Positions 1 to 64,000 of a stretch of 64,000 nucleotides of DNA are shown one piece after another. How positions within the stretch are numbered: position 1 is the first letter of the stretch; the number at the start of each line of letters is the position of its first letter. Position numbers and translations under genes: made by a program. This DNA comes from Perkinsus olseni (taxonomy: Eukaryota > Perkinsozoa > Perkinsida > Perkinsidae), in contig JABANP010000225.1 of the NCBI GenBank assembly GCA_013115135.1, positions 16,905 to 80,904 of the forward strand, written 5' to 3'. The notes below the pieces were generated by a model. That model did no database searches. It saw only the letters and a program-made list of their open reading frames with translations, and had not been told where the DNA came from.

Positions 1-492
1 TGGGATGTTGTTAAATCTACGGCTGGCGCGATAGTTCCAGCTAGTAACTAACATGATGACTCGCCAAGTCCGGCTAACAGAAAGCGGTAGTGTTCTGCGG
101 TGATAGTCTGTCCCAGTAAAAATTTCCGCATTGGAGGATTTACGCTAGGGCGTTGCACAGGGCGAGTTCAGCTGTGAAACCCATTGTTACGGAATAACCC
201 CGATGTTCCGCATCTAATGGGACCCGTAGGCCCGCATACTCAAGTTCGTCGAGCCCGCTGCGCTAACTAGGATGATCATAGGAGCTCCGGATCCATCCAC
301 AGTAGATGGTCCACTGTCCAACGGTTCAACTCCAGCTGCAGGAACCGCGAGCGGAGCACTTAGAACCGAAAAATTTCGGAACTTTCAGTTTCGGAATTTC
401 CTATCCGATTTCTTTCTATCTTGGTCCAACTGTTGCGGTGATGAACTCGCCACGTTTCATGTAGGCTATGCTGTACGAAGGGTCTCAACGAG
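1..492. repeat. Left part of duplicated unit X, first copy
   Basis: This stretch matches 29477-29995 almost base for base, including TGGGATGTTGTTAAATC at its start and the GGTCTCAACGAG block at its end. In the second copy the sequence runs on without a break, whereas here it stops at 492 and resumes at 22625. It is therefore the left half of a unit split by the MULE described below. An ORF at 272-505 has no counterpart intact in the second copy and is not considered coding. The true left edge of the unit lies outside the window. Confidence 0.85.
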
Positions 493-640
493 GAAAATTA
501 CCTAGATCCAAGATACCCTTCGTAATCCAAGCTTTTCCCCTTAAACCAAGCTAATCTCACAGATCCAAGATTACGCACAACCTGGCGCGCCTATACACAT
601 TAAACCAAGCACGGCAAGCGAGCGAAGCGAGCTTGGAGAG
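493..640. repeat. Left subterminal inverted repeat of the MULE
   Basis: Contains GTAATCCAAGC, TTAAACCAAGC (twice) and GCGAGCGAAGCGAGCTTGG. The reverse complement of the right end (22469-22624) shows the same motifs in the same order, though with substitutions and different spacing. Several short motif copies at each end suggest transposase binding sites; that role is inferred. Confidence 0.65.
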
Positions 641-1795
641 AAAACACAGCCAAGTGTCATTGCATGTAGCGATGGTCCTTCACTGGTGCAATACGCGGTG
701 GGATTAGGACGGATGTACAGAGGTAGCTGTGATATTCTGACCCACTTTATGGGACTCAAGCTGGTCTATCGAGCATCAATCCGTAGGTAAGTGCGATAGC
801 TGCTGGTATGAATCATGCTGTGTTCACCGCCATCGATGTTCTTATCTGGTGAACCACAAGTGCTATCATAGTGATGTCTGATGCTCGGCAGAGGTTCACA
901 AGTTCTGAACGATATGTTGATATGAAATTCGCTTTGTCGTTAATACGGTAAGGGCCGTACCGTACGTCGTACGGCGTACGGTATAGATTATTCTGTTGAG
1001 TCCGCCCCGACCATGGGGTCTGGAGCCACACTCTGGTGAACCTTTCAAGGTTCACATTTGTAATGTCTAAATAGCTGATTCCGTCCTGCTCTGATGAGGA
1101 ACGACACCGAATCTAAGTGGCGGACGATAAGAAGATAGCAGACGAAAGATTGGATTCCAGATGGCGAAGCCCGGGCGTTGTTTTCTCAATCAGTTAGTCT
1201 TTCAACACTTTAGTGCTCGAGTACAGCTCTAGACTCACCCCTTCGACCTGTTCAACAGCCGCAACGTAGGGCCAGGGTGTTTTCGAGTTTTCAGGAGTTA
1301 CGTTTTCGCTGTTTCCCTAAAACCGACAGCCTTCGTACACGATCGTACCCTCTTCGGCAAGCTTATCTAGTCGTCAGATGAGGTCTTCTGGCCGTGATCT
1401 ATTGACTGCAATGCGATCTAGACTGCAATCTATTGACAATGGAATTCATACGCCACTAGCAAGGAATGTGACAGGCATTCATGTGCTTAGGCTGGCAAAC
1501 GGGGCGTGCGCTATTATCCTGCGCACTTTGCTGAGGGTACTTGAGGACCTTCGAGAGAGCAAGATACATGCGTGTGTTCATTCGGGGCACGTCCATCGAG
1601 TGTCACTAAATTCTGTGTCCTAATCACTAAAAGTAGCGCGCGCCCAACTGATCGATATCTGCGCGCCGCGTTCCCCAGGCACGTGTTGCGTTTTGCTGTG
1701 CTCATAGCGCACATGGCCCATCGTATGCACCCAGCGAACACGTTACGCTCTCGGCATGGTGATGAAGGTGGCTCTCAGCAGAAAAACAAAAGAAT
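641..1795. other. MULE interior, no gene recognised
   Basis: Short ORFs only, none with a recognisable motif or plausible exon chain. A perfect 8-bp inverted repeat ACCGTACG/CGTACGGT lies at 959-982 with an 8-bp loop. Nothing else supportable is seen. Confidence 0.5.
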
Positions 1796-1935
1796 TGCCA
1801 CCAGAAACCCGAAGGGTTACCCAAGGCAACCCGAAACCGGAAGGGTTACCCAAGGCAACCCGAAACCGGAAGGGTTACCCGAGGCAGCCAGAAACCCGAG
1901 GGCTCACCCAAGGCAACCAGAAACCGGAAGGGGCA
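1796..1935. repeat. 29-bp minisatellite
   Basis: About four and a half tandem copies of a 29-bp unit containing CGAAACCGGAAGGGTTACCC; exact copies start at 1832 and 1861, with diverged copies on either side. Confidence 0.8.
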
Positions 1936-2058
1936 ATGTGATCGGCTCCGGAGTCCGAAGGAATCGGCAGCAGTGGGAAAGCGCGCAGATATCGATCAGT
2001 TGGATTATGCTCTTGTGTGAGCTGTTACAACACCCTCATCCCTTGTTGAGCCTCAGTC

Positions 2059-2963
2059 ATGGCACATGGTGGAGAACCCGGGCCTCTTCTCGAGTTCCTC
2101 GACCTTGGCTCTATTGAAGACCTTCAATATTTGACACTCGCCGACCTGGACGAGCAGTTCCGCGCCAAAAACGCATCGCCTGCTACCAAAGCCGGGATGC
2201 GCCGCCTTTTCCACGCCCACTTCAAGGCCCCCCTGGTGTATCGGAGGCCCCTTATTCCTCCGCCAGCCCCTCTGACATCCCCCTCAGCCGCGACGGCCCA
2301 TCTAGCCTGCTCACGACTGATGCCTGGAGCACTTCCAGCTCTGACCCCGCTCCTACTGTTTCCGCCACCAAGTTCCTCGACGTCGTGCGATGTATCACAC
2401 TCCCCAACAACACTGCCTACCGTGGTCGGACCGACGACCGTAGCATCACCGCTTACCTCAACAGTCTCTACCAGGAGGTCGTCCAAGCTGATTTGACCCA
2501 CCGTCAAGCTTGGCTTCTTCTTCTTCGTGCGTTCGACGAGCCTGCCAAGACCAGTCTCCGCCAGGCGGTTCAGGCATCCTGCGTGCCTCGTGGAGTGTGG
2601 ATGAAGGACTTCTTATGGTTCGTGAAGGAGCTTCCTGGGCAGAACGTCAATATGGCGAGTCCAACTCTCACGACCGCATCGATGACAAGTTCGACGACTT
2701 CAAGCAACGCTACGGCGAATCCGTCCATGCTCTCGCGGACCGCCTCGCTTTGCTCAAGTATGAGGCCGATTCCGTTGGCTACGCTGTTACCCCGTCTCAG
2801 CTCCTTCGCGTTTATCGTCGTTCTCTGTATCCCCGCCTTCGCACTCTCGCCTCCACTACCTACTGCGGTTGCGATACGGTCGACGCTCTTGTTCGCCAAT
2901 TGCCCAAGGATCGACTCCCATATGATCTACCGCCAGAAGGATGAGGATGAGAGAATTCATTGA
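2059..2963 (+). pseudogene. Degenerate retrotransposon Gag
   Basis: A capsid-like Gag is spread over three reading frames. Frame one from 2059 holds the N-terminal part (LEFLDLGSIEDLQYLTLADL). A second frame from about 2385 holds a segment with AYLNSLYQEVVQADLTHRQA. A third frame, to a stop at 2944, has KQRYGESVHALADRLALL, the typical Gag pattern of a Ty3/copia-like capsid. At least two frameshifts are needed to connect them. Its 3' flank was then hit by the Pao/BEL-like element at 3002/3003, and a short tail continues at 8127-8149. It belongs to a different LTR family from the inserted element. No pol was found with it. Confidence 0.6.
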
Positions 2964-3002
2964 AGAGGACGTTAGGGATGAACTCTTTACTGGAGAGGAT
3001 GG

Positions 3003-3185
3003 TGTGATAATCTGTGATTATCTGTTTCACCCAGCTTCGCTTCGCTGTTATTTGTGACCAGTTTGTGATAAGGATTTGGTATCTACAGCTTAGCGCTAGT
3101 GGAACCCAACATTAATTTTTTGTATAAGATAAGTCTTTTCCACAATCATATCTTGATTGCGTTTATTCCTTCGAGTTCAAGGACA
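3003..3185 (+). repeat. 5' LTR
   Basis: 183 bp, begins TGTGATAATCTG and ends TTCAAGGACA, matching 7944-8126 at a constant offset of 4941 bp. One difference was noticed (GCGTTTATT here, GCGTCTATT in the 3' copy). No primer-binding site could be assigned with confidence in the 26 bp before the Gag ATG. Confidence 0.93.
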
Positions 3186-3211
3186 TTCTACCGGGATCCT
3201 CTGTTGTAAAG

Positions 3212-5524
3212 ATGGTTATGCCTCGTGAACGTAATGAACGTGGACAGTTTATATCCTCTCGTCACAATGCTCCTGGCACTGTGTTACCTGCTGATACACG
3301 AGATAGTGGTAATAATGATAGGAGGCAAGAAGAAGCTTCCCCTAGTCAGGAGGCAGGTCGTGCTGGAATGGAGAATGGTGGCCTTTTGGATGGTCCAACT
3401 TCAACGAGTCCATCGTTTACAAACCGCCCTGTGCTTCCACCGACCATTAAATCCGGTCTGGGGAATGATCCTAAGACTACTGCGCACTCTTCCCCAGGTT
3501 GGTATTCCCCTTCTGGATCTCCCTTGGGTCTCCGGAATTATTCCGGCCCGCTGGATCGACCCGAACTGGAGAAGATCGTTGGGGATGCAGTGAGTCGAGC
3601 AATGAATAACTTGGTATCTACCCTCGGTTTAACTGGTGGACAAGAACCTTCTGCGACTCAGACTCGAGCCGAACGCCAAAATTTGTCTAGAATCCGGTCT
3701 ATCTCTACAAATGGTGGTTACCAACAGGTACGGTTCGAAACTGGCCGTAAGCCTGGAGCTAATCGTGGTGAGAGAGATGAGAATCTTGGCCAGGATGCAG
3801 CTACTGACTATTATGATAGTGAGCTAGATGATAGTGACGAGGATGTGGATTTACCTTCTCCCGCTCCCCGTTTGACCCGTAAAAGAGTTACTCCTTCGTC
3901 CTTTCCAGCCAAGGCGACTGCAGCTTTGGCCCCGGCTTCTTATGCTATCAATGAGGATATTGATATCACGGATGCCAATAAGGTGGCTAAGGCATGGAAG
4001 TCTTCTGGTCAGTTCCCGAAAATTGATCTCTTCCGTGGTGATACTGATCCTCGTGGCATCCGTCAGTTTTTCTCGTTGGTTACCACTACTCAATCGTACC
4101 GGTTTGCTAATTCTGCTGAGCAGTATTTCTTTGTTTACCGGTGCCTTGATGGTAAACCTTCTCGTCTGGTGGATAAGCATATGAAACATTATCATGCTTC
4201 TCAGACATTTAGCGGCCTGCTCAAGGAGATGTGGAAGGTCTTATATGATGAGTATTCGTAGGGGTGGGCACAAAGTCCGGTCCGGCTGGTCCGGTTGGTC
4301 CGGTCCGGTCCGGTCCGGCTTGCCGGACCGGACCGGACTAATATGAGTCAGTCCGGTCGGTCCGGTTTGGCTAGGTCTGGGTTCGATCCCCGCGACATGC
4401 ATTTTTCTCGCAACGTCGTCGTATGCCTGTTACATGTTGCTACAGCTCGGCCCGCCCATAGGAGTGGCTTAGAATTGCTTTGCGATGCAGTAGGGGCTCC
4501 AACTCGCATTCGCTGTCGTTTTTTGTCTCCGTAAGCCACCAGAACCGGACCGGGCCGGACCGGACCGGACCGGACTCGTTGTGGCGCACCGGACCGGAAC
4601 GGACCGGACTACGCGATTTTAGTCCGGTGCCTACCCCTAAGTATTCGTCGTCTGGAGATTATTTCCAAGTGAGACGGCGCCTCATGGTCATCCGAATGGC
4701 TTCTGGTGATTATAGCAATATTATCTCCAGATATGAGGATTTCTGTGATGAATTCATCAACTTGGCTGAGCAGCTTCTCGATGACGATGATCTAAGTGAG
4801 AAGGCTTATCGCAAGGAGATAGTTGGATATTTTCTGCATGGTTTAGATCCTGCTGTGACTAGAAGGATAGAGCGAGACTATGAGCCGGAAGAGCTGGAAG
4901 TGATATCTTTCAATACTCTGAAGCATAAGGCTCGTTCCATATGCAGATATCTGGCTTCTAAGACACCATCTACTTTAACCAGCTATGGTACGACCGCTGT
5001 GAATAACCAGGTTAATACTATTTCGACATCCGGTAGTACCGGAACTTCATCTGATTCCCCTTATGCTCGATCGGAATTGATGAAATTTCGGTGCCAACGT
5101 TGTCGTTCTCAGGACCATCCTACTTATTCATGTCCTCTTACTGTAGCCCCAGGGCTAGATAGTGGAGAAAGATGTGATAAGTGTGGATTGTATCACCCGA
5201 CCGCTGAGGAGAAGATGAGGTGTAAGGCTCGTGACAGCTCTCAGCTGATATGTGTTAGATGTCGTAAGATAGGCCATCTAGCCAGAGCTTGCCCAGCCAA
5301 CTTTGCGGATCCACTCCCTAAGGAGGAGAGAAACAAGATCTACCAGAATGCTAAAAATGGTAGGAATCTTTATGATGCAGCGAGAGCAACGCCTGATGGC
5401 AAGGTCGCCGAGAAAGTGGCGCCAGCTGCTGGTAAATCCGCCGGCATGGCTGTGGTTGAGACGAAGCCTATACCGCAAGAAGGTGATACTCTTGATGTTG
5501 GTCTATTGAGTGCGGCAGCTGTTC
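3212..5524 (+). pseudogene. Gag polyprotein of the LTR element, interrupted
   Basis: The ORF starts at ATG 3212, 26 bp after the LTR, and reads 349 codons to a TAG at 4259. That stop is the first three bases of an inserted MITE; the same frame resumes at 4640 after the MITE and runs on. The first part is Ser/Pro-rich with an acidic stretch, then a capsid-like region (FPKIDLFRGDTDPRGIRQFF). After the insertion comes the capsid C-terminal half and Cys/His clusters, including a canonical CX2CX4HX4C knuckle (CVRCRKIGHLARAC, about 5257-5295) and two variant clusters before it. The frame is lost near 5520 at the deletion joining Gag to RNase H. Confidence 0.8.
4259..4639. mobile_element. hAT-type MITE (381 bp) inside gag
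   Basis: The terminal inverted repeats are TAGGGGTGGGCAC and GTGCCTACCCCTA (one mismatch), flanked by a perfect 8-bp duplication AGTATTCG (4251-4258 and 4640-4647). Both features are classic for the hAT superfamily. The interior is built of CCGGTCC/GGACCGGAC runs at both ends, able to fold on itself, around a central unique segment. It has no transposase. The insertion supplies the stop codon that truncates the Gag frame; the frame is continuous across the site if the MITE and one duplication copy are ignored. Confidence 0.92.
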
Positions 5525-5525
5525 A

Positions 5526-7904
5526 AGGTTCTCACTTACTTCTAGATCTATTCCGGCCAAGGAGCTGGATAGTCTCTATAGAGCAGTGGAGCTAATCAAG
5601 AAGGTCATGCTGGACTGCCCGAAGGTCGAGAAGGTGACATTCTTTACCGATTCGGAGATAACTATCCATCGATTGAGAGCCTGGTCCTCTGGAAAGTATC
5701 AGAGACTCGGCCTAGGTACCTTTGAGAAGAATCGCCTGCAGAAAATCAACGGGTTCTTGACGAGAAGAAGATTCACTGTGGAGCATATCATAGGTAGAGC
5801 GAATCCAGCTGATGCTGCGACACGCCCTGGCAAGGAGACGCTGACTAGCAAAGAGATAGACTATGGCCTCAAGAAGTCCAAGAGAAGAGGGAATCTACGG
5901 TATGATCCTCAAGCTTATAAGTCGGTAGTCAACGCCTTCTCCGTAGCGACGGAACGAACGAGAGATGGAGAAGATTATGAGTTGGTGTTGCCCGGAGACT
6001 CTCAGCTTCGGTCGAAGTTAGTTCAATCTCAACTACGAGATCAATGGATCCAAGGTATGAAGATTAAGATCAAGGAGGGTGCGACTTTGAAAAGTCCTCA
6101 GACGAGAGGCCTTCAAGTAGATGAAGGAACCGGTTTGCTTGGTAAAAGAACGCTTTCTTGGAACGCCGCTGATGGTAAAAGGACGGTTGACTTAGGAGGA
6201 CTACGATATACTATTCCTGACGCAGATACCTTGCTTCAGGATGAGACTATAGCTCGACTCCATATACACGGTGGCGTGCCGATGAACATCAGGAGACTAT
6301 GCTCTGAGTTCTACTTTAAGCATATGAAGGCCAAATGCAAAAAGTATGTTAACAACTGTGATGTGTGCGAGAAGCTGCGTGCAGACCGATCCTGTCGGAA
6401 GGCAACAGGTGCACTCCCTTCGTGGCAAGTGGGGTGGCTACCATGGGAATGTATATCGTTGGACTATGTAGGACCTTTGTGCCCTGGTGCTGAACTACCG
6501 GTGCAAAAAGATGAGAATCCTTCGGGGTTTAGGTACTATTTGAGCTTCGTCGATGTAGCAACGAAGTATATGATCAACGTCCCAGTAAGGGATCGTTCTG
6601 TATCCTCTCTCATTGCCACAGTGAAGGAGGTGTTCTTGGAAAGAGAGCAAGTACCGAAGTGCTTGATCACCGACCGAGAGCAATCCTTTCTAAGTAAGGC
6701 CTTCCAGAGTTTTCTGCTCTCATTACCGTTCACCATTCACCATGTCACTGGAGCACCCTATCAGGGCCCTCACGCAGGTCACTATGAACGACTTCATGCT
6801 GACATTACGAAGTTCCTACAAGGAGCGTTAGTTGCCGCGGGTGAGGACACTTATTGTTGGCATCGTCATCTTCAACATGCCACTCAGCTCCATAACACCC
6901 TCCCCTATGATGAATGTATTGATGTCTCTCCTGCGGAGCTATTCCGGGGATATGTGCCCAGAAAAGCTATGGACAACGCCACGGTAGAAGAGACCATCGA
7001 GAAGTTACATATGGTTCCCCCTCAGGTGTCGCGAGCCATCCGGGACGTTGCTGAGCAACTGAAGGAGACTCGTGACATCAAGTTTCGGGAGTATAGAAGG
7101 CTATGGGAACTACGGCGAAGTGATGCGTTCGAGAAGGTGTTAGCTAATGTTCGACAACATCGTGATTTCGAGATTAATGATACTGTTTATAGATGGCGGC
7201 CCGCCCAGTCGAAGCTGAGTACGTGTTGGGATGGTCCGTGGAGGATCACGAAGCTACTTGGGAAGACAAGAGCTATACTATCCCTGGTAAAAGATCCTGT
7301 TGTACAAAGCTATGAATCGGTGATCAATTTGAAGATGGCAAAGTCGTGTGATGACTCACTGTCAGGCTTAGATGATGATGTGGACCACTGGGTAGAGTGT
7401 ACTCGATGTGGTAAATGGAGACTGGTGACTCAGGAGGAGTGTGAGCGATTCAAGGATGAGGATGATGTTACATGTGAAGACATGCATTCATCCTGCGAAT
7501 CTCCTTGTGATTGGGTGACTTTAGGGTATGATGATGTTGAGAAGACCTCCACGTTGGTGAATGAGTCTGAAGCATTGCCAGTTCCCATTAAGCAAGTTAA
7601 AAGCTCTATGAATGGATTTGGTTCCTTAGTGGTATTCTTGCTGCCTGGCGATGATTCTACAACTACTCTCACTCATTCCCTGGGAGTTATAGAGGAGGTA
7701 GACGAATCAAATTCTTCCTTTGTGCTGAACACTGGAGAAGATTTGATTCCTGTGAGTTTATGCCCTAATGTCATCTGTTATGTGTTTCAAGGGATTGCCG
7801 AGACCACCCCCCAGAAGTTTGTTCAACGACCTAGTGCTCTGATAAGAAGGACTTTGAGGGATGTTTACGGCTGTGAGTTCACCATTTTCTCCTTAGATTT
7901 ATGA
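5526..7904 (+). CDS. RNase H remnant, integrase and CW zinc finger
   Basis: The reading frame is open from the deletion joint to a TGA at 7904; about 770 codons follow position 5586. The first about 75 residues are the C-terminal half of a Pao-type RNase H (FFTDSEITIHRL, then GRANPADAATRPG). The integrase follows: an N-terminal zinc-binding region ending NCDVCEKLR, and a core with Asp in ISLDYVGPL, Asp in CLITDREQSF and a Glu 38 residues later in GHYERLH. Then comes a C-terminal integrase region and, at about residues 600-645 counted from 5586, a CW-type zinc finger (WVECTRCGKWR, then TCEDMHSSCESPCDW). The last about 120 residues are unassigned. No ATG start is expected because this is polyprotein sequence. 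Confidence 0.85.
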   Translation, partial: RFSLTSRSIPAKELDSLYRAVELIKKVMLDCPKVEKVTFFTDSEITIHRLRAWSSGKYQRLGLGTFEKNRLQKINGFLTRRRFTVEHIIGRANPADAATRPGKETLTSKEIDYGLKKSKRRGNLRYDPQAYKSVVNAFSVATERTRDGEDYELVLPGDSQLRSKLVQSQLRDQWIQGMKIKIKEGATLKSPQTRGLQVDEGTGLLGKRTLSWNAADGKRTVDLGGLRYTIPDADTLLQDETIARLHIHGGVPMNIRRLCSEFYFKHMKAKCKKYVNNCDVCEKLRADRSCRKATGALPSWQVGWLPWECISLDYVGPLCPGAELPVQKDENPSGFRYYLSFVDVATKYMINVPVRDRSVSSLIATVKEVFLEREQVPKCLITDREQSFLSKAFQSFLLSLPFTIHHVTGAPYQGPHAGHYERLHADITKFLQGALVAAGEDTYCWHRHLQHATQLHNTLPYDECIDVSPAELFRGYVPRKAMDNATVEETIEKLHMVPPQVSRAIRDVAEQLKETRDIKFREYRRLWELRRSDAFEKVLANVRQHRDFEINDTVYRWRPAQSKLSTCWDGPWRITKLLGKTRAILSLVKDPVVQSYESVINLKMAKSCDDSLSGLDDDVDHWVECTRCGKWRLVTQEECERFKDEDDVTCEDMHSSCESPCDWVTLGYDDVEKTSTLVNESEALPVPIKQVKSSMNGFGSLVVFLLPGDDSTTTLTHSLGVIEEVDESNSSFVLNTGEDLIPVSLCPNVICYVFQGIAETTPQKFVQRPSALIRRTLRDVYGCEFTIFSLDL

Positions 7905-7943
7905 AGTGTTTTCAGATAGCTTCGGGGCTTAGGGCCGGCGGAA

Positions 7944-8126
7944 TGTGATAATCTGTGATTATCTGTTTCACCCAGCTTCGCTTCGCTGTTATTTGTGACC
8001 AGTTTGTGATAAGGATTTGGTATCTACAGCTTAGCGCTAGTGGAACCCAACATTAATTTTTTGTATAAGATAAGTCTTTTCCACAATCATATCTTGATTG
8101 CGTCTATTCCTTCGAGTTCAAGGACA
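7944..8126 (+). repeat. 3' LTR
   Basis: 183-bp partner of the 5' LTR, followed directly by the ATGG target duplication at 8127-8130. The preceding bases (GGGCCGGCGGAA) are a weak polypurine tract candidate. Confidence 0.93.
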
Positions 8127-8294
8127 ATGGAAAGAGTACTAAGTATCCGATTGGGTAGTGGCAGATGGATAGGGGTGGAAGCTCCGGCCTGGAGCGGGTC
8201 AACCTTACATCGTTATGCGGCATGAGTCTTTTTTCAAATTGTGCTTAGTGCATTAGTATGCGTTATTGTTTTGAGTTCATCGTGTGCACACTCT

Positions 8295-8664
8295 GAGTGC
8301 CCCCTTGGAGTGCGCCTTGCTCGTATCTAGAGTGCCCCCTTGGAGTGCGCCTTGCTCGTATCTAGAGTGCCCCCTTGGAGTGCGCCTTGCTCGTATCTAG
8401 AGTGCCCCCTTGGAGTGCACCTTGCTCGTATCTAGAGTGCCCCCTTGGAGTGCACCTTGCTCGTATCTAGAGTGCCCCCTTGGAGTGCACCTTGCTCGTA
8501 TCTAGAGTGCCCCCTTGGAGTGCACCTTGCTCGTATCTAGAGTGCCCCTTGGAGTGCACCTTGCTCGTATCTAGAGTGCCCCCTTGGAGTGCACCTTGCT
8601 CGTATCTAGAGTGCCCCCTTGGAGTGCACCTTGCTCGTATCTAGAGTGCCCCTTGGAATGCATC
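8295..8664. repeat. 35-bp minisatellite
   Basis: About ten and a half tandem copies of a 35-bp unit containing GAGTGCCCCCTTGGAGTGC and TTGCTCGTATCTA. Unit starts are at 8295, 8330, 8365, 8400, 8435, 8470, 8505, 8540, 8574, 8609 and 8644. The first copies have GCGCC where later ones have GCACC, so the array has homogenised in two blocks. ORFs across it are repeat artefacts. Confidence 0.95.
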
Positions 8665-8852
8665 TTGTGTAGCTTCCACAGGACCCACCCCTTTTCCCCC
8701 TCCCGATCCCAGCCTATGCGTTTTTTTCAGGGATGGGTCCGATACCGTGGCATGCACCCTATGCGGGTTACAGACTGTTTGCTTTGCAGTATTGACTTGC
8801 GTATTGCGTTGGAAATATGCTTGGGATGGTTACTCATGTTTCCTCCTCCCAT

Positions 8853-11582
8853 ATGACCCGAGGCAAACGACGTCGCGCTGTCGTTGAGCGGCATGTGAGG
8901 ATCAAGCTGCTCTGTTGTTGCGGCTATGATGATAAGGTCGCTTGTTTTAGATAGAAGAGAGTGAACAGCAAAAACAACAAATACATGAGCTCCAGCTGAC
9001 CGTAGCCAAGCTTGAAGAACAAATTAAATCATGTGCAGCCATAGAGGCCGAGGTGAGGCTCACCTGATGAGCTCCATGGATCGAAACCTCAGATATCTAC
9101 TGTCGTCTCCGTCCAGTATATTCGTACCTCTATACCGTGCTGACTCGAATTAGCAGTGTTCTAACTCTACGAATTGTTAAATTAAGTCGACTATATACTC
9201 CGTGTCTGCAGTCGTGATCGAGTCGAGCTGCACGACTCACTTGTTCCATGATTTTCAATCATTCATTTAGCATACGCATGCCTCGAATCTGAACTTTGGC
9301 AGATCATTTCTCTGAGCATCCACTGGTTTCAAATCTGTTATCCAGGTCGTAACTGACTATGAATCTGAAAAGCCCGAGTACCAGCCAGAGACCGGAACTG
9401 CTTGCGAACAGGTCGAGAAGCTAGCCGGACAGGTGGATAGCTTGAATCAGAAGCTACAAGTGAGTGATGAAACCCTTTTTATGCATAGCTGTAGGCTGGC
9501 ATTGTACTGCAGATGTCAGAGCACGAGTTGAAGAATGCTACCATCCAAGCAGCCGCAGAAAAGGAAAATCATGCTAAGGAATACAAGGTTGGTTGTGAAT
9601 GGCTTTTCGTCCCTTAACTATCATCTAACAGACGTGTGAAGCGACAGCGCGCCGAGCTGAGGAGCAATTGGCAATCGCTACCGACGCTCTAAATAAGGCG
9701 GAACACCGGACCAGAAGACTTGACAAAGAGGTCATATCCTACGCCTCCTGAATATACTGCAGGCCATTCCATCATCATCTTGTGATACAATTCGCATCAG
9801 CATCCGGCCGAACCTGCGGCCCGGCGAGCCGCATTGCCTCAGGTCCAAGGCCTTCGCAAGCAAGTGGAGGATCTGGATCGTGCCAGGAGTCAGTTGGCAG
9901 AATACAAAAGTCTACTAGACGATAGTGCTGTGGAGGTGTTGATAGCTCTACCCATCTTTGAAGTCTCAGTAGAGTAGTAGGCCATTTCTTCTTGTATGTA
10001 GATGGCAGCACTGAAGCAAGAGTTGGAGGCGTTGAATAAGGTCAAGGTATTATTGTATACACTGGTGGTTTTATCCGGTATGGTTCGTCTATCAGGTTGA
10101 GCAGGCTTGTCGAATTGAAGCGATGTGTGAGGAGAAGAAGCAGTTGCAACAGGAGATCGAAGAGCGACAGCAAGCAGTAGAATATTCTGTCGCGGAACCA
10201 ATGATCTTTCGGCAGATCGACCAGTGCCACAGTTACTGTAGTACAGTATCTCCTGTCTAGGTTGCTATCGCAGAAGCTTCGAGGCATAATTCAGAGTTAG
10301 ATCTTGAAGAAACGAGGAATGCAATCAAGGAGAAAGATATTCAGGTAGCCTATGTCGAGTTCTCAGTAACACTGTGGTCTATCATTCCCCCTGCGTGACA
10401 TACTGGCTTCCCCAGATACGAGATTTGAAGTTCAAGTGTGAGCGAGACTCCGAAGCGAACAGGGGCTTGCAGGGGTAAGTTTGCGGTAGCTGACCTGATG
10501 TAGTTTCGGTAGCGGTAGACTGCCTCGCTATTCCTAACAGAATGGAATATTCCAGTCCGCACATGGCTGTGTTGTGCATAGGATTACAAAGCAGTTGGAG
10601 GAGAAAATAACAAGTCTACTGAGTGCGGACGTCATCCTCGCTGAGCTTCGTAAGGAGGCTGAGAAAGTGAATCAATCACAGGTAGGTTTAGGATTGAATG
10701 AGGGGCAATCCCGATGTGTTTCATGCGCATTATGAGTGGCGTGAATCAACAGTAATGGGATGTGTTATTTGTATATCACCAGGTACCGGAGATGATGAGA
10801 TCGAGTAGCGTGATTCAGAAACTTCACAAGGATGATAGTTCCACTCGATCTTCCGGTGAAACCGAGGTAATGGGACTGCATTTGGCCTTCACGGGAAGCC
10901 CCCTTCAGTTAGAGTTCACTGATAGCATGTGTTAATCTCATGACCCAACAAAGGTTAGGACCGGTCCATCAGCGAATATCTATCTCAGGTGTTGTCTCAA
11001 CCTCTTCATCCGCTCGTTCCAGAGAGAAGTACGGCGTCAGATGATTCGTCTCTGCGTGAAATTACCGATTTCATGATGGGAGGCGGCGAGCCGCTCGGTA
11101 CAGTAGGCGAGAGTCTAACTCACTCCCGTTCAACTCGCAAGTCAGCCGGCAGTTCTCGAGCTTCCAAAACATCTCTCGCAAAGAAAAGATCTACCGGGCC
11201 GGCCGTCACTGCCACCCGGAAGCGCATGGGTCGGAAGCAGAATAATGAGCATATTGAGGGCGTTCTTGTTGCCTCTCCCAACCACAGCGTGGGACTGAGA
11301 GTGACATCAACTTTACCTGGATGCGCCTCTGCTGTATACAGATTGAAAGTGAAGTCCACAACTGAAGTGGAGGGGAAATTGAACGAGAAGGGGGCCAATT
11401 TAATTCTGCTCGAGTCTGGCGTGCTTGAGCGGTGGATGAAGAGCCGTAATCGGGCCGCTCGGCTACAAATCGAGACGGCCGAGGCCGTCGAATACATCAA
11501 TATTCTATGTGATGTAGAGGTCATAGAACGTTGCGAGGCGGAGAGGCAGAGATCCAGAGGGTCTGGGGCACGGTCAATCTGA
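8853..11582 (+). CDS. 13-exon coiled-coil protein, about 523 aa
   Basis: Exons inferred: 8853-8894, 8951-9052, 9346-9459, 9513-9587, 9632-9730, 9843-9935, 10002-10046, 10096-10176, 10261-10344, 10416-10474, 10582-10681, 10783-10866, 10989-11582. All introns have GT-AG ends and the frame is kept throughout; all but one intron are phase 0. The first about 325 residues are rich in Glu, Lys, Gln, Ala and Leu with long coiled-coil character (LEEQIKSCAAIEAE, KQLQQEIEERQQ). The last exon is Ser/Arg/Lys-rich and basic, then a folded-looking C-terminus (GCASAVYRLKVKSTTEV). No enzyme motif is seen. It lies inside the MULE, same strand, 300 bp before the transposase gene, so it may be captured host sequence or a second element gene. 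The start (ATG 8853) is the least certain part. Confidence 0.75.
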
Positions 11583-11880
11583 GTCGAGCTGGGTGGCACG
11601 CAGTGAATGCCACGTCATGAAGATCATCCCGTTTCAAATATGGTTTCCGCATAACTAGTTGTATTGCGTTTTCGGTCTTGTAAATATCATGTGGTTGAAA
11701 GAATGAAGCCACCTGCTTGCTGGGCCTCACTACTGTGGGACGTTACCTGCCCGGTGGTGTTAGATTCGAAGGTAAACAACGCGAACCTAGGTTACGGAAT
11801 GTTAGTGCGTCGCGTTGCAGCGACATGGCTGCCCTGCGCGACTCCGTTCTCAGGCAGCTTCTCTATTCAAGGCACTGATA

Positions 11881-14149
11881 ATGCCACCGAGACGCCAGTG
11901 GGAACAAGTTCGAGAGTTCGAAAGGTTTCAGCCTCGACCAGGAATCAATGTATTCGCGGACGCTATGATGCGGCTGCGCCTTGACCACCTCTACGTGAAC
12001 GAGTTCAAAAACGAGGACAGAGGCGTTGCTCAGTACCGCTGCGTTGGCCATACTGGATGCCCACGCAAGTATAAGGTTTCGCGGACAGGAGATACTGTGA
12101 AAGTGGAGAAGTGTGGTATGCGCACTAGGATGCGAATCCTATCTTAGCACCTGTCAGCTTCTTAGGTGAGCATGAAGGACCAGTTCCGATTCGCATGCGA
12201 GATCGACACCCTGCTCACATTGTCGACTTCATTATGCGAGAGGGGACCGTTTCACATGTGAATGCCTCGGCTATTCTCACCAACTTAGAAGTCTATTTTC
12301 CTGAATATGCTGGGAGAATAACTCGCTACCAGGTATGGACTTCACACTATATTACAGCAACTATAATATAGTTACTATATGGGGGTTGTCTCTTCATGCC
12401 AGCGCGATACAGATTAATCCTCGTGACTCTGACCGTATTCAGGTTCAAAGGCTATTGGACACGGCTCCGACTCGCTCGGGTGTTAACATGCCCAACATCA
12501 GCAATTATTACCAACTTGATGGCGAGTTTGCCCCTCACCGGTTGACGAACGCCATGGTCCAGTTTATCCGTGAGGGCCGGGACCTCCAGGAAGAGTTTGT
12601 CTATCATGGCGGACGCTGGGGGGAATCGCATTGGGCGGTAGTTTATGGCGGTGCAAGTAAGGCTGATGCTCTCAGCGACTCCCGAAATTCGTGCATGAAC
12701 TCCAGAAGTGGCAGGTATGTTGTCTTCGTTACTCTGGTATATCGAGCATATGCCTGATGGTTTTGCTCTGTACATGGACGTTCAGAACAAAATACTGCGA
12801 GACGGTCTGAAGGTCGCCTGGATTGGATCAACTCGAGTTTGGTAGACAATAACTTCGGAGTCGAGTCATTTCATGAACAGCGAGCTCAGGTATAATCCTC
12901 TCAAGCGAGCATACAGCCACACTTTCGTTCCCTTCCTGTCTGCTATAATCGACGAAGAGTCAGCCGACGTATACAGGTTCATGTTGGAAAAGCTGGATCT
13001 TCTAGTCCGAGTTCTGACATCGGGCGATCGCGACCTCAGAGACGTCGTGAACTTCTGCGTTCACGACGCTCACCAAGGGGCTCTTTCCGCATGCAGAGAG
13101 AAACTACCTGGTGTTCGGAATGGTGAAGCGATTATAATTGCATTCATCGCACAATTGAGCCTTTCGTATAGGTCGCTGTTATTATCACCTGTCAAAGAAC
13201 ATTAAAGACAACGCCTCCAAACTGGGAGCTGCGTGTCCTCTGGTAGAGAGCTTCCACTGCGAAAGCGGAGAATGGCCCTCAGTCAGGTGGAGAGACACAA
13301 GCACTGGCTCCATGCTAGCCCAACAGACAAGCTGTATGGCACTCTGTCTGAGGCATTGATTGCATCGGTACAGCCCTTGAGTGGAAGAGGTGCAGCGTAC
13401 CTCCGTAACACGTTGAATGTGGATAAGTATGGGTATCCCAACATTACTCTGGACGACGAGGGTCTGGGTCTGCGTTGCACGCAAGTGAGCTTGTGAGCTT
13501 CTTTCGTAGCCTGGTGTTCCAAGCACCGATCTCGTTATTTATTCCACCCAGGTTCTGAACAATATTGTCGAAACTCTCAACAAGACAATGGCGAAAATAG
13601 TCGGGAGGAAAAGGCTCGGAATTTCCGCGTTTGCGGCGCTCATAAAGGACGTAAGAAGATGCTCGTAGCATTGTGTATAGGTGGATGAAAGGACTCTGAA
13701 TTTCGACACAGCGTGTGATGCGATTAGGTTATCAACAGTATAAAACGCTCCAGCCCACAGCACTTCGTCCGGAGGCCAATGACCATTAATGAGGGAGCTT
13801 ACAGTCACGACTGTAAACTCCGTGGCACGAAGCTGCAAAGCAGGGGCTGCGTACATGAGGTAGCGACCGCTTACCAAACGTCTCAAGATGCTAGACCTAG
13901 AGAATCGTGTATCCCCTGATCCTTAACAGGTGACAAATATTGTCAGAGAGCTGAGCGATGGAGACACAAAGGCAAGGTATTTCGCAATTGAGAACCACAG
14001 GCTGCAGGGAAGACTGAGGTCTTCGACGATGGACGAGGCTTTAGGTGTATATCTCCGCGCGATCATCCTAGATGAAGTTGACGAGCGTGAGTCATTCGCT
14101 TGCATGCCGTAAGAAGCAGAAGCCGGTTGTTGCATGTCAGGGCTGCAGC
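11881..14149 (+). pseudogene. MULE transposase, 5' part (split by hAT insertion)
   Basis: The gene begins at ATG 11881. Exons 11881-12115, 12166-12332 and from 12443 join in frame; later exons can be traced around 12880-13180, 13190-13490, 13552-13650 and 13930-14089. Exon 1 holds a FLYWCH/WRKY-like zinc finger (YRCVGHTGCPRKYKV). The core shows MULE features: FVPFLSAIIDEESADVYRF, FCVHDAHQGALSACREKLPG and, in the next exon, CYYHLSKNIKDNA. The final exon before the break starts after TGTCAG and is cut at 14149 by the hAT element; it resumes at 20811. Some joints (12660-12880 and 13230-13270) could not be resolved without frameshift, so the gene may also have small lesions. Confidence 0.7.
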
Positions 14150-14550
14150 CAGTGTTGGCATAAAGGGCGTGCTATTTTTCCTTCCGGAAATTTCCGGCAG
14201 GAAATTTGCAAGAAAAATAGAACGCGGAAAAATACGGAAAAATAGCGCGTTTTCACGCCTTTTCTTTCCGCCGCAATTCTTCGGCCTTCGACCACTGTTT
14301 ATTAGGTTTAGACGAGAAAATTTTGGACCGCTACGCTAAATACACCTCACAACCAGCTTCGTGTGTGTTCGTCAACCGATCTTGACGGTCAAGACTTGAC
14401 CCACGAGTCTCTGGGAAGGCAAAGGAGTCCTACGCAACTCTAGTGACGAGAGTCTCGTCCTTGATTGGTGATATCGGTATGTTGCGTTGCAGATTAAGAA
14501 TGTGATGGGAATCAATTCCGTTTAAGGAAATACTTAGATCCCAATATCTC

Positions 14551-17500
14551 ATGAAGCCTCATCGATTTCGTCGCGGCAAACGACACTTTGAGGACGAGGA
14601 GGAGTGTTCCAGGGTCGAAGAGTACCACAGGCGGACGGTGATGGCGGCCATCTCTTTGGGGCACAGCATCAACTCAGTTTGTAAAGGGAGTTTCAAAACT
14701 TCGTGAACAACTTTGAACTTTTGAAATTTCTCAACGACCGACCGTACGAAACTGAAACTTTGTGAGCTTATTGTCAATATCGTGAGGAACGAACATGGCG
14801 AAAGTGGCATTTCCGTTCGTGCTCTCCAAGGCGTGACCGCCAGAAGAGCTCATCACGTCAGAAGGGCCGTGGAACACTGAAATTTTTTCTCCTTCGAACT
14901 GATCATGTCTAGGGGTTTCCGAGTCCGCTGATTAACGTGAGATAAGTTTCCAGTCTCGTTTCTCACCCCAATGCCTCTCAATCAACTCAAGCCGAGCGCA
15001 TCCCCACCAGCGTGAGATGAAACCGACAGGACACGGCATGCTCATTGGTCTCAAAAAAGAGAGTCTTCACCGGATGATGACAATGATGATGATGCGATCG
15101 AAGAATCTTCGATCTTCGACGAAGATTCGCCCCGGGTCTTCCACTCGGTGACCAATCTGCGCGGATTCTCCCGCCTTGCAGCCTGCCAGATGTGCACTTC
15201 AACGGACAGCGAAGAATCTTCCGAGGACGAATCTTCGTCGAAGATCGAAGATTCTTCGATCGCATCATCATCATTGTCATCATCCGATGAAGACTCTCTT
15301 TTGGGACCAATGAGCATGCCATGTCCTGTCGGTTTCATCTCACGCTGGTGGGGATGCGCTTGGCTTGAGTTGATTGAGAGGCATTGGGGTGAGAAACGAG
15401 ACTGGAAACTTATCTCACGTTAATCAGCGGACTCGGAAACCCCTAGACATGATCAATTCGAAGGAGAAAAAATTTCAGTGTTCCACGGCCCTTCTGACGT
15501 GATGAGCTCTTCTGGCGGTCACGCCTTGGAGAGCACGAACGGAAATGCCACTTTCGCCATGTTCGTTCCTCACGATATTGACAATAAGCTCACAAAGTTT
15601 CAGTTTCGTACGGTCGGTCGTTGAGAAATTTCAAAAGTTCAAAGTTGTTCACGAAGTTTTGAAACTCCCTTTAGTAAAGAGGTGCACTGGGCGCTGGCTG
15701 CTTTGGTCGGAGAGAATGCTTTACCCCGTTACAAGCTGACGAGAGGATATGCTCGATTGACCCGAGACAGGATAGTGGAGAGTGAAAAAACGGCGTGTCT
15801 CGGGGAGATCGTGTCGGCTTGCGCTGACATGGGGTCGGGGGTGTTCGTGCTATACGATAGCTGGCTGGGACCTGCCAACATTGGCAAAATCCTCGCCGTT
15901 GGCGTGACCTACATAGAGCGAGCTCCGTACCCAAATCAGCATTCTGTTCTCTACACCACGGTCCCTTGGAGGGGCAGGGCTATGGACCCTTTGGAATCTG
16001 AGAACACGGTCACTGTAGCCGTTATGATCTTGAAAACTGTTCTCGAGCTCATGGAAGGTGAGTCATCCGAATTGGGCGGGCGATTTGAGCATTCGGGAGG
16101 TTTATTTCCGCGGAAATGAAGATCCAGTAACGGTTCCATGAAGCCGAGCCGATCCTGGCACAACTCTTTCGTCTTCATCAGCCAGACAGTGCTGTGCTGC
16201 TACGGGCTTCAATAATTGGAGCCTTTCAGCCGTACACCGTTCGTTCGTCTGACAAACTTTGTCATCCAATAATTGAGGAAGTTCGGCTTTGAATCCTTTC
16301 AGCCGGTGTGGATGTTCTGTCTTGCATCACTGATAACACGAACTCGGTGATAAGCGGTAGCTCAATAGCCGCGGATCTCATAAGGGATGGTGAAGGTAAT
16401 AAATGTTGGTTCTTGCAGCTCTAGCCGTTGATTACTTTCAATGTCTTGATGAGCGTGGATCCCGCCAGCGAGGCCGGGACCTCTTTAGAGCGGCGTCGCG
16501 CCGCCGTCGCGGCATAGTGATTACCGAGTTTTAGCAAAAAAGGTCCTTTAAACTCTAGAAGCCTCAGAATGAAAATAGTGACCTTAAAAGTTCCGGGCGC
16601 TCTGAACCACATTTTCAGATGCAATACGGAGCTATATTGAAGAGCATGAGTCGAAGAGATCTGTAGAGTCATCTGGGGCTCTCGATAATACATCTGAGGC
16701 GGAAAGCGTCAGCGACCCTGGGCAGGAGTTGCTCGACGTTGACGGTTACCCCCGAGTGGCCCCAGAGTTCACCCCGCTTCAAATAGGATGCCATGTCCAC
16801 CAGCATGCTTTGCTGTGCAAGTCCTTGATGCATAGTGGCGGCCAGTTCGAGTGGATCTCCGAGATGGCTAGGTCGGCCAGAAGATTCATAAAAATACAAT
16901 TCGTGGGCAAAATCTATCGGTCTGCGCCCATCAGAGGCCTCGAAATCTTAGAGATTTCTGAGGTCAGATGGGCCTCAGCGATTGCTGCGGCCCGTAGCCT
17001 CTCGCAGAATTGGGAAAAACTGCGGCAATTGATAAGAACGATCGAAGAGCTGCCGGGACGTGGAGTCAAGTAGGTTACTGTTGAGTGGTTCTCTTTATCT
17101 TTTGTGTTCAGCGTCAACCCTGCCATCGTCGATACATGCCGGGAGGTCTCCTCATTTGTCAACAAGCCCGGAATGCAGCGCAAAGTGGGGAAGCTCGTGG
17201 ATGAACTATGGGGTCTAAGGGAACTGTCCGATAAGCTGCAGAAAAGCTCCACTACACTGTTCGATGCCACCAGACTCATATCCTCGGTATACTCTGTATT
17301 CTCGCGGAGCTTGTCATTTACTCCCGAAACGAAAAAAATAATCACGGAGAGGTACGTCAACCTATGAAAGAAGGCAATAGTTCGTCAGCTTTTAGGCAGA
17401 CGAAATGTTTGAAAGGAAGGGAGTGGATTCTCATGTTCGATCATTTGTCGGAGCGCGAAAACCAGAAGGAGGCCTTGCAGGGGGCAATCCAAGCTGTGCG

Positions 17501-17789
17501 AGCCTTCAGCGATGATTACGGGCTAGTAAATCTTGAGGACTCTCTGGGATTCATGAAGCAGTTTTTCTTCGAGGAAGGTGATTGCCATCCACGATTAATG
17601 AGTGTTCTCCCAGTTCACCCAGGTGAGCCAGGGAGGATGGCCAGCAAATGCATCACGGCGCAGGAGTACTGGCGGTATTTCCGGCCGTGCTGTAGCGTCG
17701 CGAGCTTCATGTTTACGTGCGTCACGTCTCCCAGCGGCACTCAAGATTTGGAAAGATGCTTCAGCAGTACCAATTTTGTATATCAGTGA
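14551..17789 (+). pseudogene. hAT transposase, interrupted by a fold-back element
   Basis: Exons inferred: 14551-14683 continued at 15674-16057, then 16303-16389, 16619-17069, 17112-17351 and 17396-17789. They join in frame to about 562 codons once the inserted 988-bp fold-back and one TA are set aside. hAT landmarks appear in order: VLYDSWLGPANIGKILAVG (first catalytic Asp with the following W), SCITDNTNSVISG (second Asp), GCHVHQHALLCKSL, the VRWASAI motif, and a dimerisation-region signature TSPSGTQDLERCFSSTN near the end. The first exon is basic/acidic (RFRRGKRHFEDEEE) without a BED finger. The fold-back puts stops into the first exon, so this copy is probably inactive unless excised. Confidence 0.82.
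14684..15671. mobile_element. Fold-back (long-TIR) element with TA duplication
   Basis: Arms of roughly 440 bp are near-perfect inverted copies: 14684 begins AAGGGAGTTTCAAAACTTCG and 15671 ends with its complement, with about 100 bp of unique centre (about 15128-15228). TA is present on both sides (14682-14683 and 15672-15673), suggesting a Tc1/mariner-like or related mechanism. No transposase is encoded. The inner arm ends are rich in GAAGAATCTTCGATC, giving further small hairpins. ORFs within the arms are mirror copies of one another and not treated as genes. Confidence 0.88.
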
Positions 17790-18000
17790 GAATCTAGAAG
17801 GCTTGCTTTGTGCGAAAATCCTGTCCTCAGAATCAATCGAGACCCCGACTCACTGATATCGGACACTTTCCTCCGGCAGAGGACTCGCAGAATAGTCTCG
17901 GCAGCACAACTTCCTGGCTTTCGGAGAAACTCCGTAACGAGTTTACTCGCTTTTCACGCGTTTTTCTGACTCGCGTGACTCGCTTCCCGACTTTCTGCTT

Positions 18001-18459
18001 TTTCAGGAGTCCGGGTTGATCAAGGTGGCCCGTGAAGCATCGGCTAACCAGCGTAGCGGAGCCACAGCTGCACCAATGACAACACAGCCTGCCGCTCGGG
18101 AAGTCGTATCGCAATCCTCAAGCCAAGCAGAGCCGGATAGTTGCGATGTTCCCGCGTGTTCCGCTCTCTCCCGGCGAGTAACTCATTCGTTTCTGCAACA
18201 CCGCGGAGAGAATGGTGTGACCGTGATACACCGAGAGCGAGACAGTCTTCGGCTGAGCAAACTCGGTCGTATAAAGTTATGTGCGAGGCGGTCGAGAAAT
18301 GCGAAGCCACTTTATGCAATATACTACGAAGGGGTTGAAGGTGCGGAGCTGAAGTCTAAAAAATATGATGTGAAGACTCTTCAGCACATGACCAAGGTGG
18401 ATGAGCTTAGGTTCCCTGACTTGGGAACGTTCAAACCTTCTCCGGAGAATTCATCATGA
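18001..18459 (+). CDS. Exon of unknown protein within the hAT element
   Basis: An open frame follows a good acceptor (CTTTTTCAG, ending 18007) and runs to a TGA at 18459, about 150 codons. It could be joined in phase 0 to the hAT transposase from a GTATAT donor at 17777, extending that protein past the dimerisation motif, or belong to a separate gene. The N-terminal half is Ser/Ala/Gln-rich and low complexity. The C-terminal part has a folded look (GVTVIHRERDSLRLSKLGRI, then AIYYEGVEG). No family is recognised. Confidence 0.45.
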   Translation, partial: FQESGLIKVAREASANQRSGATAAPMTTQPAAREVVSQSSSQAEPDSCDVPACSALSRRVTHSFLQHRGENGVTVIHRERDSLRLSKLGRIKLCARRSRNAKPLYAIYYEGVEGAELKSKKYDVKTLQHMTKVDELRFPDLGTFKPSPENSS

Positions 18460-19227
18460 GAGTTCACAAGTTCTTGAAGGTGAGAAGTTCCCAGTGGGAG
18501 CCATTGCTTGTACATCATGTTCTAATTAAGCACTTTCACTTAGAAGCAATCTATGCTTTTGTTTACGTAGTGGGCTGAAAGGGTAGGTTCGAAGTTATCG
18601 CCGGGCTTTGACGAAGATCAACTTGACACAGTTCCGTGAAAACCAGAACTCATCAACTCGACACAGAACTCGGTGCAAGAGAGAAGGACATTACAGTTGC
18701 ATCGTCACATTGAGTCACGCAAGTGACTTCTAAAGCGAGTTACATTTTCAACCGTCCATTTACGACCGCACTCCGCGACTGCGCAGTGATGATAGACTCT
18801 TTGGGTAATGGGATCGCGACGTTTGACGAAATAAGGCCTCGGGTCGAATGGGTCGAGGGATTTGCGGCCCATTAACAGTAAAATAATCAGAAGCTGAATC
18901 GAACTGAGACGCCCAGTCGCCTCGAGTCTATAATACGATGCCCATCTCTCGAAACTTCGAATCCGAGTGGAGTTAATTTAATTTGCGCAACAGGAATTGC
19001 CTGTCAGGCAACGGGATAACTAGGTGGCATCGGGGAAACTATTCACGCTGGCGCTGCCAGCGCGATCGCCACGATGATAAGTTTCGACCGCCAACCGACA
19101 GTTTCTCTGACGGTTAGTAACCGTTACGACCCGAGAGGCAGCACCGTTCTGCTGGACTCGTTGTCTCTCACAAATAGGCTCTCCTTCAGCACTGTTCTCC
19201 CGCAGAACTTCTCCGCCTCCTGACACT
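18460..19227. other. hAT interior, no gene recognised
   Basis: No supported ORF or exon chain was found. The stretch separates the transposase-side exons from the BED-finger gene and probably contains the promoter of the latter. Confidence 0.4.
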
Positions 19228-19473
19228 ATGGACCAACAGAATGACCAGGTCGGCATCGAGATCATAATTCACGACAGGCACGGTCAACGCGAGCAGGTCT
19301 ACAGGTAACTCTCTCCTTGTGATCTGAGGGGTTCTTGATTGCTCAGATGCACCCGGTGCAACGTTGTGTGGCGTGTGCGTAATTTAGCAAGGTTCCGAGC
19401 CCACGCATCGGCCCGTCATGGGACACCGCACGCCACCGTGCTCCCCCAAGCCCTCCCCAGACACCAAGAGTAA
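19228..19473 (+). CDS. Two-exon BED-type zinc-finger mini-protein, 67 aa
   Basis: Exon 1 (19228-19304) starts MDQQNDQVGIEIIIHDRHG and exon 2 is 19347-19473; the GT-AG intron is 42 bp and the frame is kept to a TAA. The protein carries CX2CX14HX4H (CTRCNVVWRVRN, then RAHASARH), the spacing of a BED finger, which in most hAT transposases sits at the N-terminus of the transposase itself. Here it is downstream, on the same strand, as a separate short frame. It could be a DNA-binding accessory factor of this element, or the first exons of a longer gene whose remainder I could not trace. A GTAAAG donor at the stop codon would allow extension. Confidence 0.5.
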
Positions 19474-20802
19474 AGTTCAGTTAGTGAACCACTATCATTA
19501 TGATAGTATGATAGTATGATAGTAGAATGTTCCATGCAGGAACGCTTCGACTTGCGTTGGAGTGGCCCTTACTCGCTCTTGCGGAATCAGATTGCACGAA
19601 AATTGCGTGAACTGCGCAGAATCTGCGCCGCAGATTGCCTTGGGACTCCCGAGTTGGGAGTCACAAGTTGGCCTGTTGGGTTGCGTTGCGTTGTCTCTCA
19701 TCTCTCGCTCGTCGGAACCTTCACGGGTCTCTACGCGTCAACGTCGCGTGAGGGTGGCTGGGGTTCCCCGGTACGAAGTAAAGATCGAACCTGCCAAACC
19801 CATATGTCCCCCTTGTTGGCGGCTCGGCCGATTGGCGGCCAATCATTGGCCAAGCCCTTACGTAGTGCACATCCTCGCACCATCTAATCATCTAGGTTTC
19901 TGCAATCATAGTTGTCGGTCTCGGGTGACCCGAGTCGGGTGTACTTGATCCTCTTTTCACATTTCTTCTGAAGTCTTCCAGGAAGACTCTTCCTTCCAAC
20001 TCTTCTCACCTAGTAAACTCGACGACGGGCATTCGGGAATTTCTCAACGTTACACAGATGTTCTGTGACAGATCTGTGACATGTGTCACACATGATGCGT
20101 GAGAGAAAAGAAGTTACGATCATAAGTTATGATTCATAATCAGACACATTACGATCACTTGATCGATATCAGGCTGAGCCTCAGCCGCTGAGGGTTCACT
20201 GTATCATACACATATTGTGTAACACAATTATATTCGGACAGCCATAACGACCAGATCTCAAGTCGAACCTGAGTCACCAGAAGAATCATCCGATGCCTAT
20301 TATATGCATATAACTGTTATATTATAACACTTTAGCTAGCAGATAGCTCAAAGTTGTGAGGATCACATGTGAAACATGCTCGAAGTGTCTGCCAGCGCCT
20401 GGTATCTAACGGCGGCTTCTGTCATCCGCATAGCCGCTCGACAAGAGACGCTTGTTGAGTCAACAGTGTTGACTTAATCTCTTGTACCTACTGACAGTGA
20501 CCATTGATCACTTATGCCGGGAATTGAGGTTCGAGTTGAAGACAATCGAAGCTTTTGATTTAAACGAGCTGTTGCCGATATTGAGAGAGTATCGATTTAT
20601 AAACGGAGCCTCCGCTGCTTCTCGGGCGCTTTCTGGACAACATCGCTGGCGAAGCCCCGCCGGGGTACGCATAAAGTAGGTCCGGATCAAGCGGAAAGAA
20701 TTTTTCATAAAACGCGTTATTTTTCCGCTATTTTTCCTAATTTTCCACGGAAAATTACCGGGAAGAAAATTAATCTATTTTTCCACGTTTATGCCAATAC
20801 TG
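19474..20802. other. hAT right part: short repeat, one unassigned ORF, terminal region
   Basis: ATGATAGT is repeated about four times near 19498-19525. An ORF at 20482-20679 (FELKTIEAFDLNELLPIL) is plausible as an exon but unassigned. The last about 110 bp (20690-20802) are AT-rich, mirror the left end and form the transposon terminus. Confidence 0.5.
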
Positions 20803-20810
20803 GCTGCAGC

Positions 20811-22119
20811 TGCGCGAAGTGATGAGAAATTACTACTGTTTTTATCTAGTGACCGCGATGGGTTTCGGAGAGCCGGGGAATGACCACAGCGTTGATGAAC
20901 CCTCATGCACAGTAACGTGTAATTGTAAGGAGAGCCGAGATTGGGCTTTTTGTGGACATGGTTATGCAGTGGAGATCCTCCTAGGGAAATCTCCAAGGTA
21001 AGCTGACTATAGTACGACCCCACAAAGACCTTGTGATTCTACCATCCGCTACCATCAAACATTTTGACGGTCCAATTTTTGCCCCTCGCATAGTGTCGGC
21101 TGTCTTCATAGGTACATTCCAGAACAACGGAGGCTACCCGGCGTTCGTCGAGGACGCCCCACCGAGCGACGCATTCCACCACTTGCGAGGCACAACTCGG
21201 CAGTGTCAGCTCCTGGTAAATTGCCCTCTCTCTCCGGCGTATCCCGCATGGTAACGGCCATTCCGAATTACTACAAACTCATTGACAGATGTGCCCGAAG
21301 GAGAAAATGAAGATGATGCTCCCGGCGACCAAGACCTGGACAGTAAGACGCTGTCCTGCTCGACGAGTAGTGCTCGCATTACTGTATTACTGTCAGTATT
21401 ACTCGAAACGGAGATCAGCAGTCTTGAAGAATCGGATGAATCAGGAAAGGCGTCTGATGATGATGCTGATAATGGACGAGAAGGTGGGCTGGGTACCATC
21501 CGCTACGTGATAATATCACGTACAATATATGATATTATCATATGTTGTCACAATACGTGTGCGCTCTGACGAGTTAAAGAGTACTCACTGATCAAGACCT
21601 GCTTCAGTTCACAGTGATGAAAAAAGATCGATAAGTGCTTATTGTCCTTTTTTAGGTGTGGACGACTCCAAGTGCTCCGTTCGGTCCCAGGCAACTGAAG
21701 TTTACTCAGCACATAACAAAAGTAGCGTGGCACCGACCCAGGGGAATGGTGGCTCGGAATCATCTGAATCACAACTGGATGATGCTGACAGTACCACGTG
21801 GAGCCGTAACGCTGTGTCTAACCAGAGAGTCGTCAACGAACATTCCACCGATGATGCGTCGCCGGCATCTGACCAGGATGATGCTGACAGTACCACGTGG
21901 AGCCGTAACGCTGTGTCTAACCAGAGAGTCGTCAACGAACATTCCACCGATGATGCGTCGCCGGCATCTGACCAGGATGATGCTGACAGTACCACGTGGA
22001 GCCGTAACGCTCTGTCTAACCAAGGGGTTGTCAACGAGCATTCCGTCGAGGCTGCATGGTCAGTATCAAACCAGGATGACGCGGATAATACCTCATGGAG
22101 TAGAAATTGTTCGATGTAA
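20811..22119 (+). pseudogene. MULE transposase, 3' part with SWIM finger and repeats
   Basis: This continues the exon cut at 14149. It encodes a SWIM zinc finger (CTVTCNCKESRDWAFCGHGY, pattern CXC...CXH), a MULE hallmark, then a GT donor at 21000. Further exons: one near 21111-21210 (YPAFVEDAPPSDAFHHL), an acidic one near 21290-21510 (EESDESGKASDDDADNG) and a last one from about 21656 to the TAA at 22119. The last exon ends in three and a half tandem 33-residue repeats. Acidic, repetitive tails are not part of the usual MULE core. Reading continuity with the 5' part is lost only because of the hAT insertion. Confidence 0.7.
21778..22119 (+). repeat. 99-bp coding tandem repeat (33-aa units)
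   Basis: Units start at 21778, 21877, 21976 and 22075, exactly 99 bp apart; the last is partial and ends with the stop codon. Each begins DDADSTTWSRNAVSNQ and ends SPASDQ. Units 1 and 2 look identical, unit 3 diverges in its second half. The 99-bp period keeps frame. Confidence 0.95.
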
Positions 22120-22312
22120 ATATTTAAATCATGTTTCTTTTCACATCCACCCGCTGTTGCTGTTATCAGTAATAAATGCTGGGTCGTGGGCAGTAGGGAG
22201 GGAGGCTCTAGACTAGAGCCTTGTGCCTAGTGACTAGCCTAGGACTAGAGCCTCTAGTGAGTATCTGCTAGTGAGTATCTGCTAGTAAGTATCATTCTTC
22301 CTTGTCTCGCTG

Positions 22313-22624
22313 CAATGATTCAGCGTATAACTAACTCAAGCTCGCTTCGCTTGGAATAAGGTAAGTTACATTTCGTCGTTCACGTCTTGTCTTGGTTTAA
22401 TGGACGTTGCTTGGATTACAGCATTTTCCTTGGATTACCCCGCAATGCTTGGATTACAGTGGTCAACCCAATGATTCAGCGTATAACTAACTCAAGCTCG
22501 CTTCGCTTGGAATAAGGTAAGTTACATTTCGTCGTTCACGTCTTGTCTTGGTTTAATGGACGTTGCTTGGATTACAGCATTTTCCTTGGATTACCCCGCA
22601 ATGCTTGGATTACAGTGGTCAACC
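22313..22624. repeat. Tandem 156-bp duplication of the MULE right end
   Basis: Two copies, 22313-22468 and 22469-22624, appear essentially identical. Each contains AACTCAAGCTCGCTTCGCTT, CTTGGTTTAATGG and three GCTTGGATTAC-type motifs, the inverted counterparts of the left-end motifs. The outer copy abuts the TCTCAACGAG target duplication. Confidence 0.92.
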
Positions 22625-23432
22625 TCTCAACGAGACATGAACGAGCATGAGTCGTGCTGCATGACGAGCCCCCATCAATTCTCTAGAGCCCGGACCGGGC
22701 CTCGCCAGTCTATGTCTGGTCCTTCATTAATTGACAACCCCACAAGATGAAATCGGAGCCAGTAACCGACTGGTGAGAAATACGAGGCACCTGACCTATC
22801 GAGCCGTTCTACAACCTAATGCAATGCCTCAATGGCTGTAATGGCTGGGACCGTCAGGCCGTACCATAGTACAATGATCCATGCCGCTAGAATAATCACC
22901 GGGCGGCAGGGCACTGTGCCTTAGGCACATAACGAACCCCTTCGGGCCCCCGTCGGCCAGAAGAGGGATTGGCCGAATCACGCTTTCGGCCGCCTTCACA
23001 ATAGAAGAGTGGTAATATGAACACGCTACTGATGACAGATGAAGGATGTCACTTAAGAGTCAGCTGTCACGCGGTGTAACCAGAGTCTCCTGGGTTTCGA
23101 TCTGGCAGATCCGATCTGCCTCTCTCCAGCTAAGACGATGGTCACAGCCCGCGTGGCTCAATAACGCAGTGACTACAGAAGGACTATTGTCACCCGGATC
23201 CGAGCGTCTGAGAGAGTCGAAAAAATGAAATAATAATGATACTCTGTGCCGCAATCAGCATTCATCCAATAAAAAAGCACACTTGAAACCTCGTCCGTTC
23301 TGTAACGGGGCTCAGTTCCAACCGTGTACTCTGAATAGAAAGAGGAGTCTCGGAACACCGAGATGGGCAGGTTCGCGCGATGCGAGTGTGTAGCCATGAA
23401 CATGCCGTTGGGGAGTGGATCTCATGAAGTAC

Positions 23433-24170
23433 TCAGAGCTTCTCGAGGAGCTGTCGAGCGCCTTCAACGGGTATGACAACCGTCACACCTGTGGCGAAGG
23501 TCACGGACGCAAGATCGCGCCCCTTCTTGAGGTTCAAAGCGGGACAAGACTTCTCGACATCATCGAGGTATCTGTCAAGAGCAGCTTGTTCAGTCGGGTC
23601 CACAACATAGTGCACGTAGGGGCGATCAGCGCGGTTGAACTTGAAGATCTCGTAGTGAGAAGGACCTCCATCACACCAGACCTGCATGCGCACACCGCCG
23701 TCGGCGTATATGTCGTAAACCACCTTGAGACGCGGAGCATCGGGAGACCTGTAGAGGTATATGCCTGGATTGATGCCGAACCCGACCCTAGTGAGCAAGA
23801 TTCCTCGGTCTCGGAAGTTGACGGCGATGGAATCAGCGGTCTGGTAATATAAGAAGGCCAAGTCGCCCTTGCGGAACTTTTTTCCTGGAAAGAGTAGGTC
23901 AATGTTGTCGTACCAGTAGTCGACTCCTTTGAAGGTGTTGCGGAAGTCAACCTCGTAGGTGTTACCGGGCCTCTTAAGGAGGTGGTACAGACCGTCAGCG
24001 AAGGCCGGCTTACCATCCACTCTGAAGGTGATACCAACACGATGGTCTTCGTACACACTGAATGCCATATAGAACTCGTTCGAAGAGAACTCGAACCTTC
24101 CGACATCTTGAGCCATCACGCACATCAGCAGCTGAACAACCATCAGCCAAGGTTGAATGAGTTTCATCAT
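23433..24170 (-). CDS. Secreted protein of unknown function, 245 aa
   Basis: A single long frame. I chose the start MMKLIQP because it gives a clean signal peptide (hydrophobic WLMVVQLLMCVMA followed by QDVGRF), although the frame is open 22 codons further upstream. The mature protein is rich in aromatic and charged residues (DFRNTFKGVDYWYDN, GDLAFLYYQTADSIAVNF) with few cysteines (VWCDGG, EKSCPAL) and suggests a beta-rich extracellular domain. No family is recognised. A decayed paralog lies at 30817-31563 in the second X copy. A 9-bp-arm palindrome about 250 bp upstream is conserved between copies and may belong to the promoter. Confidence 0.7.
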   Translation of the reverse strand: MMKLIQPWLMVVQLLMCVMAQDVGRFEFSSNEFYMAFSVYEDHRVGITFRVDGKPAFADGLYHLLKRPGNTYEVDFRNTFKGVDYWYDNIDLLFPGKKFRKGDLAFLYYQTADSIAVNFRDRGILLTRVGFGINPGIYLYRSPDAPRLKVVYDIYADGGVRMQVWCDGGPSHYEIFKFNRADRPYVHYVVDPTEQAALDRYLDDVEKSCPALNLKKGRDLASVTFATGVTVVIPVEGARQLLEKL

Positions 24171-24417
24171 TGGGGAAGTTCTGGCAACCGAACTATCTAT
24201 CAAAAAGCTCCTGTTAGCGAGTGTAGAGCACAAGAGGCTCTGACGAGGTGCTGGAAACTGTAATTCGACCCTGCGGGATCAAAAGGACATTGCTGGCTAC
24301 CCCCAGGCACTGTGTCATTTTTTGTTCATTTACGTTACAGGACAGTGAAGTACAGTAGCTCGAGGGACTCAGGCTGAAAGAGCTGGGAAGAACGAAGGCG
24401 CACCCCACAGGCGATCT

Positions 24418-24436
24418 ATAATACGTTACGTATTAT
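24418..24436. promoter_or_regulatory. Conserved palindrome upstream of the X secreted gene
   Basis: Perfect 9-bp arms ATAATACGT and ACGTATTAT with a one-base spacer. The same 19 bases plus flanks occur at 31814-31832 in the second X copy, although the surrounding sequence has diverged. Position, about 250 bp upstream of the start codon, suggests a factor-binding site; this is inference. Confidence 0.45.
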
Positions 24437-24634
24437 ACGTATGTGCACGCACGAGACAGCGCCTTTATTGACAGCAGATTGCCAGCCTGGGTCCCGTCGG
24501 CCGGTCAGACAGACCGGACTATGCCCCCTTCAGACGACCCTGAATGTCGCTGGTCCTTAATTCCCCATCCAGCGACGTCAAATATCTGTCGGCGTCGATT
24601 ATAACCCCATCCCAGGATTAAACGACGGAGACAC

Positions 24635-25317
24635 TCTCTACGTGACACGTAGTACGTGTCCAGCGGTGTCTACAAGACAGCGCTTGTGGTTTGCTCATGA
24701 CGGGGCGCTTGAAGAATCACTTCAGCCGTTCGTCCGGAACCTCGACTTGATGCTGATTCTCGCCCGATCATCGAGCCTGTGGTCAGGATTATATGCCCCA
24801 TCTCAGATGGGCCATCTGCCGTTGAGAAGTCGACCAGTCCATTGCATGCCATGAGCCGTGAAGCGTGACACACGTTTCGGCTCACTGAGTGAGGCTCACT
24901 CAGACATAGTGATTCAGTGCCAAATTGGCACAGTCAAAGCTGACTCCCAACAGCTGCACGTAACAGTGCACATACAACTATCACAATCGAAATGCGGTAT
25001 TGATAACAGGCGCGCTTCGTGGCACGAAGTTCGTGCGGAGAAATGTGGCGAGTGCACCATGTACAGCCTGTACAGCTCCGGCTGTGCAGTACAGCACCAT
25101 GTACAGAGGGAGCTTCAATTACTCAGTGCAAGGCCCAACTTGAATTGCGTCGTCCGACGACTTAAAGACGAGACCGGTCAGCTCACGCTGATTATCAATG
25201 TTATCATCGATTGATAATTATGCGGAAGCATTGGCAAGGCTGGGGAAGCAATGGCAACTCACATCTGATATGGAGCGGTTGTTCCCGTCCACGCTGCGTG
25301 GACGAGGGGATTCCCCT
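24635..25317. other. No gene recognised
   Basis: Several small overlapping ORFs on both strands, none with motif, signal peptide or splice continuity. GTACAGCCTGTACAG-type short inverted repeats occur near 25060-25105. Confidence 0.4.
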
Positions 25318-25446
25318 CGAGAGTGCTCTGGGGTTTCACTATTTTGGCCTGGGCTTTATTAAATTGCACTGGGGCTTCACTAATTGGGCCTGGGCTTTAT
25401 TAAATTGCTCTGGGGTTTTACTAATTTGCTCTGGAAAAGGTGCACT
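25318..25446. repeat. Subrepeats related to the D2 MITE ends
   Basis: Alternating GGGCTTTATTAAATTGC and GGGGTTTTACTAATTTGC units, ending CTCTGGAAAAGGTG. The same units form the terminal arms of the MITE at 34536-35177. This is probably a truncated or solo-end copy of that element at the left edge of block D1; the second D block has no counterpart at this position. Confidence 0.6.
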
Positions 25447-26024
25447 AGCGCTAGGGGACAGGATTGTGTGAGTGCCCACACAATAGCATGAGTTCACTCC
25501 AACTCAGTGCAAATCCGCTAGACATAGTGAAGCTCCGATGGTATGGAATGAAACTTCAATTTCGTATTGTTTCAAATTGAATCTTTCAATCCGTGCGCTT
25601 CAATTTCGGACAGTACCAAGCTGGTTAACGCGTGGTACGCAGCACGACGCGATGCGTACCACGTGCTCGAGGCGAAGTCTTGAAGGCTGGTACCACCAGC
25701 TCGGACATGAATGTCTCTAAATTATTGTCCTCGCACTTGCCTAAGTTGGATTGACTACTGTGAATCGCAAGTACAGTCTTCAGCCCACTGAAGCGAGCAT
25801 ATGTTAGACAGAGACAGAGAACGATTTTCTCGGGGCAGTGTCCCCGTTGCCTGTTCTCTTCGTATACCCATATTCTGCAGGTATGGATGAAGCCACATAC
25901 CGTCGGTGAAGCCGGCCGTGTAGGGACATTCGACACTAAGGTGCAGCAGTGTTGAATCAGCTGCACAACTAGTGATGAGATCGAAGACTGTCTCATAGAT
26001 GATCCGCTTCCCTCTCGTGTTGGG

Positions 26025-26207
26025 ATGCGTATCTCTGTTGCTACTGGTGTCTCGGCTGGTGTTCGACGTACCCGCCGTTACTGGTCCTCCGGTAGGGTCT
26101 GTGGCGTGCGCAAGTCTGGCGCCCTAGATATCCTATGGGACGCTGCCGAAACGGCTGGCTGTGAAACTGTCCGAGTTGATGAGACTGAATTTAAAGTGTT
26201 GCGATGA
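26025..26207 (+). other. Short ORF next to the relict spliced leader
   Basis: A 60-codon frame (RTRRYWSSGRVCGVRKSGAL) within the D1-specific segment, ending 31 bp before the spliced-leader match. An overlapping frame starting at about 26000 has signal-peptide character (LGCVSLLLLVSRLVF) but stops after about 42 codons. Neither is recognised. Confidence 0.25.
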
Positions 26208-26237
26208 GTTGCATGCTAAGTATTATTCCGTATATAA

Positions 26238-26259
26238 TCCGTAGCCATCTTGGCTCAAG
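26238..26259 (+). other. Relict spliced-leader sequence
   Basis: CCGTAGCCATCTTGGCTCAA followed by G, preceded by T, matches the 22-nt leader DCCGUAGCCAU(Y)UUGGCUCAAG trans-spliced onto dinoflagellate and Perkinsus mRNAs; the CATCTTGG form is that reported for Perkinsus. The next bases are ACCTTAG, with no GT donor, so this is not a functional leader-RNA gene. In dinoflagellates such relicts mark places where a trans-spliced mRNA was copied back into the genome. It sits in a segment present in D1 and absent from D2. Confidence 0.8.
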
Positions 26260-27131
26260 ACCTTAGTTGGGCTATTGCGTTTCCCCAATTAGGATCCAAC
26301 ATAGCGCTAGTACAAGACCCCGTTTCTGCCTTCGTGTACTCGAGTTGAGTTGGCTCATTTACGTTCGGCGTGTCAGGATTACTCGCGTAGTGAACCCGAC
26401 CCGAAGATGTACTGCAACTCAGAAGCAACCACACGTATAGATAATACCCAGGATGACTCGAGTCACCTAGCTATACGATACGTCGACAATCCACGTCCGA
26501 CAACTTAGTTGGACAACTACGTCTGATTACGAAGTTACGAACGTAATCGATCTAGCGAAGCATAGCTTGAAGCACCCGCCCTGCACTACACAAGTGCACA
26601 ATTGTGCAGCGCTGTCCCGATTCCGGCCGAAACCCCACTTCACACCGTCACAGGGGGAAGACGGTGCGTCCCTGCGTGGGTCACGCCGCCAGGAACCCCT
26701 CTTCGATTTATGATACAACTTTTATCCACCCTCCCTGAACCCTGCAAAACCGAGAGGGTGGGTGAGCTCGTCACATCCCAAAGTATGGGGCGGGCTCGAC
26801 GTGTCTAGTGCCATTACCATGGCGAGGCGTTTGGGTCGAATACTCGGCGCTCATGGACTCGCAAGTCCGTGATCGCTTGGATTTCGGCTGACAGCCGATG
26901 GCTGTGCCAGTTTTAGGATACCTCCTCACGGAACTGCCCTCGCCTTAGGTTCCGGCACTAGTACGCCCCACTCCACCTCCCCACACTAAGAGGTTTCACC
27001 ATGAATAAATCATCAAAGCGATACAATTAGTTTCCTGCCGCACATACAGTCGCGTACAACAGTAGACCCTCGTGTAGGTAGTCCGAGATTCCCTGTTTAC
27101 ATGAGAAGTTTCGGCCGGGAAAAGTTGAAGC

Positions 27132-27752
27132 TTGTCCCGAGCGGTTACGCTTATCTGCGCCTCGAGCATGGAGCCAGAGCAATATGCCGTAGCTGCAAGG
27201 TATCTCATCCTTCATCGTATCAGAATTATCGGCAACAATGGCTCCCAATTCACAGCAAACAGGAGTATTAAACTATGCTTATACTCGGAGTACAACCGCA
27301 GTGATTCGTATCCTTGCTCTAACTTTCATGCTAACTGCTATTCCTCTCATGACACCGGGTGCGGTATAAACCCGCGTCCCATACTACACGACCTAACTAG
27401 TAATGGTGGTTGGTATAACTTCAATGGAGATACCGATTAGGCGATGCGTGACTACCCTATTACTAATGACAAGGAATTACCTACAACCTCCCAAACAGGG
27501 TACTCGACCGGTTACAAGCATCAGCAGACATCCCCACATGAAGGTCGTTCGTTTAACTACTGGTGGTACACACCGGAGCGAAGAACCGTCCTCAGCTCAG
27601 TCCGGTTCTTCCATCGGCAGTCTAACACGTCACCCGAAGCACCGTGGAATCTCGACCAAACAACGGCACACGCTGAGATTGCTAAAGCTCTTCCGCGTGG
27701 CGAGATCAATGAGGACAAGGCGAACGCCAACCCCATTCGCGGAGTAGTCTAG
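27132..27752 (+). pseudogene. Unknown ORF of block D, first copy
   Basis: Two in-frame pieces (27132-27440 and 27444-27752) are separated by a single TAG. In D2 the corresponding frame stops elsewhere while another frame (35624-36145) stays open for 173 codons, so which frame, if any, is coding is unclear. In the alternative frame here a stop and small indels break the same protein. No family recognised. Confidence 0.3.
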
Positions 27753-28232
27753 GCTGCCAGTAGAGACGCTGCCTGCAGTGGAAGCTGGCGCACCTGCGTG
27801 GAACGGTTCCACTGGAACCCAGCTAGAGAGAACTCGCAGAAGTTCTGCGGCGGAACTTCAGCCTTGAAAATAAGCGAGATTTGAGTGGACGCTTAGGAAG
27901 CGACAACGACGTTTGAAGTGCTGCCTAACGTCGTCCCTCCAACTAATGTCGTGGGGAAAATCCTGGGCAAACGTGAGGCTACTACGAACTGTCTGACTTT
28001 CTATTCCCAAGTCACGTGACTGACTAAGTGCGTCGGATGCGCTGCATCCACATGCCGAAGGCATGTGGTTCGCGCGAGTGATAAGAACACTACCTCTACA
28101 ATGAATGCTCAGCAACGTGACTCACGTTACGTGAGAAGCTTATCCAAGAAGGAGGCTGCTTCGTTGAAGGGCGGAAACTTGAATGTAAGGGTATTGTTAT
28201 GGTTAGAGTATGTTTGACTTGCGGCCGAGCTC

Positions 28233-29476
28233 AGAGGAAAACTCTGGTGACCAGGACTCGGTCCAGGATTCGGACAAACGAGGCTACCACGAACCGTCCG
28301 ACCTCTCATTCTCAAGCTCACGTTCGGCACGTGCATCGGATGCATCTCGCATCCGTAGTTTGGAATGATCTCGAACCATCACCATAACTGGTGAAACAAC
28401 TGCCAAAGGGCGCAGAAGTTTGCCCTGCCAGCGACTGGCACTCCTCCGTGAAGCCACTACCAAATCACGACGGTGAAGACGATCTGTTCCCATGATAGCA
28501 CCCTGGTTCCTCGCTGATAGTTGACACATCATGCCAAGTTGGCAAGCCACGTCGATGGAAATGGTTCTACGCCACCGATAAGTACACAGTGTACACTCTC
28601 CTCTACAATGAATGCTTAGCAAAACGTGACCTCAATGCTACGTGCGCAGTTTCTCGATCCCAGAGCAGGCAGTGTTTATCTGTCGGAAGGGCGGAAACTC
28701 TAAACAGCAGTATTGTTACGGGTTAGAGTATGTTTGGCTTTGTGGCCGGAGCCCATGCGCAACCGTAGAACTAAAGTAGAAGATAGGGTACGTGTTCGTT
28801 GCGTAGATAAGCATCCCTTTACGGCTTTGCGGAATGTCCTGTCGAAGATTGGTCGATGTCCTGGAAGTCTTGCCACTGCGAGAGTAGGCTCGCCATTCCC
28901 TTCCCGTGGTGATAATTCAGGGCCGTAGTCAGACCAATGAGCCAGCAACGTGAAGTCAATATGACGATTATTATGGCGATGGGCTTCGCCCAGTCAGTAG
29001 TCTGTTACCGTTGATTGGTAATATACTAAATTTATTTCCCGTTATCGGAAATTCCTCGAAATTTCAGGGTGCAGCGGAAAATATCGAAAATTTTCAACAA
29101 CTCTAGCGCACGCCGAAAGAATTCAGCCCCTACGGGCGCTGAACCCCCATTAGCCCAAGCCCTACGGGCGAGCATCGGAGGTGTGCAATTTCTGTGTTAG
29201 ATCGCGATCGAGCTATATCGCCACCAACGGGTCTTTCGAACAGGATACTATTCAACCGAGGACCCGCAGTCCGCCCATCCGCGGGGATGAACCGAGAGGT
29301 GCTCCGTCACCAAGATCTCGAATCGTGCAGAATCATCAGTACGCGCCTGCCAAGTCTGCAGCTTTGTGAGCGAGGCCACTCATGGCGTGAATCCTTCCGG
29401 TGTGAGGTGCCGCAGCAGCACTGCCGCCCGCATAAGATCGGGTGCTCGAAGATTTTCTCCTGTCGAGAATGCTGAA
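28233..29476. other. Repeat remnants, no gene recognised
   Basis: Decayed partial copies of the block-D right end occur here: the GTTAGAGTATGTTTG region of 28200-28235 reappears near 28725-28755, and ACAATGAATGCT followed by AGCAA at 28100 reappears near 28607. Otherwise only short unsupported ORFs. AT-rich TTCCCGTTATCGGAAATTCC near 29035 resembles transposon-end sequence but no partner was found. Confidence 0.4.
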
Positions 29477-30816
29477 ATGGGATGTTGTTAAATCTACGGC
29501 TGGCGCGATAGTCTCCAGCTGGTAACTAACATGATGACTTGCCAAGTCCGGCTAACAGAAAGCGGTAGTGTTCTGCGGTGATAGTCTGTCCCAGTAAAAA
29601 TTTCCGCATTGGAGAATTTTGCGCTAGGACGTTGCACAGCGGCGAGTTTAGCAGTGAAACCCATTGTTACGGAAACAGTCCTGATGTTCCGCATCTAATG
29701 GTACCCGTAGTCCCGCATACTCACGTTCGTCGAGCCCGCAGCGCCGACTCAGGAGGTTCGTAGGAGCTCCGGATCCTCTTTCGGTCCATCCACAGTGGAT
29801 GGTCCATGTCCAACGGTTCAACTCCACCCGCAGGAACCGCGAGCGGAGCTTTAGAACCGAAAAATTTCGGAACTTCTCGTTTTGGAATTTTCTGTCCGAT
29901 TTCTTTCCATCTATCTTGGATCCAACTGATGCGGTGTGATGAACCCGCCACGTTTCCATGTAGTGCTATGCTGTACGAAGGGTCTCAACGAGACATGAAC
30001 GAGCATGAGTCGTGCCGCATGACCAGCCCCCATCAATCTTCTGGAGCCCCGGACCGGGCCTCGCCAGTCTATGTCTGCGTCCTTCATTAATTGACAACCC
30101 ACAAAGACGAAATCGGAGACAGTAATCGACTGGCGTAGAAATACGAGGCACCTGACCTATCGAGCTGTCCTACAGCCTAATGCAATGCTCTCAGAATGGC
30201 TAGCCCCAGCCTGGGGATCAGTCAGGCGGGCCTGACTCCAGGCCGTACCATGGTATAAATCGATCCCTGCCGCTAGAATAATCTCCGGCGGCAGGGCACC
30301 GTGCCTTAGGCACACTAACGAACTCCCCTTCGGGCCCCCGTCGGCCAGAAGAGGGAGGGACTGAATCACGCCTTCGGCCGCCTTCACGATAGAAGAGTGG
30401 TAATATGAACCCGCTGCAGATGACAGATGAAGGATGTCACTCAGAGTCAGCTGTCACGCGGTGCGACTCAGAGTCTCCTGGGTTTCGATCTGGCAGACCC
30501 AATCTGCCCTCTCTCCAGGTAAGACAATGGTCACGGCCCTCGTGGCTCAATCACGCAGTGACTACAGAGGGATTATTGTCGCCTCGTATCCGAGCGTCTG
30601 AGAGAGTCGAAAAATGAAATGATAATGATACTCTGTGCCGCGGTAAGCATTTATCCGATATAAAGCACACTTGAACCACGTCCGTTCTGTAACGGGGCTC
30701 AGTTCCAACCGTGCACCCTGAATAGACAGAGAGTCTCGGAAAACCGAGATGGGCAGATTTGTGCGATGCGACTGTCGCCATGAACGTGCAGTTAGGAGTA
30801 GAACTCATGAAGTACT

Positions 30817-31563
30817 CAGAGCCGCTCGAGGAGCTGTAGAGCGCCTTCAACGGGAATGACAACCGTCACACCTGTGGCGAAGGTCATGGACGCAAGATCG
30901 CGCCCCTTCTTGAGGTTCAAAGCGGGACAAGACTTTTGACATCGGTCGAGGTATCTGTCAAAGAGCAGCTTGTTCAGTCGGGTCCACAAACATAGTGCAC
31001 GTAGGTGGACCATCAGCGCGCTTGAACTTGAAGCGCCTCGTAGTGATAAGGACCCTCCATCACACCAGACCTGCATGCGCACACCGCCGTCCGCGTATAT
31101 ATCGTAAACCCCTTTGAGACTCTGGAGCACCAGGAGACCTGTAGAGATATAGGCCTGGGTTGAGGCCGAGCCCGACCCTAGTGAGCAAGACTCCTCGGTC
31201 TCGAAGCTGACGGTGATGGAATCAGCGGTCTGATAATATAGGAAGACCAAGTCATCTTTGCGGAACTCTTTCCTGGAAAGAGTGGTTGAATACCCCGGTA
31301 CCAGTAGTCGACCCTTCCTTTATAGGTGTTGCGGAAGTCAACCCCGTAGGTGTTACCGGGCCTCTTAAGGAGGGGGTACAGACCGTCAGCGGAGGCCGGC
31401 TTACCATCCACCTCTGAAGGCAATACCAACACGATGGTCTTCTACACACAGTGAATGCCATATGGAACTCGTTCGAAGAGAAGGCGAACCTTCCGACATC
31501 TTGAGCCGTCACGCACATCAGCAGTTGAACAATCATCATCGAAAGTTGAATGAGTTTCATCAT
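30817..31563 (-). pseudogene. Decayed paralog of the X secreted-protein gene
   Basis: Aligned to the intact gene at 23433-24170, this copy keeps the MMKLIQ start and signal peptide (MIVQLLMCVTAQDVGRF) but changes frame several times: after FHMAFTV, again near the GRVDYWY region, and again around 31250. The three frames visible on this strand each hold a different third of the protein. It is unlikely to make a full product. Confidence 0.8.
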
Positions 31564-31813
31564 TGGGGAAGTTCTGACAACCGAACTATCTATCAGAAAG
31601 CTCCTGTTAGGCGATGTAGAGCACAAGAGGCTCTGACGAGATGCTGGAAACTCGTGATTCGACCCTGCGGGATTAGGCCATTGGTGGCTACCCCCAGGCG
31701 CTGTGTCATTTTTGCTCATTTCGTTACAGTAAAGTGAAATATAGTTGCTTGAGGGACTCACAATGAGGCTGAAAGAGCTGAGAAGGACGAAGGTGCACCC
31801 CATAGCGCGATCT

Positions 31814-31832
31814 ATAATACGTTACGTATTAT
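31814..31832. promoter_or_regulatory. Second copy of the X palindrome
   Basis: Same 9-bp-arm palindrome ATAATACGT/ACGTATTAT as at 24418, upstream of the decayed paralog. Confidence 0.45.
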
Positions 31833-32282
31833 ACGTATGTGCACGCAGGAGACAGCGCCTCTATTGACAGCAGATTGCCAGCCTGGTCCCGCCGGCCGGT
31901 CAGACAGACCGGACTATGCCCCTTCAGACGACCCTAAGTAATCGCTGGTCCCTCACCCCTATCCAGCGACGTCAACTATCTTTGTCGGCGTCGATGATAA
32001 CCCCAACCCAGGATTATTCGACGGAGACACTCCAGTGCGTATGATGATCATACGCGGCGACCCAGCACGTGGTTGCACAAAATCAGAGCATCGCGTACGA
32101 GGGCTGTCCCGACTTCGTTGATTTGAGATAGAGAAAATTTTCGCTCCCTCCCGACCCAGAGGCCGGTATTTCCGTGATTTGAAATTCCAAACGCCGTTTG
32201 GCAAACGGAACTTCCCGAATTCCGCGAACTCCAAATGGGAAGGACGCACGCTGAAGAAGGTTGGAGCCTTATCGCTTCACTC

Positions 32283-32410
32283 CCCAATACGTACACGTAA
32301 TACTCGTACACGTAATACTCTGGGTACACGTAATACTCGTACACATAATACTGTACACATAATACTCGTACACATAGTACTCTCTATACATAAAACCCAG
32401 CGCTCGTACA
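32283..32410. repeat. Short tandem repeat of TACACGTAATACTCG type
   Basis: About eight imperfect copies of a roughly 14-15 bp unit (TACACGTAATACTCG, later TACACATAATACTCG). Tyr/Val-rich ORFs on the reverse strand are a by-product. More decayed TCGTACAC-type units continue near 32740-32880. Confidence 0.85.
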
Positions 32411-33799
32411 CTATGCTGCTCAGTCGCAAAATGGCCACGCAGACCAGACAAACAGACTGGTAGACTTTTTTCAGTCGGAAAAGGCCATTGACACCGTATG
32501 AATTACGACTTCAACACTGAAAATCGATTGAATCGTTCAGGACTCTTGAAATATTGCAGTTTGGAATCTGTTTGAGCTCCAACTGTGCGGAAAATGTCTC
32601 TGCGCCAATATGCGCTCCACCGGCTGGCACTGTACTGTGGATCCTCACCGATCTAAATGCCGTACTCTAACACAGTAAGTTAGTAACACTTGATTCACCG
32701 ACGGTGAATCACCGTATGCCTTAGTAAGAGCCTCTTACACATTCAATTCGTACACTTCCAACTCGCACACTTTCAACTGGTCTACGCTTTAACTGGTACA
32801 CCTATAATTCGTACATCCTCGTACACCGCAAAAGCGGTTCACATACAGTTCGTGCACAAACAACCCATACACCGCCGTTTCGCTCACACCACAATCTTCA
32901 ACCCCTGCACTTCAACCTGTTCCAGGCCGCACATTCGTGCGCGAGGTGCAGGCGCTCCGCGGATTCCATGCAAGTCTTTACTTTGAAATTCCTGCGTTTG
33001 CTTCCTCCGGTTCATTCGCCGCTCAGTATGCAGTGCGCTTACTGCATACTATGGGCATGCATACCATGCTCGGCAGCATGCATTACTAAGTGATAGTACC
33101 ACCATCCCTGGCCTGGAGACTAGCGCCACACTTCACCGAGGGTCTGGCATACCCAGTGCATGCCTTATTCTTCACTCTCTGGCTCCGCTCTTTCCTTTCA
33201 TCGCGCCCCCCCTGTGAACCTTTCTCGCCCATCGAAGTGTGGTCGCCTCGCATAGACTTCGAGTTGAGCTCGATTAACTCCTCGAAGCGCTCGAGGATTG
33301 TAGCGTGAGAAAGAAGTCTTACCTCCTAGTCGGAAGCCATGTTTTTCAAACCACGACAAAACCACAATCGAAGGGTGAATAAGTGGTAAGGCCACGTGCT
33401 TAGCTTGCCGTAGGGCTCAACACAGCTTGGTGTCGTCTCCGGGCACATGAGGGAGGGCGTCACGGTTTAGCCCACGTCGAACCCTGCAGAATCTGCAGTG
33501 CAGATTCAACTCAGAAAGAAGTTCACGTGTATCGGGGTGATGCTAGTCACTAGGGCCGTGCTCGGTCGGTGGTTGTATGATTGTGTTTTTCTGCTCTATC
33601 GGGCCGTTGGGTCTGGAAAACGGATCCTAGATTATAGCTCCGATGACATTACACAACATTATTGTTTTTCCGAGTCGGGGTTGAGTAGGGGCACGATGTG
33701 CGCCGAACGCTGTAAGCTGAGAATGATTCTCCAGTCGCACAGTAGCAGGATAGAAGCCTCGATCAACATGAAAAAACAGTAGTCTACTGTGGTGTCTCT
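32411..33799. other. No gene recognised
   Basis: Only short, unsupported ORFs. Contains GCATGCATACCATGC-type short palindromes near 33055-33080. Confidence 0.4.
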
Positions 33800-34535
33800 A
33801 AGAGACAAATACCACTAGCGCTAGGGGCAAGTGGATCGTGTCTTACACAATAGCATGAGTGCACTACGTGAATGAAACGCCCATTTCCAATCCATGCGCT
33901 TCAATTTCGGACAGCACCAGGCAGGTTAACGCGTTGTACGCCTCGCGTGCTTGAGGGCATCGAGTTGAGGGCGGAAGTCTAAGACTTCAAGTCTTGAAGG
34001 CTGGTACCACCAGTTCGGACATGAATGCTTCGAAACTATTGTTCTCGTACTTGCCTAAGCTGGATTGACTACTGGGAATCTCAAGCACAATCTTCAGCTC
34101 ACTGGAAGCGAGCAGATGTTAGACGGAGACAGAGAACGATTTTTCCGGGGCAGTGTTCTCGTTGCTTATTCTCTTCGCTTACCCATATTCTGCAGGTGTG
34201 GACGAAGTCACATACCGTCGGTGAAAGCCGGCCGTGTGGGGACATTCGACACTAAGGTGCAGCAGTGGTACATCAGCTGCACACTGTGCAGTGCGCAGCC
34301 AGCGCCAGTACAAAACCATGTTTCTGCCTCTCGTGTACTCGAGCTGAGCTGCCCACTATTGATCACTCCTTAGGGAAGATTTCGCTGCGCCTCCTGCGTG
34401 TCGTCACGCGCCCCTTCTGCTCTTTATGCATAAAACTTTTATCCACTTTCCAAACTCCCTAGCAGCCCTGCGAATCCGAGGAATGTGGATGAGCCTCGTC
34501 ACCAGCAGGCGTATGGGAGCGCCTCGACGTGTCTA

Positions 34536-35177
34536 CACCCATTTCCAGACCTACTTAGTAAAACCCCAGACCAAATTAGTAAAACCCCAGAGCAATTTTA
34601 ATAAAACCCCAGAGCAAATTAGTAAAACCCCAGAGCAATTCAATAAAGCCCAGGCTAAAGTAGTAAAACCCAAAGCAATTTAGTCGGCACGCGAGACTCA
34701 TCCGTCCCTCCTCCCGGCCCGGGAACTCCGGCTCATGAGTGGCGGGAGAGGCGGTGGAGCGAAGGCAGGGTACTTCCTGCCGTGCTGTGTGAAGTTGCTT
34801 CAAAAAGGGGTTGAAGAGGTTACTATGCAACTTTGTATTCAACTTGCAACTTTGCTTCAATCACGCCCAAACATTGTACCCTTGTTGCTCAGCTATGTGA
34901 GGCATGCCAGTCGGAGCCCCAATTCGAATGTTTAACGATTAAACTTTAACCCGCGATCGGTGGAATAACGAGGGCCTACTTCATGTAGGCTGACGTTGTG
35001 AGTTTTCCGTACTTGTTAGTGATTTTGTTGGGCTCTACTAAATTGGTCTTTCATAAAATCAAATTGCTTTGGGGTTTTACTGTGCTGGGCTTTCAGTGAG
35101 GTGCTTTGGGTTTTACTAATTTGCTCCTGGGCTTTTATTAAATTGCTGTGTTTTACTAAGTAGGTCTGGAAATGGTG
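34536..35177. mobile_element. TA-flanked MITE in D2 (642 bp), empty site in D1
   Basis: D1 reads GTGTCTAGTGCCATTACC at 26801-26818; D2 has the same flanks with 642 bp inserted at the TA (34534-34535 and 35178-35179). The ends are inverted: CACCCATTTCCAGACCTACT and its near complement AGTAGGTCTGGAAATGGTG. Next to each end lie several alternating units of TTAGTAAAACCCCAGAGCAA or the reverse. No transposase. TA duplication fits Tc1/mariner-type mobilisation. Confidence 0.92.
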
Positions 35178-35623
35178 TAGTGCCATTACCATGGCGAGGT
35201 GTTTGGATCGAATACTCGGCGCTCATGGACTCGCAAGTCCGTGATCGCTCGGATTTCGGCTGACAGCCGATGGCTGTGCCAGCTTTGGGATACCTCCTCA
35301 CGGAACTGCCCTCACCTTAGGTTCCGGCACTAGTACGCTCCACTCCACCTCCCCACAATCAGAGGTTTCACCATGAAGAAATCATCAAAGCGATACATTT
35401 AGTCTCCTGCCGCACAGACACTTGCGTACCGCAGTAGACTCTAGTGTAGGTAGTCTGAGATTACCTGTTCAGTGAACAGTGTTCACATGAGAAGTCTCGG
35501 CCGGCAAAAGTTGAAGCTTGTCCCGAGCGGTTACGCTTATCTTCGCCTCGAGCATGGACCCAGAGCAATATGCCGTAGCTGCGAGATATCTCATCCTTCA
35601 TCGTCTCAGCATCATCGGCAACA

Positions 35624-36145
35624 ATGACTCCCAATTCACAGCAAACAGGAGTATTAAACTATGCTTGTACTCGGAGTACAACCGCAGTGGTTCCTATCCT
35701 CGCTCCAACTTTCATGCTAACTGCTACTCCTCTCATGACAATGGGTGCAGTAGCTACTATTAACCCGCGTCCCATACTACACGACCTAACTATGCGAGTA
35801 ATGGTGGTTGATATAACTTCAATGGAGATGCCGATTAGGCGATGCGTGACTACCCTATTACTAATGACAAGGAATTACCTACAACCTCCCAAACAGGGTA
35901 CTCGACCGGTTACAAGCATCAGCAGACATCCCCACATGAAGGCCGTTCGTTCAACTACTGGTGGTACACACCGGAGGGAAGAACCGTCCTCAGCTCAGTC
36001 CGGTTCTTCCATCGGCAGTCTAACACGTCACCCGAAGCACCGTGGAATCTCGACCAAACAACTGCACACGCTCAGATTGCTAAAGCTCTTCCGCGTGGCG
36101 AGATCAATGAGGACAAGGCGAACGCCAACCCCATTCGCGGAGTAG
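35624..36145 (+). CDS. Unassigned 173-codon ORF of block D2
   Basis: This frame has a hydrophobic N-terminal stretch (VVPILAPTFMLTATPLM) then a basic Ser/Thr/Arg-rich tail. It overlaps another frame conserved in D1, so conservation does not single it out. Possibly an uncharacterised membrane or secreted protein, possibly spurious. Confidence 0.25.
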   Translation: MTPNSQQTGVLNYACTRSTTAVVPILAPTFMLTATPLMTMGAVATINPRPILHDLTMRVMVVDITSMEMPIRRCVTTLLLMTRNYLQPPKQGTRPVTSISRHPHMKAVRSTTGGTHRREEPSSAQSGSSIGSLTRHPKHRGISTKQLHTLRLLKLFRVARSMRTRRTPTPFAE

Positions 36146-36820
36146 TCTAGGCTGCCAGTAAAGACGCTGCCTGCAGTGGAAGCTGGCGCACCTGCGTGGA
36201 ACCCAGCTAGAGAGAACTCGCAGAAGTTCTGCGGCGGAACTTCAGCCTTGAAAATAAGCGAGATTTGAGTGGACGCTTAGGAAGCGACAACGACGTTTGA
36301 AGTGCTGCCTAACGTCATCCCTCCAACTAACGTCGTGGGGAAAATCCTGGGCAAACGTGAGGCTACTACGAACTGTCTGACTTTCTATTCCCAAGTCACG
36401 TGTCTGACAAAGTGCATCGGATGCGCTGCATCCACATGCCGATGGCATGTGGTTCGCGCCAGTGATAAGAACACTACCTCTACAATGAATGCTCAGCAAC
36501 GTGACTCACGTTACGTGAGAAGCTTATCCTAGAAGGAGGCTGCTTCGTTGAAGGGCGGAAACTTGAATGTAAGGGTATTGTTTTGGTTAGAGTATGTTTG
36601 ACTTGCGGCCGAGCTCATGCTAATCGTAGAAGAGTATTAACGTGTTATCAAAGACTCATTGCTTCGATGCTCTATTAGTCCAGAAAGGTACGCCCAGAAA
36701 GTTCCAAGGTACGCCCAGAAAGCTCCCAGCCAGGTATGCCCATCTTTCTGGTTTTATTTGTCTTCGAGCTTCTACCTCGAGCCGATCTTCAATCTATATT
36801 AGAACATAGAATCTATATTA

Positions 36821-37093
36821 TTGACTGAGAGATTTGCGCTCGTTCCAAGTCTCTCTTCCGATCTCAATGCGCTGGTGGGCTCTACTGAGGTATGTCTGAT
36901 CTCCTTCTATATTCCCCCACGGTCTGGCAATATGGACTCCCTTCGGCAACTGAGTGAACGCTTTCTTCACAATGACAAAGTTGTACTTGGAGGGGACTGC
37001 AATGGTTATCATGATGCCTGGGGGATTTTGCATCCGGAACGTCTGAATGAAGCTGCTATCCGTATTGCCAATACGGTATTGGTAAATTGGTGA
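36821..37093 (+). pseudogene. LINE (non-LTR) endonuclease fragment
   Basis: The frame encodes the central part of an apurinic-type endonuclease of non-LTR retrotransposons: CLISFYIPPRSGNMDSL, then VVLGGDCNGYHDAWG, matching the usual (F/Y)Y(I/R)PP and GGDFNAHH.WG signatures, with Cys in place of Phe in GGDxN. A stop follows shortly (LVNW). No reverse transcriptase follows, so it is a short truncated copy. Confidence 0.75.
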
Positions 37094-37710
37094 TGGAGGG
37101 AGAAAACTCGCGCCGATCTTGTCTGTCACTCTCGTCGATACCAAACTGCGGAACGCATTTTTCCGAAAACCGCGCAAGCCGTATTCTCAGTTCTTCGCTC
37201 TTCCTTCTCCGTTGTCGCGACGGGAAATTCGTTAAGCGGCTATCACTACCGGTTTCCACTTTCAGGGGAGGATATGACGATAACGAATTTTCTCCCAGAG
37301 GAGAGTAACGAGTGTTTGAGAGCGCTGAAGAAGGTTGGAGCTTTTCACGCTTCTCACTCCTCAGCGAATCTTAGGAGCTTGACTGAGTTCCAACCATCGA
37401 GGCTGGTATTTATAAAACCTCATGTACAGTACGTTGTACAGTTGTGACGTTCGACCACTTGGGCCTTTAGGGATATGACGATTGCAACTTGCAACTTGCA
37501 TATCGAAGTACATAGCCAGAGAAGTTCAGAACTGGGTATATCGTGTATAGTTCACTTTTGTGGATATATCGCGACTGGACACATTAACGTGAAGCCAACA
37601 GCATAACGTAGATGGAAAATCGTACCAATGCTCGATGGAAAAATCAATCTTTCGGACCAACCTTCTCGGGATGGTCACCTACATGAAAAAATTACCGCTG
37701 CGCTACGAAA
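37094..37710. other. No gene recognised
   Basis: No supported coding sequence. Possible downstream LINE remnants in other frames could not be confirmed. TGCAACTTGCAACTTGCA is a short repeat near 37482. Confidence 0.3.
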
Positions 37711-38214
37711 TTATGAGGACTTCTTACTCGTTTTTTGCTGCTGTTGGGACCGACGACGCCTGTTGTCGAGGAAATCGTCGGCAGTCTCGTCAACGTGACC
37801 GAGAGCAGATAGATGCTCAACGCGCTCAGCGAAATACCGAAATCTGACAAATGAAATTCCGCGATAAAAATTGCTAGGATCAATAAACTGCGGACCGTGA
37901 AGAGCGTATTCCCTCACTTCACAATAGCTGAGGGTGTGCGTATGCTCTTGCACAGCCCGATTGGGACGATCCAGAACAGATACGAGAAGTTCTCCTCGAC
38001 AACTCGTCGAGTCGCTCGGTCCCGTTATGTTCACAAAGGGGTTCGCACTCGCCCAGTCAAAGGAGACGGTTCGCGGATCCTCACCGATCGAAGTTGTCTT
38101 GCAGTTTAACGGCAACCGCGGTTGGTCGGAATGTGACATCTGGTAAAGATACGGAAAAGATATCTTTAGCTTGATCCTTGTACCTGACGAAATCACTAAA
38201 AGTTGAGAAAGCAT
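37711..38214 (-). CDS. Unassigned ORF, up to 167 aa
   Basis: An open minus-strand frame whose middle (NPFVNITGPS, FYRGISFVRFRYFAE) has ordinary protein composition and whose end is Arg/Gln/Lys-rich. A shorter start at the internal MSHSDQ is possible. No signal peptide, no family, no splice partners identified. It may be an exon of a longer gene. Confidence 0.3.
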   Translation of the reverse strand: MLSQLLVISSGTRIKLKISFPYLYQMSHSDQPRLPLNCKTTSIGEDPRTVSFDWASANPFVNITGPSDSTSCRGELLVSVLDRPNRAVQEHTHTLSYCEVREYALHGPQFIDPSNFYRGISFVRFRYFAERVEHLSALGHVDETADDFLDNRRRRSQQQQKTSKKSS

Positions 38215-40416
38215 CGCTCCGCCTACTTCCGGTAGCGCACATCTAAACGCTCTCGTTTGAGCTCTTCTGTACTCGAGCTGGAGTCACTGTCGTCGGCGGT
38301 CTGAGGGCATCCAAAGGTCCCCGGTTCGAACCTCCCTTTCGGCATTATTCACTTCGGAGCTGCCTTCTTTCTCCTTCCTCCCGCTGGCAATTTCCAGCGC
38401 TCCCGTGAAGGTACCAGTCTGAACGAAACGAGTGGTAGTCGGAAGGTCGCAGGTTCGAACCCCACGGTCGTCACCTCAGTCGTTGGTATTCTGACCCCAC
38501 TATGAAAAGTGAAAGATTCTCCTGGACGAACGAGAGGCTGAAATAATGATGAAAATCAGCATACAAAACTTCGCTCCGCTAACAAAAAAATCACTATCAG
38601 CCAGAATTTTGAGGGCACGGTGAATCGCTGGTCTCACGACTGGAAGGTTGAGATGGTTTTCAGCGGAGGAAAAGATATGATCGAAGGATCTAAAATTTTC
38701 AATCCCCTGCCCTTCTCGAAAACTCGATACGGCCGGTTCTACCATAGCAAATTTCTCGCGCGCCACAAAATAAGTTTCTCACCGTCAAGCCGACCACGCC
38801 CATGGCCTCTTCGCTGCCCGGGTTGATATCAGCGAAGATCTGAAAACCGGGGAGATGTGGAATGTCCGTGTTAAATCCACACTGCCATCGAAAATTTGGA
38901 AATTTCGGAAAAATGGGGAAAATTGTCGATTCATTTTGTCTCTGCGCAGCCTTCAGCGGCGTTGACATACTTGGGCACAGAGAGCCGTGACGCTTGACGT
39001 CCGTATAGCGCAAAGATATTTTCTTCCGGCCAGGTGTGTTCATCCGATCAGTACCAGGGCTGTAGTCCAGCCGACCACAGGTCGCCTTGGCCTTTGTGGT
39101 CACCGACGGTTAGTCCGCCTCTTCGCGAAGACGTTAGTGGAACAACCCGACTTGAAGAGGCAGTACCAAGGATACCATCCCCGGCCTGTGAATTTCGATT
39201 CGGCAAGAAATTAGTCTAATTCGCTTCGGTTGAAGAGAGTGAAACAGCAGATTGAGGAATGCACTGCTGACCCCGTCTCGGGTGTTGTGTCCTGAATCAG
39301 TTGGCCGGTAAGGTCCAGTTCATGTGAAGACTCGTTAACTCTCAACGGGACATACGATTTCGGTTGGCTGAGTTGTAGGGAAGAGCAATGAAGGGATAAA
39401 ACTCACACCAGTGAGGAAAGCCAACGGTCGCTCGAAGCGGCGAGAGCAGAGTTTTAGATCTAACGAAAGCAAGGCGAACTGTTGCATAAAATTTTGCTGG
39501 TCTGCCCGACCACCCTTCCTCCTCACGTGGTCATCAGCGTCCCGAAAAGTGTAATTTCGGCCAAGTATTCGATACTCGTTATTCTGATGGAGATTGTGTA
39601 TGGTTATGCGATATGTGTATACCTGAAGGGAAAATGTCGTCGCCGAGGATCGAACCCGGGATCTATCACGTAGGTCCGCTTGGACGGATCGGCAGGCTGA
39701 GGGGCGTCTTGGCAATAACCGGTAGCCACCTGATAAAGATACTCCTGGATCGATCACGTGATCGATTTGACCTGTATCATTAATCCAGCTTGTGGATCGA
39801 CGCGTTGGAAGTTACTCGCGTTTAACACAGATTGTTCGGATACGTATCTGACAGCCACCTGTGCATGCGTGCTAATCGAATCATATCTTAGTAACCTACT
39901 TGACGGTTTCAAAAAGAGTGTCTTCCTCTTCTCGAGGAGCCACAACAACCTTGTTGTCATCTTCGCAGAGCAGCGGTCTGAAAGATGATAATCCAAAGGC
40001 CCCGGGTTCTATTCCCACGCATGACATACCGTAACAATCGATCTTTTAGGCGACCGATTGAAAGCCCCGAGACCCTTGCTGGGCGGCTGTCGGAATCACA
40101 ACCACTCGGGATTGACTTCGATACCAGCTGAAGGGAATCTTTGAGGTCGACTCAGGGAGTATCTTTGGCCATCGTGTTCTGCCAGCTCGAAAGATACTAC
40201 ATGGAATTTGAGAGCCTTTTCGGCTGTATACGCCAACTCGGATACTCGAACAACGTTGGTAGTCATTGAATATCCTGAAAGAGAATCTTGAGGTCGAGCG
40301 TGCAAGATACAAAATGGGTCAAGCCGTCGACCTCGCCCCCAGAAGTCGATTTGACAGGGGTAGTTCGTCTGCAACAGTTGTCGGCCATCCATCAGATTGA
40401 CGATCTTCCCACCTGA
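38215..40416. other. Intergenic with scattered tRNA-like B-box sequences
   Basis: GGTTCGAACC at about 38323, AGGTTCGAACCCC at about 38450, GGATCGAACCCGG (reverse orientation) at about 39650 and GGGTTCTATTCCC at about 40002 resemble RNA polymerase III B boxes of tRNA T-arms. None has the partner acceptor strand, D-arm or anticodon arm of a tRNA. They resemble the tRNA-like cores in introns at 43769, 43926 and 46662. No protein gene is supported here. Confidence 0.5.
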
Positions 40417-40417
40417 G

Positions 40418-40660
40418 AGTATCTTATCAACCTAGTTAGCCACGAAAAGAAGTCGAGTAGAGGTGATAGAAGTATCTTATCGACCTAGTAAGATACGAAA
40501 TGGGTCGAATAGGAGAACAAGTAGTATCTTATCAGCTCAGTGAGATGTAAAAGTGGTCGAGACGAGTATCTTATCGCCCTAGGAAGATGTGAAATTCATC
40601 GGAATAACGCGATAGAAATATCTAATCGACCTAGTAAGATACAAAATAGGTCAACTAGAA
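40418..40660. repeat. Array of GTATCTTA hairpin repeats
   Basis: Five imperfect units start at about 40418, 40471, 40523, 40565 and 40617, about 42-53 bp apart. The best unit contains GTATCTTATCGACCTAGTAA with GATAC, an 8-bp perfect stem GTATCTTA/TAAGATAC around a 9-base loop, followed by AAAATAGGTCRA. The same module occurs inside helicase intron 2 (41565-41620), in intron 12, and before the TMA7-like gene. Confidence 0.8.
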
Positions 40661-41203
40661 GCATTTTCTCCCAACTTACTCTTCCTCATTTGCCTCAGCA
40701 ACATCACCGTCAACGACCTTCTTATCGACCGAGGACCCTTCGCCGTCAACTCCGTCATAAAAGTCACTTAAACCATGCAACCTCTTTCACACCATCCATC
40801 CTGCGCCAAATCGATCATCAGGGCTCGCGCTTTTCTACCGCTGCGTCAGTCTGGCACGTAGACGCCGTTGGTGACCGTCCGGCGTTGCTTTTCATTTAAT
40901 AAGCCCTTCAGGTGACCCCTCGGGGGTTGGATGATTTCTAGTGTCCTTCTCGCACTGGAATCGGAGTATTTGTGGGGAAGGAGTGGTATGGGAATATTCT
41001 GTTGCTTTGGGAAGGCTGAGGGAATATTAACTGGGTGAGATTGAAAATATCCGAGGTTGAAGCTTGCTCGATACGCTACATCAAGATACTTATAATAATT
41101 ATTAGAGGAGAGGTTCCCTCTTCTGTCCTCTGTCCAATGTTCTCTATTTTACACTTTCTTCATCAATAATAGTTACTTCTTCTTTCCCTGTCTATTTCCC
41201 ACC

Positions 41204-44226
<3,023 letters not shown>

Positions 44227-44657
44227 GTTATTCTATGATTGCCTCGGATCAACCTAAGATTCGCCGTCTCTTCTGCTCGGCCATCGATACTGTTTGTTTC
44301 TTCCCTCTACTGTAATTTACATCATCACCATCACGTCTATAAATTACCACTGGATCGTTGACGATTAGTTTCTCTCGCAAGTTGGCATAAGCGTATCTTA
44401 GGTCGAAGCTGGCATGCGGCAGAATTATACCGATTGTCATCACTACGTCAGAAATTATTCCTCTCACACTCAGCGCTGAAATTCCTCAGCGCCCGCAGCC
44501 GGAAGATTTTTCTCCACCCAAGGATACTCCAATTTTGGGGTGAGAAGTATTTCCGCTGTATCTATACAGTTGGTATTGAATGTTGTGTTGGGGGTATCCT
44601 AGGTTGAAGCTAGTAAGATACAGAATAGGTTAAGTTTGGGTTCTCCCATTTGTCGAT

Positions 44658-45144
44658 ATGAGTCGTCATATTCAAGGCGGAAAGGCTAAGCCGCTCAAGG
44701 CTCCCAAGTCGGGCAAGCACGATGACGCCGATACTATCGCCATGAAGAAGCAGATGGTAGGCCTTTCTCATACCACATTTTTCGTAACTCTCGGTGATCT
44801 TGGATGATATCTCGTCAACACGACGTATCTCCTTCCTTAACATTTCCGTTATGACAGCGGTTCTGGTGGTTCTCTCCGTCGCTTTTCTTTGGAATAAAAA
44901 CTAGCGTCTTTCGTGTTCGTTTTGGTCATCTTATACTAGTAATAATGATCCAGGTTTGGTCTTCGAATTTTTGTCGTCAAATTTTTCGAATGAAAAGAGG
45001 TCCTCCCCTGTGTTCGGGTTTTCTTCAATTCTTCGCGGAAATATTTCTTGTTGTTATCAATACTTTGTTTTTCAGAATGAAAAGAAGGCCGCCGAGAAGG
45101 CCGCCGCGAAGGCGTTGATGGCGAAGAAGAAGAGTATTAAATAA
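44658..45144 (+). CDS. TMA7-like small basic protein, 55 aa, two exons
   Basis: Exon 1 (44658-44756) begins MSRHIQGGKAKPLKAPK; exon 2 (45076-45144) is almost only Lys, Ala and Glu and ends AKKKSIK. The intron of 319 bp is GT-AG and T-rich. The GGKxKPLKxPK opening and Lys/Ala-rich helix are the signature of TMA7/CCDC72, a ribosome-associated protein. The C-terminus is shorter than the usual about 64 residues, lacking the GPL..GGIKKSGKK ending, so assignment rests on the N-terminus. It starts about 430 bp after the helicase stop, same strand, with a GTATCTTA-type repeat unit just upstream. Confidence 0.7.
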
Positions 45145-46445
45145 GAAGAAGATTATTCACTCTCACTGACTGATAGCATTTCCAAAAATTCCTTTTTTCC
45201 CGTTGGGTTGTCAATCGGGTTACCGTCACTGCGCCACGAAATTGCTCTTCAGCGTTCTCATGTATGTCATCATCGTCACCGGCAGAGTTTAAGGATTTTT
45301 ATGAAGTTTTGGGGATTTGCCCTACGGCCACTGATGCCGAGATAAAGACAGCGTAGTAATGGGAAGAGGGCGTTGAGGAAATTCAAGATTTCAAGATTTG
45401 GCGAGATGCTGGTATGGAAATACTTCGCAGTTGGAGGTTTGAGTTTCAATTACCATTGAACTTTTGAGAGATGGTGAGAAAGTAGAAATTATCAACTCGC
45501 TGTTATGTTCTCGAGAGATTTCTCACCGGGACGCGAGGAAAGTGCGCGAAGAGGTCATTCCAGTACGTCGTTAGGTGGCGGCCTAGTAGAGGCAGAGAAG
45601 TGCTTTCGATTCGAGTAGAATGACAAAGTACAAGATTCAATTTTCTATTGACATAATACTTGAAGGAAGGGTAGAGGGTAGAGAAAATTTTTTTAAATTT
45701 CGGTAATGTTGTAGATGTTTTTTGAGAAAATTCTCGTCTTGTAGAGGAAAGAAAGTGTTGCGAAGAGAGGGTATGGGAACCGAAGCAAGGTGGGAAGTAC
45801 TCGAAAGGAGGACGGCTGGGGGTTGAGAAAAAATCATTTTTCCCTTTCTCGATAATTCCCGTCGTTGTTGTCCGTAATAATTGCTCCCGGGAAATTCCCG
45901 AAAATTTGTATACAACTTCCCCACTTTCGATGAGAGGGTAACATCGAATCTTGCGATCTGAATGAAGGCTGCAAAATGTGAATCGTTGGCGTGAGTGAGT
46001 TCAACGCCGAGAATAAGGCTTCATTAGACTAGCACCTAGGATGCACCTTTTCCTGGGGGATATGTTCTACCCGTTCTTCTCATCGGTAGATCGTTGGCTG
46101 TCTTTTTTTACTCACAGAGCGAAAGTATTTGAAAATTTGCCGTATGATTGAGGGCATCTCAGTTGAAGTGTATAAATAAAACCTAGTAATAATAAAATCT
46201 AAGTATAACATAGTGTTGTAAATATTAATGCAGGACTGAGAGTTGTTGGGGATCTCTCCTCGAGGACTTTCGTACCGGTTGATAACGTGCGTCCGGCAAT
46301 TAAAGTGTTAAGAATAGGTAAAGATTTTTTATATTTAATAAATCTTAATTTTTTACTATAAAATTTGGAATCTTGAATGTTATCAGTTTGAAACTATTGA
46401 TAGGCACCTGTATGTTCCAGTTCGTGAGGTTATCATAATAGCACC
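45145..46445. other. Intergenic, no gene recognised
   Basis: AT-rich spacer between the TMA7-like and J-domain genes. A minus-strand ORF (45637-45924) has low-complexity sequence and no support. Confidence 0.4.
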
Positions 46446-49100
46446 ATGGGAACTCTTTCTCCCTCTTTTTTGGGTGCGCCTCAAGCCATCTTCGACGCTG
46501 AGTATTGGAGGATTCTAACTCGAGAATTGTGGGATTTACGGTATGCGAGGGCTTTTTTTAGGTATCGAGAGACGATTAAATTATGGCATCCTGATAAGCA
46601 TAAAGGGGACGGCAGAGAGGAGGCCTTGGGGAAGAGTCAGATGATTAATGAAGCTTATGCGGTACTGAGGATAGGGCGCGGGTTCGATCCTCGCCAGCGG
46701 CGTTTTTCCGGAATATATTGCTGTCTGTGAGGTACTGAGGGATCCAGACAAGCGGCAGAAGTTTGATATCGAGTTGCTGAAAAATCGGCGTGCCCGCGCG
46801 GATGTAAAAAAGGGGGCCGGGAATTTCGTGGCGCAGTGACGGTTGCTAGGCTGCCAAAGAGGAAGGAAATAACTGCTATCGGGCGTCAAAGTTCGATGAA
46901 GCGGTTCAACACTACAGTCGGGCTATCGAGTTGGACAACACTAATCATGTATACTATAGGTGGGTGGAAATCGATCAGCTGGGCGCGCGCTAAATTCATG
47001 AGGTTAGTAATCGGTCTACAGCGTATGCTGCACTGGCGAAGTGGGGTGAAAGTCGGGAGGATGCTGAGAAATGCGTAAGTGAGAGCAAGATTGCAAGATT
47101 TTTTTATTTTTGGGGTTGTTAGTTGGAGATGAATGAGCAGTCTGTGCGAGCACATTATAATTTGGTGAGGGCGAAGATCAAAATGGGTCATTTGGGTGAG
47201 TTGGGCGGTTGCGAGTTGCGAAAAATTTGGTATGGAGAAGGGCGAGATTTTTCTTAAAATAGTAGAGTTGGAGGCATCATCTACCTGATGATCTCAATGC
47301 TATTTTTATGCATATTTCTGAGGGTTTCTTTTCGCGCTCACGAAAAATTCGGTGGATTTTTTGTTTCACCTTTGGGCCACCAATAGAGCTTGACGGTGTT
47401 GCACTGGTTTTGCTGCTTGGTTGGCTTTAAGTCGCTTTCTCTAGCGGAGCGAAGGTGGGGATATTTCGTTTCTCAGGAGACGCACAGAAGACGCTGACGA
47501 TAGCGCTTGGAAAGTTTCCGCGGGATTCGGATCTTATTAAACTGAGGACGGAGTTATTTACTTCCTCTTCGCGTCCGTCAACGCCGCCGTCGAAGTTGGT
47601 AGTATGGGATGGCGGCCAAGGTCTATGGGACGATGTTTTCGCGATTGGTGTGTTGGCCAGAAGGCGAAGAAAACCATTTTCTCGAATCAGATAAATTTTT
47701 CGTTCCTCCAGGATGATTTTGACAGGGTAATTTTCTGATTATTCCAACTGCCGTGACATTCTTTCATATTGTGTAAATTTATGGTTTTTCCCGGAAATTT
47801 TCTGGTCTTTTTCAAACTTTCCGATTTTTTCTGTCCTCAGCAGGCGAGTAGCAGATTGTCGAGCTTAACGCCGCCTCGCAGCCGGTCGGTTGTGAGGGAT
47901 TCGACACCAACCAGGGAAAGGGGAAGAACCCCACCACGAGTAGGGCGGAGCGAAGCGATTTTTTGAATGCCAGTATTTTTTTCGGCGGCGTTTCAGAGTA
48001 TAGATGATGATGAATTAGAAAGAACGGCGAACTTTGGAAAATTGAGAGTAATAAGCGACACCGCAATGATGGGGGATTCGAGAATGGCCGAAGCAGGTAG
48101 ACCGTGAGAAGGGTGATGGTTCGCAAGAAGAGCAGGCGGCCTGCTTCGGGCTGCCAACAGCGTCCGCTGGGGTGAGTTGTCATGCGGAAATTTTTGGAGA
48201 TGTATCAGTAAATTGCCGGTAGTGAATGGTAGATTTTTGTGTCGGGGAGATCTGTGGATGGCCTTAGAGACGTGCTGTCCACCATCATCGGCGTAGGGTT
48301 TTGACCCGTACGTAATTCTCTTCACACGTTGCTTCAATTCGTCCTTCTCCGAACACTCTAACGCAGAATATTTTGACTGCCGTACTGTCGGCGTTGGTCT
48401 TCAAACTCACACATGACACGGTTAGATTGCTATGTAGAGAGTGCAAAGTTATGCTGAGTTGTCAAAAGGAAGTTATCGAATTCTCAGGTAGCGGGTGAAG
48501 GGGGAGTTGGAGAGCTGCCACCGCTCGCCGCTCGATTGCGTCAACAGATGAAGCCAGCGATAAACCCAGTAAGATCTCATCATATTCCACGAGTGTCGAA
48601 TGACTGCCAAGTAGCGGTAAAATAGAATCTGGTGGGTATCTTTTCATATAGGAGCATGTAGAAATAAAGACAGCGGGAGCGGTCCTCGGCACGACCTCGA
48701 AAAACGGCGAAACACTTTAACCAAAATTGGCGTTTTTGTGTAATTCTGGCAGATCACCGGTGCTCCGGTCGCGGTCTCGCCAGTGGCAGAGGGATCTCTG
48801 AGTTACCGAAGGAGTGGTTCGAACGATCAGAAGGGGGCCTGGCAGCCTCCGCCTCCAATGCCAGATGGAAGAAAGTGGGAGCTTAGCGGAGCGAAGCGAT
48901 TCATGTTTTACATTTTAGGCTTGCCGCTGTGGCGCCTCCTAGCCTGGCAGTACACAGTGAGTATCTTGTCGAGCTTCGTTTCGGGCGAGTTACGGTCGTT
49001 AGGGTCGTCGCCGCCGCATCACGTCGGAGCGGTGAGGAGAGATCTCACGCCACCAGCGCGGCCGTACAGGCATTCGGACTTTGCGGATCAGCCGAGTAGG
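46446..49100 (+). CDS. J-domain/TPR co-chaperone, multi-exon
   Basis: Well-supported exons: 46446-46661, 46732-46803, 46850-46959, 47008-47074, 47123-47195, 47477-47598, 47841-47939, 47997-48096; they join in frame. Exons 1-2 encode a J-domain (YRETIKLWHPDKHKG with the HPD motif, then VLRDPDKRQKFD), which stimulates Hsp70. Exons 3-6 encode TPR repeats (AKEEGNNCYRASKFDEAV, NRSTAYAALAKWGES, EMNEQSVRAHYNLVRAK). Exon 7 is Ser/Arg/Pro-rich (SSLTPPRSRSVVRDS); exon 8 is acidic. Further exons probably lie at about 48136-48180 and 48753-49100, including a Pro-rich stretch, but their joins and the stop are uncertain. J before TPR is the reverse of DNAJC3/DNAJC7. Introns are mostly 46-70 bp. Confidence 0.75.
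46671..46730 (+). mobile_element. Introner-like insertion forming intron 1 of the J-domain gene
   Basis: The intron 46662-46731 is bounded by a perfect 10-bp direct repeat GGTACTGAGG (46661-46670 and 46731-46740). Removing the 60-bp insert plus one repeat copy gives exactly the spliced mRNA. The donor GT lies in the first repeat copy and the acceptor G in the second, the classic layout of introner insertion. The insert carries GCGCGGGTTCGATCCTCGCC, a tRNA T-arm-like core, followed by GGCGTTTTTCCGG, shared with helicase intron 10. Confidence 0.8.
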
Positions 49101-50517
49101 TTATCACCAACTAAAAACCGGCACGAATTTTTAATTGATTTTTGCTCGTGAAATTGGGCGGTGGTTCGGCGGTCAGTGGATGCGAGAATTCCTGAGAGAA
49201 TCTTTTTCCTGGGATATGAAAAATAATCTCGGGAGTGGATTCGGGCTAGTAGTACAAGGTTTGAGCCGAACAGCTAGTTGTGGGTTGGTGATCGAAGCTC
49301 TTATGTCACCCCAGTTTTTGGGAAACTGGCCAAACTCGAGCCCGGAGGACTTTCCGATGTGCGTTGAAGGGTATCAGTAGTAGAAGTTCCAAGATTGCTC
49401 ATTGTCCCAGGGATCTGGGGTGACACCTACCTGAGGGTACGACTGACAGCGTGTTGCTATGCTCGAGTTTGAAGATACTCAGCTAGAAGTACCGTTTCTG
49501 TTAACACGTACAGTACGATGCAGGAATCGTGCGTCGTACTGTTATAAACGACGTTGTTATGCACATTGCTTCGCCGGCGTTCATGATAGTGAGGCTCAGG
49601 CGATTCATTAGAAAAGGCTGAGAAGCGTGGTTATCGTCACATGACCACTACCAAGTGATTGAGTCGCTCTTTTAGGAAGTCTGACGCCCCCGCCGTACGT
49701 CGAGGCCGGCTGGTGAGTTAGTTTGGGTTGTGCTGTGCGGGAGTGCTATCTTCAGGATGAGGGAGATCGTTCCGAGAGGAAGAGGCTCCTAGTGGACCGA
49801 GCTTGGCGCTCGCGGCTTTGAAGGGAAGAATCTTCAATGGATTTACCAGCAAGAAATGATGACATGTAGAATTGGATTTTACCACCCCAGGATGTGCGTC
49901 CGTCATATTTATACTTTACGTATTGCGTTGTAGTTGAGGGGAAATGGACATCTGCCGATGCCAACCAAACAGGATCCGTATAAGGACGGACGAGAGGGAA
50001 AAAGGATAAAAAGATGACGATAAGAAATGATGGGTGTGCTCTACTTTAGCGATGACACACCTGTGAGCAATCGTGAGTGGAGCAATGTTCATACCTAGAC
50101 GGTGCACCGAGGAGAATGAGAATCGTAAGTGACCCAGCCGCGAACGATGTATCGAACGACTCTTGGTGAAGAAGCGGGTTGCGGCACAACCGTTGTGCGT
50201 AGTGGTGGAAACCAACAGGGAATAACGACGGAAGTTGAGACACGAGACTCGAGACTCTTTTCCGTCGGGTATACTAAGGTTCCAGGTTACTCATCTTGAA
50301 ATAGCACGGTGAGGGAATGAGGCCCATCCTGAGCAGGAGCATATATACGGCGAGCTTGTGGAGCATTGTACGTCCTCATCTGACAACTTTAAGTCGACTT
50401 GGCCGATCCTGAGTTCCAGAACTTGGTGATTGAGCACCTAATCGCAGAGCAAATTCCGTCTGCTCGGAATCGGAATGGAGGCACATGGGCCTCTAGGATG
50501 CAACATAGCGTGTTGTC
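49101..50517. other. Intergenic, no gene recognised
   Basis: Short ORFs on both strands lack motifs or splice continuity. A degenerate GTATCTT-type hairpin (GAAGATACTCAGCTAGAAGTA) lies at about 49482. ACGTACAGTACGATGC and GCATCGTGCG-like dyads occur near 49500-49540. Confidence 0.4.
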
Positions 50518-50564
50518 TCGCTCGCCTGCTGTGCCGTCACATTTTCGAGCGGAGTTCAATTTCC
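50518..50564 (+). promoter_or_regulatory. Upstream module of secreted-family gene 1
   Basis: TCGCTCGCC, then TTTTCGAGCGG, then TTCAATTTCC. The same order of motifs occurs upstream of the other family members. Here it begins 257 bp before the ATG at 50775. Confidence 0.5.
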
Positions 50565-50774
50565 CAGCTCCCAAGACTCCCTATGCCCGGGGTGACTGTA
50601 GAAGATCAGTTTAGTTCGCGGGAAACCAGTCCCTGGTGTGGATTGAGTATGCCTCCCGAGTAGTGGCGTTGCCACTACTCGGGCTGCCCGCCCATCCCCG
50701 CTGTGGTGATGATCGCCGATAATCGCCACAAAGACAAGCTTCCATCTCATTCTGTCAGACCAGACTTCATTTAA

Positions 50775-51446
50775 ATGCCTAACAAACAGATCACCATCGC
50801 TGGCGTCGTGGCGGTGTTATCCAGCCCACCCGTTAGCCTAGCCATCGGCACAGTGAAGCCTGATGATGTGAGTTATGATGTATCGTAGACGGCCCCTGGG
50901 GATCTGAGCGTCGGTGTTTTGTCATTCGACCGAGCTAGGCTGGGCCCTCCTTTTCTCAGGGCTTCCCTCTCCTGAAAAGTGCGAACGATGAATTTTGTCT
51001 TTTCGACAACGGGAAAAATGGAGACCACAGGGAAGCAGTGAGGATCAGCCTGGAGGACAACGACCTGACGACTGACTACATCGCATGCCCGGAGACTCGT
51101 CACTGTAAACGATTCCAAGCCGATTTGTAAGGAAATAGAAATGAGGAGAATCTTATTTTTTATAACAGTTACAATGGATTTCTACTTGGTTACTATCCAT
51201 CTACCCACGCGGACAGCCGCTCGGGTCAGTGGGATGACCCTGAATATGTGGAGTACGAGGGGAGCGATCACATCGCCGATCCACTCGAGTCGGATCTCTT
51301 CGTGACCCCTCCTGAAGAGGGAACTGCAGATCCGAGAGACTTTTGTTTGAGCGTTCGAGAAGCTCAAACAGATGATAGATAAATATGCCACGTTCAGGGG
51401 GATGTGCTCGGTTTATCGTGAGGTGACTAAGATCACCCAGCTATGA
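50775..51446 (+). CDS. Secreted-family gene 1, three exons, frameshifted
   Basis: Exons: 50775-50867 (signal peptide; MPNKQITIAGVVAVL, ending KPDD), 50960-51126 (core domain: FPLLKSANDEFCLFDN, then YIACPETRHC, ending FQADL) and 51169 to a stop at 51382. Introns are GT-AG. The third exon starts like its paralogs (a Pro-Leu/acidic segment, DHIADPLESDLF), but near 51345 one base too many shifts the frame. The downstream frame holds FEKLKQMIDKYATFRGMC, aligning to [21 protein letters not shown] of gene 4, and would end at 51446. It is therefore a pseudogene or a shortened protein, unless the extra base is a sequencing error. Predicted to be secreted; function unknown. Confidence 0.65.
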
Positions 51447-52070
51447 GTTCTGGGAGGTACCTAGTTTGGACCGTTCAAGCGTTGCCGCATTAGTCCATGT
51501 AAACCTTTGTCGTTGTTCGTCGATGTTACTCGGTCGTTGTGTCAATCAGTTATGACGCGTACGTGTCTTTCACGTACAACGCGGGTTTCTGCCCGCTCTG
51601 GCTCTTGCCGATATCGCCCAATTCCGCCATTTGCTGCGTCACGCATGCGGCATGACGCGGCAAGTCCGGCTTTCTGTAGCGATTGATACGCAGTGTGATC
51701 AGGTGGTTTGTGGCGAACCACTGTCAAGTCAAGACGCGTGATGACGCGCCTTTAGATGGCCTATCGGAGATTATCTTAGATAGGTCACCTATTAGATGAC
51801 ATCTGATTAGACCCATGCTGATACGGTATCAGTGATTTCTGCTTCCAGTCTGAAACGCTGGTGCATCCTATGCACAGATTCCATGAGTTGTATGACATCC
51901 TGAGCAAAATTCCCGGCCCGCCCGCTGCTCGCAGGGCAGCGGCCGGGCGGCTCAATTTCTCGATTCCCCGCTGTCAAATACAGTACCGGGTTGTACTGCA
52001 ACCGTTGAAGCAAGTCTGCTGTCTGGTCAGATCTCAATTTCCGGGGTGGTCGGTTCCGGTGGTAATCATG

Positions 52071-52118
52071 TCGCTCGCCTTGGGTCTGTTGCCACTTTCG
52101 AGCACAGTTTGAATTCCG
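52071..52118 (+). promoter_or_regulatory. Upstream module of secreted-family gene 2
   Basis: TCGCTCGCC, then CTTTCGAGCACAG, then TTGAATTCC, 177 bp before the ATG at 52248. Confidence 0.4.
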
Positions 52119-52247
52119 GGCAAACTCCGGGCTCGCAATCTGTGCTCCAGATCCTGGAGTTGTCTAACGTGCTGGAGGCCTCTCTCAGCGCGTGGCCGCT
52201 ACGATAAGAAGATACCGTACTCTCCAGCTCGGTCAGACCTCAATAAA

Positions 52248-52780
52248 ATGTCTACCAAGAAAGTCATAATCCTCGCCGCAGCTGCCGCAGTGGCCACGTC
52301 GTCCATTGGGGGTGTCGACAACCCACCTGAGAATCTCGCCACCGGCACATCGAAGCCTGATGATGTGAGTTATGGGGCACGTATCGACTATAAGTTATCG
52401 TATGGCACAAATGATGCTCAATAAATCTTCCCTAGCAGCCGGCAGCCGGCCTTGATACTGTTATCACCCTGGCATCAGCCCACAGGGAGTCGGCTCTCGG
52501 AACTCTTCTGCCTTCAGGCTCCCCCTCGACGCTTTTGACCCGTTTGATGATTTCCTTCGGGCGCGTCCTAGGAAGGAAAGCACGGCTCCGAAGACTTATT
52601 GGGAGAGAGTGGCAGAGGCTGCCGTCAACTACCAAAGGGAGACGGAAAGAATGGAACGTGAATATCTCAGATTGGCACGGAATTCTCGTCACTTTGCGGA
52701 CTAATAGTCCACGAAAGCCCGCGTTGTTGTTCATAGCTGTTACATGGTTGTTGTGTGGGCGGCCCACAGTGGTCCAGTAA
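52248..52780 (+). pseudogene. Secreted-family gene 2, exon 1 plus unrelated downstream sequence
   Basis: Exon 1 (52248-52364) matches the family: MSTKKVIILAAAAAVATSS, then TSKPDD before a GTGAGTTATG donor identical in its first bases to that of gene 1. Exons 2 and 3 of the family are not recognisable downstream. Instead, two open frames overlap at 52440-52780, one with a helical charged stretch (YWERVAEAAVNYQRETERM) that looks coding. Either the gene has acquired a different C-terminus or it is a remnant. Confidence 0.45.
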
Positions 52781-53487
52781 CGATCATGAGGATGAGCTGC
52801 TAGGGAAAAATCTCTAGTTGGAGCCGGGATGATATGAGGCTGGTCGACTAGCCGCCGCCTAGTGCTCAAGCTTATTTACGTCCGCCCATGTTGTAAATTA
52901 CAACATGGACGGACGTACAACTTGTAATATCATAACCCGTTCTATGATACGCTGTTGAAAGCCCTGTCTGCATGAGCAATTCGCAGGGATTACATTTGCC
53001 AAGGATACGTAACGTATCCAAGGTCGGATTTAGAGAGAAACGAGCCTAGCTTGCATGATGCAAGTTGCATCAAGCTCTGAGTTGAACGGAACGCAGACTG
53101 AGAATTACTGGAGGACATAATAGTTAGGAAAACAGAAGAAAGTGAGAGAGTGAGTAATGATGAAACGGTTTCTAGCGAAACGCTAGAAGAGGAAACGCTT
53201 TGTGCACGCGTGCAGAACGAAGTATAATTGCCCTTCGCAATTCATTCGCATCTTGCTTGGAAGTCTCCTGGCGGGCGCAAGAATCAGGAAGATCCGCTGA
53301 GCGGGTTCCGCTCAAACGCAAACGATGAGCTAATAGACTATCAGTAATAGTTCTGAACGATCAGTAGGCTGATAATCAGCTGCCGACTCACTCTGTTCTT
53401 CTATTCACACTAAGAAGGGCGCAACAACTCGTGTCCCCTACCTCAAATCGACACATCCGTTGGGGACTCCTACGGAAGGAGATTACC
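52781..53487. other. No gene recognised
   Basis: Contains a palindrome at about 52884-52918 (GTCCGCCCATGTTG, then CAACATGGACGGAC). No supported ORF. Confidence 0.45.
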
Positions 53488-53534
53488 TCGCTCGCCCGAT
53501 TTGATGGTACTCCCTCGAGCGGTATTCAATTCCC
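53488..53534 (+). promoter_or_regulatory. Upstream module of secreted-family gene 3
   Basis: TCGCTCGCC, then CCTCGAGCGG, then TTCAATTCCC. It begins 257 bp before the ATG at 53745, the same distance as in gene 1. Confidence 0.5.
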
Positions 53535-53744
53535 TTGTAACTGCGCAGGTGATGTTGCCATCTAGTCTGTCATTCCATGAACGGCTCGAGTCTCTGAGCG
53601 GCTCAGACTGAGCCTCCTCTTCTCCTACACGACTGGCCGCCTGTGAAGAAATTCTTCAGATAGGGCGAGTAGCATCTCGTTACCTTAGTACTCCATCTTT
53701 CTAGGCGGGCGCCCGACCCATCCGCTCGCGTAGGCTCTATTCAA

Positions 53745-54727
53745 ATGTCTTCCAAGCACATCATCACCATCGCTGGCGTCGTGACGATGCTATTCGTCCT
53801 ACCCGCCAGTCTCGCCATTGGCACAGTGAAGCCCGATGATGTAAGTCAAGCAGGAACATTCCTTCAATCGTACTTGAAGTTGAATTCCTCTTCATGACGA
53901 TCCGCCATGAGTCGTGCAGTATCTCGTTACAGTAGGTGTGGTTGTAGAACGCGGAATAAGTAGATTGGGCTCACAGTGAATGAGATAGAGCAGATAAAGT
54001 ATTGAACCAACTACTCAGAGCAGTAGAGAGAATGGGTTGATAATGCGAAGCTAGTATGAGCACAGCTCGATTGTGCTATGTAGACAGAGCAATCGATCAA
54101 TCTTCAGGACTTCCCACCGCTGCTCAACGCCGGCAACGACTCTTGCCTCTTCTTCAATGCAGACTTCAGGGCTGGCAGGAAAGCGCTCAGGGTATCTTAC
54201 GATGCAACCTTCAAGCCGCGGCTCAACTACATCACATGCCCGAAAACTCGTTCGCGAGATGCACTGCAAATAAACTTGTAAGGGGGCTGGTCTAGCCCGG
54301 CTGGACTTGAAAACGGACTCTTACTCAGCCTTTATTTCCCGTGAATGAAATCGCAAGTTTCTCGAATCAAAACTAAATTATTAAATACCAATTTAATCTA
54401 CTCTCAATTGGGTTAATTGAATTTTTGTGTCCGTTTTCTTCACGGTTTCATTCTGTCTTTAGTGACAACGGAACCTTGCGCTCCTACGTTCCCTCCGGAC
54501 ATGTCCTGTGGCATATCTTGTTGAAGAAACCTAACGGGAGGAAGACATACCGGGGCGAGAATCCCATCGAAGATCCATTTGTGCAAGATTTCGCCCGGAC
54601 GTCTTTCCGCAGTGAGACGGGCGACTTCAAAGAATTCTGTTTGTGGGTGGTCTATGAGTTGAAGAAGAGGTACGGGTCGTACGAGGAGATCTGCGTTCAT
54701 TTCCGCCAGTTGATCGACACGATCTAG
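53745..54727 (+). CDS. Secreted-family gene 3, intact, 176 aa
   Basis: Exons 53745-53840, 54108-54277 and 54463-54727, with GT-AG introns and frame kept. Exon 1 is a signal peptide (IAGVVTMLFVLPASLA) ending KPDD. Exon 2 (170 nt) has the core FPPLLNAGNDSCLFFN, then YITCPKTRSRDALQ. Exon 3 has YVPSGHVLWHIL, IEDPFVQDFARTSF and the C-terminal helix YELKKRYGSYEEICVHFRQL. Intron phases (0, then 2) match gene 4, as does exon 2 length. Upstream TATTCAAATG context is shared by genes 3 and 4 and similar in 1. Secretion is inferred from the leader; no known domain. Possible roles as secreted effector or surface protein are speculation. Confidence 0.78.
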
Positions 54728-55068
54728 CTTCGAATCCAGCTCGAATTTTGACGTTTAGGAAAGGCATGATGCTAGGGGTCGGGCGGCGGACCATGAAGAT
54801 ATTGGTTGTTGGTGTTTGTGATTGCCATTTCCTTGCGTGCGCAGTACACCACCGGGGTTGTCGTCACTGACTGTCCTCGTGGACAAGTTGTAACATTGCT
54901 GGGGCGAGGCCGCGGACAAGAAATACACTCAGTGGCAGCTGAGTGGATCTCCATCTCCATTCGATGCGTTAGCTGAGAAACAGACCAGACGAAACAGAAG
55001 CTCCCTACAAAGCGACGATAGCCACTCTAACGGTTAGAGTCTAACCAGACCAGATGCCGTTCGAGATA
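54728..55068. other. Spacer, no gene recognised
   Basis: Intergenic between family genes 3 and 4; nothing supportable seen. Confidence 0.4.
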
Positions 55069-55115
55069 TCGCTCGCCTCCGCCTGTCGTCCGATTTTCGA
55101 GCGGCATCCAATTCC
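55069..55115 (+). promoter_or_regulatory. Upstream module related to secreted-family gene 4
   Basis: TCGCTCGCC, then TTTTCGAGCGG, then CCAATTCCG. It is closest in sequence to the gene 1 module but lies 576 bp before the ATG at 55645, so its position differs. Confidence 0.4.
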
Positions 55116-55644
55116 GTGCGACTGGGGGAGAGGTCTGGTGGTATGCAGGCTCGGAGGTGACATGATGGTGGGCTTCATCCTGAGCCTGGGTCGGCAAGCC
55201 ATCCACTCTGATGTACCCATCCACTCCTACCTTCCAATAATTGCACGTTTAGAATTGACTTGAATGAAATTTGAGAATGAATAACGCAAAAAGGGGAGCA
55301 ACGCAAGGCTAAGGCGTGTTGAGGGTTGATGGGCCGATAGCCCACTAAAAGGACGACCATTCTCGAAACAGGGGCCATAGAGAATATGCTTCTCTCCATC
55401 GCTACTGCCACAAAGCGACATCATGTCGTGTATGATACACAGATGGTGTGTATACCCGATCTTCGTTCGTGCGCACGATAGCTCATTCGACTTCTACACT
55501 ATCACCCCAACACTGCTACTAGACTGGCCCAATACCGTAACCGCCAACGCTCCTGCTGGAGTCTAGTACTATTGGCCTAACTGCGTTGATGAGCAGCTGT
55601 CTCGTTTTTCTCATCGCCATCGTCCTCACGCAGGCTTCATTCAA

Positions 55645-56362
55645 ATGTTCATCAAACGTATGATCGTCATCACCGCAGCTGCCTCGGTGGCGATGTCGTC
55701 CAACCCACACGACGGTAAGAAGCCTAATGATGCAAGTTACGTGGGGGACGGCCAAGGCAACCTAGTAGAAGTAGGGGCTGTTTCATTTCTGTGCGTTCGT
55801 GTCGTATCGACGATCGAGGGGCCTCAGCCAGGCGGGAGCCCCCAGTGTTCCTCCAACCTCTCAGAGGTTTCCTCCACTGGAGAACGCGACGTCCGACTGC
55901 TGCTTCTTCTCCAATAAGAAGCTCACATACGACAGAAGATCGTTCAGAATAATCGTTAGGCCAGACTTCACGCTACAGACCATGTACGTCGCTTGCCCAA
56001 GAACAAATAAGTGGGAGGCTTTTCAAGCGGACTTGTAGGCTCGCGCGGAGGAAAATAGATATTCCCAGCGACATGCTTTCAGTTTGAACGACGGAGCACT
56101 CAGTCGATTCTACCCCTCTGGTCACGCCCTGTGGCCTATCTTGTACAGGAAAGAGGCCGATTTTGAAGAGTATGATGAAGACGATCGCATGGCAGATCCG
56201 CTGGGAAGTGATTTTCGGGTGAAGTTTTCTACACGCGAGCCGAAGGATCCGACAGAAGTTTGCAAGAAGGTGATGGACAAGTTGGATAACAGATTCGGCA
56301 CATATTTGGCAATGTGTGCTCATTTCCGTGACGCAATCATGGGCCGATACCGTCTACGTTGA
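55645..56362 (+). CDS. Secreted-family gene 4, intact, 178 aa, with a GC-AG intron
   Basis: Exons 55645-55731, 55865-56034 and 56083-56362. Exon 1: [19 protein letters not shown], ending KPND. The first donor reads GCAAGT rather than GTAAGT; GC-AG is the common non-canonical intron class, and the join is supported by alignment with genes 1 and 3. Exon 2 (170 nt): [16 protein letters not shown], then [16 protein letters not shown]. Exon 3: [29 protein letters not shown], then [20 protein letters not shown]. The second intron is 48 bp. Predicted secreted; the two or three conserved cysteines may form disulfides. Function unknown. Confidence 0.78.
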
Positions 56363-56979
56363 CTTGCCTCGCCGAGATCGTGGATCTGGTAGTACCAGAC
56401 TGGTACGTCCAGAAATCTCCCTTCAGAGCATCATTATATTCACTGGCTGAGCCGCTCAGCAGATGCCCGTTGTTATCGTACGTAGTGATCCAGTATTGCG
56501 TGCTACAGCGTCAATACAATCGGCCGAGCCGAAACGAGATGCGATTTTCAATCGCGTCAATCCGGGCCTCCTTATTCCTCGTAACTGGTGGTGACACTGC
56601 CACTTGTCGTCAGTCACACTGCCGTGTGAGCCTCACACGACTCGTCTCCTCGCCTTCCATTTGATGGGCTCGAGTCGAAAGGGAAAGACACCGTTACACT
56701 TGTTGTCAAACTAGTGCCAACGCAGAAGTGGCGTGTTTCAAGTGCCTCCCGAAGACCCAGCTATGTTTCACGTGCCTGCATCGCCTATCTACTTATTGTG
56801 GTTTGGTTCGCCCTACCAAGAACCTTACAAACTCCAACATTGCCCTCATGGTGGTTTGGTGTCGCCTGGCCGTATGGCGGCCGCGAGCGAGAGAGAGAGA
56901 GAGAGATGTTTTCCAACTTGCCGAGCATGCAGCTACAGCTTCCATTTAGTTACCGCTCTTTAGGCCCTCAATGTCTTCC
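56363..56979. other. Spacer with GA microsatellite
   Basis: A (GA)n run lies at about 56886-56906. ORFs crossing it are not supported. A short palindrome CCCTAAAGTTTAGGG lies at 56979-56993. Confidence 0.5.
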
Positions 56980-57459
56980 CTAAAGTTTAGGGAAGACACT
57001 GATGATGCCAAACTCGTCATCGTCTTGCACAGAGTCCCATCCGTGACGATGAGCCGCGTTTATAGTGTCGTTCGAGGCTCGGTAGAAGACCTCGCACGCG
57101 TCCTCAAAAGAGCCGAGCTCTTCCTCAACATAATCGATTACGGCCGAGCATAAGCCCCTCAGTTTATTCGCTGCGACTCGCCTTCTTGGCGTTTGAGGGG
57201 CGGCTTCATCGCGTTCACGGAGAACAGCCGTAGGCCCCAGCTCTTTCGCCGACTTGTACAAGCTGATTCTCTCGTTACGTACACGGGAGGGATGCAGCAC
57301 TCTGAGTGGATCCATGCCCGCTCCCTGGGGTACACCGTTTGAAAAATCGTGCATCCTATGTTCAAAGACCTCACCGCTGCCGTAGAGAACCGTAGTGAGG
57401 ACGGCACTGTGCCAGCAATTAAAAGGGAGCAGTCGGAGTGCGACAGGGGGCGCTGTCAA
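56980..57459 (-). CDS. Possible inverted relative of the secreted family
   Basis: A minus-strand frame of about 159 codons follows an acceptor-like CTTCGTAG. Its C-terminal region (LCSAVIDYVEEELGSFEDAC) aligns in spacing with the terminal helix of genes 3 and 4 (KKRYGSYEEIC), and an earlier stretch (LPFNCWHSAVLTTVLYGSG) sits where they have [14 protein letters not shown]. No signal-peptide exon or core exon was identified upstream. It may be the third exon of an inverted, diverged member or an unrelated protein. The similarity is weak and judged by eye. Confidence 0.4.
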   Translation of the reverse strand: MTAPPVALRLLPFNCWHSAVLTTVLYGSGEVFEHRMHDFSNGVPQGAGMDPLRVLHPSRVRNERISLYKSAKELGPTAVLRERDEAAPQTPRRRVAANKLRGLCSAVIDYVEEELGSFEDACEVFYRASNDTINAAHRHGWDSVQDDDEFGIISVFPKL

Positions 57460-58649
57460 TTCCTACGAAGTTTCGAAAGCTGCTCGATTCGCCAGCCTCA
57501 GGACGAACGGTAGATCTGGAGATGTATGAATCACGGTGTCGTTAATGTCAGATGTTCATAGCCTTTTTGATCCCGTCTTCCTCCAGCCTCTAAACCAAGT
57601 TACCGTAAATGCACAAGGGTAGCGTTCCTTTTCTGACTTCGAAGCGTGAATGTCGATTCTGAGGGAGAGGATAATCCACATGAAAAATTCACGGAAGTTT
57701 TTCTAAAACAGGTAGAAACAGGAAAAAGTCTTTCCGGAATTTCCTTTGCGAATCCGAAAAACAGATTTTGTTAGGATTGTAGATTAAAGTAAAAATCTTA
57801 GCATCGTTTATGAACATATAAGAGCGAGTGGAACCTTCGACCGAAAGTTTTCTCTCGGCAAGCCCCGTGCGAGAATCTTTCCATGCAGGCGGGCGGAGAC
57901 ATGACGATCCGCCTTCGATGCCTATGCTCAGTAGGGTTGTGGCGGGCAATTGTGCCGATAGCGGTAACGAACGGTGAGTTCGAGAGACAAACGTAACTGC
58001 AGCAGCTGACGCTCTGAGGGTGAAAGGTCATGGGTGGCATTGGGCTAGAGACGTTGAATGCTGCGTAGTCTACGCAGTTCTACGTAGTTCTCCGCAGCGC
58101 AGAACTACCAAGGGAGGATCCGATCCTCAGGATCGCTGCCGGTGCCGTCAACCCTCGAGTCACTCGAGGGTTTTTCGACTGCAGCAATATCTCGGGGCGG
58201 GGGCGTCGTACACCATCTCGAAGACCAGAGCTTTTATTGACGAGTAACGGGCTGGGCGCGACAGCGCAACATAGATCCCGTCGGACCGCAGTGTGACCTC
58301 TCGACCCACAGCAAGGTGGCAAGAACTTTCATCCTAGACATCTTGATTCAAGATGTGGTGAGTTGAGGAAGATGTCAGCGTCCTCGAGGTAGGGACCGTG
58401 ACTACATAACTCGACGCTGTGTCGGTCTCGAAAGCAATGACAAGTAGCTTCCGCTCAATGAGATCAAATAGAATATATTTTTCTACTAGGGGTCCGACTA
58501 TTCAATACTCACTTTAATAATCGATATCCACTAACGCCTCGGAGGCGTCGCCTCCGCATGCTAAATCGACTTTCGATAAATATTAGCGAAAAGCAACGAG
58601 AATAAATCAGCGCGCTTCAACGTCTGCGCGCATGTGCGGATTTGATCCT
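57460..58649. other. No gene recognised
   Basis: AT-rich part near 57690-57830. A short palindrome CCCTCGAGTCACTCGAGGG lies near 58150. A minus-strand ORF (57798-58040) has many cysteines but no leader or family. Nothing firm. Confidence 0.4.
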
Positions 58650-59737
58650 CTAGACTAAGTGAGGACGATCGAGCAATCTCAATTCCTCATAATGTGGAGA
58701 GTTCAAGTGAAGTCGTAGCGGGCGTAGACATAATAAAGGTTTTCCTCTGAGAGCATCAGTCACAGCACAGCGATGACCTCCCCGGTGCTTACGGGTTATT
58801 CGCTTGAACTTGGTTTTCTCATACAGCGCAATGGCCGTCGCTTTGGTTGTCTGCACGAGAAGGTACATGGCGACAACATCTCGTTTCTGGGTCGCGATCT
58901 GAGATGATAGAAATGTCTCCCCGACAGCTCCGCTGAAAACCTACGTATCCGAAGGTACTAGTTATAAAGAGCTTTACCGATCCCCTGCCCCTGCCATTTA
59001 GACAGCACTTCGACCTGGGAAGCGAATCATCGATATCGCAGATTAGCAGCATCACTCTTGGGGAATCTTTGCAAGGACAGACGAGGTCAAAAGAGCGCAT
59101 CAGGTTGAATGTAAGATACTCACATAGTTTATATAACCGATCTTGCCTGCCTCGGTCGGTTTCGGCCTGGGTCAGAAGTAACTTAGAAGGCACGTGGGCC
59201 TTGCGAAGAAATTGCTACATAGCCGCCCTGATGAGCTTCTCCAAGGACTTTTCCAGGGTTCGAGAGGGAATGGTCATCTCAATAATGCCAATCACCGTCT
59301 GAACAGCAGGAGCAACTCTCGGCATGCAGCGAAGACAGGAAAATCGACAGGCGAATTTCCCGTGGACTGCAACTTGCAGTCTGCTAGTCAATTAGCGAAT
59401 CCCCAACCTCGCAAAATTCCAGCTGTTCGGCACAGCTGAAACTGGCCTAAGTTGGGGCTGTAACAACCTGTAACAGCCTGTTTCTGTCCCGATACGAGAT
59501 CGCTGTACTAAGAGGAATCATCGGAGGAATCCTCTCAGGGTCTGCTGCTCACCTTCTCGCTGATCCCAAGATCTACAGCGACATAACAAGGGTCGTCCTC
59601 ACAACGGTTGAGCTTCTGGCCTTCCATAATGTCACCAGCCTTATACAGACGGTACTCGATATTGGCCAGAGAACGCCTCGGAGGAAGGTAGCCTTAAACT
59701 AGAGTGAGGACGGGGAGCAGGAGAGTAGTGCGCTTCA
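58650..59737 (-). pseudogene. GNAT-family N-acetyltransferase, probably degenerate
   Basis: Fragments of a GNAT fold appear in order on the minus strand: an early piece with VIGIIEMTIPSRTLEK (beta strands before motif A, about 59270-59300 downward), motif A QGQGIGKALYN (QXXGXG acetyl-CoA binding, near 58970-59000), and YLLVQTTKATAIALYEKTKF (motif B, near 58790-58870). A possible first exon (MKRTTLLLPVLTLV, from 59737) is followed at once by an in-frame TAA and then by open sequence (IEYRLYKAGDIMEG). A second in-frame TAG occurs after KLIRAAM, and linking motif A to motif B needs a 26-bp intron. These stops suggest decay, although short introns could remove some. Confidence 0.5.
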
Positions 59738-61220
59738 TCTCTAACGAGCGAAAGGGAGGGTAGAATATGAACCTAGATTGGTTCTTCGCCTCAGAAATAG
59801 TAACGCTACTGTTTATCAATGAGCGCTAGTCGATTAGCCGCATCACACGGCGACTTGTGGAGGACTAGTGACTGAGTATGGGCAATGCTCAGTATGCGCC
59901 CATTGCTTCTTATGCAGTGAACGATGAAGAGCTAATCTACCTACGGTTGAGCAAGCTTAGATTCTCAGCCTTAGGAGAAAACCCTCTCACAACTGATCGT
60001 TCGATAGCCCGAAGGCCCTATTGCCCAGTGTTTCTCGGCTAGTGGCTGCATACAGTGACGACCACCTTCACTGCCTACTGTGTGACACAACCTACGCTTG
60101 GGCCATCAGCACGCGCCGCATGCTGTCTTCACGCCCGGGCGTCTAGGAAGTAAGGGCCACCATGGCCAAAAGCAGCCTGCCGAACGAAGTCGATCCACAC
60201 ACAGCCAAATCATGGAGCTATAACTGCTAGATAGCCTCGCATAACAGGGTCAAATGGAGCGCGGTAACTCCTACCCACATACTCCAGCCCTCAGCGCTCG
60301 CCCCAAGGTGTCCTCTCGGGCTGAGGGCCTCGGCAAGCAGAATGTGACGACATACTGTAGTAATGGTTTCAGTTGACCTAAGTCGATTCGCCCGAGGCCA
60401 AGCTACTGGGCTGCCACTGCTACTCGCAGGTTAACGGGACGCAAACACTCCCGTCATAATGATAACACATGATATCGATGTAGCAATGGAATTGGTGGTG
60501 GTCGGTAGACGGCCATCTGTCTCCGGACGGCTAGAGGTACGTATGTCTGCGTGCTCGCATGCAATATAACTCATCACTGTTTGACTATTTGAGACAGGGC
60601 CCCTATCACGGGGATGAGAGAAAGGCAAAACCAGTGTTGAAGGAACTCAAGCGATGGTGTGATCAGTGGGTTAATCTAACACGTATACTCATGCACGAGA
60701 GTGCGAGGCGCAAGATGATACGAGATGCTGGTACCTGAACATAACACCGATCGTCTGTTCTCTCAGACTGAATGGACAGGCGCTCGGTGTTACTTTTATG
60801 GTTATTACTGGCACTCCTGCCAAGTTGACAGCTGCACTGTCTACGTAACACAATAGGGCTGTGCGCAATCTGCTTGTGTTCTACAGCTACTGCAACGACA
60901 TGGAGCAAGGTATCATCAACCTTGTCGGCAGCATACTGTGGCCCGCGGCTTGATGACTATCTGATATCTTCACCTGCCTTTGGGAGTGTGTCGCCAGCGT
61001 TGTTATCACCGACCGGATCATGGCTTCGCGTTCATCCTTTAGCAGTCGCCGAATGAGTTGAGCTGAGGAACGGCCCTTGCATTGAGTGCTTGCTCAAGGG
61101 GCATGATAAGGCGGTCCGGTCCGAACAGCACTAGTAAACATAACAAAACACCTTGAGCCGAAGGAGGCGGTGAGAAAACTCACATTATGTGAGTCACATA
61201 TGCGGCAACCGAGGGAAGAC
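59738..61220. other. No gene recognised
   Basis: Short unsupported ORFs on both strands; no motif, leader or splice chain could be established. Confidence 0.4.
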
Positions 61221-62102
61221 ATGTCGTCGACGGAGTGGGGTCAACGAATGCCTCATTCTGGTCCAGTGATCTTCCCATGTCGACAGATGCTCTGCAGATT
61301 CTGGTCCAAAACTTGGCCCATGAGCTCTCTCAGCACATTAGTGTGATGATTCACCTCTTGAAGGGTACCGATCCTCGAGTGCGATGATGCACTTTATGAC
61401 GTGCAGTCCTCAACGTCCCCATCCTGATCTCAACGAAAGGTCCATAGTCTGGCAAGTCCTGACCCTAATCCATGTCGAACTCGGTACTCTCTTAACCGAT
61501 TCTATTATGGAACCGATGGGCCGCTACGGTATCACCGTGACGGTAGCATCACTTTTTTCACATTTCCCCCGGAAATTTTCCTGACTCTCGCCAACTGAAC
61601 AAAACCGAAGACGCTCATTAAACCTGGAGAAAGAAATAATTACCTCGAAAAAATGCCTATCTTGAAAAAAGTTCTTTCAAAAAAGTATGGATAAACCCTG
61701 CTAAGAAGGGCCTGAGGACTTCGTGAAACGACTTCCTGAGCAAGTGTGTCGGTCCCTTGAAAGGTGCTTCTAGTTAAGTACATCGGCCGAAACTGACAAT
61801 CACGGATCTTGAATGAATCAAGTTGAACCGAGATTAATACAGAACGACCTCACTAACCTCGCCTTATGTTCATCGTACAATCCGGGCTGTTGTCAGTGAC
61901 AACTACAGATGAAACGCTTGACATCGTCAACTTGGCAAGATGCGCGGAAGGGAACGCGCATACGCACGTATTACTAGATGAAAGGAAGAGGGAAAATCTG
62001 ATGGCTAAGCTGACACCCGTACAACAAGTCTTGAACAAAATCTATTTGAGGACGGAAAGATCCTCCAAAATATTCTGGTATGACTGGCTGACGCTAGCAT
62101 GA
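61221..62102 (+). CDS. Tentative multi-exon gene of unknown function
   Basis: An exon 61221-61239 (MSSTEW) joins through a 47-bp GT-AG intron to 61287-61364, giving ALQILVQNLAHELSQHISVM, which looks genuinely helical. A later frame (61400-61560; PDLNERSIVWQVLTLIHVEL) and a final one to a TGA at 62102 (MFIVQSGLLSVTTTDETLDI) are plausible exons, but I could not join them all in one frame. MFIVQSG resembles the start of a cyclic-nucleotide-binding fold, but that is too short to rely on. Confidence 0.3.
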
Positions 62103-62182
62103 GAGGTGATGCTGCTAGAGGATAACATACCCTCCAGGGAGGGGCCGTGGAGCGACTACGAAGCAGGGCCTGATACACGCAG

Positions 62183-63357
62183 TTACATGTTTTCGACCAG
62201 AGCATGGAAGAGAGAATAGTTGTTCCACGGAAAGAGATCGGCCCGTGCCTGCTCTGGTAGTGATTCCTGCAGCGAAATGCCATGAAGGCCATGCTCGTGG
62301 GCCACCTTGATCTTGTCGACAGCACGTGGCTGCGAAAAGAAGTAGTAGTCGCCGCCATACTTGTTGTGCCAAGTGCCGTTGCCCTGTGGATTGGCATGAA
62401 AAGCATATATGAGCATCGAGTACCCGACATGCGCTAGAACAATTTTGCCAGGATCCACGCCCGCCGCAGAGGCGTTCAGGATGGCTTGGACGGCGAACCG
62501 GTCTGTGTTGAATGCTGCTGTATCGTGATTGTCATTATATCTTGGCCTCAGAGAGAGGAAGGTAATATTGGCGATTCCTGCCAGTTTGCCCTTCGCGAAT
62601 GCATCGAGCTTGCCAGGCTGCAACCTGAAAACCCAACTGTCTCAGGTGAATGCAGCCGGATCACAGTGGTCCGGCTTGTGTCATAAATGTATAAGACGGG
62701 ATTCACACCAGCCTACACATACTTCAAAGGTTTGTGCGCATTCCGCGTGTCCGACAATCAAGGTCACTGGCTCCTCCTGATGCACCGCAAGACTTACCGG
62801 ATTGACGAGATCAGCCCTAGCTCGATGATAGTCTCCAAAGCCTCTTTCACATGCTCGGCGGTCTGGCCCGAGTAGGGAAGAAACTCTGCGATTCTGAAGC
62901 CGTCGACAGGAAAGAGCTTCACGAACTTGGCCACATTCTCGCGAAAGAGCGTCTTGTTGAATGGCTTGCCATACATGCCTTGCGCGTCGACCATGTCACC
63001 CAGTATCCTTCCGCCTCGGGCTCGCACCCTCTTCCTCAGAGCCATGAACCCAGTTTGATTCCATCGACTAGTAGAGTTGTATTCGAGAATGAATCGGATA
63101 TCACTTCTCACCATCATGAGGCCGCCGAAGACGAAGTTCTTGACGCCCTTATCGAGGAGATACTCGAAGTAGTCGTCCCAGGTGTAATTGGGGTTTTGAG
63201 GGCATAGTGTTTGGTTGAAACAGATGGGAGCCTCCTTCACCGCCCAAGGGTAGGTCAGATCCTTGTAGAACTCTAGATGGCTAGAAGGGGAGGGGGTTGG
63301 GCGCAAGAAAGCGGCCGACGCGACGGTGCACAAGCACAGGTTGGCGTAGTTCCTCAT
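62183..63357 (-). CDS. Secreted GH18-like (chitinase-like) protein, 333 aa
   Basis: Two exons, 63357-62798 and 62624-62183, with GT-AG intron and frame kept. The start MRNYANLCLCTVASAAF gives a signal peptide. A TIM-barrel of GH18 type is suggested by VKNFVFGGLMM, KFVKLFPVDGFRIAEF at the strand-4 position, DPGKIVLAHVGYSMLIYAF (like the PxxKIVLGVPxYG segment), and AVDKIKVAHEHGLHGISL (like the SIxxKxxYAxxxGLGGVMxW segment). The catalytic DxxDxDxE of active chitinases reads DGFRIAEF here, so the acid Glu is missing or displaced; a carbohydrate-binding rather than hydrolytic role is possible. Several NxT/NxS sites (NQT, NYT, NST, NKT, NIT) would be glycosylated. Gene identity beyond the fold is inference. 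Confidence 0.6.
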
Positions 63358-64000
63358 GAGGTGAACTGGAGGGGGAACAACTGCAGGGCTTGTTTCACGT
63401 GCGACATTCACAGCGAGACAGACGACTCTTAAAGAGGAAGCTAATGGAAGTCTATGAGGCAAAGACTTCCCAGTTGGAAAACCAAGCACTCCGCTAAAAT
63501 AGATGAACGCCACGAGTTCGATTCAGGATAGGCCACCGAATTACGTCAACACTGGTGATGGCCACTGTCTGATAGAGTAGTACTGAATAACGGGCCTGTT
63601 GTTCACGAGTTGTGCCGGCCTGCTACGTCGCATTGTGCGTCGGCCCGCACAAACTGGCGAGTATGCATTCGCATGGGCTTTATGCCGTTGAGTTCTGGAA
63701 GTTCCAAACTCGGAAAGAATGTCCGACTCGGAGCCCGTATCACTCAGACAGTCCGAGTGATACGCCTGTCCAGCTACTACCATCAAACCAAGTATGCAGA
63801 CGGCGACGTCTCTAGGATCCGCAGGCTCTAACGCAGTAAACTCAGAGACCACTCTCACAGTGAGAGAAAATTTCTCAAGCGATGGCTTCACTTCGCGTTT
63901 CTCATTGCGTATGTTGTATCACTTCCTGCGGCCGTTGAGTGTCGCCGTGGTGGAAAAATTTCAAATCACACTTATTTCGCTTCTGATAACGACTGGACCG
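63358..64000. other. Right edge, no gene recognised
   Basis: Upstream region of the GH18-like gene, presumably containing its promoter. Minus-strand ORFs 63541-63891 show no motif. Short dyads (CTCACAGTGAGAG at about 63854) are present. Confidence 0.35.

Follow-up and report, generated by a model that had tools for sequence, protein, structure and literature searches.

A family of short Perkinsus olseni introns that share a tRNA 3'-end-like core

A 70-nt intron in a J-domain gene of Perkinsus olseni belongs to an introner-like family, a set of related introns that lie at many non-homologous positions in one genome and share a short core resembling the 3' end of a tRNA gene. We consider it rather probable that these are near-minimal spliceosomal introns nucleated by a tRNA-3'-end-like element, a truncated tRNA-like RNA that would have been inserted by LINE machinery. 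The intron lies within the window, by which we mean the whole stretch of 64,000 nt that was analysed (contig JABANP010000225.1). The original prediction described it as a recent introner caught with its target duplication intact and holding a T-arm-like core; the introner and its tRNA-like core stand, whereas the recent gain and the extension of target duplication to the family are not supported.

The J-domain gene and its 70-nt intron

The gene product has a J domain and, after it, TPR repeats; the exons and introns of the gene are listed in Table 1 with the other features of the window. The predicted direct repeat is present at both intron edges (perfect over 10 bp, at a spacing of 70; 13 nt if one mismatch is allowed), the 60-bp insert plus one repeat copy does make up the intron, and the T-arm-like core of the insert is real. 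The intron had been taken for the first of the gene; since annotated orthologues show an upstream exon, which had been missed, and a 1209-nt first intron after it, it is the second. Judged on protein-level evidence, removal of the 70 nt keeps the reading frame as it is in the relatives: a domain search with the spliced translation gives a DnaJ match (E 8e-21, residues 11-75) with the intron junction after residue 63, and INEAYAVLRDPDKRQKFD runs uninterrupted through four annotated proteins, three from other P. olseni strains and one from P. chesapeaki. An mRNA left unchanged by the insertion, as had been claimed, would agree with the unbroken reading of these four proteins. None of the other four introns mapped in the gene contains the tRNA-like core. 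A search of the window copy of the insert, the only copy examined, gave no inverted repeats of 8 or more, and the predicted RNA fold of the 70-nt intron is unremarkable (z -0.01). Tandem exon duplication was considered as the origin of the insert and rejected, the insert being unlike exon sequence.

Table 1. Features of the window; position 1 is its first letter
Feature	Position	Strand	Remarks
Exon 1, J-domain/TPR gene	45264..45352	+	from annotated orthologues; followed by the 1209-nt intron
Exon 2 (J domain)	46562..46661	+	from translation
Left copy of 10-bp direct repeat GGTACTGAGG	46661..46670	+	5' splice site GT at 46662
GT-AG intron, 70 nt, second intron of J-domain/TPR gene	46662..46731	+	splicing gives DnaJ domain and the sequence of annotated orthologues
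60-bp insert between repeat copies	46671..46730	+	no terminal inverted repeats found
tRNA-3'-end-like element	46673..46707	+	variable-loop-like AGGGC, B box GGTTCGATCC (46681-46690), acceptor-like CAGCGGC, T-run 46703-46707; read from sequence and family alignment
Right copy of direct repeat GGTACTGAGG	46731..46740	+	the AG of the 3' splice site ends on its first G
Exon 3 (J domain end)	46732..46803	+	from translation
Exons 4-6, J gene	46850-46959, 47008-47074, 47123 onward	+	from translation
Core-less introns after exon 3, J gene	46804-46849, 46960-47007, 47075-47122	+	from translation
Second family member, 47-nt intron, DEAD-box helicase gene	43769..43815	+	element sense; splicing restores HRIG followed across the junction by RTGRAG
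Third family member, 96-nt intron, same DEAD-box helicase gene	43926..44021	+	element antisense (core on - strand at 43954); the 11 spliced residues align gap-free to DDX17
Candidate 47-nt intron with family element	39623..39669	-	core at 39656, - strand; open-frame support only
Family element, perhaps in intron of minus-strand gene	38315..38349	+	open-frame support only
Family element, perhaps in intron of minus-strand gene	38444..38478	+	C55 copy has the same gap between flanks
Family element, no convincing intron context	4372..4406	+	core match

The window also holds retroelement-like ORFs at 2118-7904, with zinc-knuckle and integrase-like sequence as read from their translations, and, at 23433-24278 on the minus strand with similar ORFs at 30816-31821, a protein family that includes FOZ60_005364; all 13 of the relatives found bear P. 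olseni names, and this protein family looks lineage-specific.

A family of related introns in one genome

In the P. olseni genome (61.5 Mb, 968 contigs), a 65-bp search with the insert gave only three matches, all of them copies of the J gene. Short patterns at up to 3 mismatches gave 38 and later 91 matches, with 0 for the reversed control each time. An exact-register pattern with a free 10-base spacer matched 88 times against 2 for the 11-base spacer used as register control, and the looser GGTTCGAWYC-N10-CATTTTT matched 218 times, a count that includes allelic copies, whereas its reversed form gave 0. When 74 elements were aligned after removal of near-duplicates, conservation was limited to positions -9..+25 around GGTTCGA, with flanks at background, and yielded the family consensus RAGGTCCCRGGTTCGATCCCCGGCAGCGGCATTTT, which is biased by the search words, just as the conservation of the core partly reflects how the copies were found. 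Within the window, GGTTCGAWYC has 9 matches (7 sites), as against a mean of 0.42 and a maximum of 3 for 300 permuted motifs. Rough estimates under relaxed matching come to about 6,700 copies when scaled from the window (7 per 64 kb) and about 10,700, allelic duplicates included, from the fetched flanks, and by this rough extrapolation the genome probably holds several thousand relaxed family copies. Cores were found in both orientations and also outside recognised introns.

Variable loop, B box, acceptor-like strand, A and T-run follow one another in the element as they do at the 3' end of a tRNA gene; the conserved part of the element is tRNA-like and asymmetric, and the B box stands in tRNA register in the pattern matches (88 and 218). 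The likeness has limits. Among 69 elements, neither the T-stem nor the acceptor pairs better than in shuffles, and a seven-base upstream acceptor partner was matched in 5 of the 69 against 4.14 in shuffled sequence. The acceptor-like 7-mer is highly diverse for a simple copy family, with 50 kinds in the 69 elements, and this diversity is explained by none of the three leading mechanisms discussed below, namely retroposition, break repair and a conserved intronic signal. A-box-like sequence upstream (11 or more of 12 positions) is mildly enriched (16/92 against 7.2 expected); of 88 matches to a pattern combining A and B boxes, 6 are degenerate sequences and the rest, by reading, real or near-real tRNAs. 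Conservation stops at the T-run, with neither a SINE body nor an A-rich or LINE-like 3' tail, and no full-length master element was found. That the elements are real tRNA genes lying in introns was rejected: they have no cloverleaf pairing, and Rfam and ARAGORN see none. In 20 loci, at E up to 10, Rfam found no tRNA except one genuine tRNA-Ser, and the ARAGORN matches whose end falls in an element would require an intron of 123 nt at L031/L050, of 279 nt at L055 and of 227 nt at L071. A separate repeat, present at six loci (L011, L014, L016, L019, L020 and L025, about position 1500), has several near-identical copies and looks like a whole tRNA-like unit with an A-box-like sequence and a B box.

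Introns around the elements were called with a heuristic that requires GT-AG; it called 89 of 92 elements, and 56 scored 16 or more. The set used below comprises 60 introns, namely the 56 good calls, one of them (L029) replaced, and four added by hand (the window intron, L036, L090 and L054), and counts from it lean on this choice. Forty hold the element in sense and 20 in antisense, their lengths run from 43 to 87 nt, and 39/60 measure 43-57 nt. The donor-like motif GT[AG][AG]G is most frequent between 11 and 20 nt upstream of the core, with 21 occurrences in the 92 elements against 0-5 per 10-nt bin outside -30..0, and the peak was repeated in 61 elements fetched later and chosen regardless of repeats (11 against 0-3). 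An antisense-donor peak at +30..+39 (10 occurrences in the first set) was not reproduced in the second set, which had only 2; the case for antisense splicing is therefore carried by the genes described below.

As read from protein similarity, family introns are spliced with the frame kept in genes where a domain or a homologue spans the junction. For sense elements such continuity is seen in the window DnaJ gene, the DEAD-box gene (Helicase_C), GTP cyclohydrolase I (GTP_cyclohydroI), a SET protein, an amino-acid transporter (Aa_trans), ribosomal protein L7/L12 (Ribosomal_L12) and a P4-ATPase; for antisense elements it is seen in cystathionine beta-synthase and at the second intron of the window DEAD-box gene. 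Two elements, one in sense and the other in antisense, are separated by about 130 nt in the SET gene, the antisense junction lying outside the matched domain, where an open frame is its only support; the SET protein had no match among structure sequences. In the three protein sets tested, Pfam gave no family for 3/10, 6/10 and 2/5, and in the first of these the cystathionine-synthase and Band_7 matches fell below the Pfam cut-off. At the L7/L12 locus (L152) the junction is right and the end residues of the translated piece are wrong, as are the end residues at L156; L126, translated in a wrong frame, is left out of the evidence. The label of introner given to the J-gene intron therefore fits, since it behaves as spliced at the protein level and its T-arm-like core recurs in many other introns genome-wide.

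Copies of one family intron differ in length. The helicase intron at 43769-43815 has 47 nt in C141 and 65 nt in C55 (19440-19640, L107); the longer form holds GGTAATCGAAAGGTCCCGGGTTCG where C141 has only GTAGGTCGCGGGTTCG, and it has a longer tRNA-like 5' part with an anticodon-arm-like stretch. The difference is consistent with a deletion between two AGGT repeats and, since the anticodon-arm-like stretch recurs in some other elements, the 5' parts of elements were probably lost by deletion. The spliced DEAD-box protein keeps a 16-residue stretch that is absent from DDX17 and is probably another unspliced intron. A family intron at C79:27100-27637 (429 nt between flanks) exceeds its counterpart in the other gene copy by about 370 nt, which suggests a further insertion inside it.

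Direct repeats and the age of the insertions

When the junction of the upstream exon with the intron was compared in register with that of the intron and the downstream exon, a match of 7 or more was found in 3/60 introns against 0.28 expected with partners shuffled, and one of 8 or more in 2/60 against 0.01, the window intron having 10 (expectation 0.00); two of the three cases, the window and L090, were manual additions, and L090 joined the set once its repeat had been noticed. If the offset is left free, the expectation for repeats of 10 or more among 103 elements is 0.24; what lifts the window repeat above chance is its precise register with the splice sites. Direct repeats with free offset are not generally in excess, either in the 103 elements (7 or more, 11 against 7.98; 8 or more, 4 against 2.12) or in the second set (8 or more in 1/61 against 1.29). 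The individual lengths vary, being 10 in the window, 8 at L090 and 7 at L057, all in register, and 11 at L158 (C80:6835-7081), where the right copy adjoins the T-run (a repeat this long or longer has an expectation of 0.02 among 61 elements). The repeat is largely absent from other copies, which was one of the outcomes named as refuting the original prediction, and target-site duplication as a family-wide rule is not supported.

No empty sites were found in joined-flank searches of 54 further junctions of the family (33 of 40 prepared, and 21) in the same genome. Extra copies were recovered for 16 of the 54 loci (8 and 8), 28 in all (11 and 17, read from gap tables), and every one was filled; one of the junction searches scored 40 of 45 first-look candidates, so some copy may have been missed. 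At L158 the two further copies (C640 and C595) are both filled, and the two further genomic copies of the J gene both bear the insert, C274 at 100% and C55 at 95%, the latter with one change in the left repeat and with GGTTCG altered to GATTCG in the core. Since all extra copies are filled, the tested insertions predate the divergence of those copies, and the description of the insertion as recent is unsupported.

Origin of the introns and comparison with known systems

We favour an origin by retroposition of tRNA-like RNA. An element of 35-45 nt, comprising variable loop, B box, acceptor strand, discriminator A and T-run, would be inserted in either orientation, with splice sites that would be partly target-derived: in the window intron the GT is part of the left-hand repeat, and the AG of the acceptor spans the boundary of the right-hand one. 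Where the element lies in sense, its T-run would probably act as the pyrimidine tract. The 10-bp window repeat is most simply read as a surviving target-site duplication, and the element is most likely a 5'-truncated tRNA-like RNA (Pol III type) that the LINE machinery of the genome copied in and deletion later trimmed; the LINE-type endonuclease domain has 57 matches in the genome, 55 of them over cut-off. A more specific proposal, which we advance tentatively and would not expect to hold, is that the introns derive from the 3' halves of tRNAs. A 3' tRNA half, or else a Pol III transcript, of the form (G)GTAANNNNN-AGGTC-T arm-acceptor-A-UUUUU would be reverse transcribed into exons, with the anticodon-loop GTAA or GTAGGT as 5' splice site, the terminator as pyrimidine tract and the AG supplied by the target; if so, one short RNA would be a ready-made intron. 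The 65-nt helicase intron of C55, which contains GGTAATCGAAAGGTC, gives a hint of this, and the most frequent distance of GTAA ahead of AGGTC is exactly 9 nt, yet this holds for only 5/153 elements, as compared with 3 at 8 nt and another 3 at 10 nt.

The main rival to retroposition, although we regard it as unlikely, is double-strand-break repair, by which staggered breaks in exons would be filled with short tRNA-derived fragments, leaving variable repeats and unrelated insert ends, and the filled site would then be spliced. The varying repeat lengths would suit it, as would the 23 further nt by which the 60-bp insert extends past the T-run and the lack of a full-length master, while core, 10-nt spacer and T-run keep a strict register over many copies, unlike random tRNA pieces, and a T-stem that does not pair is unlike pieces of real tRNAs. 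Next comes the more doubtful idea that no mobile element is involved and the core is a conserved functional signal under selection, such as a B box bound by TFIIIC or one that serves splicing or chromatin. A well-conserved core between random flanks, a variable acceptor-like part and copies that do not vary in presence or absence speak for it. Against it, cores lie in both orientations and outside recognised introns, four other J-gene introns do without one, the C55 copy of the J gene has its core altered in an intron with 6/70 differences, and core conservation is partly a product of the search.

It is improbable, in our view, that the J-gene intron is simply an ordinary old one whose 10-bp repeat arose by coincidence or later conversion. 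The insert is common to all genome copies of the gene, repeats are generally absent from the family, and the divergence of the intron between C141 and C55 is not below that of exon 4 (13/110), though above those of exons 2 and 3 (1/100 and 3/72); an in-register repeat of 10 is nevertheless not expected by chance among 60 introns, and the intron contains the family core. Least probable of all is a cut-and-paste DNA transposon of the MITE type, as in many published introner families. Some published introners have target duplications of 3-9 bp (PMC9860276), and the window repeat has 10 bp, but the window copy has no inverted repeats, the few duplications seen have no fixed length, and the conserved part is tRNA-like and asymmetric.

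The origin of new spliceosomal introns is a long-standing question. A short intron of a shellfish parasite, belonging to a large family built around a tRNA-tail-like piece, hints at an unusual route for intron birth, and a family with a tRNA-like core, whose introns are often 43-57 nt long and lie in both orientations, would point to a source other than DNA transposons. The question of intron gain is directly testable here, because proteins of P. olseni strains and of P. chesapeaki are already public. Searches of the literature, in which subscription journals were largely outside the scope, gave no tRNA- or SINE-derived introner recognisable from titles and the openings of abstracts.

The P. 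olseni element resembles tRNA-derived SINEs in its B box, tRNA-like register, T-run and apparent 5' loss, and in the presence of a LINE-type endonuclease in the genome; it differs in having no body or tail, an A box that is at best weakly enriched, a very short length, a highly variable acceptor part and few target duplications. Introns that arise from repair of staggered breaks, of the Daphnia type, have short direct repeats of variable length at their edges, a likeness to the P. olseni introns, which differ in having a recurrent tRNA-like core in strict register.

Many published introner families have been traced to DNA transposons, and families that lack duplications or inverted repeats are described as well (Gozashti et al. 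2022, PMC9860276); the main text of that paper mentions neither Perkinsus nor tRNA. As described there, introners are sequence-related short introns at many unrelated gene positions, with splice sites from the insertion site or its duplication and an mRNA that is usually unchanged, and in these respects the P. olseni family is similar; it differs in a core that is like a tRNA 3' end, in splicing in both orientations, in a shared part of about 35 nt and in that mobility has not been observed. In the literature searched, the terms introner and Perkinsus occur together only in the Amoebophrya genome paper (PMC7789003). The introner elements described in that paper also belong to an alveolate parasite with many similar introns, a subset of which have direct repeats at the splice sites. 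They have inverted repeats and mostly non-canonical splice sites, whereas the P. olseni introns, of which the window copy is without an inverted repeat, are GT-AG (a condition set by the caller) and are built around a B-box core.
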